From contig JAJCXM010000026.1 of NCBI GenBank assembly GCA_029263455.1, forward strand, positions 186,001-250,000: a stretch of 64,000 nt of DNA. The letters are read 5' to 3'. Position 1 is the stretch's first letter; the number at the start of each line of letters is the position of its first letter. The position numbers were made by a program, and so were the translations under genes. Shown here in pieces: positions 1 through 64,000 of the stretch. The DNA is from Holophagae bacterium. Lineage in GTDB: Bacteria; Acidobacteriota; Holophagae; Acanthopleuribacterales; Acanthopleuribacteraceae. The notes beneath the pieces are model-generated. The model ran no database searches. It saw only the letters and a list, made by a program, of their open reading frames with translations, and was not told the origin of the DNA.

Positions 1-1
1 G

Positions 2-3000
2 TCTGCGGGCACGAATCTGTCAACCGATTTTCCGTTGGTGGGATTCCAATCAAACCTGAGTCGCCTTAACCCTTTCGCAAAATTAGGGCCTTGGTTCTAT
101 TTCTTAGGTGAAGATGGTCGTCGTCTGTGGCGCTCGACTATCGAATCTGAGGTGGCAGAGCCCGTAACTGACATTGACGTCGGCCAGGCGGAAAATAACG
201 AATACTACACCGTCCCAGTCGCGTCCCATGATCAAGTTTTCTTTGCAACCGGAGTGGCCGAAGTAGGCATCAAGTTTTGGCGCTACGACCCAGAAACAGA
301 CATCCTCCATGAATTTTACTTCATCGAAAGCGGCGAAGACCTAAGTGTCGCCGCCATGGGTGACATCAGTAATCCCGTTGCGGCAGGCGGTTTTGTATAT
401 TTCTTCGTTCATCGTTTTGAGACAAATGAAGGTAATGAGGTGATCTCCTCTCAATCGCTGTGGTCATACAATATTGCGCTGGACAGCATGCAGGAGGTTG
501 GTAACTTTCGAATTGCCGACTTCAGTAAGCCCGCGCTTGGGCTAATGGCATACGGTGATCGCGTGCTCTTTACCGCTTACGAAGTGACGACCGGCTATGA
601 ACTTTGGTCATCATCCGGCACACAAGAGACCACAGAACTATTGATTGACCTAACATCTGGTCCAGGGAATTCTTATCCCCAAGGTTTTGGCATCGTCAAT
701 CAAGTACTCATCTTTTTTGCTGAAGTTGACGGCGATGTTGGCCTATGGAAAATCGATAGCTCCTTTAATTCACCGTCGCCGTTAGCGAGTATTTGGCCAT
801 ATGCATTCAATCGGACAGGTGTCCCGAGCGAGTGGTTCATTAACGAGTCCAACCAAGATCTAGTCGTCTTCTTCGCCGAAAAGACGAACGAAGGCCCAAG
901 TACACGAGGTTTGTGGCATAGCGACGGAAGTGCGTTAGGTACCCAGCTCTTAGATAATCAGGCATGGGGTCAAGAAGCCACAAATACAGACATGGGTATC
1001 TTCTACGCGGGTATTTCCGTGTTTGGATCAGAGCCCACCGTTAGCTCAGATGGCAGCAGCCAAATATTAGGGAACCTCAATCAAACGCCCACAAGTACCC
1101 TTAATCCCCTTACCGACTTTCATAGCGCGGCAATTGGGGACTACGTATTTTTTACGGATCGAAACGCCAATGGTCAGTTCACGGTGAATCGCAGTGCTGG
1201 GTCCCCAGAAACCACTGAAAAACTAGTGAGCTTAGGTGCGCACCAATTCCCGGCCTTTTCATTTCGCACGCCGCCTGCACAATTCACTCAATTCCGAGAT
1301 GACACAGTGTTTGTTAGTCGCGATGAATTGTTTGGATTGAGGTTAATCAAAGTAAGCAATGGCGCTATGGAAACGCTGTTTCGTAGCCCAGGACGCTTTA
1401 ATGAAATGAATATCCTAGTCAATAACGATCATATTCTCTATTTTTCTGTACTGGACGAAAGTAATAGAATAACCGTCTATCGATCAGACGGATCGCCAGG
1501 CAATACTATGTCTGTTTTCGAGGGCGACGCCAGTTTCGACCATGAATTACTGCTGCCGGTTTTGCGCGACGATCAACTCTTTTTTGTTTATGGGCGCTAC
1601 GGAATTTACGACCTGTTCATAGCGGATAACCAAGGTTCTGTCCTACTACAACGTGTCATGGATCAAAGTTCAGATCTTTCTCGTCCGCAATACGCAGCAA
1701 TCGTCAACAACCGCTACCTGCTTGACACGCTGCATATCCTTAACATCAACGCCAACGAGATTTTGTCCTCAAAATTGTGGAGCTCTGATGGCACGGTCGC
1801 TGGCACCCTACTACTTGTCGAACTAGACACAGACCTTAGAGTGCTCGGTCAGCAGAATTCCTGGGTCTATTTCGCGGTCGCCGACCGAAATCAACAACTG
1901 AGAACCGACGGGACACCAGACAACACCCAATTCGTGGAGATTGACGCCCTCCTCAGACAGGCAGAAGTTTGGGTTAGCGACAGCGACGGCATCGTCTTTT
2001 CGTCGATCAAGAATGGCCAACGAGGACTATGGTCGACAGATTTTCAAACGATACAGCAATGGGCGCTGTTTGAAGGCGATTATCGGGATTGGCGGTTACG
2101 ATTCGTTGGTGGCGACATCACGCGCGTCTACTTCGAAAACGATGGCCGAATTTGGTCTACAACGCCACTTGAAGACCCTCACATCATCTCAATGGCGGCC
2201 ATGATTGAAGAGTCCGATTTTGATTTCAAGCAAAGAATACCGGCTAGCCTGTTCGGCTCAAAGTTCTATTTTTACGCCCGCGATGCGGAGGGCCCAGCGC
2301 TCTGGGAAAGCGATGGTAGCCAAGGTGGGACCCATCTTGTGCTGTCACAAGATGCACGATTGGTCAGCCCAAACCGCTTCCATGTTGCTAACAATCACCT
2401 CTATTTCGACGCCATTGACGAGGGTCAATTCGTCCTGTGGTCAATTTGTAAGACACCCGATGTTCAAATAAACGCTGCAGATCAAATCGAGTTTGGCACC
2501 CAAACCGAAATTCTTTTGTCGAATGTTCCCAGTAATGCCGAAACCACCTGGCAGATATCTAGCGGCGAAATCATTGAACAAACGAATACAAGTCTACGCC
2601 TACGTGCGACCTCGACCATTGACTTGAATGTTAGCGCGCATATCACAATCCCGGGTGGGTGTTCCGTGAGTCTTACGCATACTTTTGACGTTTTTGAAGT
2701 GCTCGAGTCCTCACGATGGCTACCCCACATCACACGTAGCGGTTTTGGTTTCCAGACCCACATCCTCGTACACCACAGCCAAAATCAAGAAACCGACCTG
2801 GTCTTGCAACCATACGACATGCAAGGCATGGCGCTTGCCCCAACATCATTAACCATCCAAGCTGGCGGATTCTCCAGATGGTCGACGTCCGAACTGTTTG
2901 GCAGCCAAGCTGTCAGCCACGTGGGTGTCATTACCGATGAGGAAGTTACGGTCACAGCTTCATACTCTTCAACACGACAAGCTGGCGCTAGCGCCGAAGT

Positions 3001-3337
3001 GCATGACAGCTCGCTAGTGGCCCGTGTTTGGCGTTTTTATAGCGGTGATTGGGATCAAGTATTTGATGGCGCTGCGATCTTTAATCCCGGCGCAATCCCG
3101 GCCAACATCAAGTTGCGTCAAATCAATGAGTTAGGCGATATTGTTCAAGAGGTGTTGCTGCCTCCGGTCCCCTCCCTGTCAAAAACGTTGACGGTATTGG
3201 GCGATGTTTTGCAGAACCAACCAGGGTCTGTGATCGAATTGGATGCGGATCAAGCAATCATGCCGGTCTTGTTACGTGGTGACCTGGGTACCGCAGCCAC
3301 ACTTTGGACCATTAATCCTTTTGCTATAGTGCCCTAA
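2..3337 (+). CDS. Secreted ELWxxDGT-type repeat protein (5' end outside window)
   Basis: The reading frame is open to the left edge, so the N-terminus and any signal peptide lie outside the window; at least 1,111 residues remain. The first ~800 residues are built from degenerate repeats of the form LW-x-S-D-G-(T/S)-x-x-G-T, for example LWHSDGSALGT, LWSSDGTVAGT and LWESDGSQGGT, alternating with YFFA/VYFAV-like strands. Such repeats are known from large secreted or surface proteins and probably form beta-propeller blades. After about residue 820 the repeats stop. A region with two cysteines resembling an Ig-like strand set follows, then a ~210-residue C-terminal module beginning SSRWLPHI. No catalytic motif is visible, so I infer a structural or binding role outside the cell. 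The next gene starts 164 bp downstream and looks unrelated. Confidence 0.75.
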   Translation, partial: SAGTNLSTDFPLVGFQSNLSRLNPFAKLGPWFYFLGEDGRRLWRSTIESEVAEPVTDIDVGQAENNEYYTVPVASHDQVFFATGVAEVGIKFWRYDPETDILHEFYFIESGEDLSVAAMGDISNPVAAGGFVYFFVHRFETNEGNEVISSQSLWSYNIALDSMQEVGNFRIADFSKPALGLMAYGDRVLFTAYEVTTGYELWSSSGTQETTELLIDLTSGPGNSYPQGFGIVNQVLIFFAEVDGDVGLWKIDSSFNSPSPLASIWPYAFNRTGVPSEWFINESNQDLVVFFAEKTNEGPSTRGLWHSDGSALGTQLLDNQAWGQEATNTDMGIFYAGISVFGSEPTVSSDGSSQILGNLNQTPTSTLNPLTDFHSAAIGDYVFFTDRNANGQFTVNRSAGSPETTEKLVSLGAHQFPAFSFRTPPAQFTQFRDDTVFVSRDELFGLRLIKVSNGAMETLFRSPGRFNEMNILVNNDHILYFSVLDESNRITVYRSDGSPGNTMSVFEGDASFDHELLLPVLRDDQLFFVYGRYGIYDLFIADNQGSVLLQRVMDQSSDLSRPQYAAIVNNRYLLDTLHILNINANEILSSKLWSSDGTVAGTLLLVELDTDLRVLGQQNSWVYFAVADRNQQLRTDGTPDNTQFVEIDALLRQAEVWVSDSDGIVFSSIKNGQRGLWSTDFQTIQQWALFEGDYRDWRLRFVGGDITRVYFENDGRIWSTTPLEDPHIISMAAMIEESDFDFKQRIPASLFGSKFYFYARDAEGPALWESDGSQGGTHLVLSQDARLVSPNRFHVANNHLYFDAIDEGQFVLWSICKTPDVQINAADQIEFGTQTEILLSNVPSNAETTWQISSGEIIEQTNTSLRLRATSTIDLNVSAHITIPGGCSVSLTHTFDVFEVLESSRWLPHITRSGFGFQTHILVHHSQNQETDLVLQPYDMQGMALAPTSLTIQAGGFSRWSTSELFGSQAVSHVGVITDEEVTVTASYSSTRQAGASAEVHDSSLVARVWRFYSGDWDQVFDGAAIFNPGAIPANIKLRQINELGDIVQEVLLPPVPSLSKTLTVLGDVLQNQPGSVIELDADQAIMPVLLRGDLGTAATLWTINPFAIVP

Positions 3338-3501
3338 CAATCATGAGTCCACGAGATTTGCTTACCAAGCAAAATACCAACATTTTTTCTGCATGTGATC
3401 TCGATTCAGGAATAAGCACGAAGTCTCGCGCGTTTCTATGCTGACAATCATGGCAAGCTTTTAGACATTAATGGGCTTTCAAAGCGATCAAAGGAGGCAC
3501 G

Positions 3502-4833
3502 TTGCACCTCGTAATAATTGGCAATGGGATAGCTGGCATAACGGCTGCGCGCCATGTCCGCAAGCTTTCGCGACACAAGATCACGGTCATTTCCGGTGAA
3601 TCCGATTATTTCTACTCAAGACCGGCCTTAATGTACATCTATATGGGTCATATGGAACCGCAGCATACCGAGCCCTACGAACGCCACTTTTGGGCGAAAA
3701 ACGATATTGGCCTAAAGAGGGCATGGGTCAAATCCATAGAATCCGGCGCCAAAACGGTCACCCTCGATGACGGTAGCCAAATAAGCTACGACAAATTGAT
3801 ACTTGCGACCGGATCACAATCGAACTTTTTCGGCTGGCCCGGGCAAGAACTAAAAGGTGTACAAGGCCTTTATGGCTTGCAGGATCTGGCATCAATGGAA
3901 GCCAATACGAAAAACACTAAACGGGCTGTCATAATTGGCGGCGGTTTGATTGGTATTGAAATGGCCGAAATGTTACGCACTCGCGGCATTGAGGTCACCT
4001 TTCTCGTGCGCGAGGAGCACTACTGGGGGAACATACTCAGACGTGAAGAAGCTGAAATCATCGGTCGCCATTTACACGAACATCACGTTTCTCTGCTCAC
4101 GCAAACGGAACTGAAAAGCATTGAAGGCGATCAACAAGGCAGAGTTTCTGGTGTTGTCACCAAAAAAGACGAGCTGATTCCCTGCGATTTTGTTGGCATC
4201 ACAGCTGGCGTCCATCCCAATATCGATCTTGTCAAAGAATCCGACATCGAGACCCGACGCGGCATCGTCGTCAATTCGTACCTGGAAACCAACGTCGAAG
4301 ATATTTACGCGGTCGGTGATTGCGCCGAAATTGGCGGCAACGAAGGACGAGGCCTAGTTGAACAGCTTTGGTACACAGGTAAGCTACAGGGCGAAGCCGT
4401 CGCCAAGACTATTTGCGGTGAACGAACCCTGTACAATCGAGGCATTTGGTTCAATTCGGCAAAATTCTTTGACATCGAATACCACACCTACGGTAAGTTA
4501 TTTGCCACCGCACCAGCTGGCGAAGCGTCATTTTATTGGGAACACCCACAAGGTAAACAATGCATTCGCTTGGTCTACAATGAGGATGATCAAGTACTCA
4601 CCGGCATGAACGCCTTTGGCATTCGATACAGACACCAGATATTCGAGCGTTGGCTAAGCGAAAAGCGAGACCTACGTTATGTGCTGCAGAACCTAGAAGA
4701 AGCGAACTTCGACCCAGAATTCTTTCGTCGCTTCGAAAAAGACATGATTGCCGCCTTCAACCGCGCCAATCCATCAACAACGCCGCTGGTTTGGCAAAAA
4801 AAACGGCGTTGGCTCTTTGGGATAGGTACTTAA
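3502..4833 (+). CDS. FAD/NAD(P)-dependent pyridine nucleotide-disulfide family oxidoreductase
   Basis: A 443-residue flavoprotein of the class containing NirB N-terminal domains and rubredoxin/ferredoxin reductases. Seen: an N-terminal FAD dinucleotide motif (GNGIAG), an ATGSQ strand, a second dinucleotide motif (GGGLIGIEMAE) for NAD(P)H, and YAVGDCAEI closing the FAD site. About 110 C-terminal residues follow with no recognised motif. There is no redox-active CxxxxC pair, so it is not a disulfide reductase. The start is TTG, supported by AAGGAGG four bases upstream of it. The next gene begins three bases after the stop and encodes a membrane polyferredoxin. The pair probably moves electrons from NAD(P)H to the membrane iron-sulfur protein; the final acceptor is unknown. 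Confidence 0.85.
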   Translation: MHLVIIGNGIAGITAARHVRKLSRHKITVISGESDYFYSRPALMYIYMGHMEPQHTEPYERHFWAKNDIGLKRAWVKSIESGAKTVTLDDGSQISYDKLILATGSQSNFFGWPGQELKGVQGLYGLQDLASMEANTKNTKRAVIIGGGLIGIEMAEMLRTRGIEVTFLVREEHYWGNILRREEAEIIGRHLHEHHVSLLTQTELKSIEGDQQGRVSGVVTKKDELIPCDFVGITAGVHPNIDLVKESDIETRRGIVVNSYLETNVEDIYAVGDCAEIGGNEGRGLVEQLWYTGKLQGEAVAKTICGERTLYNRGIWFNSAKFFDIEYHTYGKLFATAPAGEASFYWEHPQGKQCIRLVYNEDDQVLTGMNAFGIRYRHQIFERWLSEKRDLRYVLQNLEEANFDPEFFRRFEKDMIAAFNRANPSTTPLVWQKKRRWLFGIGT

Positions 4834-4836
4834 ACC

Positions 4837-6165
4837 ATGAATACCTCCGCCGACCACAGTCTACAACTCGTTCCGGAAGTTCATCCTGGCACAATGAATG
4901 GCCGGACAAAGACAGGTCTGGCTTGGGTGAGCGTCGGCATCTTGGCGTTACTCACCATCGCTTTAGGCGCTGACACGCCCCACCTAATAGGTTGGCTTGG
5001 GTTCCTAGCCATTATTGTTGGTACATTGGTTATCAGCTCAAACTGGTTGTCAGAGTCACCCGGAATCAAGAACAACCACATCATGTTTGGATCTGCAACG
5101 CGACGAGGCATGGTTGCATGGTCGCTTGGCATATTCATGACAGGTTTTTACGTCGTGCTCTATTTTGAACCGACATATCTCAGCCGCGTTATCGCTTTGG
5201 TCGACCCACTGAAAATCGCGATAAGCGGAGAATCAGCCATAGGTTCGGATGGCTCGGTAAGCCAATGGTTCCTTTACGGATTCTTGTACACGATTGCCGT
5301 TCTCGTCATGGGTATTCGCGCCATTATCAAATACAGACATAGTCGTTACCAGGTCGTACGCACGTCCTCTGTCATGTTCTTCCAGTTAGGGTTTGCATTC
5401 TTGATTCCCAACATACTCTTGAAACTCAACCAACCCTATTACGAGTGGACTAATATTTGGCCGTTGCGTTATTACGAGCTGTTCCCGAGTGAGGCGACGC
5501 ATTTGGCCAATAGCGGAACCATCGGCATGGTGATGTTGACTTGGGGTATTGCCTCCATCCTCATCCTCACGCCAGTGCTTACCTATTTTTTTGGCAAGCG
5601 TTGGTATTGTAGTTGGGTTTGTGGGTGCGGCGGATTAGCTGAGACTTTGGGTGATCCCTTCAGGCAAAACAGTAGCAAGACGTTGGCATCTTGGAAGTTG
5701 GAACGTTGGCTAATCTATAGTGTTTTGGGATTGATCCTATTGACCACAGCCCTCTTATGGTTGGACCATTTGTGGGGCTTCTTAGGCACAACTGCCGGCA
5801 CCTTCGCTAAAGGTTATGGGTTTCTCATTGGTGCTATCTTTTCCGGCGTAATCGGCACGGGCTTCTATCCAATCTTTGGATCACGTGTTTGGTGTCGGTT
5901 TGGATGTCCAATGGCCGCAATTCTAGGTCTCATCCAACGCTTCTTTTCACGTTTCAGAATTACGACTAACGGTAGCCAATGCATTTCGTGCGGTAACTGT
6001 TCGACCTATTGCGAAATGGGCATTGACGTCAGATGGTATGCACAACGAGGCCAAGACATCGTGCGCGCATCCTGCGTTGGCTGTGGTGTATGTTCGTCTG
6101 TTTGCCCACGTGGTGTGCTGCAACTAGAAATGGGACCCAAAGAAACCCGAAAAATGGTTGTCTGA
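4837..6165 (+). CDS. Membrane 4Fe-4S ferredoxin-type protein (NapH/NosR/CcoG-like)
   Basis: A 442-residue protein with about eight hydrophobic segments (first near residue 28, last ending near residue 350) and a C-terminal cytoplasmic ferredoxin domain. Cysteine motifs in order: CSWVCGCGG, CRFGCP, then CxxCxxCxxxC near residue 381 and a second CxxCxxCxxxCP near residue 414, enough for two [4Fe-4S] clusters. The paired CSWVC/CRFGCP motifs in the membrane part are typical of the NapH/NosR/CcoG group of electron-transfer proteins. No nos, nap or cco gene is nearby, so the named pathways are not supported. It follows the FAD oxidoreductase with a three-base gap and is almost certainly co-transcribed. 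I infer a membrane electron relay fed by that enzyme. Confidence 0.85.
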   Translation: MNTSADHSLQLVPEVHPGTMNGRTKTGLAWVSVGILALLTIALGADTPHLIGWLGFLAIIVGTLVISSNWLSESPGIKNNHIMFGSATRRGMVAWSLGIFMTGFYVVLYFEPTYLSRVIALVDPLKIAISGESAIGSDGSVSQWFLYGFLYTIAVLVMGIRAIIKYRHSRYQVVRTSSVMFFQLGFAFLIPNILLKLNQPYYEWTNIWPLRYYELFPSEATHLANSGTIGMVMLTWGIASILILTPVLTYFFGKRWYCSWVCGCGGLAETLGDPFRQNSSKTLASWKLERWLIYSVLGLILLTTALLWLDHLWGFLGTTAGTFAKGYGFLIGAIFSGVIGTGFYPIFGSRVWCRFGCPMAAILGLIQRFFSRFRITTNGSQCISCGNCSTYCEMGIDVRWYAQRGQDIVRASCVGCGVCSSVCPRGVLQLEMGPKETRKMVV

Positions 6166-6209
6166 ACAGGTCAACATGCTGATGCGTTCATCACTTTTGC
6201 TACGAACAG

Positions 6210-6902
6210 TCATTTGCCATTCTTACGTTCATCGAGGCATTTGATGTAGTCATCTAGGGTATGTCCATCCAATGACTCAAATGTTTCCTGCTGTGTCTCG
6301 ACACGATGCATGCGGTCCAAGCGAAAGTTACGGAAATCACGTCGCCATTCACACCAGGCAGCCAGTGACCAGGTGCTACCCCAAAAAAATAAGCCTAGTG
6401 GTTGCACGCGACGACTACTGTGACAACCATCGGCCTTTGTGTATTCGAAACTAACCCATTGTTTTTCGCGAAGAGCCTTACGCAACAGATCCGTTCGTTC
6501 ACGCACCTTTCTTGAAATATGGAAATCGGGTGCGAATAAAGTTGAGGCCTCAATTTCAGGCCGCAGTTCGTCAGGAAGAACGCCATCTACTTTGGCCAAT
6601 ACTCGGCGTGCCGCAGCCGACAGCGTAGAACCGCCCCAAGCCGATACCATACGTGCACCAAGGGTAAGTGCTTCAATCTCGTCGCGATCGAACATTAGGG
6701 GCGGCAAGTCAAATTGCTTATCAAGCATATAGCCCACGCCCGCCTCACCTAACACAGGCACACCAGACAAGCTCATATCTCGAATATCGCGATAGATGGT
6801 CCTGACCGATACGGACAGCTCTGAACCCAATTGCGCGGCCGTCATGAAACGTCGATGACGCAAAAGCAGGACGATTTGAAACAAACGGTCTGCACGGCGC
6901 AC
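6210..6902 (-). CDS. WYL-domain HTH transcriptional regulator (YafY-like)
   Basis: A 230-residue regulator with an N-terminal DeoR-type winged helix (RADRLFQIVLLL, then SVRTIYRDIRDM as recognition helix) and a C-terminal WYL-type ligand-sensing domain. The frame stays open up to 7052, but the extra ~50 residues look unlike the family, which normally begins RRADRLFQI. I chose the GTG at 6902 because AGAGGT lies eight bases before it. WYL regulators commonly respond to DNA damage, nucleotides or metabolites; the ligand here is unknown. It is convergent with the iron-sulfur gene and lies just downstream of the hemerythrin-like gene on the same strand, so it may control either or itself. Confidence 0.85.
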   Translation of the reverse strand: MRRADRLFQIVLLLRHRRFMTAAQLGSELSVSVRTIYRDIRDMSLSGVPVLGEAGVGYMLDKQFDLPPLMFDRDEIEALTLGARMVSAWGGSTLSAAARRVLAKVDGVLPDELRPEIEASTLFAPDFHISRKVRERTDLLRKALREKQWVSFEYTKADGCHSSRRVQPLGLFFWGSTWSLAAWCEWRRDFRNFRLDRMHRVETQQETFESLDGHTLDDYIKCLDERKNGK

Positions 6903-7088
6903 TAGGTCACACCTCTTGAGAAAGCACGAAAGTAACGGAATCGCCCTATTCGTAGCACTCTTTTGACAACACGAGTCAAGTTCGAATATGTCCATTTCAG
7001 TAAGAGCAAACGGTTCATAGCTGTCCTCCCTGACCCACGGTGCGGGGTTCACTAACAGGATGACTCTAGTTTATCCCCCCTGACAGCA

Positions 7089-7655
7089 TCATGTCAGTAG
7101 TCGTGCAGCTTGAGTCAGGTTCTGCCAACGTATATCAACGCCAGATTTCGCCCGATTAATCTCAGACTCAGTGTCAGCCCGTACACTATCCCACTGCGTC
7201 TTTGCCCGTTGATTCACAGCTACTAACTCATGTTCTTCTATCCATTCTTGTACGGTCGGGAAAAGTGATTTTTCTTCTCTGATGTGATGATGTTCCAGCA
7301 AATGTTGCAAACGGCGCGCACTTTCCAGACAAGCTAATAAACGATCGCGAGGGTCATCGTAATCAACGCTCATTTGTTGCGTATGCAAGGCCAGTAAGAC
7401 GCGAATCTTAGCGTGCTCACGCAAATATGTGCTTGCCGGCCAATGTTTCTGTGTGCCACCACGTTCGAAAATAGGCATCAGGTCTTGCTCTTCAAGTTCG
7501 ATATGGATCGATAGCCATGCTCCGTACACCTCTAACATCCAAGTTGCTTCCGCAAATGAATAGCTCGCCAACGCAAATTTATGAGCCTTAAAGAGGTCTT
7601 CTAAATCGCTGTGCATTGTCTGATAGGTTTTTGACCACAACTTAGACTTCGACAT
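7089..7655 (-). CDS. Hemerythrin-like HHE domain protein
   Basis: A 188-residue, almost wholly helical protein with spaced His/Glu motifs of the hemerythrin HHE family: MHSDLEDL, HIELEEQDLMP, LREHAKI and LEHHHIREEKSLFP. These can supply ligands for a non-haem di-iron site that binds O2 or reacts with nitric oxide or peroxide in known relatives. The start is the ATG at 7655, which overlaps the last 14 bases of the peptide deformylase gene; upstream codons in the same frame lie inside that gene. The tail-in-head overlap suggests translational coupling. Deformylase is an Fe2+ enzyme easily inactivated by oxygen, so an O2- or iron-handling neighbour is suggestive, though this is inference. Confidence 0.75.
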   Translation of the reverse strand: MSKSKLWSKTYQTMHSDLEDLFKAHKFALASYSFAEATWMLEVYGAWLSIHIELEEQDLMPIFERGGTQKHWPASTYLREHAKIRVLLALHTQQMSVDYDDPRDRLLACLESARRLQHLLEHHHIREEKSLFPTVQEWIEEHELVAVNQRAKTQWDSVRADTESEINRAKSGVDIRWQNLTQAARLLT

Positions 7656-8196
7656 CGCCTGCTTCGTCCATCCAGAACTGATGAAATTCTTCGATGTATG
7701 CCAAGTTACGCGTATCGGCCAGCCGATCAATGTACAAAACGCCATCAAGGTGATCAAATTCATGCTGAAACACGGTCGCCAGAAAATCGTCGGCTTCAAT
7801 GACACAGGATTTGCCATCTAGATTGATGTATTCCACTTTTACCTTACGCGGACGTGCCACAGCACCGCGCAAGCCAGGAACAGAAAGGCAACCTTCCCAA
7901 AATGTTTGTGTCTCGGGATCTAGCACTGTGATTTTTGGATTGATATAGACACCCAAAGCGGTGTCGCCATTAAAGTCATAGCGATCGTTTTGGGGATCCA
8001 ATTCGATGATTGCCAATCGTATTGGTTGACCGATTTGAGGTGCAGCTAGGCCTACGCCATCGTGCGCGTGCATGGTGTCTACCATGTCTTGGATAAGTTG
8101 TTTAAGTTCTTGTGATTCTATTTCCTGTGGCGTCAATTCCCGCGCTGGCTGGCGCAATAGCGGATGACCCATCCGCAACACATCAAGAACAGCCAT
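7642..8196 (-). CDS. def: Peptide deformylase
   Basis: A 184-residue enzyme that removes the formyl group from the N-terminal methionine of new proteins. The three family motifs are present: GVGLAAPQIG (motif 1), EGCLSVPG (motif 2, metal-binding Cys) and HEFDHLDG (motif 3, metal-binding histidines and catalytic Glu). The third motif has Phe where Leu is usual (HELDH); this is conservative. The ATG start has GGAGG four bases upstream. It is the first gene of a pair with the hemerythrin-like gene, which it overlaps. The usual partner fmt is absent from this locus. Confidence 0.95.
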   Translation of the reverse strand: MAVLDVLRMGHPLLRQPARELTPQEIESQELKQLIQDMVDTMHAHDGVGLAAPQIGQPIRLAIIELDPQNDRYDFNGDTALGVYINPKITVLDPETQTFWEGCLSVPGLRGAVARPRKVKVEYINLDGKSCVIEADDFLATVFQHEFDHLDGVLYIDRLADTRNLAYIEEFHQFWMDEAGDVEV

Positions 8197-8235
8197 TTGG
8201 CCTCCATAATTCGCGAATACGCTTAAGCCAATATT

Positions 8236-8817
8236 CTAACGCAGCTGGGCCTCAAACCATATTTCTGCGCCCTGCCTTACCGTAATCGAGCGGGAAGTGG
8301 GCGCTTCGATGTTTACCAACTCGAAGTCGATCTCAAGGGTTTGCTTCCAATCAAGCGGGCTGATCGCAAAGGGCGGGCCTTGACCTGGGCTAGGTACCTG
8401 CAGAAAGACCATGCCAAAATAGCGACCTTTTGCTTTGAGGTTGCTTCTGACGGTGTACAAATAGTCCGATCGAACGCTCGGGCTTAAGGCACAAAAACAG
8501 GTGTACTCCCAAACCGCATCGTATTTATCGGGCAGCTTCAACGACAAGATATTTGCTAACCGCCACTTAATATTTGATCCGTATAGGTCTGCCGCCGACT
8601 CCAGGGCAGCGGGCGCTAAATCAACCGCTGTAACCTCCGCCCCGGCCTTACTCCACGCGGCGGCATCATGTCCAAGGCCACAACCAGGTACCAGCACCTT
8701 CCAGCCACTCACATCGTTGTCAACCAACCATTCATTCAAGGCAGGCGTTACATCGCCAAGGTCCCAGGGCGTGTTTCTCGACAGCCAGCGACCCTGCCAA
8801 TTGTGTTCATTTGTCAA
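8236..8817 (-). CDS. TPMT-family SAM-dependent methyltransferase
   Basis: A 193-residue methyltransferase of the thiopurine S-methyltransferase family. Seen: WQGRWLSRNTPWDLG at the N-terminus (the family's W-x6-PWD signature), VLVPGCGLGHDA as SAM motif I, and AVDLAP as motif II. Members methylate thiols, selenium or tellurium compounds, or halides; the substrate cannot be read from sequence. The start is TTG, overlapping the TGA of the upstream pilus ATPase gene in a four-base TTGA junction, implying translational coupling. There is no obvious functional link to twitching motility, so it may simply share the transcript. Confidence 0.8.
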   Translation of the reverse strand: MTNEHNWQGRWLSRNTPWDLGDVTPALNEWLVDNDVSGWKVLVPGCGLGHDAAAWSKAGAEVTAVDLAPAALESAADLYGSNIKWRLANILSLKLPDKYDAVWEYTCFCALSPSVRSDYLYTVRSNLKAKGRYFGMVFLQVPSPGQGPPFAISPLDWKQTLEIDFELVNIEAPTSRSITVRQGAEIWFEAQLR

Positions 8818-9860
8818 TTGAATCGCGACTTGTCCAAAGCCTTCATCAAAGCATCTTCCTTGTTGATCTTGCCAGTGGTTAACAGTTCCATCAGGTGATC
8901 GTCCATGGTGCGCATGCCATTATTTTTGCCTGCCTGGATGACGGCATTAAGTTTATTGGTATCTCCAGAGCGTACGACTGCTGGCAGCGAACCCGTATAC
9001 AACAAAATCTCTTGAGCCGCATAACGCCGTGACCCGTCCGCACTTCTTAACAGCTGCTGCGAGACAACCCCTCGTAATGTATTCGCGAGAACTGAGCGGA
9101 TCTCGTCTTTCTGGCGCGCTGGGAAAACATCAATAATACGATCGACCGTTTTTGCGGCCGAATTAGTATGTAACGTCCCAAACACGAGAATCCCCATTTC
9201 CACCGCAGTCAACGCCAGCTCTATGGTCTCTCGATCTCTCATTTCACCAACCAAGATGACGTCCGCATCACTTTTCAAAGCGCCGCGAAGCCCTGAATAA
9301 AAACTTTGAGTATCTGGGCCTACTTCTCTGTGAACCACCACGCTCATTTTGCTTTTATGCATGAACTCAACGGGTTCTTCGATGGTAACAATCTTGCGAC
9401 GTTTATTGGTATTGATGAAGTCGATGATGGCAGCCAAAGTGGTGGATTTCCCACTCCCCGTTGGGCCTGTTATGAGCACTAAACCTGAGCGCAGCTCCGC
9501 AAAGCTCTTAAAAACTTCTGGAGCTTCCAACTGCTCCAAAGTGAGCACATTTGAAGGGATTGTTCGGAACACAGCGCCTAGCCCGTGGTATTGCCGTAAA
9601 TAGCTGGCCCTAAAACGGGCACGATCACCCATGGAATAGGCGAAATCAATATCGCCACGTTCAATGTACTTCTGCCAGTAGGCTGGAACCGTTATCTCGC
9701 ACATCAACTCAGAAAGCCGCGCTTCAGTCAGGACCGCATGTTCCGACATCTCTTCTAAATGACCGTGGACACGTAACTTTGGTTTATAGCCCTGATTCAA
9801 ATGCAAATCAGAGCCGCCCTTTTTTAGCATTTCCTCAAACAGCTGATCAATTTTTGGCAT
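8814..9860 (-). CDS. PilT/PilU-like twitching motility ATPase
   Basis: A 348-residue secretion-type ATPase that powers type IV pilus retraction. Motifs: GGSDLHL near the N-terminus, Walker A GPTGSGKST, Asp box TIEEPVEF, Walker B VGEMRDRET and His box GTLHTNSAAKTVDR. Length matches PilT/PilU. The alternative TTG start at 9872 gives four more residues; I chose the ATG at 9860 because TTGAGG sits six bases before it. It lies directly downstream of a second, diverged ATPase gene, an arrangement like pilT-pilU. Other pilus genes are absent from the window. Confidence 0.9.
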   Translation of the reverse strand: MPKIDQLFEEMLKKGGSDLHLNQGYKPKLRVHGHLEEMSEHAVLTEARLSELMCEITVPAYWQKYIERGDIDFAYSMGDRARFRASYLRQYHGLGAVFRTIPSNVLTLEQLEAPEVFKSFAELRSGLVLITGPTGSGKSTTLAAIIDFINTNKRRKIVTIEEPVEFMHKSKMSVVVHREVGPDTQSFYSGLRGALKSDADVILVGEMRDRETIELALTAVEMGILVFGTLHTNSAAKTVDRIIDVFPARQKDEIRSVLANTLRGVVSQQLLRSADGSRRYAAQEILLYTGSLPAVVRSGDTNKLNAVIQAGKNNGMRTMDDHLMELLTTGKINKEDALMKALDKSRFN

Positions 9861-9884
9861 CGTTAACCTCAAATGCTACGGAAC

Positions 9885-11234
9885 CTACTCATTGAGAAGG
9901 GATAGGTGGGTTTGACCATCGCTGGCAACGTATTTAGCAAAATTCTTGGGGTTAATCGCTCGATAAAAAGCTTCTCGCCCGTCAATCAAGCCTTTGTTAA
10001 CTAAGGTCTCTAATGAGTCGTCAAGCAGCACCATACCGCCAGCTCTGCCGGTCACCATGGCCGATCCAATCATGTGCGCATTATCTTTACGGATCAAATT
10101 GGAAATCGCCTTATTGACAATCAGTACTTCAAAAGCCGGAACCATCCCGCTGCCATCCTTGAGCGGAATCAACTGCTGTGAGATGACGCCACGAAGCGAT
10201 TCCGAAACCATATTACGAATGATCTGACGTTCATCAGGGGGGAACGAATCGATGAGACGATAAATGGTGCGCGAGGCGCTGGTTGTATTCATGGTCGCCA
10301 ACACCAAATGGCCTGTTTCTGCAGCTGAAACCGCCAATTGCATGGACTCGAGATCGCGTAATTCACTGATGATCAGCACGTCCGGATCTTGGCGCAATGC
10401 GCCTCGAAGTGCAGAAGCTTGGCTCTCAGTGTGTGTTCCCACTTCACGTTGCGTGATTTGACACAATTTAGGTTCATACAAGATTTCGATCGGGTCTTCG
10501 ATAGTGATGATGTGTTCATGGCGTTCCTGGTTAATCATCTCCAAGAGGACGGCCATGCTCGTGGTTTTACCGCTACCGACAGGTCCCGTCACCAAGACCA
10601 TGCCCTGCGTCCACTTGATGAGGTTCAGACACGATGGCGGTAACCCTGAGGTTTCAAAACTGGCGATTTCACTGCCGACAACGCGAGCGGAAAAAGTTAT
10701 GCCATACCTCTCGCGCATGAGACTAGCCCGGTAACGTCCGTCTCCTTCGACACTGTGAACAAATTCAATATCCGACGTCTCGTCGAACTCTTTCATGATC
10801 TCTGAGTCAATAGAACCGCGGATCAACTGTTCCACGGCTTGAGAACTTAACGCCGACTCACTGGCGTTAACCAATTTGCCAAAACGCCTGAATGTGACAG
10901 GGTTCTCGGGGGTTATGTGGATATCTGATGCTTTTTGCTTGCGCGCTTCCGATAGATAAGCATCTAAACTTCCTGCCTGAACAGGTCGTATTTCTGGCTT
11001 GACTTCAATGACGGGCTGCGGTTTAGCTACTTCTTCTTTGGCTTCAGTTTGCGCCTGATTCTGTCGAATAAACGCGATCAATTTTCGGTACACGGCTTCA
11101 GGTAAAACGCCTTGTTCCACCAGAACCATGCCGACATCTTTATCGGGGGTTACAAGGTGCCGCACACCCATGATTTGCTCACGGGTAGCCAGTTGATTGG
11201 TCATGATAACTTTGGCGATAAATTCGTTGTTCAC
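9885..11234 (-). CDS. PilT-like ATPase with N-terminal extension and altered His box
   Basis: A 449-residue ATPase of the same family as the next gene but ~90 residues longer at the N-terminus, where a small helical domain resembling GspE/PilB N-domains is joined by a Glu/Lys/Pro-rich linker to the core. Seen: ASDIHITPENP, Walker A GPVGSGKTT, Asp box TIEDPIE, Walker B IISELRDLES and ATMNTTSASRTI. The Walker B Glu is kept, but the neighbouring Gly is Ser, and the usual His of TLHT is Asn. The start is GTG at 11234 with only a weak upstream ribosome site; an ATG ten codons in is an alternative. It is probably a regulatory or secondary retraction motor working with the following PilT/PilU-like protein. 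Confidence 0.85.
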   Translation of the reverse strand: MNNEFIAKVIMTNQLATREQIMGVRHLVTPDKDVGMVLVEQGVLPEAVYRKLIAFIRQNQAQTEAKEEVAKPQPVIEVKPEIRPVQAGSLDAYLSEARKQKASDIHITPENPVTFRRFGKLVNASESALSSQAVEQLIRGSIDSEIMKEFDETSDIEFVHSVEGDGRYRASLMRERYGITFSARVVGSEIASFETSGLPPSCLNLIKWTQGMVLVTGPVGSGKTTSMAVLLEMINQERHEHIITIEDPIEILYEPKLCQITQREVGTHTESQASALRGALRQDPDVLIISELRDLESMQLAVSAAETGHLVLATMNTTSASRTIYRLIDSFPPDERQIIRNMVSESLRGVISQQLIPLKDGSGMVPAFEVLIVNKAISNLIRKDNAHMIGSAMVTGRAGGMVLLDDSLETLVNKGLIDGREAFYRAINPKNFAKYVASDGQTHLSLLNE

Positions 11235-11297
11235 AACATCTGCATCACTTTTAATGTTTATTCGACTATACCTGCGCCCGCAAAGCTGCGCAACGAG

Positions 11298-11723
11298 TCA
11301 CTCATCCATAGAGATCGGCTTACGGCCCTGTTTCTTGAGCGCCTGCTTACGTTTTTTATCCATCCGTGCCGCTTTGGCTCCTGCTTTCGGTTTAGTAGCA
11401 ACTCGGGTTTTTGGCTTTTCGCATGCGCGCCGGATCAGCGAAACTAATCTTTCCCGAGCATCCTCTCGATTGCGTTCTCGACTGCGAAACCGGTGCGCTT
11501 TGATGATGACAATCCCGTCAACGGTTGCGCGTTGGCCCGCAAGCTTAAGCAAGCGCGCCAGAATTTCTGGGGGTAGTGAGGGCGATTGCTTGGCATCAAA
11601 CCGAAGGATCACCGCGGTCTCTACTTTATTCACATGTTGCCCGCCCGGGCCTGAGGCGCGGGCGAACTCTTCGGTCAGCTCCCTCTCTTCGAGCTCTATG
11701 TATTCATTAACCTGGAGTGCCAT
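11298..11723 (-). CDS. arfB: Alternative ribosome-rescue factor ArfB (YaeJ)
   Basis: A 141-residue class I release-factor-like peptidyl-tRNA hydrolase. The catalytic GGQ is present in ASGPGGQHVNKVET, without the codon-recognition domains of RF1/RF2. The C-terminal tail is rich in Lys/Arg (MDKKRKQALKKQGRK), which in known ArfB enters the empty mRNA channel of stalled ribosomes. Together these separate it from a truncated prfA/prfB. The gene lies 17 bases after the M2 peptidase gene on the same strand and may be read through from it. Confidence 0.92.
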   Translation of the reverse strand: MALQVNEYIELEERELTEEFARASGPGGQHVNKVETAVILRFDAKQSPSLPPEILARLLKLAGQRATVDGIVIIKAHRFRSRERNREDARERLVSLIRRACEKPKTRVATKPKAGAKAARMDKKRKQALKKQGRKPISMDE

Positions 11724-11740
11724 AGTTATGTATCGTGCCT

Positions 11741-13531
11741 TTACCAGCCACGCGGCTGTCCCTTCGTTTGTTCATCCAGCCACACTTTTAGTGGCGCAAA
11801 GTAATCGATCACCGCATTGGCATCCATGGCTGTCTCACCTGACAAAGCGGCAAGCGCTTCGGGCCAAGGCCGACTCAAGCCCATGGCGAGCATTGTATTC
11901 AATCGCTCACCAGCCACCTTGTTGCCATAGATAGAGGCGCGATTTAGGGGAGCAGAGGAGGTGGAATCCTTCGCCAGTGCACGATGGAATTGGAATTGTA
12001 AAATATCGGCTAGGAAATAGCGCGTATAGGACACATTAGCCGGCACGTGGTACTTTGCGCCCGGATCAAAGTCTGATTCGCTTCGGGCAACAGGTGGCAT
12101 GATTCCTTGATACTTTTGTCTCAACTCCCACCACGCCTGATTGTATTGCTCGGCAGTCACCTCTCCCGAAAATACCTTCCAACGCCATTGATCAATGATC
12201 AATCCAAACGGCAGAAAGGCTACTTTATCCAAGGCCAAGTTCAATAATAAGCCAATGTCTTTTGACGGATCGGGCTGTGTCTCTATGTAACCAAGGTCCA
12301 CCAAGTATTTAGGCGTTATAGACAGTGCAAGCGTGTCTCCTACCGCTTCGTGGAAACCATCATTGGCACTGCCTTGAAAGAGAAAAGGCTGCTGATTATA
12401 GGCTCTTTGATAAAAATTATGGCCGAGCTCGTGATGGATCACGCCAAAGTCTTCTTCATCCACCTCGATACACATTTTGATGCGCAAATCGTCCACATTA
12501 TCCAAACACCAAGCGCTGGCATGACAAACCACATCACGATCGCGTGGTTCAACAAATAGCGAACGTTCCCAAAAAGTCTCGGGCAACGCTTCAAATCCCA
12601 TCGAGGTGAAAAAGGCCTCCCCGATTTTGACCATGCCGATCGCATCCGTTTGGCGGTCTTTGAGAATTTGAGTCAGATCATAGCCAGGATCGGCTTCTTT
12701 TGGGGCCACCAGTGGATAGATGTTGGACCACGTTTGCGACCACATATTGCCCAAGAGATGGGCCGGAATAGGACCCTTCTCGGAAACAACTTCATCGCCG
12801 TATTGCTCGCGCAGTTTCATGCGCACATAGGCATGTAGACTCTCGTAGAGTGGCTTCACCTGTTCCCACAGACGATCTAGCTCGGCCTGAAAATCTTTAC
12901 TTGGCATGTCGTAGCCAGACGTCCAGAGCTCGCCCAAATCACTAAAGCCCAAGTCACGAGCACCTTGATTGGCAAGGTAGACATATCGTTCAAAATCTTT
13001 TCTCATGGGCGGCGAAATGGTGCGCCATCCTTGCCACGCTTCCAGCAGTTTGGCCGGATCGCGGCTCTCGGCCAGGATGTTACTCAATTCACCGACCGTG
13101 AAACATTCACCCTCTTCGTTGCAATAGCGGCCTTTGCCGTAGACACTCTTCATGCGTGTCGTGATCTGAGTTAACTCTTCTGCAAGCTTTGGGTCACTTG
13201 GCGTGGGCAAAGACGTCGAAAGCTTCAATAGTTTGAACTTACGAGCCAATTCTTCCGGCATCTTCAAGCCGTCAAATCGTGTCGCCTGTTTGGCGTAGTT
13301 CATAGTTGCGACTAAAATGCGTTCCTGTGCTTTTGACGTTAACATTTCCGTATCGTAGGTGATGAAGTTAGCATTCACCCATGCAGCTCGAGCGGACTCA
13401 ACACTCATTTTCGCCAGTGTAGACTCAACTTCCTCGATAAAGGCTTGGGCCTCCTTCAGAGTCGCTTTGGATTCTTGCGCAAAAGTAACCAGTCCTGTTA
13501 TTAACAGCACGATCATAGTTATGCTTCTCAT
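11741..13531 (-). CDS. Secreted M2-family peptidase (angiotensin-converting-enzyme-like dipeptidyl carboxypeptidase)
   Basis: A 596-residue zinc metallopeptidase. The zinc site is HHELGH and the downstream Glu ligand lies in GFHEAVGD, the arrangement specific to the M2/ACE family. A short N-terminal signal peptide (MRSITMIVLLITGLVTFA) suggests export to the periplasm or beyond. Twelve more codons are open upstream, but the ATG at 13531 is preceded by GAGGT at five bases and gives a clean signal sequence, so I use it. Bacterial M2 enzymes release C-terminal dipeptides. With the two secreted M1 peptidases in this window it fits a peptide-scavenging lifestyle. Confidence 0.92.
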   Translation of the reverse strand: MRSITMIVLLITGLVTFAQESKATLKEAQAFIEEVESTLAKMSVESARAAWVNANFITYDTEMLTSKAQERILVATMNYAKQATRFDGLKMPEELARKFKLLKLSTSLPTPSDPKLAEELTQITTRMKSVYGKGRYCNEEGECFTVGELSNILAESRDPAKLLEAWQGWRTISPPMRKDFERYVYLANQGARDLGFSDLGELWTSGYDMPSKDFQAELDRLWEQVKPLYESLHAYVRMKLREQYGDEVVSEKGPIPAHLLGNMWSQTWSNIYPLVAPKEADPGYDLTQILKDRQTDAIGMVKIGEAFFTSMGFEALPETFWERSLFVEPRDRDVVCHASAWCLDNVDDLRIKMCIEVDEEDFGVIHHELGHNFYQRAYNQQPFLFQGSANDGFHEAVGDTLALSITPKYLVDLGYIETQPDPSKDIGLLLNLALDKVAFLPFGLIIDQWRWKVFSGEVTAEQYNQAWWELRQKYQGIMPPVARSESDFDPGAKYHVPANVSYTRYFLADILQFQFHRALAKDSTSSAPLNRASIYGNKVAGERLNTMLAMGLSRPWPEALAALSGETAMDANAVIDYFAPLKVWLDEQTKGQPRGW

Positions 13532-13638
13532 CTCACACCTCGTGTTCGTCATAAATCTCGTAATCATACAGCATGTGATATGGGCACATCACTTGTGATC
13601 GGCTAAACTCGGCGAGCCCGAACCGTTGGAGGACGATT

Positions 13639-14535
13639 TTGCAAGCTGAAGGTAGAGCATCGATTTGGCCGCATATTGCCCTGACGTTCGGCGCCACCAT
13701 TGGAGCTGGAACCTTTCTGGTAGCAAAGGATGCCACACAGCGTTTCCAGGTTCTAGAGCTGGCTTGGTTCCGAATCACACTCAGCTCATTGTTGATTGCA
13801 ACACTGTATTTACTGCGCCACCGCAAACTCCCTCGCCTTCCTCGTTCCGAGTGGCTCAAGATTTCGGTTCTTGGACTTACCGGGATCACCTGCAATCAGC
13901 TCCTATTCCTGTACGGCATCCACTTGGCCCCGCCGATCGACGGTGCTCTTTTATACGCATTTACGCCCGCGCTCGTTCTGCTAGCTGCTCGGATTTGGTT
14001 AGGCGAATCGCTTACAACGGGAAAATTGCTCGGCGTTTTATTAGCCTTCCTTGGTGTTTACACCGTGCTCAGAACCCGCGGGCTTCAATTCCAAAGTGAC
14101 TCTCTAAAAGGCGATTTATTGCTAGCTGCAGCAGTGGTTTTCTGGGCGATCTATACATTGATCGGTAAAGATTTACTGAAGAGACATGACCCGCTGGCCG
14201 TGAACACGATCGGATTCGCTATCGGCGCACTTAGCCTATTACCGGTCGCGCCTTGGGTCTTGACGGGTATGGACTGGTCGCGTCCTGGCACTCAAGGTTG
14301 GCTAGGATTGTTATACCTAAGTGCGATGACATCGGTGGTCGCGTTTAGTTTGTGGTACTGGGCGCTTAAACGCATGGACGCTAGCCAAGTGGCTATCTAT
14401 ACAAATTTACAGCCACCTTTGACAGCCGCCCTGGCCTGGATATTCTTGAGCCAAATCCCTAGTCTTCCCATCGTTTCAGGCGGCGTACTGGTTATCTTGG
14501 GCGTGACACTCGCTCAAATCAAACGACGGCGTTAA
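13639..14535 (+). CDS. EamA/DMT-superfamily transporter (RhaT-like permease)
   Basis: A 298-residue membrane protein with about ten hydrophobic helices in two EamA repeats. The first repeat contains the typical helix pair ending ALLYAFTPALVLLAARIWLGES; the second contains AIYTNLQPPLTAALAWIFLSQIP, the usual DMT signature before the last helices. Substrates of this family are mostly exported amino acids or metabolites and cannot be predicted here. Start TTG at 13639 with TTGGAGGA six bases upstream. It is divergent from the M2 peptidase gene across ~107 bp and only nine bases before the next methyltransferase gene. Confidence 0.85.
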   Translation: MQAEGRASIWPHIALTFGATIGAGTFLVAKDATQRFQVLELAWFRITLSSLLIATLYLLRHRKLPRLPRSEWLKISVLGLTGITCNQLLFLYGIHLAPPIDGALLYAFTPALVLLAARIWLGESLTTGKLLGVLLAFLGVYTVLRTRGLQFQSDSLKGDLLLAAAVVFWAIYTLIGKDLLKRHDPLAVNTIGFAIGALSLLPVAPWVLTGMDWSRPGTQGWLGLLYLSAMTSVVAFSLWYWALKRMDASQVAIYTNLQPPLTAALAWIFLSQIPSLPIVSGGVLVILGVTLAQIKRRR

Positions 14536-14544
14536 AATGCCTAA

Positions 14545-16089
14545 ATGACACATAACGCATATGACGACATCCCATACGCAAGCCACGCTTTTGAGCCGAC
14601 CAGCATTGAACATCTCTACACCATGGGTCGCTTGTTTGGACTCAAGCCAACTGACCCCGAACAATGTTCCGTGCTTGAAATCGGCTGCTCTTTGGGTGGC
14701 AACCTGTTTCCGATGGCCGTACGCCATCCCCAATCGCGCTTTGTAGGTATTGACCTTTCAAAGCGTCAGATTGAGTTAGCCAAACAAGCACAGGCCGAGT
14801 GGGAAATCTCCAATATCGAGTTCCGCGCCCAATCATTAGTAGACCTCACGCCCGGTGACGGGACTTTTGATTACGTGATCGTACATGGCATATTTTCTTG
14901 GGTCGACCATGCCACTCGCCAACATATTTTACGTGCCTGTCAAGAGAATCTGAATGTCAACGGTTTGTCCTATGTAAGTTACAACACCAAGCCGGGCTGG
15001 AATACGGTTACTTCGCTACGCGACCTCATGCTGTTTCACCTGGATCCGATTGATGACCGAAGAGCTCGTACAAAGGAAGCACGGTCCTTATTGCGTTTCA
15101 TGCAAACGGCCATGAAGGATGTGGACACCGCCTATGCCCGTTTCATGCGCGAAGAATGTGACTTACTGCTTGGCTTGAGTCCTGACTACCTAGCTCACGA
15201 CCACCTAGAAGAAGTCAACGAACCCTTCTATTTCACTGATTTCATGAAAATGGCGCACGAAGCCAGCTTGCAATATGTGGCAGATGCGAGTTTGTCATCG
15301 ATGTACCTGGCGAACTTCCCCGAACATGTCGCCAGCGAAATTATTCATACAGAAGATCTAATCTTACGCGAACAGTACATGGATTTCTTTCGCAACCGCA
15401 GGTTCCGATGCTCGCTACTCACGCATGGGAACCATCAAGTAATTCGTGATTTGGACATGTTAGATGTCGGCACCTGTTATTTCGCCAGCGCACTAAAACC
15501 CGTAGGCGAGCAAGATCTCAATTTCGATCAAGATGTTGCCATCCAATACGCAGCGGGTAATATCCATTTTGAGGCAAAACAACCGCACCAGAAAGCGGCC
15601 CTACATGTGCTCTGGCAACACGAGGGTCATCGCGTGTCTTTGCCTCAGTTGCTGGCTGCATGCGCCGACTTACTAAACATGGCAGAAGAACAAATCGAAA
15701 CGACCGATTTGATAGGGCTATTGAGACGACTCGTGCTCGCAGGAGCCGTTGAGCTCTGCATGTTTCCCTCACGTTCCCAAAACCGCGTCGCACCCTGTCC
15801 TGAAGTCTGGTGGTTGGCCCGAGCTGAGGCCTTAAAAAGACAGTATGTGACCTCGCTAAACCACGAACCCGTTTCCCTAACCCAACCGATGCGGGTCCTA
15901 TTTCAACTCTTAGATGGCACTCGATCTATCGAAGGCGTGGAAGACGCCATCATGACTTTTGTCAGTGAGGGTGAGCTGAGTTTACCGGGCCAGGACGATA
16001 TCAAGAATGCAACGGAAATGGTGGCGCTGGTCCAGAGCTGGGTCAGCGAGTCTTTGGACAAGATTCGAAGAAAGGGTTTTTACGTATAA
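14545..16089 (+). CDS. Class I methyltransferase with methyltransferase regulatory domain (PKMT-like)
   Basis: A 514-residue protein. Residues ~40-190 are a SAM-binding Rossmann fold (VLEIGCSLGGN as motif I, VGIDLS as motif II). Residues ~210-300 match the layout of the MethyTransf_Reg domain, and the C-terminal ~130 residues look like a winged-helix domain, the architecture of rickettsial outer-membrane protein lysine methyltransferases (PKMT1/2). I infer protein lysine methylation from architecture; the substrate is unknown. The ribosome site is weak. The last ten bases overlap the end of the convergent DUF4442 gene. Confidence 0.82.
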   Translation: MTHNAYDDIPYASHAFEPTSIEHLYTMGRLFGLKPTDPEQCSVLEIGCSLGGNLFPMAVRHPQSRFVGIDLSKRQIELAKQAQAEWEISNIEFRAQSLVDLTPGDGTFDYVIVHGIFSWVDHATRQHILRACQENLNVNGLSYVSYNTKPGWNTVTSLRDLMLFHLDPIDDRRARTKEARSLLRFMQTAMKDVDTAYARFMREECDLLLGLSPDYLAHDHLEEVNEPFYFTDFMKMAHEASLQYVADASLSSMYLANFPEHVASEIIHTEDLILREQYMDFFRNRRFRCSLLTHGNHQVIRDLDMLDVGTCYFASALKPVGEQDLNFDQDVAIQYAAGNIHFEAKQPHQKAALHVLWQHEGHRVSLPQLLAACADLLNMAEEQIETTDLIGLLRRLVLAGAVELCMFPSRSQNRVAPCPEVWWLARAEALKRQYVTSLNHEPVSLTQPMRVLFQLLDGTRSIEGVEDAIMTFVSEGELSLPGQDDIKNATEMVALVQSWVSESLDKIRRKGFYV

Positions 16090-16553
16090 GCCTCGCGTTG
16101 ATCCATTAGCCATTTTGCTTCTGCGCGGGCGACGACTTCGCCCTCTTCGTTGGTTATTTCACTCGTCAAGCGACGTTCTTCCCGTTTACTTCCATGGAAC
16201 GGCCCTAACTCGTCAAGACAGCTGGCGCGCATCGTTCCTCGAGCTTTCTTCAAGTATTCAATAGAGAGACCGACGAGAATGGCACGCACGTTGGCTGGCT
16301 GTCCGCTCATCATGGCAAGGCCCGTGCTGAACTCGGCAAGATTCATTAGGGCAATCGCATGGATGGAATGTAAATGGTTTCGAACAGCTCTTCTGTCGCT
16401 GAATTCGACCATCGCTTTGCCTGGCTCCAACGAAACGACTCGCGGTCGAATGGATCCTGTATAGGGAATGCGAAGCGCGATTATTCGATTAAAGAAGAAT
16501 CGCCCAAAGGGGAATCGATCCATGCGGTGCCAAGACTGCATTAACGCGGACAT
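16080..16553 (-). CDS. DUF4442 hotdog-fold (thioesterase-like) protein
   Basis: A 157-residue protein with the pattern of the DUF4442/YiiD C-terminal hotdog family: VVSLEPGKAMVEFSDR, then RNHLHSIHAIALMNLAEF containing the central hotdog helix, and later AEAKWLMD. Relatives are predicted acyl-CoA or acyl-carrier thioesterases. The ATG start lies within the last 13 bases of the nitronate monooxygenase gene, with AAGGCGG seven bases upstream, so the two are translationally coupled. Substrate not known. Confidence 0.75.
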   Translation of the reverse strand: MSALMQSWHRMDRFPFGRFFFNRIIALRIPYTGSIRPRVVSLEPGKAMVEFSDRRAVRNHLHSIHAIALMNLAEFSTGLAMMSGQPANVRAILVGLSIEYLKKARGTMRASCLDELGPFHGSKREERRLTSEITNEEGEVVARAEAKWLMDQREAYT

Positions 16554-17539
16554 GAATCAACCGCCTTAGAATCGTTCCACGCCGTGGCACATGCGCGAAC
16601 GATATCCCCAGCATTTTGTATCTCATGAATACCGTCCACACTTTTCCCGGCTTGCAGGATATCTTTCTCCGAGATTGGACGGAATAGCGATTGTTTCAGT
16701 TTCAAACCAGAGCGCAAAAAGAAGAACGTTCGCATCAGTCGTTTTCGCTTCCGGCCTTTTAACATCCAGCGAGCAATGGCACCCGCTTTAGTGCCAATTC
16801 GGTCAATATAGGGCGTTCTGATCACAGATACTGGGACCCCTGTGACTCTTTCGGTAAGCACGATATCTGATTCGTTGGCTTTAATAATCGCCTCTTTGTA
16901 ATCAGCATGAGCCGTACACTCTTTGGTCGCAATAAAACGAGTCCCCATTTGAATGGCATCGTAACCAAGTTGCATGGCCGCTGAAAATTGTTGAGGCGTA
17001 CCAATGCCACCCGCACACACCAAAGGCACACCGAACCCAGATAAATCCTCGAGCAACTGCTTAGGGTCGCGTTGACCAGCGTGACCGCCAGCGCGTGAAT
17101 TCACGGCGATAAATCCGTGAACACCGCCTTTCATAGCTTTTTCCGCGTGTTTGGCGTGAATAACATCGTGATAGACGATGCCGCCATGCGGAGCAACCAT
17201 GTCCACGACCCATTTTGGGTTACCAAGCGAAGTGATAAAGAAACGAATCCCTTCATCTAGTGCTTCTTCAATCCAAGTTGTCATACGACGTTCGTAGGTT
17301 TTTGATGAATGTTCAATGAGCGCGTTAAATCCAATTGGCTTATCCGTCATAGCGCGGATAGCGCGCACACCTTCGCGAAAAGGCTGCTTATGGACATAAA
17401 CCAGTGACACAGGCTGTAAAACGCCGATTCCACCCGCCTCCGATACAGCAGCAACCAACTCTGGATTGCTACATGGATACATCGGCCCACATATTAACGG
17501 AACCTCAATCCCTAGCTGTTGCGTGACTCGTGTTGACAT
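16541..17539 (-). CDS. Nitronate monooxygenase (2-nitropropane dioxygenase family)
   Basis: A 332-residue FMN TIM-barrel protein. Family landmarks: PLICGPMYPCSNPELVAAVSEAGGIGVL at the N-terminus, NSRAGGHAG with the catalytic His, and CAGGIGTPQQFSAAMQLG with QMGTRF for phosphate and FMN binding. Family members oxidise alkyl nitronates (for example propionate-3-nitronate), but some are enoyl-ACP reductase-like or of unknown substrate. AGGAG lies six bases before the ATG. It is the first gene of a pair with the hotdog protein, hinting at acyl metabolism rather than nitro-compound detoxification; that is inference. Confidence 0.85.
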   Translation of the reverse strand: MSTRVTQQLGIEVPLICGPMYPCSNPELVAAVSEAGGIGVLQPVSLVYVHKQPFREGVRAIRAMTDKPIGFNALIEHSSKTYERRMTTWIEEALDEGIRFFITSLGNPKWVVDMVAPHGGIVYHDVIHAKHAEKAMKGGVHGFIAVNSRAGGHAGQRDPKQLLEDLSGFGVPLVCAGGIGTPQQFSAAMQLGYDAIQMGTRFIATKECTAHADYKEAIIKANESDIVLTERVTGVPVSVIRTPYIDRIGTKAGAIARWMLKGRKRKRLMRTFFFLRSGLKLKQSLFRPISEKDILQAGKSVDGIHEIQNAGDIVRACATAWNDSKAVDSCPR

Positions 17540-17547
17540 ATAGGCTC

Positions 17548-18306
17548 CTACTTATGGTTATTCTCAAAAAAATCAAAATCGACCGAGATAGCGGCCGCAA
17601 AAAGAACAGCTTGTTCGTCCAACGATTTGGCAAAAGTACCGACATCAACCAAGAAATCATCCGAGTCGGTTGCCCACTCGCGGAACAAACCACCCCATTT
17701 CTTGGATATAACGCCAAATCGTTGTCCGTTCATATCCAACAAAGGGAATGTCCACCAACGCCAGAAGGGACTGCGTATCTGGGCAAAGACACGCCCTTTC
17801 TGGTTGACCAAGTCATACACTCTCACAAAGGGGTTAAAACGTCTATGTACAGATCCCAATCTGGCACCGTCAGCAGCAAAGACAAAAAGATCTGAGTGGA
17901 ACCAGAAGAAACCGCGATCCAAATGCAATACCACTGATTGATTATGGTAGGCATAAACATCAATCTCCAAAGGACGATGAGAACCTAGGAGTAAGCGTCT
18001 CAATATGGCCAAAACGCCTTTGGAATGTTCGGACAACAAACCAACAGACCTGTTTTTTTCGTCGCGTACCAAATATTTTTTGGCTATCTCCCAATTCAGT
18101 AATAACTCTGACCAAGAAAGCACTGGTTGTTCAATAAAGAACCTGTCGCGCGAGACAAGCAAATCCAGACTCTTATACTTCTCATGTAATGGCAGGGGTT
18201 TAGGTGGCGGTTTAAATCGGGCGACAATTACGCCGCAGGCCACACACTCTTCATTATTAGGCTGTTCAAAGCCACATTTTGGGCATTCAATCGTCGATTG
18301 AGACAC
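17548..18306 (-). CDS. Zinc-ribbon plus phospholipid-scramblase/LURP-one-like protein
   Basis: A 252-residue protein with an N-terminal C-x2-C-x9-C-x2-C zinc ribbon (CPKCG...CVACG) followed, from about residue 50, by a beta-rich domain of the scramblase/LOR superfamily: FHSDLFVFAADGARLGSVHRR and KKWGGLFREWATDSDDFLVDV match the family's GGLxREL-x-T-DAD tail. It has no signal peptide and no clear membrane helix. AGGAGG sits one base from an in-frame ATG (18312) but seven bases from the GTG at 18306, so the GTG is the more likely start. It ends nine bases before the nitronate monooxygenase start, in the same operon. Function in bacteria is unknown. Confidence 0.7.
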   Translation of the reverse strand: MSQSTIECPKCGFEQPNNEECVACGVIVARFKPPPKPLPLHEKYKSLDLLVSRDRFFIEQPVLSWSELLLNWEIAKKYLVRDEKNRSVGLLSEHSKGVLAILRRLLLGSHRPLEIDVYAYHNQSVVLHLDRGFFWFHSDLFVFAADGARLGSVHRRFNPFVRVYDLVNQKGRVFAQIRSPFWRWWTFPLLDMNGQRFGVISKKWGGLFREWATDSDDFLVDVGTFAKSLDEQAVLFAAAISVDFDFFENNHK

Positions 18307-18371
18307 GATCATTCCTCCTACCTGACCCATCATCACCAAAATGGGATCCCATTGCAAACGGCTTAATGACC

Positions 18372-18377
18372 TATAAT
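18372..18377 (+). promoter_or_regulatory. Possible -10 element (TATAAT) for the binding-protein/kinase operon
   Basis: A perfect TATAAT lies 38 bases before the ATG at 18416, in the 109-bp divergent gap. No well-spaced -35 is visible (TTGCAA occurs at a 14-base spacing), so this is a tentative call. Confidence 0.3.
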
Positions 18378-18415
18378 TCAAGCAGCCTAGGTAATTGGCC
18401 GAAGAAGTAGATAAT

Positions 18416-19177
18416 ATGAAGAGACGCACATTCCTCCAATGGACACCCACACTTTTGGGTGCTCGTTTGCTGGCAAAAAATCAAGCTGAAAGTGCGTTGT
18501 CGATCGTCTACTTTCATGACTATCCACCCTTTAGCTGGACCGACAATGGGGATCCGGTCAAAGGTATATTTGTAGATATTCTAGAAGAGGCCCTTCATCG
18601 TAGACTAGGCATCAAAACTAATCATGTTGGCCTTCCCTGGGGTCGTGCGCAGCAGCTTGTGCGCTTGGGAAAAGCGGATGCGATGTGCACTGTCTTCACG
18701 CCCGATCGTGAAGTTTATTGTAAGGCATCCAAGAACCCCGTCATACGCGTGCCGATGCGCATTTACACGTCACACAATCATCCTAACACCGAGAGTCTGC
18801 GCCAAATTAAGAGTCTATCTGATCTTGATTCCTATCGAGTTGCCTCCTATATAGGCAATGGATGGGCGGAACGCCATCTTGGAAAACTCAATGTGACTTG
18901 GACGCGCACCCTCGAGCAAACCATGAAAATGGTCGCATTACAACGTGTCGACGTCTCTGTTGACCCCGAGCCGGTGGCTCAGTTTTTCATCAACAAGCTA
19001 GGCTATCGTGATCGCCTCAAATTGATTGGATCCGATCTGGACCAAGTGGATTTTAAGTTATTGATGCGGCGAGATTCGCCATACATCGACCAGCTCGCTC
19101 AGTTTGACGAAACGATTGAGGCATTGCGGCTTGACGGCACCGTCAAAAAGATACAGGATTCATATTTAACAAGTTAG
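18416..19177 (+). CDS. Periplasmic solute-binding protein (SBP_bac_3 family)
   Basis: A 253-residue type II periplasmic binding protein. It begins MKRRTFLQWTP, a twin-arginine-like signal, and then shows the SBP_bac_3 pattern: FHDYPPFSW, GIFVDILEEAL, WGRAQQLVRLGKADAMC and a late DSPYIDQLAQFDETIEAL. The family binds amino acids, opines or other small polar molecules. No ABC permease or ATPase gene is near. The next gene starts two bases after the stop and encodes a membrane histidine kinase, so it most likely supplies ligand information to that kinase rather than to a transporter. Start chosen at the ATG before the RR motif. Confidence 0.82.
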   Translation: MKRRTFLQWTPTLLGARLLAKNQAESALSIVYFHDYPPFSWTDNGDPVKGIFVDILEEALHRRLGIKTNHVGLPWGRAQQLVRLGKADAMCTVFTPDREVYCKASKNPVIRVPMRIYTSHNHPNTESLRQIKSLSDLDSYRVASYIGNGWAERHLGKLNVTWTRTLEQTMKMVALQRVDVSVDPEPVAQFFINKLGYRDRLKLIGSDLDQVDFKLLMRRDSPYIDQLAQFDETIEALRLDGTVKKIQDSYLTS

Positions 19178-19178
19178 C

Positions 19179-20861
19179 TTGTTCTCAAATAACGGCGACC
19201 GAAGGATCCTGCCCTTGTTCTGGAAGAACCTCGTACGCGATTTACGCAGAGCTGGAATTTCCCGCCGCCTCGTTGTGTACATCATTATGTGCAGTACGGC
19301 CATCGCGCTCTTAGCTACTGCCGTACAGCTCTATTTTGATTACACCACCGACCTCGAATTCCTAGATCAACGGTTAGATCAAGTAGAGGACAGTTTTGGT
19401 GAGTCGATAAGTGATTCTTTGTGGAACATCGATTACGATCAGGTGGAAGTCGTCATTGAGGGTATCTTGCGATTACCCGATATCGAGTATGTTCGCGTCA
19501 AGCCCAGCGAAGAAACCATCGAAATAACGACCGGAAAAAGGCGATCTCAATACACCAAGATTCGCGAATATACGCTCAATCACCGTACGGACAGCAACGA
19601 GATAGAGGTGGGGCGCATGTTGGTTGAAGCAAGTTTGACCGGCATTTTTAAACGTCTCAAACAAAAATTCTTTTTGGTGCTCATCACACAAGGCATCAAA
19701 ACATTCTTAGTTGCCATGTTCATGTTCATTATCTTTAACGCGCTTATCATTAGACACTTAGACACGATCTCCATATTCGCAAGGTCCTTGAAGTTTGGTG
19801 GTACGGAACCTAGTGAACTGATACTGGACAGGCCCTCAGCGGGCGACGAGATTGACGACGTGGTTGACGCCATCAATCATATGCAAACCGATTTATTCAC
19901 CACATATCAAGATCTCGTTCAATCGAATGTGGCACTTGACGAACGCACCCAAGAACTCAAGAACCATCAAGAAGGACTTGAGCGACTCGTCGACGAACGC
20001 ACCGCCGAGCTGAAAAAAGCGCAGCAGATCCTTCTAGATCAAGCTCATCAAGCTGGTATGGCCGAAATTGCAACCGGAGTCCTTCACAACGTCGGCAACT
20101 CGCTCAACAGCTTGAACATATCTTGCCAGTTGGTTCAGGAACGTATCTCCAGCTCAAGTCTGCGGAAATTGGAGAAAACCGATAGATTAATTGAGGAAAC
20201 ACGCTCCGCCCTCATGGATCTAGACGACTCGCGACTCTCCCGATTACCTGATTACCTCGTATCACTGTGTCGCCGACTTGTTGACGACAGAGACACAATC
20301 AAGCAAGAGGTTCAACGTATGCAGGAACACTTGGCCATGGTGCGCGGTGTCGTCAAGGACCAACAAGCCTATGCCGATTTCTCAAGTTTCGAGGAAAAAG
20401 TGCAATTAGGGCAACTGATTAAAGATGTAGTGAGGCTTGAATCGGTAAGTTTACAGGAGTCCCAGACGAGCATGAGCTTTGATTTGGCGGACGCTCCGTC
20501 GCTCATGTTACCCAAGGCAAAAGTAAGTTACGCGCTATTGCACATCCTAAAAAATGCCCACGACGCCGTCATCCACAACGCGATTGATGACCGACAGATA
20601 CAAATCACATTGAGCCAACAGAACCAACATATCCAATGTGCTATCCGCGACAACGGAAAAGGCATAGACAAAGCCGACATCGAACAGATCTTTCAGTTCG
20701 GTTTTTCAACCAAGGGTTCAGGGCGAGGGTTCGGGCTTCATACCTGTTCGCTCGTAATGACAGAACTCAAAGGCGATATTTTTGTCACCAGTCGAGGGCC
20801 CGGGAAAGGCAGTATATTTACACTGTCTTTCCCGCTGCCTACTTCGACTGACCCTGTTTAA
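19179..20861 (+). CDS. Membrane sensor histidine kinase (LHNVGN-type)
   Basis: A 560-residue kinase: helix ~31-52, a ~110-residue periplasmic domain (SLWNIDYDQVEVVIEGILRL and DIEYVRV recur in related sensors), helix ~163-188, a HAMP-like linker, a coiled coil, a phosphoacceptor region GMAEIATGVLHNVGNSLNS near residue 291, and a HATPase domain (ILKNAHDAV N box, DNGKGID G1, FGFSTKGSGRGFGLH F/G2). The phosphoacceptor His sits in LHNVGN instead of the common HE(I/L)RTP. No receiver or response regulator is encoded nearby. The start is TTG just after the binding-protein stop; a TTG at 19215 is possible. The last four bases overlap the next, convergent gene. Confidence 0.85.
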   Translation: MFSNNGDRRILPLFWKNLVRDLRRAGISRRLVVYIIMCSTAIALLATAVQLYFDYTTDLEFLDQRLDQVEDSFGESISDSLWNIDYDQVEVVIEGILRLPDIEYVRVKPSEETIEITTGKRRSQYTKIREYTLNHRTDSNEIEVGRMLVEASLTGIFKRLKQKFFLVLITQGIKTFLVAMFMFIIFNALIIRHLDTISIFARSLKFGGTEPSELILDRPSAGDEIDDVVDAINHMQTDLFTTYQDLVQSNVALDERTQELKNHQEGLERLVDERTAELKKAQQILLDQAHQAGMAEIATGVLHNVGNSLNSLNISCQLVQERISSSSLRKLEKTDRLIEETRSALMDLDDSRLSRLPDYLVSLCRRLVDDRDTIKQEVQRMQEHLAMVRGVVKDQQAYADFSSFEEKVQLGQLIKDVVRLESVSLQESQTSMSFDLADAPSLMLPKAKVSYALLHILKNAHDAVIHNAIDDRQIQITLSQQNQHIQCAIRDNGKGIDKADIEQIFQFGFSTKGSGRGFGLHTCSLVMTELKGDIFVTSRGPGKGSIFTLSFPLPTSTDPV

Positions 20862-21664
20862 TTGGCCACTTTACGGAACAAGAGCGTCATGCGATCGCTC
20901 TCACCAATTTCCATATAGGTTTCTCGGTCCACATCACCCAATGCAAGGGCTGGCGGCAATGTCCAAACACCCTGCTCATGATTCTTCATATCTTTAGGGT
21001 TGGCATTAACTTCACTGGCGGCAACAAACTCGAATCCCGCTTTTTTTGCCAGTTCCTTGACGTGCGCCTCCGTAACATACCCGTTTGAAGCTTTAGGATC
21101 TTGATCGCCAGCCGGCGCTCGGTGCTCTACTACACCTAACATGCCACCAGGCTTGAGGGCCTTGAAGAATGCGGAAAAGGCGGCATCAGCTGAACCACTT
21201 GACATCCAATTATGAACATTGCGGAACGTTAAGACACGATCGGCGGTTCCTGGCTCAGTAATTTCAATTTTCTGGGGCGGGGCGAATTCTGTGACTTGCA
21301 CCTTACCGTAGTTCTTAGGATCTGAAGCCAGTTTAGCTTCGAATGTTTTTTGCGACTTCATGGCATACGCACTAGTACTTTCTTTATCGAAGCTAGCAGC
21401 AACGTAGGTTCCATTTGCTTGCAAATAAGGTGCAAGTATTTCCATGTACCATGCTTTGCCGCCGGGAGATATTTCAACGACGTTAAGGTCTGGCGTAACC
21501 TGAAAAAAGGCAAGTGTCTCCGCCGGATGGCGGTAAACATCGCGTGCCTTGTGCGCATCCGAGCGATGCGTCCCTTTTAGTACTTCCATCATTTGTTCGC
21601 TTGTTTCACCGGCGAACAGAACGCCTACACTTAAACACATTAATCCTATGATCAACTTGGCCAT
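20858..21664 (-). CDS. Exported class I methyltransferase-fold protein (COG4798-like)
   Basis: A 268-residue protein with a signal peptide (MAKLIIGLMCLSVGVLFAG) followed by a methyltransferase-like fold: VVEISPGGKAWYMEILAP as a degenerate motif I, RVLTFRNVHNW, and FFKALKPGGMLGVVEHRAP. It belongs to the 'predicted methyltransferase' group often found with export signals. SAM is not generally thought to be available in the periplasm, so the biochemical activity after export is uncertain. Its start has a plausible AAGGAG ribosome site. Confidence 0.75.
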   Translation of the reverse strand: MAKLIIGLMCLSVGVLFAGETSEQMMEVLKGTHRSDAHKARDVYRHPAETLAFFQVTPDLNVVEISPGGKAWYMEILAPYLQANGTYVAASFDKESTSAYAMKSQKTFEAKLASDPKNYGKVQVTEFAPPQKIEITEPGTADRVLTFRNVHNWMSSGSADAAFSAFFKALKPGGMLGVVEHRAPAGDQDPKASNGYVTEAHVKELAKKAGFEFVAASEVNANPKDMKNHEQGVWTLPPALALGDVDRETYMEIGESDRMTLLFRKVAN

Positions 21665-21684
21665 TCGTTGCTCTCCTTATAATT

Positions 21685-22116
21685 CTATTGTTTTGTGATG
21701 CGGTCAATTTGTTCGAGCAGCCGCGAGACAGCAATTTGGTCGTCACTAACAAACACTTTGACCTGACCTTGCTCTGTCCCCTGAGTCATGATTTTCAGCC
21801 AATTCGTATAGCGTCTAAACTCGTCGGAATCCAGATTGAACTTAAATCCAATCTCATACATCACTTGATCCGACGTGGTTTCGGAAGCGATTCTCGAACG
21901 CATAATAGTGCCATTGAGAACGATCGAATTCGAACGCGGTAATTCTAGCGTTAACGCATGCGACTTTTTTTTATCCACCGCCATCCACGACGCACTGGCT
22001 ATCAAACAGCCATCGTGACTAATGTCCTTGATAAAACCAAGTTGTCGCCCGTCGATATAAGCTCGCACGTCGTTTCGAAATCTTACGCGAGTTAATCGTG
22101 GTTCTCTTTTTCGCAT
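21685..22116 (-). CDS. PilZ-domain protein (predicted c-di-GMP binding)
   Basis: A 143-residue protein. The N-terminal RKREPRLTRVRF supplies the RxxxR motif, and DISHDGCLIAS the (D/N)xSxxG motif, that bind cyclic di-GMP in PilZ domains. A short helical tail (SDDQIAVSRLLEQIDRITKQ) follows. The ATG at 22116 is chosen because GAGGAG lies just upstream; twenty further in-frame codons upstream look unlike the family. No GGDEF or EAL gene is in the window. PilZ proteins often act on pili or exopolysaccharide, compatible with the PilT-like genes at 8.8-11.2 kb, but this is only a suggestion. Confidence 0.8.
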   Translation of the reverse strand: MRKREPRLTRVRFRNDVRAYIDGRQLGFIKDISHDGCLIASASWMAVDKKKSHALTLELPRSNSIVLNGTIMRSRIASETTSDQVMYEIGFKFNLDSDEFRRYTNWLKIMTQGTEQGQVKVFVSDDQIAVSRLLEQIDRITKQ

Positions 22117-22141
22117 TATTCTCCTCAACTCAATGACACCC

Positions 22142-22185
22142 ATATCATATACGACGACAGCCTTTGCTGGGATCACATATGATAT
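22142..22185. repeat. 9-bp inverted repeat between divergent genes
   Basis: ATATCATAT (22142-22150) and ATATGATAT (22177-22185) form a perfect inverted pair separated by 26 bases, centred between the PilZ and DUF1460 genes. A TATACT lies 10 bases past the right arm. This could be a two-site operator or a chance AT-rich match. Confidence 0.35.
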
Positions 22186-22206
22186 TAGACCAGGTATACT
22201 AAACGC

Positions 22207-23082
22207 ATGATATTTACGTTTTATTTCGTGCTTTGGTTATACCAATCGCAAATCGAACCATTCACATCGCCTGATCAGGCCATTTTTGAGCGTGTCAAAT
22301 CACAGGCCACTCAAATAGAGACCCATGATTGGGGGGTTTATGTCGGTGAAATCGCGAAATTGTACATAGGTTCACCATATCAAGCACACACCCTGGAGCA
22401 GGCTGGCGCGGAACAACTGGTCGTCAATCTTCACGCATTTGATTGTACGACCTTTATGGATACCGTTTTGGCGACAGCAATCAGTGCCCAATCTGACCCA
22501 TTCAATGCCGATTCATTTAGGCAGTCACTCAAACGTATTCGCTATCGCGATGGCCAACTTTCTGGCTACCTGTCTCGGCTCCACTATCTGAGCGATTGGT
22601 CGTATGAAGCACAACGTCTTGGCTTTGTAACAAACGTGACTCCGCAACTAGGTGGGGTTTTGCGTAACAAAAAGATCAATTTCATTTCTCAACACCCTCA
22701 GAGCTATCCAGCACTAAAGGGCATTGACTCTTTGCATACAATCAAAATGATCGAAGATGAAATCAATCAGCGAGAGATCTGGTTTTTGCCTAAAGACAGA
22801 GTTGCGGCCATTGATTCGGATCTCAAGAACGGCGATATCATCGCTCTGACATCCTCCGTGACCGGGCTTGATGTGGCACATGTAGGCTTCTGTTATCGAC
22901 AAAACGGCTTTGCCCATCTGTTGCATGCCTCGCTGAAGGCAAAACAAGTGCTGATCTCGGCGCAGTCTCTGCCTCAGTACCTGAACGAAAACGACTCATT
23001 TGACGGCATCATGGTCTTTCGACCACGAGCCGTTGGTAAGACGAATTCCGCCAAATTGAACGTCAATCGAGGTAAACATTGA
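22207..23082 (+). CDS. DUF1460 N-acetylmuramoyl-L-alanine amidase-like protein
   Basis: A 291-residue protein with a short hydrophobic N-terminus and the DUF1460 arrangement of an NlpC/P60-like fold: FDCTTFMDTVLA holds the candidate catalytic Cys, DVAHVGF the His, and LLHASLKAK the following strand. Known relatives cleave cell-wall muropeptides at L-Ala. An exported location is probable but the signal is weak. Its TGA overlaps the TTG start of the ECF sigma gene by four bases. Being first in a transcript with a sigma factor and EpmC is unusual. Confidence 0.82.
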   Translation: MIFTFYFVLWLYQSQIEPFTSPDQAIFERVKSQATQIETHDWGVYVGEIAKLYIGSPYQAHTLEQAGAEQLVVNLHAFDCTTFMDTVLATAISAQSDPFNADSFRQSLKRIRYRDGQLSGYLSRLHYLSDWSYEAQRLGFVTNVTPQLGGVLRNKKINFISQHPQSYPALKGIDSLHTIKMIEDEINQREIWFLPKDRVAAIDSDLKNGDIIALTSSVTGLDVAHVGFCYRQNGFAHLLHASLKAKQVLISAQSLPQYLNENDSFDGIMVFRPRAVGKTNSAKLNVNRGKH

Positions 23083-23648
23083 CAGCCAGCCACGATGTCA
23101 CGGCGCTGCTAAAAGACTGGCAAGGTGGCAAACGCGAAGCACTCGACGAGCTGCTTCCCATGATCTATGCGGAGTTGAGGCAAATGGCGCGTTCCTATTT
23201 GCACCGCGAACGGGTTGGTCACACACTTCAGTCGACGGCCCTCGTCAACGAAGCCTTTATGAAACTCATCGACCAAGATCGTGTTGATTGGCAAAACCGA
23301 GCCCACTTTTTTGCTCTTGCAGCAACCATTATGCGCCGAATCCTGGTTGACCACTCGCGACGCCGTAACCGTGAAAAACGCGGTGATGGCGCCATCAAAG
23401 TCACGTGGAGTGAACGCATTGAACAGGCTCAAGAGAATGAATTCGATGCGCTCGTCCTTGACGACGCACTTCAAGCCTTGGAGAAACTGGACGAACGCCA
23501 AGCTCAAATCGTAAGTCTGCGGTTCTTCGCCGGTCTTTCCGTGGAAGAATGCGCCACCGTTCTTTCTGTCTCAGACCGCACCATTAAACGAGAATGGCGC
23601 ATGGCTCGCGCGTGGTTGCACCGTTATTTGAGTGCTGGTATTACGTGA
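23079..23648 (+). CDS. ECF-family RNA polymerase sigma factor (planctomycete/acidobacterial type)
   Basis: A 189-residue sigma factor with region 2 (MARSYLHRERVGHTLQSTA, then HFFALAATIMRRILVDHSR) and region 4 (LDERQAQIVSLRFFAGLSVEECA plus an HTH ending SDRTIKREWRMARAWL). These strings are typical of the sigma subgroup common in Planctomycetes, Acidobacteria and some Proteobacteria, which usually sits beside a Ser/Thr kinase rather than an anti-sigma factor. Here neither is adjacent. TTG start with GAGG six bases upstream; TTGA overlap with the DUF1460 gene and TGATG overlap with epmC. Confidence 0.9.
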   Translation: MTASHDVTALLKDWQGGKREALDELLPMIYAELRQMARSYLHRERVGHTLQSTALVNEAFMKLIDQDRVDWQNRAHFFALAATIMRRILVDHSRRRNREKRGDGAIKVTWSERIEQAQENEFDALVLDDALQALEKLDERQAQIVSLRFFAGLSVEECATVLSVSDRTIKREWRMARAWLHRYLSAGIT

Positions 23649-24163
23649 TGTGGGACCGCGATCCGCAACCAGTCATCGAAATCTTCAATCAACTTTTTCA
23701 GACTAGCCATCGCACTGAATTATGTGAGGGCGGCAGCGAACCTTTTTATTTACCTGCTTCATCATCAGATCAAATGCATAGGATCTATTTCCGAGAGGGC
23801 TATTTTTCGAGTGCGTTACATGAAGTGGCGCACTGGTGCGTCGCTGGCAAGCAACGTCGCATGTTAGAGGACTACGGTTACTGGTACCAACCCGACGGCA
23901 GAACATCGCATCAGCAAAAGCAATTTGAGGCGGTTGAGCGCAAACCCCAGGCGCTAGAATCGCTTTTCGCAAAGGCATGCGATCATCCGTTTGTGCTAAG
24001 CGCCGATAATCTTGAATCTGCATTGGCGTGTTCGCCCAATTTTGAGCAAGCTGTCGAACGTCAGGTCAATCATTACCTGAAGCACGGATTGCCTCGTCGG
24101 GCTCGGCTCTTTTTGCAGGCTTGTCACGCGCGATTTGAGTCTCACTCACTCATGTGCGTTTAA
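23648..24163 (+). CDS. epmC: Elongation factor P hydroxylase EpmC (YfcM family)
   Basis: A 171-residue protein with the EpmC signature: SALHEVAHWCVAGKQRR, a HExxH metal site, then EDYGYWYQPDGR and QFEAVERKPQALE supplying the downstream acidic ligand. In E. coli the enzyme hydroxylates the beta-lysylated lysine of EF-P. The modification enzymes EpmA/EpmB and efp are not in this window. The ATG overlaps the sigma-factor stop (TGATG), which fixes the start; the frame runs 18 codons further up inside the sigma gene. The 3' end overlaps the convergent FHA gene by 14 bases. Confidence 0.9.
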   Translation: MWDRDPQPVIEIFNQLFQTSHRTELCEGGSEPFYLPASSSDQMHRIYFREGYFSSALHEVAHWCVAGKQRRMLEDYGYWYQPDGRTSHQQKQFEAVERKPQALESLFAKACDHPFVLSADNLESALACSPNFEQAVERQVNHYLKHGLPRRARLFLQACHARFESHSLMCV

Positions 24164-25802
24164 TAAGTACATAGGTTCGGTCATCGTCAAAGGCGGTTTC
24201 CTGTACGTAGGTCACTAAGGTGTCGTCCAGCGAAGATGCCATTGCTTGGGCATCGAGCTGTCGAAACTGCACACATGCATTTGCAAGGTTCAGCATGCCA
24301 AACTCCTCGCCACTTGCATTGCGCGCCTCGGTCAAGCCATCCGTATACAAGAGCACCGAGTCGCCCGGCTCTAGGGTTGACTCACCTTCGCTATATTGGT
24401 GGGTTCGCATCAGTCCAATCGGGAGCCCCGTCCTTTCTAACCATTCAACCGACCCATTAGCTCGTACGAGAAGAGCGGGATTGTGTCCCGCATTGGCGTA
24501 CACAAGACGGCCGGTCTCCACATACAAAACGGCCATGAACATGGTTGCATAGCGATCTCGTGGCGTTCGCTTGATTAACAATCTTGAGAGTTTAGAACAG
24601 ATCTCGCCTGGCAAGAGTCCGTCCTCGATTGGGCTGGCCGAAAGCGCTTCTAGAGAAGCCGTTAACAACGATGCAGCCACACCTTTACCACTTACGTCGG
24701 CCACCAGAAAAACACACTCCTGGTCCTGATTGCGCAGCACCGTCTCGTAGTAGTCACCAGAAATGGCCTGTGATGGAACATTCTTGGCCGCGATTTGGTA
24801 GCCTTTGAGATTGGGAAGTCGATCTGGAATGAGTGTCAACTGAATGGTGCGCGCCAACGATATTTCTTTCTCTAAGATCTGGCGCATGGCGGCTTCTTCA
24901 CTAAGCGCCACGTTTCTGATTTTCAGGGCCGCCACCGACGCTACCGAGGCCAGCAAGCTCATGTCATCTTCTGAAAACTGACGTACAACTACTTTGGATG
25001 TCAGGACAATGAAGCCAAGGGAACCAGCAGCGTCCTGTAAGGGTGCCGCTACCAGCGACCGGATACCTGAGGTCTGAATGCTTTCAGCTGCGGAGAAGCG
25101 TTTGTCAGTGGTCATATCAAAAACCAGGGCCGCCATCCCCTTCTCAGCAACCTCGGTTACGATGCTTTGTGACAAAGGAACCTCGGTGGAATGTCCTTCT
25201 TGAGTACGTTTTGCTGCACACACGTAGCGACTGTCTGGGTTCTTGAGGAAAATGACCGCCTGTTGCGGCTGTAACAACTGGAACACACGATCAAGGATCA
25301 ATTGCAAAAGGGAATCAAGCGACATCGATTTGCCCAATGCCTCATGAATTTCGTTGAGGAGTTCCAGTCGCTGCACGTAGCCGCGCAAACCCACATCATC
25401 CAACTGCCAGGCAGAACCCGTTGTAAATTCACGAGTTTTCATAAGTTCGGTGGCGGGTTTGAAGATCATGTTCTCGGCCGAGATCGAGCCTTCCGCTTCC
25501 GTCGCAGCTTGGTCGGGCTCGATGAATATCCGAGTTTCTGATATCTGGACGAGATCACCTGTCCGAATGGTGGTGGGACCTTGAATTCGAACGCCATTGA
25601 CATAGGTACCATTGCGTGAGGATAGGTCTTCAATTTTCAATGATTCAGATTCCACGTACAGGCGCGCATGCTGGCGAGAAAGAAACTGATCAGCGATCAT
25701 CCAGTCGGCCGAAGGTGCACGTCCCAAAATGACGGACGTGCCGTCGTGTTCTCGAACCGTGGATTCGGCTTGGGGAGGCTGTATACAAACGTGAATCGTC
25801 AT
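24150..25802 (-). CDS. FHA-GAF-PP2C (SpoIIE/RsbU-type) phosphatase
   Basis: A 550-residue cytoplasmic signalling protein with three domains. FHA (~20-95) shows GR, SRQH and SSRNGTYVNG for phosphothreonine binding. GAF (~150-300) is a small-molecule or redox sensor. The PP2C/SpoIIE domain (~340-548) shows SGDYYE, VADVSGKG, YANAGHNP, GLPIGL, YTDGLTEARN and DDRTYV, with the metal-binding aspartates intact, so it should be active. The FHA domain suggests docking to a phosphorylated Ser/Thr-kinase target; two such kinases lie elsewhere in the window. RsbU-like phosphatases usually act on anti-sigma antagonists, none of which are seen here. Confidence 0.9.
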   Translation of the reverse strand: MTIHVCIQPPQAESTVREHDGTSVILGRAPSADWMIADQFLSRQHARLYVESESLKIEDLSSRNGTYVNGVRIQGPTTIRTGDLVQISETRIFIEPDQAATEAEGSISAENMIFKPATELMKTREFTTGSAWQLDDVGLRGYVQRLELLNEIHEALGKSMSLDSLLQLILDRVFQLLQPQQAVIFLKNPDSRYVCAAKRTQEGHSTEVPLSQSIVTEVAEKGMAALVFDMTTDKRFSAAESIQTSGIRSLVAAPLQDAAGSLGFIVLTSKVVVRQFSEDDMSLLASVASVAALKIRNVALSEEAAMRQILEKEISLARTIQLTLIPDRLPNLKGYQIAAKNVPSQAISGDYYETVLRNQDQECVFLVADVSGKGVAASLLTASLEALSASPIEDGLLPGEICSKLSRLLIKRTPRDRYATMFMAVLYVETGRLVYANAGHNPALLVRANGSVEWLERTGLPIGLMRTHQYSEGESTLEPGDSVLLYTDGLTEARNASGEEFGMLNLANACVQFRQLDAQAMASSLDDTLVTYVQETAFDDDRTYVLIKRT

Positions 25803-26118
25803 AGTGTTGTTGATTCAGCTTATCGCAAATTACCCCTTCGAGATATAGTTCGGATCTCGAAACCCATACCAGGGACATTGCGTGCTCAACACAAACTTTG
25901 GTCTTCTTCACCAAGTAACAGAAATGACATACAACTTGTCGATTGGCATTCATCCGACCTCAGCAAAAACCGATCGCAGGCACGCATATATTTCAGCAGC
26001 GATAGCTTTAAGCACACCTGATCAAGCGTCTGGCAGCGGTCGAGTTTCATGTGTCTACTCGGCCAGTAGACGGTCAGCGGGCGTGCTAAGATAAAAAAAA
26101 CGTACCAACGAAGTGACT
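25803..26118. other. Intergenic divergent control region, no gene seen
   Basis: A 316-base gap between two divergently transcribed signalling genes. I see no plausible protein or RNA gene. The right part contains an A-run just before the kinase start. Promoters for both genes must lie here, but no -35/-10 pair is convincing by eye. Confidence 0.5.
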
Positions 26119-29100
26119 ATGAACGTCAGCTGGATTACGGTTAGCGCCCTTTTACCGCTCTTGGTCTTTCAGGAACCTGTACCTTCGTCACCCAACACGT
26201 GGGGGTCGCTTGAGTTCCGGCGTATTTCCAGCCAAAACGGATTATCCCAGAGCACCGTCTGGAGTATTGGACAGGACGCGCAAGGATTTATCTGGCTAGG
26301 CACCGAAGACGGTTTGAACAAGCATGATGGCTACCGGTTTTCCGTACTCAGGCAGATGCCTGAGCTTTACGCATCATTGACCGATAATCGCGTCTTGTCG
26401 ATGACACTAGACGGGTCGAACAATTTGTGGGTGGGCACAAAAAATGGATTGAATCGGATCAACCCTGTCACGATGGACGTTCAACATTTCTTCGCGGAAA
26501 CGACAGCCGGCTTAACTGCGAACTACATTCGCTGTTTACTACGAGATCAGCAGGGCCAAATTCTAATTGGGACCTACGAAGGTGGCTTGTGTCGATTAGA
26601 CCCCCAGACACAAATATTCCAAGAAATACCGGGCATACCTTTAGCGCCCAACGACCATAATATTAGAGCGCTATGTTTGGACGAGAATGAACGACTATGG
26701 ATAGCCACCAACAACGGATTGTTGGGCTATTTAACTGAATCTGATGTCCTTACATACAACCAAGATCAAGGGCTCAGCCATGCACAAGTCAGATCGCTCA
26801 GTTTGGGTGCCAACGGCGAATTGTGGGTTGGAACCACTCGTGGACTCAATTTTATTGATACGCGAACCGGAAAACTAAATGACGCCAATAGCCGTTTTGC
26901 AGCAAATCATGCGCTGGGAACCGCATGGATTAACGTCATTAAACATGACTCATTTGGCCGTGTTTGGATTGGAACTGTGGATGGCTTATGGTTGATCGAC
27001 GAAAGCAACGATCAATCTTTTCATTACAAACATGATCCCTATTCAGCGAAAAGTCTTGCCGGCAATGACGTTCTTGACGTTTATGCCGACAGAACCGGTC
27101 TCGTTTGGGTTAGCTCCTACCAAAATGGACTTAGCATTTTGGATACCAAGCCACCTAAGTTTCGGCTTGTTCAAAACAATGCCCGCAACCCTAAGGCTCT
27201 AATTGGCGAGCGCGTTTATGCTTTGTTTAAAGACCAAGAGGGCAGTCTCTGGGTTGGAACCGAGGCAGGACTCAGCAAGAGCATTGATTTGTCGGAATTT
27301 GAGTTGGTGTCCACTTTTTCGGATGTGGCACAAAGCCGGGCCTCAACATCCGTGCAAAAGATCGTGCAAGACCAGGAAGGCGATTTGTGGATTGGGACCT
27401 ACTATGGCGGTTTGCATTGCCTCAATCCCAAAACAGGCGAGTTGAATAGTTTCGTGGAAGAAGAAGGCAATGCGCAGTCACTTTGCGACAACACCATTCA
27501 GGAAATTCTAATTGAAGCCAATAGCCTGATCTGGATAGGAACCAGACAAGGATTGTGCCGCCATCGGAAGGGCTCAGATTCGTTCGAACTCATTCACAGC
27601 GATTTGCCCGGCCAAGATAACCTTGTGTCTCGTAGTATCAAAGTCATTGCCCGTGGACAGGAAGGAAGCTTATGGCTTGGCACCTATGCGCGCGGACTGA
27701 TACGGCTATCTGCCGACACGCATAAGGCAACAGTGATCGGTCATGATCCTAAGCTAGATTCGAGCTTAGACCATGCCAGCGTCAGCTGCCTCCTTGAGCA
27801 AACCGATGGGTTCTGGGTCGGTACGGCGCAAGGTCTCAATTTCGTCAATGCTCACTCCTTATCAGTCACACGGACAGGCCGTCAAATGGGTCTGCCAGTA
27901 ACTCCGATCCATGGAATGATTGCAGACGGAAACGGAGCATTGTGGCTAAGTACAAACAATGGACTCTACCGGGTGGACCCCTATCACAACCAATATAAAG
28001 TCTTCGATATTACCGACGGCCTTCAGGACAATGAGTTCCTAGACGGAGCGGCATTTAAGGACCCAAAGGGGAACTTGTATTTCGGGGGGTTGGATGGCTT
28101 CAACACATTTCACCCATCAAGAATCGAAGACAATCAACATGTGCCCAACGTCATCATCACGTCCATGAAAGTACATGGCATACCCACACAGTTTGAGGAA
28201 GCTGCGTCACAGGGGAAGCCGTTGCATTTCAATCACGATTTGAACTTTATTTCATTCGAGTTTGCAGCGCTCGATTTCACGTTTCCCAAGAACAACGAGT
28301 TCGCCTTTAAGCTCGATGGCATCGATCAGGACTGGGTACAAGCAGGAACCCAAAATTATACCAGCTACACCCAGCTCCCTAGCGGCAGCTACCGCTTTCG
28401 AGTCATGGGTTCAAACAATGACGGCATATGGAATGACAACGAAGCTATCGTTGAATTCAAGATACATCCTCCGATTTGGAGAACTTGGTGGGCTTACAGT
28501 CTCTATTTTCTCGGTATTGTGGCTTTGGCAGCCAGTTTTCACTTCTTGAGGCTAAGGTCACTGCGAGAACGGGAGCGCGAACTCAAACAGCTTGTTCGCC
28601 AACGAACGACTCACCTTGAAGAAACACAAAAGAAGCTAGTGGAAACAGCACATCGTGCAGGAATGGCCGAAATCTCTACTGGCGTGCTGCATAATGTGGG
28701 CAATATTCTGAATTCGACAAATATCAGCGTGGAACACGCACGGAAAATAGTTGCCCAGTCAAACATCACTGGTTTTTGGCGCGCAAATGAGATGTTGAAA
28801 GGCATGGAAAACGAAGTACAGCTAAACCCAAAAGGCAAAAAACTGATTCAGTTCTACGAAACGCTCGCTCAGGGACTGAAAAAGGAACAGGACGCCGTTC
28901 AACACGAGTTAGACCAACTCTTAGAGTCTGTAAGGATGATGCGCGAGATTATTGAGATCCAACACGATTATGCGCAATCCGGCCTCTTAATCGAGGAATT
29001 GAGTCCTGCAGAGTTTATTGGCGAAGTCTTAGCGCTGATGCATGTTTCCATGGAAAGGCATGCCATTGACGTGCACGTACACGAGCTAAGTAAAGAACCA

Positions 29101-29496
29101 TGCCTGGTAACGCGCACAAAGATCGTGAATGTATTGGTGAACTTGATTGAAAACGCCAAGGACGCAGTCGATGGCAACCCTTCACTCGGTAAGCCCAAGC
29201 GATTGGAAATCTCGACATCGCAAACGCTAGATGGGAAGTTAGAGATAGAAGTGCATGACAACGGTTACGGGATCCTTGCAGAAAACATGGATCATGTTTT
29301 TACCTTTGGGTTTACAACAAAAGCAAAGGGACACGGTTACGGCCTCCACACTTCCGCCAACGCCATGACAGAAATGGGCGGTTCACTACGAATTGAAAGC
29401 GATGGTCCAGATTGCGGAACTTCGGCCATAATGCAACTGCCCGTCGTCCAAGTGACAGCAGTCCACAACTCGGCAAGCGACACAACATCCTCATAA
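26119..29496 (+). CDS. Two-component propeller sensor histidine kinase
   Basis: About 1,125 residues. After a signal sequence (VSALLPLLVF) come some 14 regulator-propeller blades, with repeats such as GFIWLGTEDGLNKHD, LWVGTKNGLNRINP and LWIGTYYGGL. A Y_Y_Y domain follows (about 715-785, TQLPSGSYRFRVMGSNNDG), then one transmembrane helix near 795-812, a coiled coil, the phosphoacceptor GMAEISTGVLHNVGNILNS near residue 850, and a HATPase domain (LIENAKDAV, DNGYGI, FGFTTKAKGHGYGLH). Unlike Bacteroides hybrid systems there is no receiver or AraC output domain, so an unlinked response regulator must exist. A GTG at 26113 is an alternative start. The phosphoacceptor motif matches the kinase at 19179-20861. 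Confidence 0.9.
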   Translation: MNVSWITVSALLPLLVFQEPVPSSPNTWGSLEFRRISSQNGLSQSTVWSIGQDAQGFIWLGTEDGLNKHDGYRFSVLRQMPELYASLTDNRVLSMTLDGSNNLWVGTKNGLNRINPVTMDVQHFFAETTAGLTANYIRCLLRDQQGQILIGTYEGGLCRLDPQTQIFQEIPGIPLAPNDHNIRALCLDENERLWIATNNGLLGYLTESDVLTYNQDQGLSHAQVRSLSLGANGELWVGTTRGLNFIDTRTGKLNDANSRFAANHALGTAWINVIKHDSFGRVWIGTVDGLWLIDESNDQSFHYKHDPYSAKSLAGNDVLDVYADRTGLVWVSSYQNGLSILDTKPPKFRLVQNNARNPKALIGERVYALFKDQEGSLWVGTEAGLSKSIDLSEFELVSTFSDVAQSRASTSVQKIVQDQEGDLWIGTYYGGLHCLNPKTGELNSFVEEEGNAQSLCDNTIQEILIEANSLIWIGTRQGLCRHRKGSDSFELIHSDLPGQDNLVSRSIKVIARGQEGSLWLGTYARGLIRLSADTHKATVIGHDPKLDSSLDHASVSCLLEQTDGFWVGTAQGLNFVNAHSLSVTRTGRQMGLPVTPIHGMIADGNGALWLSTNNGLYRVDPYHNQYKVFDITDGLQDNEFLDGAAFKDPKGNLYFGGLDGFNTFHPSRIEDNQHVPNVIITSMKVHGIPTQFEEAASQGKPLHFNHDLNFISFEFAALDFTFPKNNEFAFKLDGIDQDWVQAGTQNYTSYTQLPSGSYRFRVMGSNNDGIWNDNEAIVEFKIHPPIWRTWWAYSLYFLGIVALAASFHFLRLRSLRERERELKQLVRQRTTHLEETQKKLVETAHRAGMAEISTGVLHNVGNILNSTNISVEHARKIVAQSNITGFWRANEMLKGMENEVQLNPKGKKLIQFYETLAQGLKKEQDAVQHELDQLLESVRMMREIIEIQHDYAQSGLLIEELSPAEFIGEVLALMHVSMERHAIDVHVHELSKEPCLVTRTKIVNVLVNLIENAKDAVDGNPSLGKPKRLEISTSQTLDGKLEIEVHDNGYGILAENMDHVFTFGFTTKAKGHGYGLHTSANAMTEMGGSLRIESDGPDCGTSAIMQLPVVQVTAVHNSASDTTSS

Positions 29497-29555
29497 CCAG
29501 TTAGTCATTAACCGCTTACAACCCAGATTTTTAGAAACTCAGATCACAAGTTTTT

Positions 29556-30917
29556 TTAATTCACCGGTGTCACTATTTTTCCATTCTGAAGAACCATGTA
29601 GATGGAAAGCGTATGTTTGATGTCATCAAGCGGATTTTTGTTCAGGATAACTAAATCGGCCACCTTGCCGACCTCGACCGTTCCGCGCTCTGACAGGATT
29701 CCCAGAGCTTGGGCGCCATTGTGGCCTGCCATTTTGATGATGTCCAAAGGCGGGATACCGGCACGCTGATATAGCTGCAATTCGTGATGGTAAATAAAGC
29801 CCGGCGTCATCCAAGCGACCCCCACATCGGTGCCCACGCCAAGCCGAACGCCCCGCTTGTAATAGGCGTGCAGTATGCCGAGAACGCCTGGAAAGTATAC
29901 GTCGCGTAACAAGACCGCCTCGGCTTCGCTTACATCATCTCCATATTCGGGATGGCGTTTACGCCAACCCTCGCCCCACCAGCCTTTCAAATCGGCGTCA
30001 GGAGCCAACTCGGTACGGAAACGCGGCAGCAGCTCTGCATCTCTACCTAATCCACCCGCCATCATGACAGAGAGGGTGGGAACGACAACTACCTTATGTG
30101 CCAGTAACGTTGCCGCCAGTCGTTCGAATTTTGCGTGATTAGGCGCATCAGCGTAGGCACGGTACCAATCATCGTCTGAAGCGGATTCTAGGTCGTCTAA
30201 ATTGATCAACTCCTCCATGGGCGTTTCCCAACCAGCATGAACCAGCATGTCGACGCCTAGCTCAGCCGCTTCGGTCCAAGTCGTCGCCACCATGTGACCG
30301 ATCACTGGCAGTCCTAGCTTGTTGGCTTCATCCACACACACCCTCACCATGTCAGCCGGTAACCTCCTATATATCTTGATGAAATCGACGCCCAGACTCG
30401 CTTGGTCCTTGATTTCTTGCCGCATTGCTTGCTCGCTGTCTACAACCGCCCCCCAACGCCTAAGCCAATCAGTCGAGGGCGCATAATCGATGATGCGGCC
30501 GGCCGTGAACATCGTCGGACCTGGATGACTGCCATCACGAATCCGTGCTCGAAGCTCTACTCCAGCATCGGGTCGAGCACCTGGATTCAGAATCGTGGTT
30601 ACCCCAAACTCCAAAAGTTTTGAGTTAATAGCAACTTGGGTTGACCTGTCTTCAGGATAATGAACATGCAAGTCCACAAAGCCAGGAAGCAGATACTTAC
30701 CTGCTAGATCGTAAACAAGCGCATCGGTTGGCATGGAGAAAGACGAGTTGGATTCGATGGCGCTTATCCTACCGTCAACAATGACCAGACATTGATCAGA
30801 CAGAGGTTGGTCGCCAGTCCCGACAATGACCGTCATGTTCTTAAGAACAATCGTCGTGGGACTATCGGATAATGCCCAACTAGTTAATAACGCAATAAAA
30901 AGAGCATACATATGCAT
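29556..30917 (-). CDS. Exported amidohydrolase (imidazolonepropionase/prolidase-like)
   Basis: A 453-residue metal-dependent hydrolase with a signal peptide (MYALFIALLTSWALS). Metal and catalytic landmarks: FVDLHVH (HxH), the Lys in VDFIKIY that is carboxylated in related enzymes, GHMVAT, the HAGWE His, and the Asp in GVGTDVGV. The C-terminal KVADLVILNKNP returns to the small beta-sandwich. Exported members of this group often act as peptidases of the Xaa-Pro type, but substrates vary. Two in-frame ATGs lie six bases apart (30917, 30911); either is possible. Confidence 0.85.
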   Translation of the reverse strand: MHMYALFIALLTSWALSDSPTTIVLKNMTVIVGTGDQPLSDQCLVIVDGRISAIESNSSFSMPTDALVYDLAGKYLLPGFVDLHVHYPEDRSTQVAINSKLLEFGVTTILNPGARPDAGVELRARIRDGSHPGPTMFTAGRIIDYAPSTDWLRRWGAVVDSEQAMRQEIKDQASLGVDFIKIYRRLPADMVRVCVDEANKLGLPVIGHMVATTWTEAAELGVDMLVHAGWETPMEELINLDDLESASDDDWYRAYADAPNHAKFERLAATLLAHKVVVVPTLSVMMAGGLGRDAELLPRFRTELAPDADLKGWWGEGWRKRHPEYGDDVSEAEAVLLRDVYFPGVLGILHAYYKRGVRLGVGTDVGVAWMTPGFIYHHELQLYQRAGIPPLDIIKMAGHNGAQALGILSERGTVEVGKVADLVILNKNPLDDIKHTLSIYMVLQNGKIVTPVN

Positions 30918-31012
30918 TTCCGTAATGGAGAGAAGTGGTAACTCATCATAACGGACACCAGTACGGCCGCCAATAGGACGGGCTTATGACGAGCAATATT
31001 CTCGGCAACCCG

Positions 31013-31027
31013 GTCTAACAGTTAGAC
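31013..31027. promoter_or_regulatory. Short palindrome upstream of the threonine operon
   Basis: GTCTAACAGTTAGAC is a perfect inverted repeat (six-base arms, three-base centre), about 75 bases before the candidate -35. It could be a repressor or activator site for either divergent gene. Confidence 0.3.
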
Positions 31028-31087
31028 AGGTAGTTAATAAACTCAATTGTCTATACGGCACCACCATGACCTAATCTTCTTAGTCTA

Positions 31088-31117
31088 TTGGGCATTAACT
31101 TAGCGCTCAATTATGTT
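31088..31117 (+). promoter_or_regulatory. Candidate sigma-70 promoter of the threonine operon
   Basis: TTGGGC (31088-31093) and TATGTT (31112-31117) are spaced by 18 bases and lie 44 bases before the preferred start of hom. I see no short leader peptide rich in Thr or Ile codons and no attenuator-like hairpin plus T-run, so classic thr attenuation is not supported. Confidence 0.35.
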
Positions 31118-31154
31118 ATGGTGTTGCGCTAATTCGCAGGCGGAAAGAAAAGGT

Positions 31155-31184
31155 GGAACCAATGCGATTGGAACCAATGCGATT
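31155..31184 (+). repeat. 15-bp tandem duplication across the hom start codon
   Basis: GGAACCAATGCGATT occurs twice back to back (31155-31169 and 31170-31184). Each copy carries an in-frame ATG preceded by GGAACCA. The duplication is in frame and encodes EPMRL twice, giving two equivalent start sites. Confidence 0.9.
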
Positions 31185-32139
31185 AGCCTTATTTGGGTTT
31201 GGTAATGTGGGAGCTGGTTTCGCGCGTGTCCTTGAGCGCCATTTAAGGGAAAACGATAGGCTCGACGAATTTGTGATAAGAGGTTTGGCCAATAGTCGCG
31301 GCGCTCGTCTATTTGACCAGCCACTTCTCGTTTCACAGCTATCGCAGTGGCAAGAGTCCAAACACACCCCCTTATCACCAGAACAGCTCTTAGTGCATGA
31401 CGAAGTTGATGTCATCGTCGAGAGCATGCCCACGAATATCGACCACCCGGAGCCGGCCATGAGCTATCACCGCTTAGCGCTCAATGCCGGTAAACATGTC
31501 ATCACGGCCAACAAAGGGCCCGCCTCAAAGGCGCTAACCGAGTTACGGCATTTAGCTCTGGCGAATCGCGTTTATTATGGTTACGAAGCGACCGTCATGA
31601 GTGGTACGCCGTGCATACACCTAATAGAGAGCCTTAAACCTGCGGGCATAGAAAAGATTAGCGGTATCCTCAACGGCACCACGAATTACATTCTTTCGCA
31701 GATGGACAACGGGTTGAGCTATGAAAGAGCCTTATCGCTAGCCACGGAATTGGGTTATGCGGAGCCGGATCCAAGTAGCGATGTCGACGGCTTGGACATC
31801 CAGGCAAAGGTCTTCATACTTGCGCAACATGCTTTTGGTTATCGTCCTGCGGAAGTAATAACCGCCAGTATCCGTGACCAATCAAGCCAGGAACTGAAGT
31901 TAGCCAAAGAGGAAGGCTGTCGCATCAAACTGATTGGCGAAGTGACAGCAGAAGGTGCGTCGGTCAAAAAAGCGAAATTGGCGGCCGTTGACCCGTTAAG
32001 CCAAATTGAAGGGGCAACCAACGCCATCACCATCGTCACCAAATCATTGGGAACGATCACCATGAAAGGCCCGGGAGCAGGCTCAGATGCGACCGGTATG
32101 GGTCTACTAATGGACCTCCAAAAAGCGGAGAAATTATGA
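31162..32139 (+). CDS. hom: Homoserine dehydrogenase
   Basis: A 325-residue enzyme reducing aspartate semialdehyde to homoserine. Seen: NAD(P) motif GFGNVG, ANKGP, substrate-site [11 protein letters not shown] and [15 protein letters not shown], and the catalytic Lys in [10 protein letters not shown]. It has no C-terminal ACT domain and is not fused to aspartate kinase. Starts possible at GTG 31153, ATG 31162 and ATG 31177 because of the 15-bp duplication; I prefer 31162, which has AGGTGG five bases upstream. It is the first gene of a tightly coupled operon with thrC, thrB, lysC and asd. Confidence 0.93.
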
Positions 32140-33188
32140 CTAATCAGCCACTCATCGAACGATATCGAGACTTTTTACCGGTCACGGATAAAACGCCGAT
32201 CGTTTCCCTCTATGAGGGATCTACCCCGCTTATTGAAGCCCCGCGACTGAGCAAACGGATTGGAGCTAGGGTATTTCTTAAATACGAAGGCCTCAACCCG
32301 ACCGGGTCGTTCAAGGACCGTGGCATGACGATGGCGGTGAGCAAGGCTAAAGAGGCAGGCGCAGAAGCAGTCATATGTGCCTCGACCGGCAACACCTCAG
32401 CTTCAGCCGCGGCCTACGCAGCCCGCGCGGGAATGCGTTGTATTGTCATCATTCCGGAAGGCAAAGTTGCCTTAGGTAAACTCGCACAAGTAGCGATTGC
32501 TGGTGCTGAAATTATCGCGGTTGATGGTAACTTCGACACCGCCCTTGCCCTGGTTAAAAAGATGGCTGAAAGTCACCCCCTCTCGTTGGTGAATTCGCTT
32601 AATCCCTACCGAATTGATGGTCAAACGACCGGCGCTTTTGAGATCGTTGACCAATTGGGTGATGCCCCAAGCTTTCACGCCTTGCCGGTGGGCAATGCCG
32701 GTAACATCACGGCCTATTGGAAGGGCTTTCGCGCATACAAAAATAGCGGTAAGGCCTCATCGTTACCACAGATGCTGGGTTTCCAAGCGGCAGGTGCAGC
32801 GCCAATCGTATTAGGGCATGTTGTTGATGATCCAGAAACTGTCGCTACAGCCATCCGCATCGGTAATCCGGCTAGCTGGCAAACCGCGCTCAAAGCCCGA
32901 GACCAATCAAACGGCGTTATAGCGGCCGTGAGCGATGAAGAAATCTTATCCGCCTACAGATTATTAGCTCGCGATGAGGGTGTCTTCTGTGAACCTGCCT
33001 CAGCCGCTTCGGTGGCCGGGGTATTAAAACTAGCCAAAGAGGGTCGATTCAAAGCACAAGACACCATTACCTGCGTCTTAACCGGTCATGGACTTAAAGA
33101 CCCGCAAACGGCAGTCGCACAGTCGCCGGAGATACGTCGCTGCCGTGCTGAAATGCAGCCGCTGAGCGACCTACTAGGTTTAGGATGA
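32136..33188 (+). CDS. thrC: Threonine synthase
   Basis: A 350-residue PLP enzyme converting O-phosphohomoserine to threonine. The PLP lysine lies in [11 protein letters not shown]; the [14 protein letters not shown] loop and the late LTGHGLKDP are characteristic of the shorter, Bacillus-type threonine synthase. ATGA overlap with hom upstream and with thrB downstream. Standard length with no visible defects. Confidence 0.95.
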
Positions 33189-34075
33189 CTTGGACGATCC
33201 GCGTCCCGGCCACGTCGGCCAATTTGGGTCCTGGCTATGACCGGCTTGGGCTAGCGCTACCTTTATGGCTAACGGTCAAGGTCAAACCAGCGCAAAAGTG
33301 GCAGTTACACCTTGAAGGTTTTGGATCGAAATTGTTCCCGGCTAATCAGAACCACAGCTTGGTCCAATACTATCGGAAAGCGTGTGACGCTTGGAGCTTG
33401 CAACGCAGAACTTTCTCTGTAGAAGTGACCAGCGAAATACCGGTCTCGTCCGGCCTTGGAAGTAGCGCTGCAATTATCGTAGCGGCGTTGGCATTAGCGC
33501 AAATATCTGCTTTAGGCTCACTAGATTTGCCATCTCTCAGTGATCTTGCAGCTGAGTTGGAAGGTCATGCCGACAATACGATACCGGCCATATTTGGTGG
33601 CCTGCAGGACACGGAATTAGGACAGCTTCCCATCCATTCAAAGGTGCGTATTTTATGTGTGACCAGCGAACAGCAGGCGAACACCAAATTGATGCGTGAA
33701 TTGGTACCCAAAGAGGTCAACACACAAGTCGAATCAAGAACAAACGAACTTAGGGGACAACTGATTATCGGACTGAAGGACGCAGAAACAAATGGACTCA
33801 GAGCTTCGTCGCAGGATATCCGGCATCAACCTTATCGTCTCGCCGTTCAGCCCCACGCTAGATCGGTATTTGAATTTTTGAACGAAGAGCCGGGTATTCA
33901 TGGCGTCTTCTTGAGTGGCTCTGGTCCAACGGTGAGTGCTTGGGTATTAGATGATGATTCGATCGACTCGGACATCGTCATGCAGAGAATGAAACAAAAG
34001 GGCGTCGCGGCTTCTCAATGTCTTATCTTGTCTCCGGACCTCAAGGGTTTGGTGGTGAGAGGGGACGACAGATGA
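33185..34075 (+). CDS. thrB: Homoserine kinase (GHMP family)
   Basis: A 296-residue GHMP kinase phosphorylating homoserine. Seen: [18 protein letters not shown] at the N-terminus, the phosphate loop [17 protein letters not shown], and [15 protein letters not shown] near the C-terminus. These are the three GHMP motifs in homoserine-kinase form. ATGA overlaps on both sides. Confidence 0.94.
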
Positions 34076-35430
34076 CAGTCCGTGTTTACAAATTTGGCGG
34101 TACATCGGTCCAAGACGCGCAACACGTCGCTAAAGTAATTGGCTTAATCTCAATTTGCTCGGAACCACTTGTGGTCGTGACCTCAGCGCCGTCAGGCATG
34201 ACTGATCTACTGCAGTCTTTAGTAGATGACGGACAGCGAGGACAGGTATTTCCGGCCATAAGCGACCGCTACCTATCAATTTGCAAAACATTTGTGCATC
34301 AGCAATCGGTCCTGAAAGAAATCGAGGCATTCATAGGTTCGGAGCTGCAAAAGCTTGATATTGGCAGCTTAGAACATCAACGAGCGCAGGTGATGTCTTT
34401 GGGGGAACGGCTCATGGCACCTGTTTTGGCCGCTTCGCTAAACGCCTCAGGCATTAACGCAGTATCTCTTAATGCCTGCCATATGATTCGGACAGACCAG
34501 TCATATCTGAACGCGCGGGTACAATTTGAGCAAACCAATCAACTGGTCTGTCAACAAATCGAACCTGAACTGAAGCGCAAAAGAGTGTGTGTAATTGGTG
34601 GCTTCATCGCTGGCAACAAGTTAGGTGAAATTACCACCCTAGGTCGAAATGGCTCTGACTACACGGCGTCTATCGTTGGAGCCAGTTTAAAGGCGGACGA
34701 AGTTTGGATATGGACGGATGTTGACGGTCTATTCAGCGCGGACCCTCGATACCATGCAAACGCCAAACTCATCACACACATGTCGTTTCGTGAATCAGCC
34801 GAAGCAGCCTATTTTGGCGCCAAGGTCGTTCACCCATACACAATGTGGCCTTTGATTAATTCAAATACTGCATTGCGGATCAAAAACACCATGCGTCCCC
34901 AGTCGGCAGGCACATTGATCAGCAATGAACCTCACGCCCGCGGCGACAGTTTGTTGGTTACGACGATTGATGAAGTAGCTATCGTGACCGTCAGCGGTTA
35001 TGGCCTAATAGGCGTGCCTGGTGTGGCAGCCAAGGTGTTCGCTTCGATCAGTGGCTGTGGGACTAACGTTCTGTTGATCAGTCAGAGTTCTTCCGAACAC
35101 AACATCAGTTTCGCCATACCGCGAAAGGATTGCTCTCAAACCGTGGCCGCGCTAAACCGTGACTTGGCCGAGTGGATGTCCGAAGAGCATCGGGTTGATC
35201 GGATCCGTGTCTTCGATCATGTGGCGATCGTTACCGTGGTTGGCGAAAACATGCGAGGCCGAAAAGGCATTGCGGGCTCAATTTTCTCGGCTCTAGGTCG
35301 AGCCGATATCAACGTCTTAGTCATTGCACAAGGTTCGTCTGAATATTCCATCTCAATCGTCATCAACGAAGCGGATGTGAAGTTAGCAACAGACGCCATC
35401 CTGAGCGCAACATCTGGAGGAATAGCATGA
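34072..35430 (+). CDS. lysC: Aspartate kinase with tandem ACT domains (ThrA/LysC-III type)
   Basis: A 452-residue aspartokinase starting the aspartate family pathway. The N-terminal VYKFGGTSVQD and the catalytic-core EITTLGRNGSDYTA are present. Two ACT modules follow: VSGYGLIGVPGVAAKVFAS with ISQSSSEHNISF, and VVGENMRGRKGIAGSIFSA with IAQGSSEYSIS. These resemble the kinase half of bifunctional ThrA/MetL, but no dehydrogenase half is fused. The ACT pair makes this the probable point of threonine or lysine feedback. Start fixed by the ATGA overlap with thrB; ATGA overlap with asd at the end. Confidence 0.93.
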   Translation: MTVRVYKFGGTSVQDAQHVAKVIGLISICSEPLVVVTSAPSGMTDLLQSLVDDGQRGQVFPAISDRYLSICKTFVHQQSVLKEIEAFIGSELQKLDIGSLEHQRAQVMSLGERLMAPVLAASLNASGINAVSLNACHMIRTDQSYLNARVQFEQTNQLVCQQIEPELKRKRVCVIGGFIAGNKLGEITTLGRNGSDYTASIVGASLKADEVWIWTDVDGLFSADPRYHANAKLITHMSFRESAEAAYFGAKVVHPYTMWPLINSNTALRIKNTMRPQSAGTLISNEPHARGDSLLVTTIDEVAIVTVSGYGLIGVPGVAAKVFASISGCGTNVLLISQSSSEHNISFAIPRKDCSQTVAALNRDLAEWMSEEHRVDRIRVFDHVAIVTVVGENMRGRKGIAGSIFSALGRADINVLVIAQGSSEYSISIVINEADVKLATDAILSATSGGIA

Positions 35431-36470
35431 AAAAATTGAGAGTCGGCATTTTGGGCGCCACCGGCGCCGTTGGCCAGAGAATGATCGAACTCCTCAGCGA
35501 TCATCCTTGGTTCTATGTAGGCGAAGTATGTGCCTCGGACCGTTCGGCAGGTAAGAGCTACCTTGAAGCCGTTAATTGGCGTATGACAACGCCTTTAGCA
35601 CCTGAAATCGCGCAAAAAGTTGTTCAGTCATGCAGACCTCCTCTAGCTGTCGATGTCGTATTTTCTGCGCTTCCAAAAGAAGAGGCCATGAGGATCGAAC
35701 CCGAATTCGCGGCTTTCGGGCTACCCGTGATTTCAAATGCTAGTGCCTTTCGGATGCATGAACACGTCCCCTTGGTCATCCCGGAGATCAACCCTGACCA
35801 CACCCACATGATTCTCGAACAGCAAGAACGAAAGCGCTGGAAAGGTTTCATCGTTACGAACCCAAATTGCGCCTCCATTGGCGTATGTTTGCCGCTCGCC
35901 GTGGCCCAGCGCGCCTATGGTCTAAGAACCGTTCAAGTAACAACCATGCAAGCGCGTTCTGGCGCTGGTTTCCCCGGTCCCTCTGCGGCTGTCATAGATG
36001 ACAATGTACTGCCTTGGATTGGGGGCGAAGAAGATAAATTGGAGACAGAGCCGCAGAAAATATTAGGCTCCATCGAGCAAGCGGCAGACTTCAGTGTCTC
36101 TGCGCAATGCAACCGCGTCAATGTGAGCGATGGCCATCTAGAATGTGTCAGTATAGGTTTAAGGTCAAAGGCGACGGCTATAGATTTTATTAGCGAACTA
36201 CAAAATTTTCGACCTAATCAAATGGTATCGAGCCTGCCTTCCTCGCCATCGCCCGCCATCCAAGTATTCCTTGAGGAAGACCGGCCACAGCCTAAACTTG
36301 ACCGCCATGTAGGCCGCGGCATGACGGTGACAGTCGGTCGCGTGCGCGACTGTCCGGTGCTAGATCTCAAGTTTGTCGTGTTATCCCACAACACCATTCG
36401 GGGAGCCGCCGGTGCAGCTATTTTGAATGCGGAACTATTGCTTGCCCAAGGTTTCATTAAACGTGACTAG
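35427..36470 (+). CDS. asd: Aspartate-semialdehyde dehydrogenase, archaeal/fungal type
   Basis: A 347-residue NADP enzyme reducing aspartyl phosphate. Seen: nucleotide motif GATGAVGQRMIELL, catalytic Cys in TNPNCASIGVCLPL, and SGAGFPGPSA. Sequence style (GQRMIELLSDHPWF, VSDGHLECVSIGL) is that of the archaeal/fungal class, not the enterobacterial Asd. It completes the operon: with lysC, hom, thrB and thrC every step from aspartate to threonine is encoded contiguously. Confidence 0.92.
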   Translation: MKKLRVGILGATGAVGQRMIELLSDHPWFYVGEVCASDRSAGKSYLEAVNWRMTTPLAPEIAQKVVQSCRPPLAVDVVFSALPKEEAMRIEPEFAAFGLPVISNASAFRMHEHVPLVIPEINPDHTHMILEQQERKRWKGFIVTNPNCASIGVCLPLAVAQRAYGLRTVQVTTMQARSGAGFPGPSAAVIDDNVLPWIGGEEDKLETEPQKILGSIEQAADFSVSAQCNRVNVSDGHLECVSIGLRSKATAIDFISELQNFRPNQMVSSLPSSPSPAIQVFLEEDRPQPKLDRHVGRGMTVTVGRVRDCPVLDLKFVVLSHNTIRGAAGAAILNAELLLAQGFIKRD

Positions 36471-36550
36471 AGTGATTGCTAAATTGAACCGACGCCTAAA
36501 GACGTGCTAAGGTGTGGCGAACAGATTTCGTGTGCCCAAAGTGATGCTCA

Positions 36551-37864
36551 ATGCCCGACATTGACCCCGGAAAAGAAAAGCCCAGCGTTGCAAATAAACA
36601 GTCCGCGTCTTGGCCACGTCATGATGAACCAGCATCAAACGACGACCCCATGATAGGGGCAACTATTGGTGATAAGTACATCGTTGAACGTGAACTTGGA
36701 CAAGGTGGTATGGGATTAGTTTATCTGGTGCGCCACAAGACACTAGATAAGAAATTTGTCATAAAGGTTATCCGCATTGCCGCTGTCGAATCAGACGGTG
36801 AGGTCGCGCTACATCGCTTCAAAAGAGAAGCACGCGCCATCGCTCGTATCGAGCACCCCAACGTGGTTAGCGTCGTTGATTATGACGTTGTCGACGGCAA
36901 GCCATTCATTGTCATGGACTACATCGATGGCACTGATTTGGGTGAGTTTGTGAAGCGAGATTTTCCCAACGGCATGCCTATCCAGATATTTTCTCGGTTA
37001 TTCGGTCAAATGTGTGATGCCATGGAGGCCGTGCACGCCGAAGGTATTGTCCACCGTGATTTGAAGCCTAGCAACATCATGGTCCAGCAAACGAAGAGGG
37101 GTCCGGTTGTCAAGATTCTTGATTTTGGGCTCGTACATATTGCGCATGGCCAATTAGAAACGACTCGACTGAAACTGACTGGCACGGGACAGCTGATGGG
37201 CACGCCCATGTACATGGCGCCCGAACAATGCCGAGACCAAGAAATCACAAGCCAAACAGACATCTATGCACTGGGATTACTGGGCTACGAAATGCTTACG
37301 GGTCTACCGCCTTTCCATGGCTTCAATTTTTTTGAACTCATCAAAAAGCAGGTCAAAGACCCGCCAGAACCTCTTAAAAGTAAACGCGAAGACATACCCG
37401 ACAACATTGCTGCAGGCATAGAAAAGGCCCTCTCAAAACCAGCCAATGAACGTCACGAAACCATGGCTGATCTTAAATCAGCATTGGGTGTACTGACAGA
37501 AGAAGACTCGTGGGCCAGCTCCTCTTTCCCCGTGGTCACGAAACAGCAACTTGCAGCAATGGCTCAAGCTCAGCGACCCTGGTGGGAAGAATACCGCTGG
37601 CCACTATTAGTCATTATCCTCGCCATCGTGGCTTTGCTGGTCATGTTGTTTATGGGCGACAATGAGCAAACGGGCAAAAGCGTGCAGATGGATTCGACGC
37701 CGATTATTGAAGAGACTTGGGTCAACGAGCTAATTGCCCATGAATCTAACAGAAACAAACCAAACGTCGTTCATTTTCCGTTTGCGGAGGGGCGTGTTCA
37801 TCAAGTCCCATTACCAATCAGTTTGCAACCCGATCCTTACATAGCGACTTTCGACAACACTTAG
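36551..37864 (+). CDS. Membrane-anchored Ser/Thr protein kinase (PknB-like)
   Basis: A 437-residue Hanks-type kinase. Kinase domain ~43-310: P-loop GQGGMGLVY, Lys in FVIKVI, catalytic IVHRDLKPSNIM, DFG and MYMAPEQ; all catalytic residues look intact. One transmembrane helix lies near residue 349 (WPLLVIILAIVALLVMLF), followed by a ~65-residue extracytoplasmic tail without PASTA repeats. The ribosome site is weak. It lies 131 bp upstream of pspA on the same strand but is separated from it by a sigma-54-type promoter. Confidence 0.9.
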   Translation: MPDIDPGKEKPSVANKQSASWPRHDEPASNDDPMIGATIGDKYIVERELGQGGMGLVYLVRHKTLDKKFVIKVIRIAAVESDGEVALHRFKREARAIARIEHPNVVSVVDYDVVDGKPFIVMDYIDGTDLGEFVKRDFPNGMPIQIFSRLFGQMCDAMEAVHAEGIVHRDLKPSNIMVQQTKRGPVVKILDFGLVHIAHGQLETTRLKLTGTGQLMGTPMYMAPEQCRDQEITSQTDIYALGLLGYEMLTGLPPFHGFNFFELIKKQVKDPPEPLKSKREDIPDNIAAGIEKALSKPANERHETMADLKSALGVLTEEDSWASSSFPVVTKQQLAAMAQAQRPWWEEYRWPLLVIILAIVALLVMLFMGDNEQTGKSVQMDSTPIIEETWVNELIAHESNRNKPNVVHFPFAEGRVHQVPLPISLQPDPYIATFDNT

Positions 37865-37953
37865 CGAATTTCGCCACACCTGAGCACCCTGTTAAGACTG
37901 AGCGTTTCACACAAACTACTGGTTATGCGGGGCTTATGCTTATCACGAATACA

Positions 37954-37969
37954 TGGAATGGGCCTTGCT
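37954..37969 (+). promoter_or_regulatory. Sigma-54 (RpoN) -24/-12 promoter of pspA
   Basis: TGGAATGGGCCTTGCT matches the consensus TGGCAYR-N4-TTGCW at every defined position except one (A for C after TGG). The GG and GC elements are 12 bases apart as required. Transcription would start near 37980, giving a short leader that holds AGGAGG six bases before the pspA ATG. E. coli pspA is also sigma-54 dependent, which supports the call. Confidence 0.7.
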
Positions 37970-37995
37970 TAATTGCTGGCAGGTAGGAGGCAATT

Positions 37996-38688
37996 ATGGG
38001 TATCTTCTCGCGTATCGGAGAAATAGTTAACGCAAACATAAGTGCCATGCTTGAAAAAGCTGAGGACCCGGTCAAGATGGTCAAAATGATGATTCACGAA
38101 ATGGAAGATACCTTGATGGAGATCAAGTCATCGGCCGCTGAGGTGATTGCTGAAGAGAAGAGGATTAATCGCAACGTTCGCCAGTTCGACGAAAAATCGA
38201 CTAGCTGGCAACAAAAGGCCGAACTCGCCGTGTCCAGAGGTCGCGACGATTTAGCTCGCGAAGCTCTTGAACAAAAACTGGCCTACACGCGCAAAGGCAC
38301 GGCACTAAAAGGCCGTCAGGAAGAGATCAAACAACTGGTTGATCACTATAGAGCTGATATCTTACGGCTCGAGGAAAAACTCCAAAGCGCAAGGCTACGA
38401 CAGAGATCGTTGATGGAACGACAACAGCGGCAGGCTAAGAGACGGCGTGTCGAAGAACATATATATCAGGCGACAACCGGAAACCTGAGTCGGTTCGATC
38501 AACTAGAATCGCGCATTGATCGCGTGGAAGCCGATGCCGACGTGGTCGCTATGAGCAACGAATCACTTGACCGCCGTTTTGAGGAGCTCGAGCATGAGAA
38601 TGAAGTAGAGAAGGAACTCGAGAGTCTAAAACAGAAAGGTCGCGCGCCAAAGAAACGTAAAAAAGACGACGTAAGTGCTGAGGATTGA
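37996..38688 (+). CDS. pspA: Phage shock protein A (PspA/IM30/Vipp1 family)
   Basis: A 230-residue, almost entirely coiled-coil protein with the family start MGIFSRIGEIVNANI and EDPVKMVKMMIHEMEDTLMEIKSS. PspA binds stressed inner membrane and, in proteobacteria, restrains the activator PspF. The C-terminus here ends in a Lys/Arg-rich stretch (KQKGRAPKKRKKDDVS), unusual compared with E. coli PspA. The start has AGGAGG at six bases and a sigma-54-type promoter. The PspB-like gene starts at the base after the stop. Confidence 0.93.
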   Translation: MGIFSRIGEIVNANISAMLEKAEDPVKMVKMMIHEMEDTLMEIKSSAAEVIAEEKRINRNVRQFDEKSTSWQQKAELAVSRGRDDLAREALEQKLAYTRKGTALKGRQEEIKQLVDHYRADILRLEEKLQSARLRQRSLMERQQRQAKRRRVEEHIYQATTGNLSRFDQLESRIDRVEADADVVAMSNESLDRRFEELEHENEVEKELESLKQKGRAPKKRKKDDVSAED

Positions 38689-38901
38689 ATGAACGATTTT
38701 TTTGCATTCCTGCTGCCAGTCACCATCGTAGGCATGGTATTGGGTTATCGATTGTTAAAAATGAGGATGAATCGCCAGGTCGATTCTGAACCTATCGAAA
38801 CCAAAGACGAGACTTACGGCGATCTTGCCCACCGAGCTGGCGACCTTAAGCGGCGAATCGAAAACATAGAAGAGATCTTGTACGACGATCCAGAAACGTA
38901 A
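38689..38901 (+). CDS. PspB-like small membrane protein
   Basis: A 70-residue protein: one N-terminal helix (residues ~5-23), then a polar coiled coil, DLAHRAGDLKRRIENIEEILYDDPE. This matches the layout and wording of E. coli PspB (LADEAKRMRERIQALESILD). Its ATG follows the pspA stop with no gap, so the two are co-translated. PspB normally relays membrane stress together with PspC; no pspC is seen here. Confidence 0.75.
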   Translation: MNDFFAFLLPVTIVGMVLGYRLLKMRMNRQVDSEPIETKDETYGDLAHRAGDLKRRIENIEEILYDDPET

Positions 38902-38907
38902 GAATCT

Positions 38908-38973
38908 GGGCAGGTCTCCACATCTCCAACTAAAAACGCATCCTCTAACAAAAGGGGAAGTGGCGACCTGTCC
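38908..38973. repeat. Long inverted repeat between convergent genes (possible transcript-end structure)
   Basis: GGGCAGGTCTCCAC (38908-38921) and GTGGCGACCTGTCC (38960-38973) can form 13 of 14 pairs, counting one G-U, with a 38-base loop. It fills the gap between the psp genes and the convergent lipoprotein gene. There is no T-run, so intrinsic termination is not clear. Confidence 0.4.
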
Positions 38974-38981
38974 ATTGCATT

Positions 38982-39464
38982 CTAACGCAGGCTAATAGTC
39001 ACATTTTCATAGGGGCTTTCAACTTGCAATAGCGTTCCTTGGTAGTGGCGCAGCGATTTGATGACTCGGCCCATATCAATGCGGTCATTCTTTAAGTCCA
39101 TTGCTGCAAAAGCATCCATTGGCAAAAAGAGCCGAACCCGTTCATCGTCGCTGTTTATTTCCATCTGCACGCTTGCCGCATTAGCCTCGATGAGAATAGT
39201 TTGATCACCGTCAATGATCTCCATTTTGGCTTCTGAGCCCGAGTCCCTGACCGCTTGGGCAACCGCCATCAGATCAATGGAGCAATTCGCGCCACCTAAA
39301 TCTTCCACTTCAAGTTGGTTGCCATTCAAGCGCAAAGCCGTTTCAAGGGCAGCAAACGGCATCGAGAACTGTATCACTTCGCCGTGATCTTCTACGTGCA
39401 ACACCACCCGTCGACAACTCTGTAAACAAAAAACGATTAATAACCACAGTGCAAAGTGTTTCAT
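38982..39464 (-). CDS. Predicted lipoprotein of unknown function
   Basis: A 160-residue protein with a lipoprotein signal (MKHFALWLLIVFCLQSC; Cys17 in the lipobox). The mature part looks like repeated small alpha/beta units: FAALETALRLNGNQLEVEDLGG and MDAFAAMDLKNDRIDMGRVI are similar to each other and may be a duplicated fold. AGGAGG lies eight bases before the ATG. I do not recognise a family. It lies opposite pspA-pspB and may be envelope-related. Confidence 0.7.
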   Translation of the reverse strand: MKHFALWLLIVFCLQSCRRVVLHVEDHGEVIQFSMPFAALETALRLNGNQLEVEDLGGANCSIDLMAVAQAVRDSGSEAKMEIIDGDQTILIEANAASVQMEINSDDERVRLFLPMDAFAAMDLKNDRIDMGRVIKSLRHYQGTLLQVESPYENVTISLR

Positions 39465-39590
39465 GTCTGAATCCTCCTATCAAACTAACGAACGACTTCA
39501 AGCGAGCGTTTAGACTGAATCCTTGAATAAATTCAGCCAAACACGTAGACTCATGTATCGAAATAGTGCTGATTACGAAAAGGCGGTAGT

Positions 39591-41228
39591 TTGCAGAAAA
39601 ACACATATGCTAGATTGGGTCGGTTGAAGTTGGCTTGCTTTTTAGTCGCCTCAGTGGCTCTGCTGAGTCTTTTCGGCTTTACGTCCCCAGACCGGGACTC
39701 CGGCGGTCAAATACCAGCACTAATGCTTTCCTACGATGTACTGCATTACGATTTACAGGTGACCATCGACCCAACAAAAAAGTACCTTACCGGCAAGAAT
39801 ACAATTACGGCCCGTAGCCTCTCGCACTTACAGATATTCCAGTGCCACTTGGACGAATCCCTTACCGTTACAGCAGTAACGGTAAACCAAAAGACTACCC
39901 CGTTTCGCCAAGCACTTGGCCAAATCGAAGTTAACCTATCCATTCCGATCTCATTAGGCGCAGAATTCAAGGTGACCATCGAATACGCAGGGCACCCAGT
40001 CAGTTCAGACAATGCACCTTGGAAAGGTGGATTCGTTTGGCAAAAGACACGAGAAGGCCAGCCTTGGATTGGGGTTACATGTCAAGGCGAAGGAGGCGAT
40101 CTCTGGTGGCCATGTAAAGACGATCCAGCCGACGAACCAGACCGCGGTATGGGCATCCAAGTGACCGCCCCCAAAGCCCTTAAAACACTCACCAATGGTC
40201 GTTTGTTGGGCTATCGTGAAAACGACGACGATACCGCGACGTCAACCTGGGCGGTTTCTTATCCTATTAACACCTACCTGGTTACATTGAATATTGGTCC
40301 TTATGAACCCGTTTATGACACCTATCATGGGGTTAATGGCACACTATCCATCCCCATCATTTTCTGGGCCGTTCCCGAGCATCTTGAGAACGCCAAGACA
40401 CTAACGCCGCAAATTGCTAACATCCTGCGTGTGTTAGGTCGTCGATTCGGGGAATACCCTTACGTCCGTGACAAATTCTGGATTGCCGAAACACCCTATT
40501 TGGGCATGGAACATCAAACCATCATTGCCTACGGCGCCAGCTTTGAGGACAATAGTTATGGCTTCGATACAATCCTACTCCACGAGATAGCGCACGAATG
40601 GTGGGGGAACCACGTTACAGCCGCCGATTGGGCTGATTTCTGGATACCAGAAGGATTTGCAACTTATGCGGAAGCGCTTTACACGGAAGAAACACTTGGT
40701 AGAGCCAAGTACCTTGAATATATGCGAGAGATCCGTTCTCGCATTTTGAACCGTGTTCCGCTTGTTGTCGGCCGAAAGGTACCCGCATCCAAGTCATATC
40801 ATCCTGATGTCTACAATAAAGGCGCTTTCGTTTTGCATAACTTAAGGTATTTGGTAGGCGACGATGCCTTTTTCGACATCATTTATCGCTTTGCGACACA
40901 ACCTGAATACACCAATGGCAATAACATCGAAACCAAGCAATTCATAGATCTGTGCAAGAATGAATCTGGTTCCTACGACTGGTTCTGGCAACGTTATCTT
41001 TATCAGCACAAGTTACCTAATTGGACATTAAACCGAGAATCCATGGAAACCGGCGACCAGTTAGTCTTCCGTTGGGACGACGAGCATTTTGAGATGCCTG
41101 TTACGATTCGCATCAACGGTAGAGATACGCGTTATGATCCAACTGCAGGCGTCATCACACTCGTTGTACCTCACAAAGCCGTTGTCGAGATCGACCCTGA
41201 AGGCTGGCTATTGGCGGAAAGAAGCTAA
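39591..41228 (+). CDS. Secreted M1-family metallo-aminopeptidase (GMEHQ variant)
   Basis: A 545-residue zinc peptidase with an N-terminal signal (ACFLVASVALLSLFG). The exopeptidase motif is GMEHQ instead of GAMEN; the zinc site is HEIAHEWWGN with the third ligand in PEGFATY, 18 residues on. No C-terminal ERAP-like helical domain is present, which is shorter than classic PepN. The start is TTG with a moderate AAGGCGG upstream; TTGs at 39615 and 39624 are alternatives. The last four bases overlap the convergent arsM-like gene. Confidence 0.9.
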   Translation: MQKNTYARLGRLKLACFLVASVALLSLFGFTSPDRDSGGQIPALMLSYDVLHYDLQVTIDPTKKYLTGKNTITARSLSHLQIFQCHLDESLTVTAVTVNQKTTPFRQALGQIEVNLSIPISLGAEFKVTIEYAGHPVSSDNAPWKGGFVWQKTREGQPWIGVTCQGEGGDLWWPCKDDPADEPDRGMGIQVTAPKALKTLTNGRLLGYRENDDDTATSTWAVSYPINTYLVTLNIGPYEPVYDTYHGVNGTLSIPIIFWAVPEHLENAKTLTPQIANILRVLGRRFGEYPYVRDKFWIAETPYLGMEHQTIIAYGASFEDNSYGFDTILLHEIAHEWWGNHVTAADWADFWIPEGFATYAEALYTEETLGRAKYLEYMREIRSRILNRVPLVVGRKVPASKSYHPDVYNKGAFVLHNLRYLVGDDAFFDIIYRFATQPEYTNGNNIETKQFIDLCKNESGSYDWFWQRYLYQHKLPNWTLNRESMETGDQLVFRWDDEHFEMPVTIRINGRDTRYDPTAGVITLVVPHKAVVEIDPEGWLLAERS

Positions 41229-42262
41229 CAACAACTACTGCCCGAAGACGAAACAACCATTGGGGCACAGTCAAATGCACCTAGATGGTTCAACGTGTCG
41301 CCATTTATTTCGAAATGAGAGGCGTAACGTGTCTGCTGCAGCATTGCGGCGGTATTGCCACACACTTTGACAGCAACACCTGCGTCGAATTCATGATGAT
41401 CATCAAGAACAAAGCTATCCGGGCTCTCTTCGATACTGCCGCGATAGATAGCTTGTTGACCATAGTCTTCACATATATCTTCCAAATCACTCAATTTAAA
41501 TGCGCGAATGGTGATGGAGTAGAAGCGCACGTCGCCCACCTTAGCCCTAATGTCCGACTCAAGCTGTACTTCTGAAGTCTCAACGACTCGATAATCCAAA
41601 CAGCCAACTTGACGAAGTAGACGTCTGAAATCTTCGATATAGAGGGCGCCGCCTAGGCATTCGCCCACAAGCACTGGATCTTTCTGCAGATGCTCTGGTA
41701 AACGCCTATCGGCAAAAATATCCGCAAACAGCAACTCTCCGCCTACCGCCAACACCCTGAATATTTCAGAAAAGACGGCATGTTTTGAAGCCGACAAGTT
41801 GATGACACAATTAGAAATAACCACATCTATGCTGTTGTCCTCGATGGCCAGACTCTTTAGGTCTTCAATGGTTCCGTGCTCAAAACGGACATTGGGCTGA
41901 TCGTAGCCAAATTGCTCCATTTGATGATCCAGATGACGCCGCGCAACATCTAGCTGTGCTTCGGTCATATCGACCCCAATGACATGACCTGATTCACCCA
42001 CCAACTTGGAGGCCACATAAGCGTCACGCCCAGTCCCGCAGCCCAAATCCAAAACACGGCAACCTTCTAGAGCGACAGGGAGTGGCGATCCACACCCGTA
42101 AAAACGATCCAGAATTTCTGCATGAATATCACTCAGCACGTTACGATGGTGTTCGGGGACCGAATCGATAGGACAACAAGCACTGGTTTTGAGATCCGCG
42201 CTGCTTTGTAACACTTCGCCATAATAATTCTTAACATCTTGTTGTCTGCTATCCAATTCCAT
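41225..42262 (-). CDS. arsM: ArsM-like arsenite methyltransferase
   Basis: A 345-residue methyltransferase of the arsenite S-adenosylmethionine family. Seen: KTSACCPID near the N-terminus, VLDLGCGTGRDAYVASKLVG as SAM motif I, VIGVDMTEAQLDVAR, and conserved cysteines in ISNCVINL and GECLGGALY that correspond to the arsenic-binding cysteines of ArsM. The C-terminus ends SSSGSSCC, a Cys pair found in several ArsM proteins. The ATG at 42262 has AGGGG six bases upstream; thirty further codons are open but atypical. No arsR, arsB or arsC is adjacent. Confidence 0.85.
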   Translation of the reverse strand: MELDSRQQDVKNYYGEVLQSSADLKTSACCPIDSVPEHHRNVLSDIHAEILDRFYGCGSPLPVALEGCRVLDLGCGTGRDAYVASKLVGESGHVIGVDMTEAQLDVARRHLDHQMEQFGYDQPNVRFEHGTIEDLKSLAIEDNSIDVVISNCVINLSASKHAVFSEIFRVLAVGGELLFADIFADRRLPEHLQKDPVLVGECLGGALYIEDFRRLLRQVGCLDYRVVETSEVQLESDIRAKVGDVRFYSITIRAFKLSDLEDICEDYGQQAIYRGSIEESPDSFVLDDHHEFDAGVAVKVCGNTAAMLQQTRYASHFEINGDTLNHLGAFDCAPMVVSSSGSSCC

Positions 42263-42352
42263 TACATCCCCTAACTTTCTAAGATCAATGCTGCTAACAA
42301 ATCGTGTCCACCAACTATTCCGACTGCGGTGATAGGATAGCGTTTCTACCAT

Positions 42353-43519
42353 ATGCGAATACTAATTGCTAATTATGAATATCCGCCGCTAGGAGGCGGT
42401 GGCGCCTGGGCAGCGGCCCAGATAGCTAAAACCTTGGTTGACCTTGGACATGAGGTCGGCGTCTTGACCGCAGGCTCAGGACCAACCCCATTGAGCGAAG
42501 ACGTCGAGGATGGGGTTCGCATTTGGCGCTGCGCCTGTTTTCGTCCGCATAGCGACCGTGCTGGCCTTAAAGAAATGGCCTCATTTATCCAACGTGCACA
42601 AGTCCATCTACCCGAGGTCGTCAGGGCGCTAGAACCACAAGTAGCTATTCTCTTTTTTCTATTTCCTACCGGCATGATTGGACCACGACTCAAGCTCAAA
42701 TTCAATATTCCCTACGTTATTGCTTTTCGCGGCGGGGACGTTCCTGGCCTTGAACCCGACATCCGTTGGATTCATCGATTGTTAAGTCCACTACGCTACC
42801 GAATTCTCAAGCACAGTGCTGCTGTCACGGCCAATTCCGTGAGCTTAGCTGCCAGCGCTCAACCATACAGCCGTCGCCCTGTACAGGTGATCGTAAATGG
42901 AGTGGATTCGAATTTTTTTGTTCCCGCAACTTCAAGCCAGCCTCGTCCTTTTCGATTTGTATGTGGTGGCCGATTACAAGCGCAGAAAAACCTGCCAAGC
43001 ATTCTGAACGCATTTCGTGAGTTGAATTCAGGCGTCGAGCTGTGGATCCTGGGGGATGGTCCTTTAAGGACAAGTTTGGAGTTGGATGTAGAAGCATGGG
43101 GTTTAAGAGAGCGGGTCCACTTTACTGGATGGCTGGACAGAGACAAACTCAGAGCTACATACCAACAGGCAGATTGCCTAATCAACTTTTCGAATTACGA
43201 GGGTCATTCAAATGTCGCCCTGGAAGCGATGGCCAGCGGTCTGCCTGTCATTGCCTCTAAAGTCACAGGTAACCAAGAATTAATCCTCGATCAAGAGACA
43301 GGTTGGCTTGTCCAGCCGACCGTTGATTCGTTGGTGGAGTGCATGACAAATGTGGCAGCGAATTCAGCACAAACCGCATTAATGGGCTCACAAGCTGCAC
43401 GTTGGGTAAGAGATCATCTGTCATGGACTAGAACCGCAAAGTCTTATGCAGACCTACTGGAAGCCTTGCTGACCAAGGGTTCAGGTGGATCCAAGTTCTT
43501 GGCAGCTTTCAACGAATAG
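42353..43519 (+). CDS. GT4-family glycosyltransferase
   Basis: A 388-residue GT-B fold enzyme. The N-terminal NYEYPPLGGGGAW loop and the C-terminal donor motif YEGHSNVALEAMASGLPVIAS (E-x7-E) are typical. The donor is probably a nucleotide sugar; acceptor unknown, likely surface glycan or lipid-linked. No good ribosome site lies near the ATG. The 3' end overlaps the convergent GT2 gene by 76 bases, with both frames fully coding. Confidence 0.88.
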   Translation: MRILIANYEYPPLGGGGAWAAAQIAKTLVDLGHEVGVLTAGSGPTPLSEDVEDGVRIWRCACFRPHSDRAGLKEMASFIQRAQVHLPEVVRALEPQVAILFFLFPTGMIGPRLKLKFNIPYVIAFRGGDVPGLEPDIRWIHRLLSPLRYRILKHSAAVTANSVSLAASAQPYSRRPVQVIVNGVDSNFFVPATSSQPRPFRFVCGGRLQAQKNLPSILNAFRELNSGVELWILGDGPLRTSLELDVEAWGLRERVHFTGWLDRDKLRATYQQADCLINFSNYEGHSNVALEAMASGLPVIASKVTGNQELILDQETGWLVQPTVDSLVECMTNVAANSAQTALMGSQAARWVRDHLSWTRTAKSYADLLEALLTKGSGGSKFLAAFNE

Positions 43520-44427
43520 GTCGTTTTCTGCTGCGACTCAAAATAGGTCCTGATCACAAGTTCGGCCACTAGCCCCATCAAGACAAACATGACTCCAGTC
43601 ATAAACGTCATACCGGCCAACATAGGTAATGGCGTTTCAATGAACGATTTCCCGCCCCATAACTTGTAATAGACGGAAACCAAAAAGGCAATAAACGAGA
43701 TTAGAAAGGAGAGGAACCCTAAGCCTCCGAACAAGTGGATCGGTTTCCCCATGAAGCGATCTAGGAACGCGACCACGATCAAATCCAGAAGAACTTTAAA
43801 AGTACGCTCAAGGCCATAGTTAGACACGCCGTGTTTACGAGCTCGGTGATTAACGGGGATTTCGCAAATGGAGGCGCCATGCCAACTGGCGTAAATTGGT
43901 ATGAAACGATGCATTTCGCCGTACAAGCGCACATCTTTGATAATGTCGCGTTTGTACGCTTTAAGGGTGCATCCGTAATCGTGTAGCTTCACTTTGGCGA
44001 TATAGGAGACAAACCGGTTTGCAAGTACCGAGACCACACGGCGCGACAACAAATTGTCTTTGCGTTTCACGCGCCAGCCGGATGCCACGTCATGACCCGC
44101 ATCAATCGCTGCCAGTAATCGTCGTATATCGCGAGGGTCATTCTGGAGATCACCGTCCATGGGAATAATGATGTCGCCGCGCGCATAGTCAAAGCCAGCC
44201 ATCATGGCGGCCGTCTGACCGTGGTTTCGGCGAAAGTGCAAAACTCGCACCCTCGTTTCCTTGTCAGCCAGCTCATCCAGCAATGCTTCTGATCCGTCGG
44301 TACTGCCATCGTTAATAAAAATAACTTCCCAGTCACGGCCAAGCGCCTTAAGTTCGCCCACAAGTTCATCAAATAACTGGCGAAGATTATCATGTTCATT
44401 AAAGACTGGAATGGTAACAGTAATCAT
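43444..44427 (-). CDS. GT2-family glycosyltransferase, DPM1/GtrB-like with two C-terminal helices
   Basis: A 327-residue enzyme of the polyprenyl-phosphate sugar transferase group. GT-A motifs: INDGSTDGSE, PMDGDLQNDP (DxD region) and the RNHGQTAAMMAGFDYARG loop. Two membrane helices (about 230-255 and 270-295) follow, as in GtrB/ArnC. It probably makes undecaprenyl- or dolichyl-phosphate-linked sugar at the inner membrane. AAGGA lies six bases before the ATG. Convergent 76-base overlap with the GT4 gene. Confidence 0.88.
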   Translation of the reverse strand: MITVTIPVFNEHDNLRQLFDELVGELKALGRDWEVIFINDGSTDGSEALLDELADKETRVRVLHFRRNHGQTAAMMAGFDYARGDIIIPMDGDLQNDPRDIRRLLAAIDAGHDVASGWRVKRKDNLLSRRVVSVLANRFVSYIAKVKLHDYGCTLKAYKRDIIKDVRLYGEMHRFIPIYASWHGASICEIPVNHRARKHGVSNYGLERTFKVLLDLIVVAFLDRFMGKPIHLFGGLGFLSFLISFIAFLVSVYYKLWGGKSFIETPLPMLAGMTFMTGVMFVLMGLVAELVIRTYFESQQKTTYSLKAAKNLDPPEPLVSKASSRSA

Positions 44428-44517
44428 ACTTATCCTTAATAATCCACGCCCAAGATATCACATTCACTATGCAATGACTGACTAACAGCGCGATTGGCCT
44501 TAATTTTCGCAATTCAA

Positions 44518-45294
44518 TCAGGGTGAATTCGACAAATGGGAGACAAAAGTACGGATCGCCTGCCAGGCTAGCGGATCCAAAAGCACATCATGACCGGCGC
44601 CTTCAACAATGAGCGGTTCGACATTAACAGCATCGGCCATTAGGCGGCCATGATAGACAGGTACAACGGGGTCATTCTCACCGTGAACGAACAGGACGGA
44701 ATTGGCTCCTGTTATTGCCGACACTGATTCAAGACAACGTGGCACAATGAGGGGAACCAACCAGGCGGGAAAATGATCTGCGCTCACCTTTCTTAACGTC
44801 GACCAAGCACTAACCAGTACTAAATGATCCACGTCATCCAACTGAGCGGCGACAGCGGCTCCCAACGACCAGCCAAGGGCGATGATAGGTCGTCCAGGGA
44901 AAAGTTCACGTATGGCGGCGACTAGTTCATTTGCACTAGCTATCATTTTGGACGGGGACGGTTTTGCCGCGCTGCGTCCGTAGCCGGGGTAGTCAAGCAC
45001 CGCGACGGTCCCTAATTCTGTCAGCGTGTTTAGAAAACCACCTCGTTTAAGTGTGCCCAAATCTTCTCCATTGCCATGGAAATACAGGACGATCGGTTGG
45101 CGATCGACAGACCGATAAAGCCAAACCACACACTTACTCTGCGGCAATACGAGTTCATGCCAGCCCTCTGGCACATCACCAATGTCCGCGGACGGGGCTG
45201 GAAAAAGTGAGCTCGTGAAAAATGACTTTAAGCCCAGATAAATCACCAGACACGTGCAGATTGAAAAAAAGACGAACAACAAGAGTCGACTCAT
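44518..45294 (-). CDS. Alpha/beta hydrolase (membrane-anchored, BEM46/YqkD-like)
   Basis: A 258-residue hydrolase with an N-terminal membrane anchor (LLLFVFFSICTCLVIYLGL). Catalytic features: oxyanion region YFHGNGEDLG, nucleophile elbow GWSLG, the acid in HGENDPVVP and the His in GAGHDVLL. The layout is that of the BEM46/FrsA-like serine hydrolases. Substrate unknown. Its ATG overlaps the isocitrate dehydrogenase stop by four bases. Confidence 0.85.
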   Translation of the reverse strand: MSRLLLFVFFSICTCLVIYLGLKSFFTSSLFPAPSADIGDVPEGWHELVLPQSKCVVWLYRSVDRQPIVLYFHGNGEDLGTLKRGGFLNTLTELGTVAVLDYPGYGRSAAKPSPSKMIASANELVAAIRELFPGRPIIALGWSLGAAVAAQLDDVDHLVLVSAWSTLRKVSADHFPAWLVPLIVPRCLESVSAITGANSVLFVHGENDPVVPVYHGRLMADAVNVEPLIVEGAGHDVLLDPLAWQAIRTFVSHLSNSP

Positions 45295-46301
45295 TTTTGG
45301 AGGCGGTTTATAACCGCGTCGGTAAAGCTAGAGGTGGTTCCTTTTCCACCTATGTCCCCTGTACGGTCGTTTTTATCCGCCAATGTCGCCATTAACGCCC
45401 GCTCGATTCGTTGACTACATTCGTTCTGTCCAAGGTGATCTAACATCATGATCGCCGAAAACAAGAGAGCGGTCGGATTCGCTTTATTTTGTCCTGCAAT
45501 ATCGGGAGCGGATCCATGGACCGCTTCAAAAATGGCATGTTCTTTTCCTATATTAGCGGAGCCTGTCAGTCCTAAACCGCCAACTAAACCAGAAGCCAGG
45601 TCGGAAAGGATGTCTCCGAATAGGTTCGTCGTCACTACCACATCAAATCGCGCCGGATTAATGACCATCTGCATGGCCATGTTGTCAATAATCAAGTCCT
45701 CAAACTCGATTTGCGGATAGCGTTTAGAAATCTCTATTCCAACTTCTAAAAACAAACCGGTCGTTAACTTCAAAATATTAGCTTTGTGCGCGAGGGTCAC
45801 TCTTTTCCTGTGCCGATCCACCGCATATTGGAAGGCGGCCTCAATAATGGCCTCGCTGGCTAAACGGGTTACAACGGCAATACTTTCCGCGTGCCTTTTC
45901 TCTTCATCGACCCAACGTTCAATACCGCTGTAGAGTCCCTGCGTGTTTTCGCGGAACATCACCAAGTCCACATTAGGAAACGGCGTATCTACGCCGGGAA
46001 TCTTTTTTGCCGGTCTGATATTGGCATAAAGTTGAAACCGTTGGCGCAACGCGACATTAACTGATCGAAACCCCTTGCCGACGGGCGTGGTCAATGGACC
46101 CTTAAGCGCTAACTTATGCTGATCTATTAAATCAACGGTCGCAGTTGGAAGCGGCTCACCAAATGCCTCAAATGCCGCCATACCGGCCAATGCGGGTATC
46201 CATTCGATCTTGGCATCAGCCGCGTCAAGAATGCGTACAACGGCTTTTGAGATCTCTAATCCAATTCCATCGCCTTCAATCAACACAACTTTTGTTATCA
46301 T
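45291..46301 (-). CDS. NAD-dependent isocitrate dehydrogenase (IDH3-like)
   Basis: A 336-residue beta-decarboxylating dehydrogenase. Family motifs: [32 protein letters not shown] (substrate loop), [14 protein letters not shown], the HKANILK loop, and DNMAMQMV plus [19 protein letters not shown] with metal-binding aspartates. Choice of IDH over isopropylmalate dehydrogenase rests on the SVNVALRQ substrate helix; no leu or other TCA genes are adjacent. Homoisocitrate dehydrogenase is the main alternative. Confidence 0.85.
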
Positions 46302-46416
46302 CCATCACCTACACCTTCTGAACTAGGTCGCGTATTGTAGCAAACCATTTTCGATATTGAGAGCCGCGATGAACAAGATACAATATCCCGAGACACATCC
46401 GTTAAGAGGAGGACCC

Positions 46417-46902
46417 ATGGCAAAGCGAGTCAAGCCACCAAAAACTGCCGCCGTCCGTTTGCTTGACAAACACAGGATCCCATTCACTGTCTGGTTATAC
46501 GATTATGTTGACAATGGTGGGGCCGAACGGGCCTGGACCGAACTGGGTTTAGCCGAAGAATCAGTCATCAAGACTTTGGTGATGGAAACGGATAATGGCA
46601 CGCCTTTACTGATCCTCATGCATGGGAACAAGAAAGTATCAACCAAAGAGCTGGCCAGAGAGTTGGGATGCAAGAGCATTGAGCCCTGTAGCTCTGAAAG
46701 GGTCCTCAAATTGACGGGCTACCAAATTGGAGGAACCTCGCCTTTCGGCACACGGCACCAATTAACAGTCTACGCGGAACAATCCATTCACGATCTAGAC
46801 GAAATTTTTATTAATGGCGGTCATAGGGGATTCTTGGTCGGCATTTCGACCGAGGATATGGAGCGCGTACTCAACCCAATCTATGTCAATGTTTCACTCT
46901 GA
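46417..46902 (+). CDS. YbaK/EbsC-family aminoacyl-tRNA deacylase
   Basis: A 161-residue editing protein of the YbaK/ProX group, which in known members hydrolyses Cys-tRNA(Pro) or related mischarged tRNAs. Seen: KTAAVRLLDKHRIPF, IKTLVMETDNG, the conserved Lys in MHGNKKVSTKELAREL, and TGYQIGGTSPFG before the C-terminal strand. The ATG at 46417 is preceded by AGAGGAGG four bases upstream, so earlier in-frame ATGs are not used. Its last 22 bases overlap the convergent flavoprotein gene. Confidence 0.88.
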   Translation: MAKRVKPPKTAAVRLLDKHRIPFTVWLYDYVDNGGAERAWTELGLAEESVIKTLVMETDNGTPLLILMHGNKKVSTKELARELGCKSIEPCSSERVLKLTGYQIGGTSPFGTRHQLTVYAEQSIHDLDEIFINGGHRGFLVGISTEDMERVLNPIYVNVSL

Positions 46903-48470
46903 TAAGGCCGCGACAGGGCGATTTTGTCAAAAAGGCGAGTCAATAATCCTTCCGATGGACCGCGGCGTCCACGGCAAAACTGGCGAATCTCCTCCGCCGC
47001 TTGTTCCATCAGGTCGATATTGCGACGAAAACGCGCTGAAGGGTCCTCTGTTGGCCGATAGGAAATTAAATGTCCGTTAAGTTCGGCCAGTACCTCCAAA
47101 TCTGACTGGTCTAGATATTGATTTCCCACTTCTACGCTCAATTGACTTGCGCAGCCCCTAAGTTCCGCTTGGATTTCGGCATTCAAATCTTTAGCACGGA
47201 CAAGCCATTCGCGGTGACGGGCCATAAACGTCATATCCGTCAGCCGGTCCCAAAAGAACAAATAACCAACAAGTGACCAATAGGTCAAGTAGTCCCATGC
47301 GATTTTGATCGGCATCAGCTGATGGTGACCGAATAACGGGTACTGGTTCTCGTAGACACTGAGCGTTGAACTGACCAAATTGAGATAGATCTGATCGTAA
47401 ACGGATGTCCTTTGAGCGATGGTCTCGCCCTGCGCATCCCGTCGAATCAAATCAACAACCAATGTATTTGAGATGGCGATGAAGTCACTTCCTGGCGAAT
47501 AGAACGGGTCTAGAAAGGCACCAGCTTCACCGGTCAAGGCAACTCGATCGGCGGAAAAGACGTGCTTCGCGTCATAAGAAAAATTCTTGAGCGCGAGGAA
47601 ATCCTGCGGTTCATCATCACTTATTGATTGCGCGCACTGCGGCTCATGTTCTCGCAACCAATCCATGGCCTTATCAAAACTATTCATAGCGCGTAGATCG
47701 TGCAGCTTTGAATCTGCCACGATTCCGATACTGGTGGATCCTGAACCCAGCGGAATTAGCCAAACCCAATAACCCTCGCCCATCAAATGATTGGTGCTTA
47801 ACCAGCGTTTGCCTGCAACCCCTGAGCGCTCGGCCCAGTGTGTATCTTGACTCCATTCATCAATTTTCACGTGGCGCGGAACACGGAACCACACCGCATG
47901 GACCTCGTGTTGGTTGGGCTTTGCCCAATTCAGTTTGCGTTTCAACAATCCGGCTCGACCGCTAGCATCGACAACCCAGCGAGCGATCACCTTGTTTTCA
48001 ATGCCTTCTTGTACATACGTAACCTGATGGCCGTTTTGAACGTCCAGCTCCACATCGACCACGCGCGCACCGCTAAGAACTTTGGCACCATCATGTTGGA
48101 TAAGCTCTTGCAAGTGATTCTCTAATAGGCCGCGATCAAATTGGTAACTTGGCGTAGGAAACGTTTTTCGAACGCCTACCTCTAAGCGGCGAGAAATATC
48201 GCTATTGTCCTCAAAGCCAAAAAAGAATCGCAAACCATACTTGGGTAAGTGAACTTGCTTAATGTGTTCTTTCAAGTTGAGTTTTTGGGCAAAATAGTGA
48301 GCGCCGATTTCAACCGACGACTCGCCAACTTTATGGGCCGCAATGGGAACAGGGAATGTTGATTTTTCTAATACAGTGACTCGGATTTCGGGCTGCTCGA
48401 TATTTAACTGCCGGGCCAGGCACAAACCCGCGAGACCACCGCCCAAAATGACCACATCGTATTTATCCAC
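46881..48470 (-). CDS. Flavin-dependent halogenase-like oxidoreductase
   Basis: A 529-residue FAD protein. The dinucleotide motif is ILGGGLAGLCLARQL; KVGESSVEIG, LPKYGLRFFF and GYWVWLIPLG follow. The latter three parallel the halogenase GEAT/GES loop, the active-site Lys region and the WxWxIP motif that blocks monooxygenase chemistry in tryptophan halogenases, with the Lys present. This supports a halogenase-type flavoenzyme, but many uncharacterised members with these features have unknown activity. The GTG start lies inside the galE end (GTGGATAA), so it is translationally coupled to galE. Confidence 0.75.
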   Translation of the reverse strand: MDKYDVVILGGGLAGLCLARQLNIEQPEIRVTVLEKSTFPVPIAAHKVGESSVEIGAHYFAQKLNLKEHIKQVHLPKYGLRFFFGFEDNSDISRRLEVGVRKTFPTPSYQFDRGLLENHLQELIQHDGAKVLSGARVVDVELDVQNGHQVTYVQEGIENKVIARWVVDASGRAGLLKRKLNWAKPNQHEVHAVWFRVPRHVKIDEWSQDTHWAERSGVAGKRWLSTNHLMGEGYWVWLIPLGSGSTSIGIVADSKLHDLRAMNSFDKAMDWLREHEPQCAQSISDDEPQDFLALKNFSYDAKHVFSADRVALTGEAGAFLDPFYSPGSDFIAISNTLVVDLIRRDAQGETIAQRTSVYDQIYLNLVSSTLSVYENQYPLFGHHQLMPIKIAWDYLTYWSLVGYLFFWDRLTDMTFMARHREWLVRAKDLNAEIQAELRGCASQLSVEVGNQYLDQSDLEVLAELNGHLISYRPTEDPSARFRRNIDLMEQAAEEIRQFCRGRRGPSEGLLTRLFDKIALSRPYQSETLT

Positions 48471-49464
48471 GTTCAGCCAACAATTCGGCCTGGGTATAAC
48501 GACTCCAGGTTGTTGAGATAATGGTACGCAAATCTGAATGATGTGGACACCAGCCAAGTTGATCCATCGCTTTTTCACTAGAAGCCCACAAGCTGGGCGG
48601 GTCTCCAAACCTACGTCCCACCACTTGATGGACAATCTCTCGGCCGGTCACTTGTCGAGCCACATCAAGAATCTCCAAGACCGAATAACCCTTGCCCGTC
48701 CCCAAGTTACACATTAAAGACTCGTGATCGGTCAAATAGTTCAAAGCTCGAACATGAGCGTCCGCTAAGTCTGTAACGTGAATGTAGTCTCTAACACAGG
48801 TACCGTCTGCGGTGTCGTAGTCTCCGCCATAGACATCCACCTGTTTACGAATTCCTACAGCCGCTTCCATCACGATTGGCACCAAGTTCCGCGGATTCTG
48901 CTCCAAACCGCTTATGCGTCCGGCTTTATCGTAACCAGCCGCATTGAAGTACCTCAGATTTGCAAATTTAAGGAGATGCAAGCGACCGTACCACTCTAAG
49001 ACACGTTCGATTTCTAGCTTTGTAAAGCCGTAAAAGTTATCTGGTTCCGTTGTATGTTGCTCGTCGAGAGGCAGCGCCTTCGGTGTGCCGTAGACAGCAG
49101 CAGACGAAGAAAAGACGAACTTCTGAACGCCTTGCTCAATGGCCACTTGTAGCAAGGTCAGTGTCCCAGAAATGTTGTGGTGGGCGTAGCGAGTTGGCTC
49201 CTCCATGGACTCAGCCGCTGCTTTGAGTGCCGCGAGATGGACAACAGCGGTGGGCTTGAAATCAGAAAATGCTTGCGCACAATCGCTATAGACCATCATG
49301 TCGAATTCATATGAAGGGACGCTGTCCGGTACATTGTGCCGATGTCCGCTACTCAAATTATCTAGAACCGCTACCTCGCAATTTCCCTGATCTAGCAACG
49401 CCCAGACAATGTGGGCTCCGATATAGCCAGCACCACCGACAACCATAACGCGCTCGCGATTCAT
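48463..49464 (-). CDS. galE: UDP-glucose 4-epimerase
   Basis: A 333-residue extended short-chain dehydrogenase. Seen: NAD motif GGAGYIGAH, AVHLAALKA-type strand (VVHLAALKAAAESMEEP), SSSAAVYG, the catalytic Tyr-x3-Lys in YGFTK, LRYFNAAG and CVRDYIHVTDLADAH. These are GalE-specific. It supplies UDP-galactose for surface polysaccharide, in keeping with the glycosyltransferases at 42.3-44.4 kb. ATGA overlap with the Hsp15 gene upstream and an eight-base overlap with the flavoprotein gene downstream. Confidence 0.94.
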   Translation of the reverse strand: MNRERVMVVGGAGYIGAHIVWALLDQGNCEVAVLDNLSSGHRHNVPDSVPSYEFDMMVYSDCAQAFSDFKPTAVVHLAALKAAAESMEEPTRYAHHNISGTLTLLQVAIEQGVQKFVFSSSAAVYGTPKALPLDEQHTTEPDNFYGFTKLEIERVLEWYGRLHLLKFANLRYFNAAGYDKAGRISGLEQNPRNLVPIVMEAAVGIRKQVDVYGGDYDTADGTCVRDYIHVTDLADAHVRALNYLTDHESLMCNLGTGKGYSVLEILDVARQVTGREIVHQVVGRRFGDPPSLWASSEKAMDQLGWCPHHSDLRTIISTTWSRYTQAELLAERG

Positions 49465-49862
49465 GAAAGAGACTCCTTAAACCTATCTAAAACGCGACGG
49501 TCCTTTTTTGTGGGCCGCCCTTTGGTGGTGATCTGCTTAATGGCCAACTGGCGAACGGTTTGCAGCATGGCTTTGGTTTCTTCATCCATGCCTGGATCGA
49601 TCTCATGTTCGAAACAGATAGCTGCTTCCGCTGCGGAGACCCGCTTCTCCTGGATCTTCTTGACACGATAGGCGTGTTCTTGGCCGTTTCTTTTCAATCT
49701 TATGTCGTCCTCAAGCCGGACAAGTTTATGCGCTTTCGCGCTTTCGCCGTTGACTTTAATTTTTCCGCCCGCGATAGCCTTAGCCGCTAATGCGCGCGTC
49801 TTGAAAACGCGTACGGCGACTAGCCAACGATCCAACCTGACAGTCTCCTTTAGATCAACCAC
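49461..49862 (-). CDS. hslR: Hsp15-like S4-domain RNA-binding protein
   Basis: A 133-residue protein with an N-terminal S4 RNA-binding domain (VRLDRWLVAVRVFKTRALAAKAIAGGKIKVNG) and a basic C-terminal tail ending KGRPTKKDRRVLDRFKES, as in heat shock protein 15, which binds free 50S subunits carrying nascent chains. I chose the GTG at 49862 with GGAG about eight bases upstream; a GTG six codons earlier is an alternative. Confidence 0.88.
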   Translation of the reverse strand: MVDLKETVRLDRWLVAVRVFKTRALAAKAIAGGKIKVNGESAKAHKLVRLEDDIRLKRNGQEHAYRVKKIQEKRVSAAEAAICFEHEIDPGMDEETKAMLQTVRQLAIKQITTKGRPTKKDRRVLDRFKESLS

Positions 49863-49912
49863 GCCTAATCTCCAACCCACATAGCTCGTAAAGCATCATG
49901 CTCGACGAAGAA

Positions 49913-51763
49913 TTAGTCAAGGCTCACATTGGCAGCTTGAAACAGTCCATCAATCGTGCCTTGCGAGATACTGTGGTAGCCCGCCCGCGCTTGCAGATAG
50001 GTCTCTTTTGCCAACTCGCGCGTCTGAGGTTGCGTAAGCATTAGTTCATAAAGAGGTTTTAGGAATTTTCGGCGACCAAACTTCTTAAGAAAAGTCGCCA
50101 AATCATCAAAACTACTGGAATGGTGAGATCGAATGGCCACCATAAACCAGGCAAAAGCAACCTCCGCATTTCCCGCTTGGTCTAGCGCAAAATGTTGCTG
50201 TAGTTGACCCGCACGTTCCGTACTTAGATCATGTGGCAGACTATTCAGAAATTGTAACCATTCCTGTGTAACCCAATCTTTGCTTTCAGGCATGGTTGCG
50301 TCGTTAACAAAGGCCTTTACATCCGCTTGTCTCTTGTTGAACTTTTCGCTAACGGCAACCACCATACTGGCTGGAATACCCGCTTGATAAATCCAACGCT
50401 TGGCATCAATCGTTTGCCATTTCTCTTTTTGGTCTTTAACCAAATGGACCTCAATGTCTTCAAGAAACGACTCGGTGGTTAATGTCTTGAACTTAAAACG
50501 CTCAAAGTAACCGCGCAAATATACATCAAAAGCCTCGCGGCCAAATGTCAGTTCGATGAGGCGCAGAAAGTTGGCCCCCTTTTCATAAGCAATATCGGTC
50601 ATGCCGTCGTCTGGGTCTCTATCCTTCAGATTGAGCTTGAGGCGGGTGTCCTCCGGAGCCAGCGTTGCCGCAACCCGCTTGAGGTCAGCCTGTCCCAAGA
50701 ACCGAATCATGCTAGCCATGTCCTTGCCGTATAGAGCCTCCATAATGCGCTGTTCTATATATGTGGTGAAACCTTCATTAAGCCAAAAATCGTCCCATGT
50801 AGCATTGGTCACAAGGTTGCCCGACCATGAGTGTGCCAATTCATGGGCCAAAAGACTGACCAATGAACGATCACCTGCAATGACGGTTGGCGTGGCGAAG
50901 GTAATTCGTGGATTCTCCATGCCGCCGTATGGGAAGCTGGGCGGTAATACCAAAATATCCCAGCGTTCCCATGCGTACTCGCCAAGCAACGATTCGGATG
51001 CTTTGAGCATGGATTCCGCGTCACGGAACTCCGAGGCCGCCGCCTCAACTACTGACGGTTCCGCATAAACGCCCGTTCTATCAGAAATGGCCTTGAACTC
51101 CAATTCACCGACGGCCAAGGCGACTAAATATGTCGGAATCGGCTGCTCCATCACAAAACGAAAGACGCCTTCATCGCGATTGTGTTGACCATGCCTAGCG
51201 CTCATCACCGCAGAAAACCCTTTCGGCACGTGCACAACCGCATTGTAGGTCACCTTAGCGCCCGGCGAATCCATACATGGAATCCATGTCCTGGCTAAAA
51301 TCGCCTGCGATTGAGTAAACAAAAACGGCTTTTTACTGGCGGTCTGTTCCGCAGAAAGCCATTGGACAGCCGCTGCATTAGGCGATGTCTTGTATTCAAT
51401 GCGCACCTTATCCACCGTTCGATCACCCAACTCAATGATTAGGGGGCGACCCATAAAGGGTTTCTCGTCACCCAAGTGAAATTTCAAGGGTTGTTGTGTT
51501 TGATCAGAAACGGATTCAATGGTTAAGTCTCTGGTATCTAATACCAATTGTTTGATATCTTCACTTGCAACCTTTAACTGAAACTCAACCGAAGCATTCA
51601 TCTGATTCGTTTCAAAATTCAAACGGATATCTAAATCAAGGTGGTTGATACTTATCTCGTGCGTATTCGCAAAGCTATGGGGGTCCTGAACCATCAAAAA
51701 CATGATCACCTCAATAAAAGCCACAAAAACTCCAATCAATTTCGAACTAATCGTTCGATACAT
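49913..51763 (-). CDS. Secreted M1-family aminopeptidase (leukotriene A4 hydrolase-like)
   Basis: A 616-residue zinc aminopeptidase with an N-terminal signal/anchor (LIGVFVAFIEVIMFLMV). Motifs: PYGGMENP (GxMEN), HELAHSWSGN and NEGFTTY, which are the LTA4H/cold-active aminopeptidase form of the M1 family; a helical LTA4H-C-like domain follows from about residue 470. This is a different M1 subfamily from the one at 39591-41228. Both appear exported, as does the M2 peptidase at 11741-13531. Confidence 0.92.
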   Translation of the reverse strand: MYRTISSKLIGVFVAFIEVIMFLMVQDPHSFANTHEISINHLDLDIRLNFETNQMNASVEFQLKVASEDIKQLVLDTRDLTIESVSDQTQQPLKFHLGDEKPFMGRPLIIELGDRTVDKVRIEYKTSPNAAAVQWLSAEQTASKKPFLFTQSQAILARTWIPCMDSPGAKVTYNAVVHVPKGFSAVMSARHGQHNRDEGVFRFVMEQPIPTYLVALAVGELEFKAISDRTGVYAEPSVVEAAASEFRDAESMLKASESLLGEYAWERWDILVLPPSFPYGGMENPRITFATPTVIAGDRSLVSLLAHELAHSWSGNLVTNATWDDFWLNEGFTTYIEQRIMEALYGKDMASMIRFLGQADLKRVAATLAPEDTRLKLNLKDRDPDDGMTDIAYEKGANFLRLIELTFGREAFDVYLRGYFERFKFKTLTTESFLEDIEVHLVKDQKEKWQTIDAKRWIYQAGIPASMVVAVSEKFNKRQADVKAFVNDATMPESKDWVTQEWLQFLNSLPHDLSTERAGQLQQHFALDQAGNAEVAFAWFMVAIRSHHSSSFDDLATFLKKFGRRKFLKPLYELMLTQPQTRELAKETYLQARAGYHSISQGTIDGLFQAANVSLD

Positions 51764-51800
51764 AATCCGCTAGGATAGTTATCAGCGTACCTTAATTTAT

Positions 51801-51810
51801 AGTGATCACT
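51801..51810. promoter_or_regulatory. AGTGATCACT palindrome upstream of the barrel-cupredoxin-kinase operon
   Basis: A perfect 10-bp palindrome 33 bases before the ATG at 51843, overlapping a TATAGT that could be a -10. A regulator binding here would occlude the promoter. Tentative. Confidence 0.25.
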
Positions 51811-51842
51811 CAACTGCTCCACCAGGCGGCATTGGAGGCAAA

Positions 51843-53171
51843 ATGACTCAGACAGCAATCTTCTTGTTATGCACACTTACGATTCAGGCCCAAGAAACGC
51901 GTTTCCGATTTGCCATTGAATCCGACATGCATTACCGCGACTCCAAGCACGCTGAATTCCCGATTCCATTTCCCTTCCCACCCGAATTCCTTCCGGTAGG
52001 CGACACAAACGGTTCCCTTGAGACGGTTGAGGCAGGGACCTTCTTCGAGACATCTCGGTTCTCACTCTTTGCGACGGTTGAACGTGACCTATGGACAGCA
52101 CACGCCAAAGTCGACATTATCGATATTTACGACCGCAACCCCACATCAAGCGATCGCGAATGGGATCTGGACGAGTTTTGGGTCAGATACGGCACCGAAT
52201 ATGAGCCCGGCGAGCTGCCAACCGAGCGCGGGTACTACGTAAAGCTAGGCAAGTTCGGCAAGTTTGAGCGACAAGACGACCGTCACTTGATTAGCTACGG
52301 TTTGGTTGGCACATCATTCAACCGATTTGAAGATGCTGGTTTGGAAGCAAACTTTGACGTCACACCTAATTTCTATATCAAGGCTAGTTACACAACAGGT
52401 AACCCTGTGTTTATTCGCGACCCCAACGCCTTAGCTGGCGATAATGGCGCTCCGACACATAACCCATTCATCAACCCATTCCCAGATCCACCTCTAAAGA
52501 GCGGTATTGTGTTGCTATATGACGCAGAAATCGAAGGCCCAGACTTTGATAACGCAGAGACTGGGCTTGGTCTTGGCTTTAGGTTTGGTGACGATGCCGG
52601 TCAACGTGTTTTTAATGGTTTGATTTCTTACTACGAACGGGATTTGGCTGACGAAGTGGAACTTCGCGGCACGTTCTACCACGGCGACCTTGACCTGCTG
52701 CGCGGTGTCGACGAATTCAATTTACCTGGTCTACCGATAAATGGACGTTCAAAAGAAGAACTAACTGCCACCTTCTGGCTTTACTTCGACGATGCAACCC
52801 TATTCCTTCAAGCAGTCGATAGCGACGTGGCCGGGCTCGAACGTAAAGGCTACGAGGGTGAATTCTCATGGACCTTCAAGTTGCCCCTGTGGTGGGCCTT
52901 CAACGAAGCACAAATCTTCCCTTCCATCACCCCAGTTCTACGTTATTCAAAAATTGATTCTGGATTTGTAGGCGATTTGGCTACTTACCCGGCTCCTAGC
53001 GTTTGGTGGAACTGGAAGAAGCTGGATATTGGCGTATCCGCCCGTCTGTACCGCGGTTGGCGTTTAACGGTTGAATATGCCGATAACCAATTCCTGCGAG
53101 GTAGCAATTGGGAGCACAACGACGAATACCTGGCTACCGTTAGATGGCGGATGTCCAGTGATCAACGATAG
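51843..53171 (+). CDS. Predicted outer-membrane beta-barrel (porin-like) protein
   Basis: A 442-residue protein with a short signal peptide (MTQTAIFLLCTLTIQAQ) and strands alternating hydrophobic and polar residues throughout, with aromatic belts and a final strand EYLATVRWRM typical of outer-membrane barrels (aromatic/hydrophobic C-terminal strand). It contains acidic loops and a Pro/Phe-rich segment (FPIPFPFPPEF) near the start. No sequence family is recognised beyond a porin-like fold. GGAGGC is three bases before the ATG. The next gene starts ten bases after the stop, so it is operonic with the cupredoxin protein and the kinase. Confidence 0.7.
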   Translation: MTQTAIFLLCTLTIQAQETRFRFAIESDMHYRDSKHAEFPIPFPFPPEFLPVGDTNGSLETVEAGTFFETSRFSLFATVERDLWTAHAKVDIIDIYDRNPTSSDREWDLDEFWVRYGTEYEPGELPTERGYYVKLGKFGKFERQDDRHLISYGLVGTSFNRFEDAGLEANFDVTPNFYIKASYTTGNPVFIRDPNALAGDNGAPTHNPFINPFPDPPLKSGIVLLYDAEIEGPDFDNAETGLGLGFRFGDDAGQRVFNGLISYYERDLADEVELRGTFYHGDLDLLRGVDEFNLPGLPINGRSKEELTATFWLYFDDATLFLQAVDSDVAGLERKGYEGEFSWTFKLPLWWAFNEAQIFPSITPVLRYSKIDSGFVGDLATYPAPSVWWNWKKLDIGVSARLYRGWRLTVEYADNQFLRGSNWEHNDEYLATVRWRMSSDQR

Positions 53172-53181
53172 GAGCGTAACC

Positions 53182-54576
53182 ATGCAAATTCGCGGATTGT
53201 GGTTAATCATTGCAATGACCAGCTTAAGTTACGCTGGCAGTATTGAAGGTAAGATAACCGCTCCCAACCTTGAGACGGTTCCAACAGGTGCTGTCGTTTT
53301 TGTTGAGTTACTAGATGGCGAACCCTCAGCTTACGTGATAGGCATCAAGGACCGAACGTTTATCCCTCAGGTCGCCATTGTCCCAAGAGGAGTGGCCGTC
53401 GAATTCCATAACAGCGGCAACATAGCCCATAACCTTTACGCCCGCAGCGGAGCCAACACTTTTGTTGGCGGACGCCTTGATCCGGGCGAACGTGAACGCT
53501 TTACATTTAAGGAAACAGGCTTGGTGGAAGTCCATTGCAAGGTTTATGGAGACATGAAAGGGATCGTGCTGGTGCGAGACCGTGTCGCATGGACAGATGT
53601 CGCCGCCGATGGCAGTTTTAGACTAAGCCAATTAGCACCCGGTGTTTATCGATTAGGCGCATGGGTTCCCGGATACCCATACATAGAACGTCAAGTTACC
53701 GTCATCGCCCATGACAAAGCCACCATCCATCTGGCTTACGACGCGCCATACACTCCACCTTCACCCCCAGTTGTGGTGGCGCCTCTAACGAGGCCCCAGG
53801 TCAAAGAGGCTGTCGCAGATGTACCTAAACCTGAAGTGGTTACCGTGGAGCAAGAGCAAGCGCACACTCAAGCGGAACCCGAGTCAGTGGCCATCAACAA
53901 AGAACCAGAAACTTCAGAAGAAGTAGAAAGCACTCAGCTAGTTGCTGAAGTAGCCAAACCGACCCCAGAAACGCCTAGCACAGGGACACTGGTGGGCCAG
54001 ATCTCCACCTCAGGCGACGCCGCCGGCGACCCCATCGTGGTATGGCTAACAGGCTCAAACCTCACAGCACCTTCACAAGTTAATAATCGATTTGAAATCG
54101 TGACCAAGAATAAGCAGTTTGTTCCCCATGTTTTGGCTGTTCCAAAAGGAGCCAAGGTTCACTTCCCAAACTCAGATCCCATCATCCATAACGTCTTTTC
54201 GGTGTCTGGTGCAAATGCATTTGATGCCGGTCGATATCCCGAGGGCCAAGGCGTCTCCCATCAGTTTGAACATGAAGGCTTAGTCAAGGTCTTCTGCAAC
54301 GTACACCACGAAATGAACGCCTACATCATGATTGCCGACACACCCCATATCGCTTATGTAGGGCCTAACGGAAAATTCCAATTTCAAAATCTATTACCAG
54401 GTGAATACAGCATTCAAGCTTTTCATCCTCATGGCAAATTAGTGCAGGAACAGGTTAGAATCGTCGCAGCACAAACTGCGAACGCGCAGTTAAGCTTGTC
54501 CCTCAAAGAGAAACGCATCGCCCATCGCAACAAAATCGGCAAACGATATAAGCGAGCCAATTCGGAGGCATACTAA
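53182..54576 (+). CDS. Periplasmic protein with two cupredoxin-like domains
   Basis: A 464-residue protein: signal peptide (LWLIIAMTSLSYA), a first cupredoxin-like domain (~20-185) plus carboxypeptidase-regulatory-like strands, a Pro/Glu/Val-rich linker (~190-280), and a second copy (~285-450). The second copy has the type 1 copper ligand set His-Cys-His-Met in DPIIHNVFS and CNVHHEMNA. The first keeps His (NIAHNLY), Cys and Met, but CKVYGDM lacks the second His. AGGAG lies seven bases before the ATG. Similar domains appear in methylamine-utilisation-like and plastocyanin-like proteins. It ends two bases before the kinase gene. Confidence 0.8.
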   Translation: MQIRGLWLIIAMTSLSYAGSIEGKITAPNLETVPTGAVVFVELLDGEPSAYVIGIKDRTFIPQVAIVPRGVAVEFHNSGNIAHNLYARSGANTFVGGRLDPGERERFTFKETGLVEVHCKVYGDMKGIVLVRDRVAWTDVAADGSFRLSQLAPGVYRLGAWVPGYPYIERQVTVIAHDKATIHLAYDAPYTPPSPPVVVAPLTRPQVKEAVADVPKPEVVTVEQEQAHTQAEPESVAINKEPETSEEVESTQLVAEVAKPTPETPSTGTLVGQISTSGDAAGDPIVVWLTGSNLTAPSQVNNRFEIVTKNKQFVPHVLAVPKGAKVHFPNSDPIIHNVFSVSGANAFDAGRYPEGQGVSHQFEHEGLVKVFCNVHHEMNAYIMIADTPHIAYVGPNGKFQFQNLLPGEYSIQAFHPHGKLVQEQVRIVAAQTANAQLSLSLKEKRIAHRNKIGKRYKRANSEAY

Positions 54577-54578
54577 AT

Positions 54579-56525
54579 TTGAGTTCGTTACGCCACAAAG
54601 TCTGGCTCAGCATCACTGGCATTGTGGTTTTGTTACTTGCCGGCGTGGGATTTGTGTTTGAGCGATCGGCGCGTAGCACCGCAGACCGTGTCATTGTGCA
54701 CGGACTGGAACGAGCCAAGCTGACCATTTCCAATTACGAACGAGATGTGCGAGCGCGCCTTGAATCGGTGAATGCATACATAAGTGGCAATAGCTATTTC
54801 AAAGCTTATATGGCCGAAGCAATCGAGTCTGGCGCCAATCAATCGTTACTAGATCAGTTCGACGAAATAAAACGCTTCGCCAAGTGCGACTTCATGGTCG
54901 TCACCGACGCAGAGGGCACCATTGTGGTTTCCACGGCCACGGTTGAAGGTCGTTCCGAGACACTGCTACTCGAATCGCTCGAGTCCTTTGGGGCAGGTGG
55001 CGAATCAGTGAGTGTACTAGCATTTGGATCCGCACTTTTTCATGTTGTTATGAGCGAAATAGCCGTTGGCGAAGCCGTATATGGTTACGTGGTTATTGGT
55101 TATCGAATCGATGATTTGGTGGCAAAACAATTCTCTGAATTGACCGACTGCGGTATTGCATTTGTTCAACTAGACACATCGGCTTTAATCAGTGCTGCCT
55201 CGTTTCCTGATCACCTCAACCAAGTAGACAGACAACAACTAGCCAGTGATTTCTCAACGCTCGTCCCAAACCAAGTTTCAGAGATCGTTTTGGACGGCGA
55301 ACGTTTTAAAGCAATTACAGGAGCTCTTGTCGCCAACACGGGTACTGACGTTGGCCGCTATGTAGCCATCAGATCAATCGATCGCGAGATGGGCCCTTTT
55401 CACCGCATGATCAGGTCTGCCATGATCCTAGGAGCGATTGCATTACTCATCCTCATCCCACTCAGTTTTTTTGTTTCTGGCGGCATCATTCGTCCTTTGT
55501 CAAACCTGACTGCGGTCGTCGATGGCTTACGCCAGGATCAGTTCGAGGATCAAGCAATTGACGTCAAGCGAAATGATGAGATTGGTGTGTTGGGACGTGC
55601 ATTTACCAGCTTAGTCAAGGAGTTGAGAGAACAGCGTGAGTTGATTGACTTTTTGGAAAAGGCGGCTCAGAAAACGGTTGTCGCTGACCCGCAACCCGAT
55701 ACGCCTAGTGGCGGAACCCTAAAAGAAAACACCATTCTCAGTGGCCGATACAAGATACTTGAAGTATTGGGAAAAGGTGGCATGGGTCAGGTCTACCGTG
55801 CTCATGACATGACCCTGGATGAAGTCGTAGCACTCAAGACTTTGTATATCGACGATCCTGCGCTGGTTGAAACCCTAAAAACGGAGACTAAATTGGCGCG
55901 TCGCGTGACGCACCGCAACGTCGTTCGCACATTTGACTATCACGTCATGCAGGGTCTTCAGTTTGTGACTATGGAATATGTGCAGGGTCGCACGTTACGC
56001 CAGGCTCAACGCGGTGTCGACCAACTACCGGTTGCCATCGCAAACAGAATCATACGTCAAGTCTGCGCAGGTCTTCACGCCGCCCACGAAGCTGGGATCA
56101 TTCACGGCGACGTAAAGCCGGACAATGTCATGATCGACAATCGTGGTGTCGTTAAAGTGATGGATTTTGGAGTGGCACGCATCGCAAAAAAAGAGAAGTC
56201 AGAACAAGCCTATATCACGGGTACACCGATATATATGGCTCCCGAACAGATTATGGGTCAACCGATGGATGCCAGGACCGACCTTTATAGCGTTGGCGTC
56301 ATGATGTTCCAGGTATTTGTAGGTCGGTTGCCATTTCAAGGTGAAACACCCACCCAGATATTTCATGCCCACTTGCATCAGGATGTTCCACGCCCGACCC
56401 AGTCCAACCCTTCTATCTCAAGTGAGTTAGAGTTGGTCATCATGAAAGCCATGAGCAAGAAGCCGTCCGAGCGGTTCCAGTCTCTGACACAACTTGAGGC
56501 CGTTCTCTCCGAAATGTCTAGTTAA
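54579..56525 (+). CDS. Transmembrane HAMP-linked Ser/Thr protein kinase receptor
   Basis: A 648-residue receptor. Helix ~9-28, a ~245-residue periplasmic sensor of the CACHE type (SGNSYFKAYMAEA, TDAEGTIVVSTA, YGYVVIGYRIDDL), helix ~279-299, HAMP (IRPLSNLTAVVDGL ... RNDEIGVLGRAF), a linker, then a Hanks kinase from ~385: GKGGMGQVY, VALKTL, IIHGDVKPDNVM, DFGVARI and MAPEQ. Catalytic Lys, Asp and DFG are present; the Arg of HRD is Gly, as in some active bacterial kinases. The overall plan is that of a sensor histidine kinase with the output domain replaced by a Ser/Thr kinase. Start TTG with GGAGG ten bases upstream. Confidence 0.9.
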   Translation: MSSLRHKVWLSITGIVVLLLAGVGFVFERSARSTADRVIVHGLERAKLTISNYERDVRARLESVNAYISGNSYFKAYMAEAIESGANQSLLDQFDEIKRFAKCDFMVVTDAEGTIVVSTATVEGRSETLLLESLESFGAGGESVSVLAFGSALFHVVMSEIAVGEAVYGYVVIGYRIDDLVAKQFSELTDCGIAFVQLDTSALISAASFPDHLNQVDRQQLASDFSTLVPNQVSEIVLDGERFKAITGALVANTGTDVGRYVAIRSIDREMGPFHRMIRSAMILGAIALLILIPLSFFVSGGIIRPLSNLTAVVDGLRQDQFEDQAIDVKRNDEIGVLGRAFTSLVKELREQRELIDFLEKAAQKTVVADPQPDTPSGGTLKENTILSGRYKILEVLGKGGMGQVYRAHDMTLDEVVALKTLYIDDPALVETLKTETKLARRVTHRNVVRTFDYHVMQGLQFVTMEYVQGRTLRQAQRGVDQLPVAIANRIIRQVCAGLHAAHEAGIIHGDVKPDNVMIDNRGVVKVMDFGVARIAKKEKSEQAYITGTPIYMAPEQIMGQPMDARTDLYSVGVMMFQVFVGRLPFQGETPTQIFHAHLHQDVPRPTQSNPSISSELELVIMKAMSKKPSERFQSLTQLEAVLSEMSS

Positions 56526-56529
56526 TGAA

Positions 56530-56991
56530 ATGAAATTCGTTTCACGATTTTTCATGTTGGTCGCCGTCATTTCTGTCGTCGAAATGTGGCTGTTGATCGA
56601 GGTTTCGGCTCGGCTCGGTCTGGCATGGACGATTGCGGGTTGTGTATTGACCGGTGTCGTAGGCGGGGCGCTTGTCCGTCAAGAAGGCATCAAAACTCTG
56701 ATGGACATTCAAAGAGTAGCGGCACAAGGGCGCGTGCCAGCACAAGAATTAGTTGCGGGCGCGATGTTGTTCGCCGTAGGCGCGTTGCTGGTCACGCCGG
56801 GTTTTGTGACTGACTCTCTGGGTTTCTTGGTTCTAGTACCTGGAATCCGGAGAAGCCTCGCTGCTTATTTACTGGATTGGTTTGCCGCGCGACCGAAGAA
56901 AGTCCATGCGGGCGAAGTAGTCATCGAGGCACAAGCTCGTAATCCAACGAGCGACCAACCCCTAATTCACAACGAAGACGATAAAAGCTAG
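56530..56991 (+). CDS. fxsA: FxsA-family membrane protein
   Basis: A 153-residue inner-membrane protein with four hydrophobic segments and the FxsA landmarks VEMWLLIEV, GGALVRQEG and LLVTPGFVTDSLGFLVLVPGIRR. E. coli FxsA counteracts phage T7 exclusion by F, but the general function is unknown. It begins four bases after the kinase stop and may be co-transcribed with it. The tail is acidic and polar. Confidence 0.88.
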   Translation: MKFVSRFFMLVAVISVVEMWLLIEVSARLGLAWTIAGCVLTGVVGGALVRQEGIKTLMDIQRVAAQGRVPAQELVAGAMLFAVGALLVTPGFVTDSLGFLVLVPGIRRSLAAYLLDWFAARPKKVHAGEVVIEAQARNPTSDQPLIHNEDDKS

Positions 56992-57010
56992 ATATTTGGT
57001 ATAAAAATTG

Positions 57011-57073
57011 CCCAGTCAAGCTGACCGGGACCGCACATATCAATTGAATTGAGCGCAACAGGGGGTTCCGGTC
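57011..57073 (+). promoter_or_regulatory. Dyad-rich leader of the Gld-like ABC operon
   Basis: Two pairings share the same bases. A short hairpin CCCAGTCA/TGACCGGG (57011-57029, one mismatch) competes with a longer stem GACCGGGACC (57023-57032) with GGTTCCGGTC (57064-57073, ten pairs including one G-U). Neither is followed by a T-run. Further small dyads follow up to the ABC gene start. This could be a regulated leader or just the control region. Confidence 0.3.
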
Positions 57074-57168
57074 GCAATGGGAGACGCCGCTATACGTCAC
57101 TTTGGCGTATCGTGTTGGTCTTTCTTGCGTCTTTACACTGACCTCAACAAAAAGATGGAGAAGAGGAC

Positions 57169-58122
57169 ATGTCAAAAAACGATCAAAGTTCGCAAGAACG
57201 CGAGATACTGATCGATGTTCGTAACCTAAGTAAGTCCTATGGCCCGATACAAGCTTTGGATTCAATCAATTTCCAAGCACGTCGTGGCGATATTCTAGGA
57301 TTTCTTGGCCCCAATGGGGCTGGTAAGTCGACAGCCATGAAAATTATTACCTGTTTCTTAGAAGCTAATGCAGGAGAGGTAGAAGTAGGCGGCTACGACA
57401 TTAACGAACATTCGATCGAGGTGCGACGCCTCATTGGCTACTGCCCTGAGAGCGCGCCCGCCTACGGTGAAATGACGGTACAGGGATTTTTAGATTTTGT
57501 CTGTGACGCCCGCGACGTCGAGAACCGCCAGGAAGCCATTAGTAGAGTTGTGTCATTGACAGGACTTGAAAGCGTCATTCATCAATCAATAGAAACACTT
57601 TCAAAAGGCTTCAAACGTCGCGTTGGATTAGCCCAAGCGCTAATCCACGATCCAGAAGTACTTATTCTGGACGAACCGACCGACGGATTGGACCCAAACC
57701 AAAAGGCCCTCATCCACGAGCTGATTAGCAGCCTTTCCGAGAAAAAGTGCATCGTACTTTCCACCCACATCCTGGATGAAGTGGAAAAAATCTGTAACCG
57801 CGCATTGATTATCAGTGAGGGTCGGATCTTAGTGGATTCGACCCCTGAGGATTTGATGCGTCAGGCTCCAAATCATAATGTGATTCGCGTTGTGATGTCT
57901 GAAGATAACAAGAGTATGATCGACGCGGTCGAAAGCCAAGAGTGGTGCGAGAAAGTCGATCGTGAATCCGATAGCACTTTCAACATGGTGCCCCAGGATG
58001 GCAAGAACCATCTTTCTGACCTGCTCGCCACGCTGAAAGACACCACCTTACAAAGTATCCATCTGCAAGAAGGACGCTTGGACGAACTATTTCGGAAAAT
58101 CACTAAGGGGGTGGCAGCATGA
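57169..58122 (+). CDS. ABC transporter ATP-binding protein, GldA/CcmA type
   Basis: A 317-residue ATPase. Walker A GPNGAGKST, Q loop region, signature LSKGFKRRVGLAQ, Walker B LILDEPTDGLDP and switch STHILDE are all present; the C-terminal ~85 residues are the extension found in GldA/YhaQ-like exporters. It is the first gene of a four-gene operon (ATPase, permease, GldG-like, DUF4340). ATGA overlap with the permease gene. Confidence 0.92.
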   Translation: MSKNDQSSQEREILIDVRNLSKSYGPIQALDSINFQARRGDILGFLGPNGAGKSTAMKIITCFLEANAGEVEVGGYDINEHSIEVRRLIGYCPESAPAYGEMTVQGFLDFVCDARDVENRQEAISRVVSLTGLESVIHQSIETLSKGFKRRVGLAQALIHDPEVLILDEPTDGLDPNQKALIHELISSLSEKKCIVLSTHILDEVEKICNRALIISEGRILVDSTPEDLMRQAPNHNVIRVVMSEDNKSMIDAVESQEWCEKVDRESDSTFNMVPQDGKNHLSDLLATLKDTTLQSIHLQEGRLDELFRKITKGVAA

Positions 58123-58871
58123 AGTTTACCGGCCTTAAATCGATTTTCAAGCGCGAGTTCAAGAGCTACTTTGCCTCGCCACTGGGCTATATCTTCGTGG
58201 TGATCTTCCTGGTCGGCACGGGATTCTTAACAGTTTCTAGGGATTTTGGACGGTTCCTGGAACTCAGGCAGGCAAGCCTTGACCCGTTTTTCCAATTCGT
58301 ACCCTGGATCATGGTGATTCTGGTGCCTGCTGTCGCGATGCGACTCTGGGCTGAAGAACGCAAGTCCGGCACAATAGAACTCCTACTCACCTTACCCATC
58401 ACCTTGGAAGCGTCATACATGGGCAAGTTCCTAGCTGGCTGGTCATTCTTAGCCTTTTCGTTGTTACTGACGACGCCAGTGGCGATCATTGTCGCTTGGC
58501 TAGGTGACCCAGATTGGGGCACAATTTTCTCAGGTTATTTAGCTTGTGTGCTGCTTGCTGGCGCTTTTTTGGCCATCGGCATGCTGTTTTCAGCGATGAC
58601 CAAAAACCAAGTTGTGGCCTTCATTTTGGGCATCACAGCCTGCATTCTTTTCCTAATTCTAGGACTACCACAAACCCTTGATGTACTGCTGGGAATACCT
58701 TTGATTGGCGGATACGCCGAGCAATTCTTTTCTAGCCTAAGCATCATCGATCATTTCAGTACCTTAACGCGCGGTTTACTTGAGCTTAAGACCCTCTTCT
58801 TTTTTGTGGTCATTACATTAGCTTCGCTAGCCGTCGGCATGATGGTGCTGCGCCAAACCAAGGCTGTGTGA
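58119..58871 (+). CDS. ABC transporter permease, GldF-like
   Basis: A 250-residue permease with six hydrophobic segments and the ABC-2 family features of GldF: FKSYFASPLGYIF, MRLWAEERKSGTIELLLTLPI, and LFSAMTKNQVVAF. Start overlaps the ATPase stop (ATGA). It probably dimerises in the inner membrane with the ATPase. Confidence 0.9.
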   Translation: MKFTGLKSIFKREFKSYFASPLGYIFVVIFLVGTGFLTVSRDFGRFLELRQASLDPFFQFVPWIMVILVPAVAMRLWAEERKSGTIELLLTLPITLEASYMGKFLAGWSFLAFSLLLTTPVAIIVAWLGDPDWGTIFSGYLACVLLAGAFLAIGMLFSAMTKNQVVAFILGITACILFLILGLPQTLDVLLGIPLIGGYAEQFFSSLSIIDHFSTLTRGLLELKTLFFFVVITLASLAVGMMVLRQTKAV

Positions 58872-58881
58872 GGAGAACACC

Positions 58882-60915
58882 ATGGGAAACAATCGTACAA
58901 TCACCATTATCCTCATCATCTTACTGGCTGGATTCGGTATCCATGCCGTTTATCAAAACACAGACGGTATGCGAGCCGACCTTACCGAGGACGGCCTCTA
59001 TACGCTGACTGAGGGTACCCACCAGATCTTAGAGAAGATGCATAAAGAGGGTGTCCAGCCCATTACCATCAAACTTTATTTCTCAGAAACAGTCGGCAAA
59101 CGCTTACCGGCATTTATTAAGAACTTCATTACCTACGAAAACTACGTGCAGAGTTTGCTCAAAGAGTATCGTCGATATTCTGACGGTAAGATCTCACTGC
59201 AGTTCATCGATCCCAAGACCGATAGCGATGAAGCACAAGACGCCGCTGACTTTGGTCTTGACGGCAAGTTACTCAATCAACACGGAGATACGTTCTTCTT
59301 CGGCATGGTCTTTGAGACGCGGACCGGAAGTAAAGATGTCATCGATTTCTTGTGGCCTGAGAAACAAGAAACACTTGAGTATGAGATCTCTAAACATATC
59401 TACAATATGTTGTGGCCTGCCAAGAAACGTCTCGGCATTATCTCTAGCCTCGACGTCATCGCTGACGATAATCCGTATTACGCACAGTTGATGGCCGCGC
59501 AAGGAAAAGCCGTCCCAGAAACATGGTCCATGATGAAGATGATGCAGGAGACCTATGAAGTTTCCAAAATTGATCTCGAAACCGACCAGATCTCTAAGGA
59601 CGACTACGATCTTGTACTGGTTGTTCATCCGCGTTCGTTCACAGACAAGGCCCTATGGGCTCTGGACGAATGGATCGTAACAGGCGGGAACACCATACTC
59701 ATGGTCGATCCATATGCGATCCGTGACCAAGCCCCACAAAATCCGCAACAACCCTTTGCTCAATACCAATACAAGCCGTCATCCAACCTGAACAAGCTGA
59801 TGGAAAAATGGGGCGTAAGACGTGTTGAAGACCAAATCGCTGCCGACTTCAGTCTTGCCATCAAACGGCCAGTCGCACGATCTGGACCCGCTGAAAACGT
59901 GATTGTTGATCTCGGGTTCACCGACAAACTAAGCGCGCAAACGCTTAACTTGGATATACCTGTTTTTCAGGGATTGGATAATATCCGCTTCTTTATGGCT
60001 GGTGTCCTTGAGCAGATCGACCCTGATGCAGATAACGGTCTTGAATACATCCCTTTGGTTAAGACCACGGCAGACGGTGATCGCTTGGAAATGAAAGCAG
60101 GATTCCCGCAAGGCGACGAACTCACCTTCCTTGACGCTGGTAATCCTGGCAAATTGATGGACAAGTACAGCCCTAAAGGCGAGCAGGTACTTGCCTATTT
60201 GATTCGCGGCCAAATGCCGTCAGCCTTCCCCGATGGTGCTCGTTTCCCGGCTGCCACACCCGAAACACCTCCCGGTATGCCTCCAGGCTTCCAGATGCCG
60301 CCAGCTGAGGATGCGGAATGGGTCGAAAAGGACGCGGTTCCGAGCGAGAACTATCAACCTGCCAGCGTGATGGTATTTGCCGATGTAGATTTCATCGCCG
60401 ATGAACTTGCATTTCAGAAAAGTATATTTGGATTGCAAGCCACTAACGATAATCACAAGGTAATGCTGAACGCCCTTGACTATATGTTGGGTTCAAAAGA
60501 GTTACTCAACGTACGCTCTAAATCCACCATCAAACGGCCATTTGTGGTCTTCGACGAAATCGAAGAAGCTGCTGATGCGGAAACGCTTGATGAGGAACGT
60601 AAGTTCCGCTCCGAAGTGGAACGCTTCCAGAAAGAGCTTTCCGAGAAGCAAGGTCAAATGGCGCAAAAGAACGCACAACTACTCGAGAAACGCGTGCAAG
60701 ATGAGCTGACCGATCTACAGGAAAAAAAGAGCACTGCGGAGCGTCAATTGCGTGAAATTCGCAAGCAGAAACGCGCCAAGATTGAAGACATGGAGTTCCA
60801 CGTTAAATGGGTCACCATGGGACTCACGCCCTTTTTGGTCCTGGTTCTTGGTTTCACACTGCTCTGGCGTCGCAAAACCAATCAAGCTCGCGCTCGAAGG
60901 GGGTCTACATCATGA
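58882..60915 (+). CDS. GldG-like ABC-associated membrane protein
   Basis: A 677-residue protein with an N-terminal helix (TITIILIILLAGFGIHA), a large extracytoplasmic part (LTEDGLYTLTEGTHQIL at the start; GTTase-like strand VLVVHPRSFTDKALWALDEWI), a Pro/Met-rich segment (PETPPGMPPGFQMPP), a long coiled coil (~565-645), and a C-terminal helix. This is the GldG/ABC_transp_aux layout. Such complexes serve gliding in Bacteroidetes but occur widely in non-gliding bacteria with unknown cargo. AGGAG lies upstream of the ATG. Confidence 0.88.
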   Translation: MGNNRTITIILIILLAGFGIHAVYQNTDGMRADLTEDGLYTLTEGTHQILEKMHKEGVQPITIKLYFSETVGKRLPAFIKNFITYENYVQSLLKEYRRYSDGKISLQFIDPKTDSDEAQDAADFGLDGKLLNQHGDTFFFGMVFETRTGSKDVIDFLWPEKQETLEYEISKHIYNMLWPAKKRLGIISSLDVIADDNPYYAQLMAAQGKAVPETWSMMKMMQETYEVSKIDLETDQISKDDYDLVLVVHPRSFTDKALWALDEWIVTGGNTILMVDPYAIRDQAPQNPQQPFAQYQYKPSSNLNKLMEKWGVRRVEDQIAADFSLAIKRPVARSGPAENVIVDLGFTDKLSAQTLNLDIPVFQGLDNIRFFMAGVLEQIDPDADNGLEYIPLVKTTADGDRLEMKAGFPQGDELTFLDAGNPGKLMDKYSPKGEQVLAYLIRGQMPSAFPDGARFPAATPETPPGMPPGFQMPPAEDAEWVEKDAVPSENYQPASVMVFADVDFIADELAFQKSIFGLQATNDNHKVMLNALDYMLGSKELLNVRSKSTIKRPFVVFDEIEEAADAETLDEERKFRSEVERFQKELSEKQGQMAQKNAQLLEKRVQDELTDLQEKKSTAERQLREIRKQKRAKIEDMEFHVKWVTMGLTPFLVLVLGFTLLWRRKTNQARARRGSTS

Positions 60916-61952
60916 GCCGTAATCAGATACTTGCCATAGCAACAGGCGTCATGGCGCTTTTGTCGATCTTCAGCTACAACAACTCACAGAACCGAGCTGT
61001 TCGCTTTGAACGCGGTCAAAAGTTCCTACCCAACCTCAACCCTGATGAGATCGTTGAAGCTACCATCACCAAAGACGGCGAGACGACACATCTTAAGCGG
61101 GCCGACAAAGAATTTGTCTTGGTCACTAGCCATGGTTATCCTGCCAAAAATGAAGCGGTAAATCGCTTTGTACGCGATATTCTTAACCTAAGTCTTGAGA
61201 AAGAAGTAGGCAGTGGTGAATCACTCGAAAAAGAATTGAACGTGATGCCTGACGGCGCTGAGTCGACCCGGGTCGTGTTCAAGAACCAAGCCGGCAAAGC
61301 CATGGTTGATTTTGTGGTTGGTAAAGAGCTGGAAGGCGGTTCAGGCAGCTACATCAAGCGTATGGATGGCGAAGATAGCAAAATCTATCTGACCTCCAAC
61401 CGCGCGTACATCAATACTGGCGCCGACGCCTTCATCAAGAAAGAACTGCTCAATATTGAGCAAGCCGATATACAACGTATCAGCGGTCCTGACTATGTTC
61501 TTGAGGACCAGGACGGCACGCTCAAGCTGACCAATGTGCCTCAAGGAAAAAAGGAATCCGCAAATGTAAGCCAAATCAAGTCGGCCATCACAAACTTGAC
61601 CTTCGACAAGGTGTTCGTGGCTGACGATCCTGAAGTGGCTTCCTTGAACTTCCAACCGCGCCTGACTTATGACCTCAAGAACCAGGCCCATTACACGCTG
61701 GCCTTAGCATCAAAAGGCGAACGTACCTTCTTGCGTATTTCGGCCGTGCACGACCTACGCTCGATTAATCCTGCTGAACTGGAGTCAGACGACGCCGTTA
61801 AGGAGAAATCCGAACAGTGGGAGGCAGCCGTTAAAGTTCAAGAGTATTCTCAATTCCACGGGTCTTGGGTGTATGAACTAAACGAAAGCTCCGCCAAGAA
61901 GTTCCTTCACAATCGATCTGAACTAATCGAGGACGAAGAAAAGAAGAGCTAA
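60912..61952 (+). CDS. DUF4340 domain protein of the Gld-like operon
   Basis: A 346-residue protein with one N-terminal helix (ILAIATGVMALLSIF) and an extracytoplasmic beta-rich part typical of DUF4340: FERGQKFLPNLNPDEIVEATI, EGGSGSYIKRMDG, YINTGADAFIKKELLNIE. ATGA overlap with the GldG-like gene fixes the start. DUF4340 proteins are regular partners of GldF/GldG-type transporters; function unknown. A strong terminator follows. Confidence 0.85.
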   Translation: MSRNQILAIATGVMALLSIFSYNNSQNRAVRFERGQKFLPNLNPDEIVEATITKDGETTHLKRADKEFVLVTSHGYPAKNEAVNRFVRDILNLSLEKEVGSGESLEKELNVMPDGAESTRVVFKNQAGKAMVDFVVGKELEGGSGSYIKRMDGEDSKIYLTSNRAYINTGADAFIKKELLNIEQADIQRISGPDYVLEDQDGTLKLTNVPQGKKESANVSQIKSAITNLTFDKVFVADDPEVASLNFQPRLTYDLKNQAHYTLALASKGERTFLRISAVHDLRSINPAELESDDAVKEKSEQWEAAVKVQEYSQFHGSWVYELNESSAKKFLHNRSELIEDEEKKS

Positions 61953-61958
61953 TCAACT

Positions 61959-61988
61959 AGGCGGGCTAAATGCCCGCCTTTTCTTCTT
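61959..61988 (+). terminator. Rho-independent terminator of the Gld-like operon
   Basis: AGGCGGGC pairs with GCCCGCCT around a TAAAT loop (61959-61979), followed by TTTTCTTCTT. It lies seven bases after the DUF4340 stop. Confidence 0.9.
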
Positions 61989-62067
61989 GCACGAAAGTCT
62001 TTTACACTTGTGGTTCCGGTTCACCGGCACGAATGGCTCTTTTTGTGATGCTGGCCATTTCCGCTGA

Positions 62068-63264
62068 TCAATGAGGCAACAACACAGGGCAACCGATGTT
62101 AACGGTATCAATCATACCTAAAACAGATCGCACAAACGGCCAATCAAGGTTCATGATTCGAATAGCTCGATCGTCGGCACAAACAGGAGCATAGGAAGGT
62201 GCTATGCACCAAGCAAGGGAAGTACCTGATTCTCCAGCTTCGTGATCGATAATTGTCAATTCCCACATACCCGCACTATTCTCACCTCTGAAGCCAGATA
62301 GGCGTTGAAAGGGGCGAACGTGGCCATTAATCGCAGGAGCGACGGGCCGACACATATTCTCAGCAATCGTCTGGGCAAAATCATGTACTTCACACGAAAC
62401 CACATCTTCTTCACAGCCAAGCGCGTTTGCGGGAAACCCGGGCCGATTCAGCAAAATGACTTGCGTATCTGTTTCCACATGACGCAAGCGCACTTCCAAG
62501 TCACCGACTCTCGAATGCATGATGGATAACAAGATCTCCATATCCGTAATTAAATCGCCAGCCGCTATTTCAATGACAGACGAAATACCCACTGGGTCAT
62601 CGTCTGGTATGACTAAATCAGTCAAGTTGCAAACAATAGATGTCGTCATAAAGCTGCGAACAGCGGAGGCCGCGCCTTCACCACACGGATTCAGGGGTCT
62701 CAATCGCCAAAACAGGTTTGTATCCGAAGGCAACCCAAATTCGCGGTCAAGGGTATGAGAACCGCCAATAAGGTTATTGGCAACATAATCTGGTGACATG
62801 AAATTAGGATCATCGTCGATCTCAAGAGTCACCGTCTCGAAATGGGCACCTGGTAGCCAGGCCATGGTCGGGAAGCGTGAGGTCTGCAGGGCTCCATCAT
62901 CGGGAAAGGTAAGTGTGGGCGTGGCTGGCACTTGCTCAAAGATATGTAATATCCAGTCGTTTATTTCCGTGAAGCCAGCAGTATCTTCTTCAATTTCGAA
63001 TGGGAACGACCCCGCAGCCGTCGATCCGTCACTAGTAAGCGTGATCGTAACCGTGGCTGGCAAAGCCAACACGGGATTCTCGGAGAAAGAGGCGCTGACG
63101 CCAGCAGGAAGATTCAACAAATCCAAGGTAACAGGTGGCGTCAAGAAACCAGTGACTGAGAATTCAAATTGCGCTTGGCCAACTTCGCATATCGATGCAG
63201 AAGGTAAGCCGCCAGCTCCACCTCCAAATGCCAGCGCCGCCAACATGACAAATAAACTTCCCAT
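62068..63264 (-). CDS. Secreted P-domain (proprotein convertase P/Homo B) protein
   Basis: A 398-residue secreted protein. Signal peptide MGSLFVMLAALAFGGGAGG; an Ig-like domain (~28-110, with TLDLLNLPAGVSASFSENP); a fibronectin-like domain (~115-205, with FPTMAWLPGAHFETVTLEI); and a C-terminal P domain (~210-370: ITDMEILLSIMHSRVGDLEVRL, GMWELTIIDHEAG, WCI). These pieces normally follow a metalloprotease domain, which is missing here. AGGAG lies five bases before the ATG. It may bind surfaces or another protease. Confidence 0.82.
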   Translation of the reverse strand: MGSLFVMLAALAFGGGAGGLPSASICEVGQAQFEFSVTGFLTPPVTLDLLNLPAGVSASFSENPVLALPATVTITLTSDGSTAAGSFPFEIEEDTAGFTEINDWILHIFEQVPATPTLTFPDDGALQTSRFPTMAWLPGAHFETVTLEIDDDPNFMSPDYVANNLIGGSHTLDREFGLPSDTNLFWRLRPLNPCGEGAASAVRSFMTTSIVCNLTDLVIPDDDPVGISSVIEIAAGDLITDMEILLSIMHSRVGDLEVRLRHVETDTQVILLNRPGFPANALGCEEDVVSCEVHDFAQTIAENMCRPVAPAINGHVRPFQRLSGFRGENSAGMWELTIIDHEAGESGTSLAWCIAPSYAPVCADDRAIRIMNLDWPFVRSVLGMIDTVNIGCPVLLPH

Positions 63265-63446
63265 AACCTCTCCTTATTGCAAACGTACGGATAACGATCT
63301 CAATAAAAGAGTATGGGTTGCTTTGCTCCGGTTTTCATCACGAATCGAAGAGATGTGATTTAGAACATACCATCTGATTGGTTCAGTACCCGACACTAGC
63401 GATGATCGACCTAGCTCTTATAGCGTTGGCTTTACCAGGTTTATCT

Positions 63447-64000
63447 CTAATCAATAAACCAAGCACCTTCGGCTGCATGGGTTTTCTCGCTTAATGACTT
63501 GTGCTGACCTGTCTGCCTGTCATAGATCCAGACTTGGTAGCCCACATACGACGACATCGTTCCCGCAGATTCAGGCTTCGCATCGGATTCTGCCTTCGCC
63601 GTCATCAATACGAATCGTCCGCTCTTATCCACATTGGGTAATCGGACATTGTCTGACCAACTAGGTTGACTAATTAATTTCCAGGTAGTCGTCTCACCCT
63701 CCATGGGTATTTCATACACGCCGTTGATTAACGGATCCTTTTCGTCCGCCTGATAATGGATCGCCAAAAAGTTTTGATCATCGAGCCAACTGCCATGCGC
63801 TTCAAATCCTTGCGTTATACGCTTTAACTTCTTGTCATTTAAGTCATAAACAAATAGCGCCAATGGGTGGTCAAAATAGGTTTCAAACTCATTGGCAACA
63901 AGCAAAAGACGCTTATCGCGGACTACTGGATTAAAAAGTAGACCCTTATGGTCGATAACTTTCTTGTGTCCGCTTCCGTCTCTCTTACATTGCCAAATTT
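63447..64000 (-). CDS. Beta-propeller protein, TolB/WD40-like (5' end outside window)
   Basis: The frame is open to the right edge, so this is the C-terminal ~184 residues of a larger protein. Repeated propeller strands of the TolB/PD40 type are visible: WQCKRDGSGHKKVID, LFVYDLNDKKLKRIT and QVWIYDRQTGQHKSLSE. No catalytic motif lies in the visible part; a periplasmic TolB-like or peptidase-associated propeller are both possible. Confidence 0.7.
   Translation of the reverse strand, partial: IWQCKRDGSGHKKVIDHKGLLFNPVVRDKRLLLVANEFETYFDHPLALFVYDLNDKKLKRITQGFEAHGSWLDDQNFLAIHYQADEKDPLINGVYEIPMEGETTTWKLISQPSWSDNVRLPNVDKSGRFVLMTAKAESDAKPESAGTMSSYVGYQVWIYDRQTGQHKSLSEKTHAAEGAWFID

Follow-up and report, generated by a model that had tools for sequence, protein, structure and literature searches.

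The locus encodes a porin-like barrel, a cupredoxin and a receptor kinase

Within the window, as we call the whole 64,000-nucleotide stretch of Holophagae DNA that was analyzed, we identified a predicted operon of three forward-strand genes for a barrel, a cupredoxin and a receptor (Table 1). The open reading frames confirmed the gaps of 10 and 2 bases reported in an initial annotation made from the sequence alone. Another species of the same genus has the trio in conserved order, with 58–65% identity across the three proteins. Four bases past the kinase lies the gene of an FxsA-family membrane protein (56530–56991), which also adjoins the kinase in the sister species; as far as we saw, members of this family lie outside the module in other genomes. 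The window holds another Ser/Thr kinase gene (36551–37864), whose 437-aa product has its Pkinase domain close to the N-terminus.

Table 1. Genes and domains of the predicted operon (window coordinates).
Feature	Position	Strand	Remarks
Porin-like outer-membrane β-barrel with signal peptide	51843..53171	+	442 aa; ~16 strands predicted; no Pfam model
Exported tandem cupredoxin/CarboxypepD_reg protein	53182..54576	+	464 aa from an ATG with RBS; mechanical ORF longer
Cupredoxin domain 1	53329..53574	+	Degenerate copper site: H83, C119, Tyr122 replacing His, M125
Cupredoxin domain 2	54037..54327	+	Full amicyanin-like type-1 ligands H336, C372, H375, M378 (C-x2-H-x2-M)
CarboxypepD_reg-like β-sandwich, C-terminal	54316..54498	+	
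C-terminal tail	54517..54573	+	H-x-N-K-x-G-x-x-Y...Y, conserved
Membrane receptor, TM - double Cache - TM - HAMP - Ser/Thr kinase	54579..56525	+	648 aa; TTG start after GGAGG
Periplasmic double-Cache sensor	54669..55403	+	Model pLDDT 89.6
HAMP domain	55473..55631	+	
Hanks-type Ser/Thr kinase domain	55749..56480	+	HGD replacing HRD; catalytic residues K420, D511, N516, D529 intact

Pfam matches to dCache_3 (2.5e-7; 31.0 bits, above the gathering score of 25.7), HAMP and Pkinase (1e-50) bore out the proposed succession of a CACHE-like sensor, HAMP and a Ser/Thr kinase in the receptor. The protein is not of the two-component type, for it matches Pkinase alone and neither HisKA nor HATPase. The NCBIfam model closest to its kinase domain is the PASTA-type PknB, at 303.6 bits and below the cut-off of 450. 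Unlike PknB, the window kinase has no PASTA repeats and carries its sensor as an N-terminal Cache module followed by HAMP. Integrative models of bacterial receptors were the top matches overall of the sensor model, and the best match among crystal structures was LuxQ (3c38; TM-score of 0.65, normalised by target).

The exported protein encoded by the second gene matches Cupredoxin_1 and CarboxypepD_reg twice each, and its two units are joined by a Pro/Glu-rich linker. The two cupredoxin domains described initially were both recovered, but a complete type-1 site is confined to domain 2. By its ligand set, domain 2 is a predicted type-1 (blue) cupredoxin, a designation that domain 1 fails because Tyr122 occupies the position of the second His and leaves the copper site incomplete. 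Domain 1 is equally degenerate in the sister species, and most homologues outside the window's genus have a single cupredoxin domain. The H-C-H-M set is invariant across 35 aligned homologues and present in 138 of the 139 loci described below. Elsewhere in the genome of the window, a membrane urate oxidase (Urate_ox_N; L035:5997–7595, contig C3) has a C-terminal part that matches the cupredoxin/CarboxypepD_reg query, and a related cupredoxin/CarboxypepD_reg protein (L036:7358–8071, contig C14) is encoded amid genes for putative terminal-oxidase subunits.

The barrel sequence had no match in Pfam, NCBIfam or a PDB sequence search. However, an AlphaFold2 model built from 14 homologues (pLDDT 74.7, pTM 0.78) comprises about 16 long strands that run up to the C-terminus, and Foldseek retrieved the OprB/OprP/OprO porins as its closest structures (E 4e-12). 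The model agrees with the earlier call of a barrel and makes the protein, which has a signal peptide, a predicted porin of the 16-strand type.

The cupredoxin and the receptor are conserved neighbors

We examined the conservation of the neighborhood in 80 loci from a scan of GTDB genome contigs and in a further 40 from Acidobacteriota and 20 from Gammaproteobacteria, sampled down the match lists. The loci were picked by similarity rather than at random, some genomes were reached twice, and genes were called automatically, with domain-weighted calling for the GC-rich Geothrix-like loci. A dCache-HAMP receptor was encoded within three genes of the cupredoxin in 116 of the 139 loci with a called cupredoxin and directly beside it in 105, an architecture found in none of the 1,153 other genes of the sampled loci. 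Where at least two genes were available on each side (125 loci), the receptor was directly adjacent in 100 and directly downstream on the same strand in 98, with a median gap of −11 nt. Loss of the gene order in relatives had been named at the outset as an argument against a dedicated system; the order of cupredoxin and receptor is instead kept across several phyla, including Acidobacteriota, Gammaproteobacteria, Gemmatimonadota and others.

A reciprocal search started from the sensor. The Pfam model PF14827 proved too weak for this purpose, with no match at threshold in the own genome even though hmmscan detects the domain, and was replaced with our own profile of the sensor and HAMP (A7). 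With the A7 profile, 149 Acidobacteriota genomes yielded 54 strong matches: at least 41, matched by hand, lie within ~5 kb of a cupredoxin, 6 are in genomes or places without a cupredoxin at the threshold used and 7 were not scored. Because at least 41 of these 54 sensors have a cupredoxin so near, the A7-type sensor subfamily and this cupredoxin family are close to obligate partners. The association between cupredoxin and receptor is solid and broad, and a literature search of open-licence papers retrieved no description of it.

Receptor outputs are exchanged around a constant cupredoxin

The output domains of the 116 receptors differed widely, comprising a Ser/Thr kinase (61), a cyclase-like region plus kinase (19), GGDEF-EAL (13), a histidine kinase (12) and an adenylate/guanylate cyclase (6). 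Together, the two Ser/Thr kinase types make up 80 of the 116 and outnumber every other form in the sample. The seeds used detected no output in the remaining five, two of which (L201 and L209) are HD-GYP receptors by Pfam. HisKA/HATPase receptors are encoded at L130, L190, L192, L194 and L195, the last three of which have complete trios, and trios that combine GGDEF-EAL with DUF3034 occur at L139, L224, L227, L230, L234, L235 and L237. Another contig of the own genome carries a second pair, a cupredoxin and a dCache-HAMP-cyclase 3 bases apart, and so does the sister species. The initial annotation had suggested looking for such swaps with the barrel and cupredoxin in place. Histidine kinase, GGDEF-EAL and cyclase domains do take the place of the kinase while the cupredoxin stays; a barrel is often kept as well, from varying families.

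Output exchange can be observed directly among these receptors, and the cupredoxin tree gives a measure of its frequency. Output type changes at least 9 times on the tree, or 14 times when long and short kinases are separated (shuffled mean of 54 for the 14-change scheme), although few deep branches are well supported and the starred branches force just 1 or 2 changes per type. In most of the long kinases (870–970 aa), HAMP and the kinase domain are separated by ~250 residues with resemblance to a class III cyclase. The metal-binding Asp motifs of the cyclase survive in L129 (7355–9988) and are lost in most other long receptors, as in the degenerate (pseudo)cyclases of L113 and L058. From these sequences we infer that a cyclase receptor gained an added kinase and that its cyclase degenerated and in some cases, the receptor of the window among them, was lost.

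The C-terminal tail of the cupredoxin varies with the partner. The motif H-x-N-K-x-G-x-x-Y is present in 76 of 80 kinase-coupled cupredoxins, 5 of 12 coupled to a histidine kinase and 3 of 6 coupled to a cyclase, and is absent from all 13 GGDEF-EAL-coupled and all three HD-GYP-coupled proteins (counting L214, which was assigned by tree position rather than Pfam). The tail could be a docking element.

Other genes accompany some of the pairs. DUF3034 and the cupredoxin-EAL pair have a gene for a group 1 truncated haemoglobin as neighbor (L139:5471–5911 and L141:4291–4854), which hints at a gas or redox stimulus. At Thermoanaerobaculia-type loci (L058:5656–6741 and upstream, L087, L090, L093, L096 and L110), a gene for a LuxE-like acyl-protein synthetase is divergent from the cupredoxin-kinase pair, and L058 also has a LuxC-like protein.

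The barrel is a replaceable part

Of 396 Acidobacteriota genomes, 21 encode the window barrel family. The cupredoxin occurs in 20 of these 21 and in 221 of the 396 overall (co-occurrence p 6e-5, ignoring phylogeny). This distribution does not bear out the objection, raised in advance, that the first two genes might be common without a signalling gene. The barrel lies within 3 kb of the cupredoxin in 7 of the 21 genomes (chance about 2e-12). In Sulfidibacter, Acanthopleuribacter and one relative, the cupredoxin and kinase genes are adjacent and the barrel is located elsewhere in the genome.

Barrels are also often found near the cupredoxin-receptor pair in other loci, but they come from different sequence families. 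A Porin_5-like protein is encoded 3′ of the kinase in many Lysobacterales-type loci and a few acidobacterial ones, a separate family is found in Gemmatimonadota and histidine-kinase loci, and DUF3034 in GGDEF-EAL loci; these barrels were called by a signal peptide, the lack of TM helices, an aromatic C-terminus and a sub-threshold Porin_5 match rather than from structures. The three-gene neighborhood sought in other genomes recurs in its cupredoxin-receptor part (adjacent in 105 of 139 loci), but not with a fixed barrel. The barrel is a replaceable part and the constant core is the cupredoxin and the receptor.

A cupredoxin as candidate input subunit of a Cache receptor

LuxQ does not bind its autoinducer itself but reads the periplasmic protein LuxP. 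LuxQ-LuxP is thereby the nearest known parallel to a Cache receptor with a protein partner as its input: there too, the gene of a dedicated periplasmic partner lies beside that of a double-Cache receptor, the very one that gave the best crystal match to the window sensor. The partner in the window is, however, a cupredoxin rather than a protein of the periplasmic-binding (sugar-binding-type) fold, its output is a Ser/Thr kinase reached through HAMP instead of a histidine kinase, and a porin gene is attached. Operon-encoded envelope proteins also control an inner-membrane sensor in the QseE-QseG-QseF and YfiB-YfiR-YfiN systems, the receptor of the latter being a HAMP-GGDEF protein, but their envelope subunits are not homologous to those described here, have no copper site and serve different outputs. 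In the former, QseG binds the periplasmic loop of QseE, an example of envelope-protein control of a sensor kinase (PMC6075780). Because of the LuxQ-LuxP precedent and the control of QseE by QseG, we favor the cupredoxin as the input subunit.

Specifically, we propose, with a probability of roughly 0.58, that a double-Cache-HAMP receptor with an exchangeable output, here a Ser/Thr kinase, has the cupredoxin as its dedicated input subunit in the periplasm, and that the porin admits the stimulus. The proposal draws on sequence comparisons, namely the gene association, the intact type-1 ligands, the Cache/HAMP/kinase architecture and the exchange of outputs. The porin-like barrel could serve as the channel through which this stimulus, ionic copper or some small redox-active solute, enters the periplasm. 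The copper occupancy or oxidation state of the cupredoxin would then alter its docking on the Cache sensor, probably via the CarboxypepD_reg domain and the conserved tail. HAMP would pass the change to the kinase, leading to the phosphorylation of cytoplasmic targets in what we take to be the direction of regulation.

The genes could also be co-regulated without any contact between their products, a reading that we consider unlikely though the strongest of the alternatives. In that case, the cupredoxin and the porin would form a periplasmic pathway for electron transfer or uptake, and the receptor would regulate it upon sensing a small ligand with its own Cache domain. Electron carriage is indeed the usual role of cupredoxins and some EAL-type operons include a truncated-haemoglobin gene, yet no oxidase or cytochrome gene recurs among the neighbor families checked, which include one molybdopterin-oxidoreductase family in 7 loci. 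Cache domains usually bind small molecules, as do most of those in the sensor's PDB match list. The sampled loci contain no cupredoxin-receptor gene fusions, and a mirror-tree correlation as high for cupredoxin and kinase as for cupredoxin and sensor does not single out the sensor as the contact. On the other hand, output type changes repeatedly while the cupredoxin stays, and the receptor has the cupredoxin as its immediate neighbor much more often than it has the barrel.

Less probable still is a copper-homeostasis operon, in which the cupredoxin would buffer or deliver copper and the receptor would act as a copper alarm. Such a function would suit the intact type-1 ligands and has a parallel in the direct binding of Cu(II) by the CHASE4 sensor of a GGDEF-EAL protein of P. 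aeruginosa, reported in a 2026 paper that does not mention a cupredoxin (PMC13277305). Against it, the recurring neighbor families checked include no copper ATPase, CopZ or multicopper oxidase, with an HlyD/CusB-like membrane-fusion family in 5 loci. Moreover, the copper of a type-1 site typically serves redox chemistry, not storage. That three unrelated genes share one transcript by chance is very improbable, despite the separate barrel of Sulfidibacter and Acanthopleuribacter and the continuation of the operon into fxsA, and is refuted for the cupredoxin and the receptor by an adjacency in 105 of 139 loci and several phyla versus none among 1,153 other genes.

Implications for envelope sensing

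A census of dCache_3 proteins, the family of the window sensor, counted one Ser/Thr kinase among 883 members and mentions no cupredoxin partner (Upadhyay et al., 2016; PMC4822843), compared to 80 kinase-coupled receptors among the 116 of our similarity-picked sample. A survey from 2005 of the domain architectures of bacterial kinases makes no mention of HAMP (PMC1262709). Relatives of the cupredoxin are annotated in Caballeronia and Comamonas as a "methylamine utilization protein" beside EAL-domain proteins; they share the cupredoxin-CarboxypepD_reg fold and adjoin a dCache_3-HAMP-GGDEF-EAL receptor but, unlike the window protein, have no conserved tail and are coupled to a different output. 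DUF3034 is close to the cupredoxin-EAL pair in Caballeronia, and Novosphingobium has an equivalent set under another annotation. The name "methylamine utilization protein" carries no functional evidence.

The recurrence of the cupredoxin-receptor pair with exchanged outputs suggests a widespread envelope-sensing system. More tentatively, and at slightly less than even odds, these proteins may represent a class of trans-envelope receptors that has not been described before, one whose sensor subunit is a blue-copper protein in place of the usual solute-binding protein. Kinases, cyclases and c-di-GMP enzymes, each able to stand in for the others, would in this manner read copper loading or redox state in the periplasm of Acidobacteriota, Gammaproteobacteria, Gemmatimonadota and others. 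Little is established about how Gram-negative bacteria sense the redox or copper state of the periplasm and pass it on to Ser/Thr kinases or second messengers, and a conserved pair whose output was swapped several times offers a natural experiment. To our knowledge, few bacterial Ser/Thr kinases with an N-terminal sensor have a known stimulus. If correct, our proposal would provide an input for kinases of this type and a function for the "methylamine utilization protein" family, DUF3034 and several unnamed porins.
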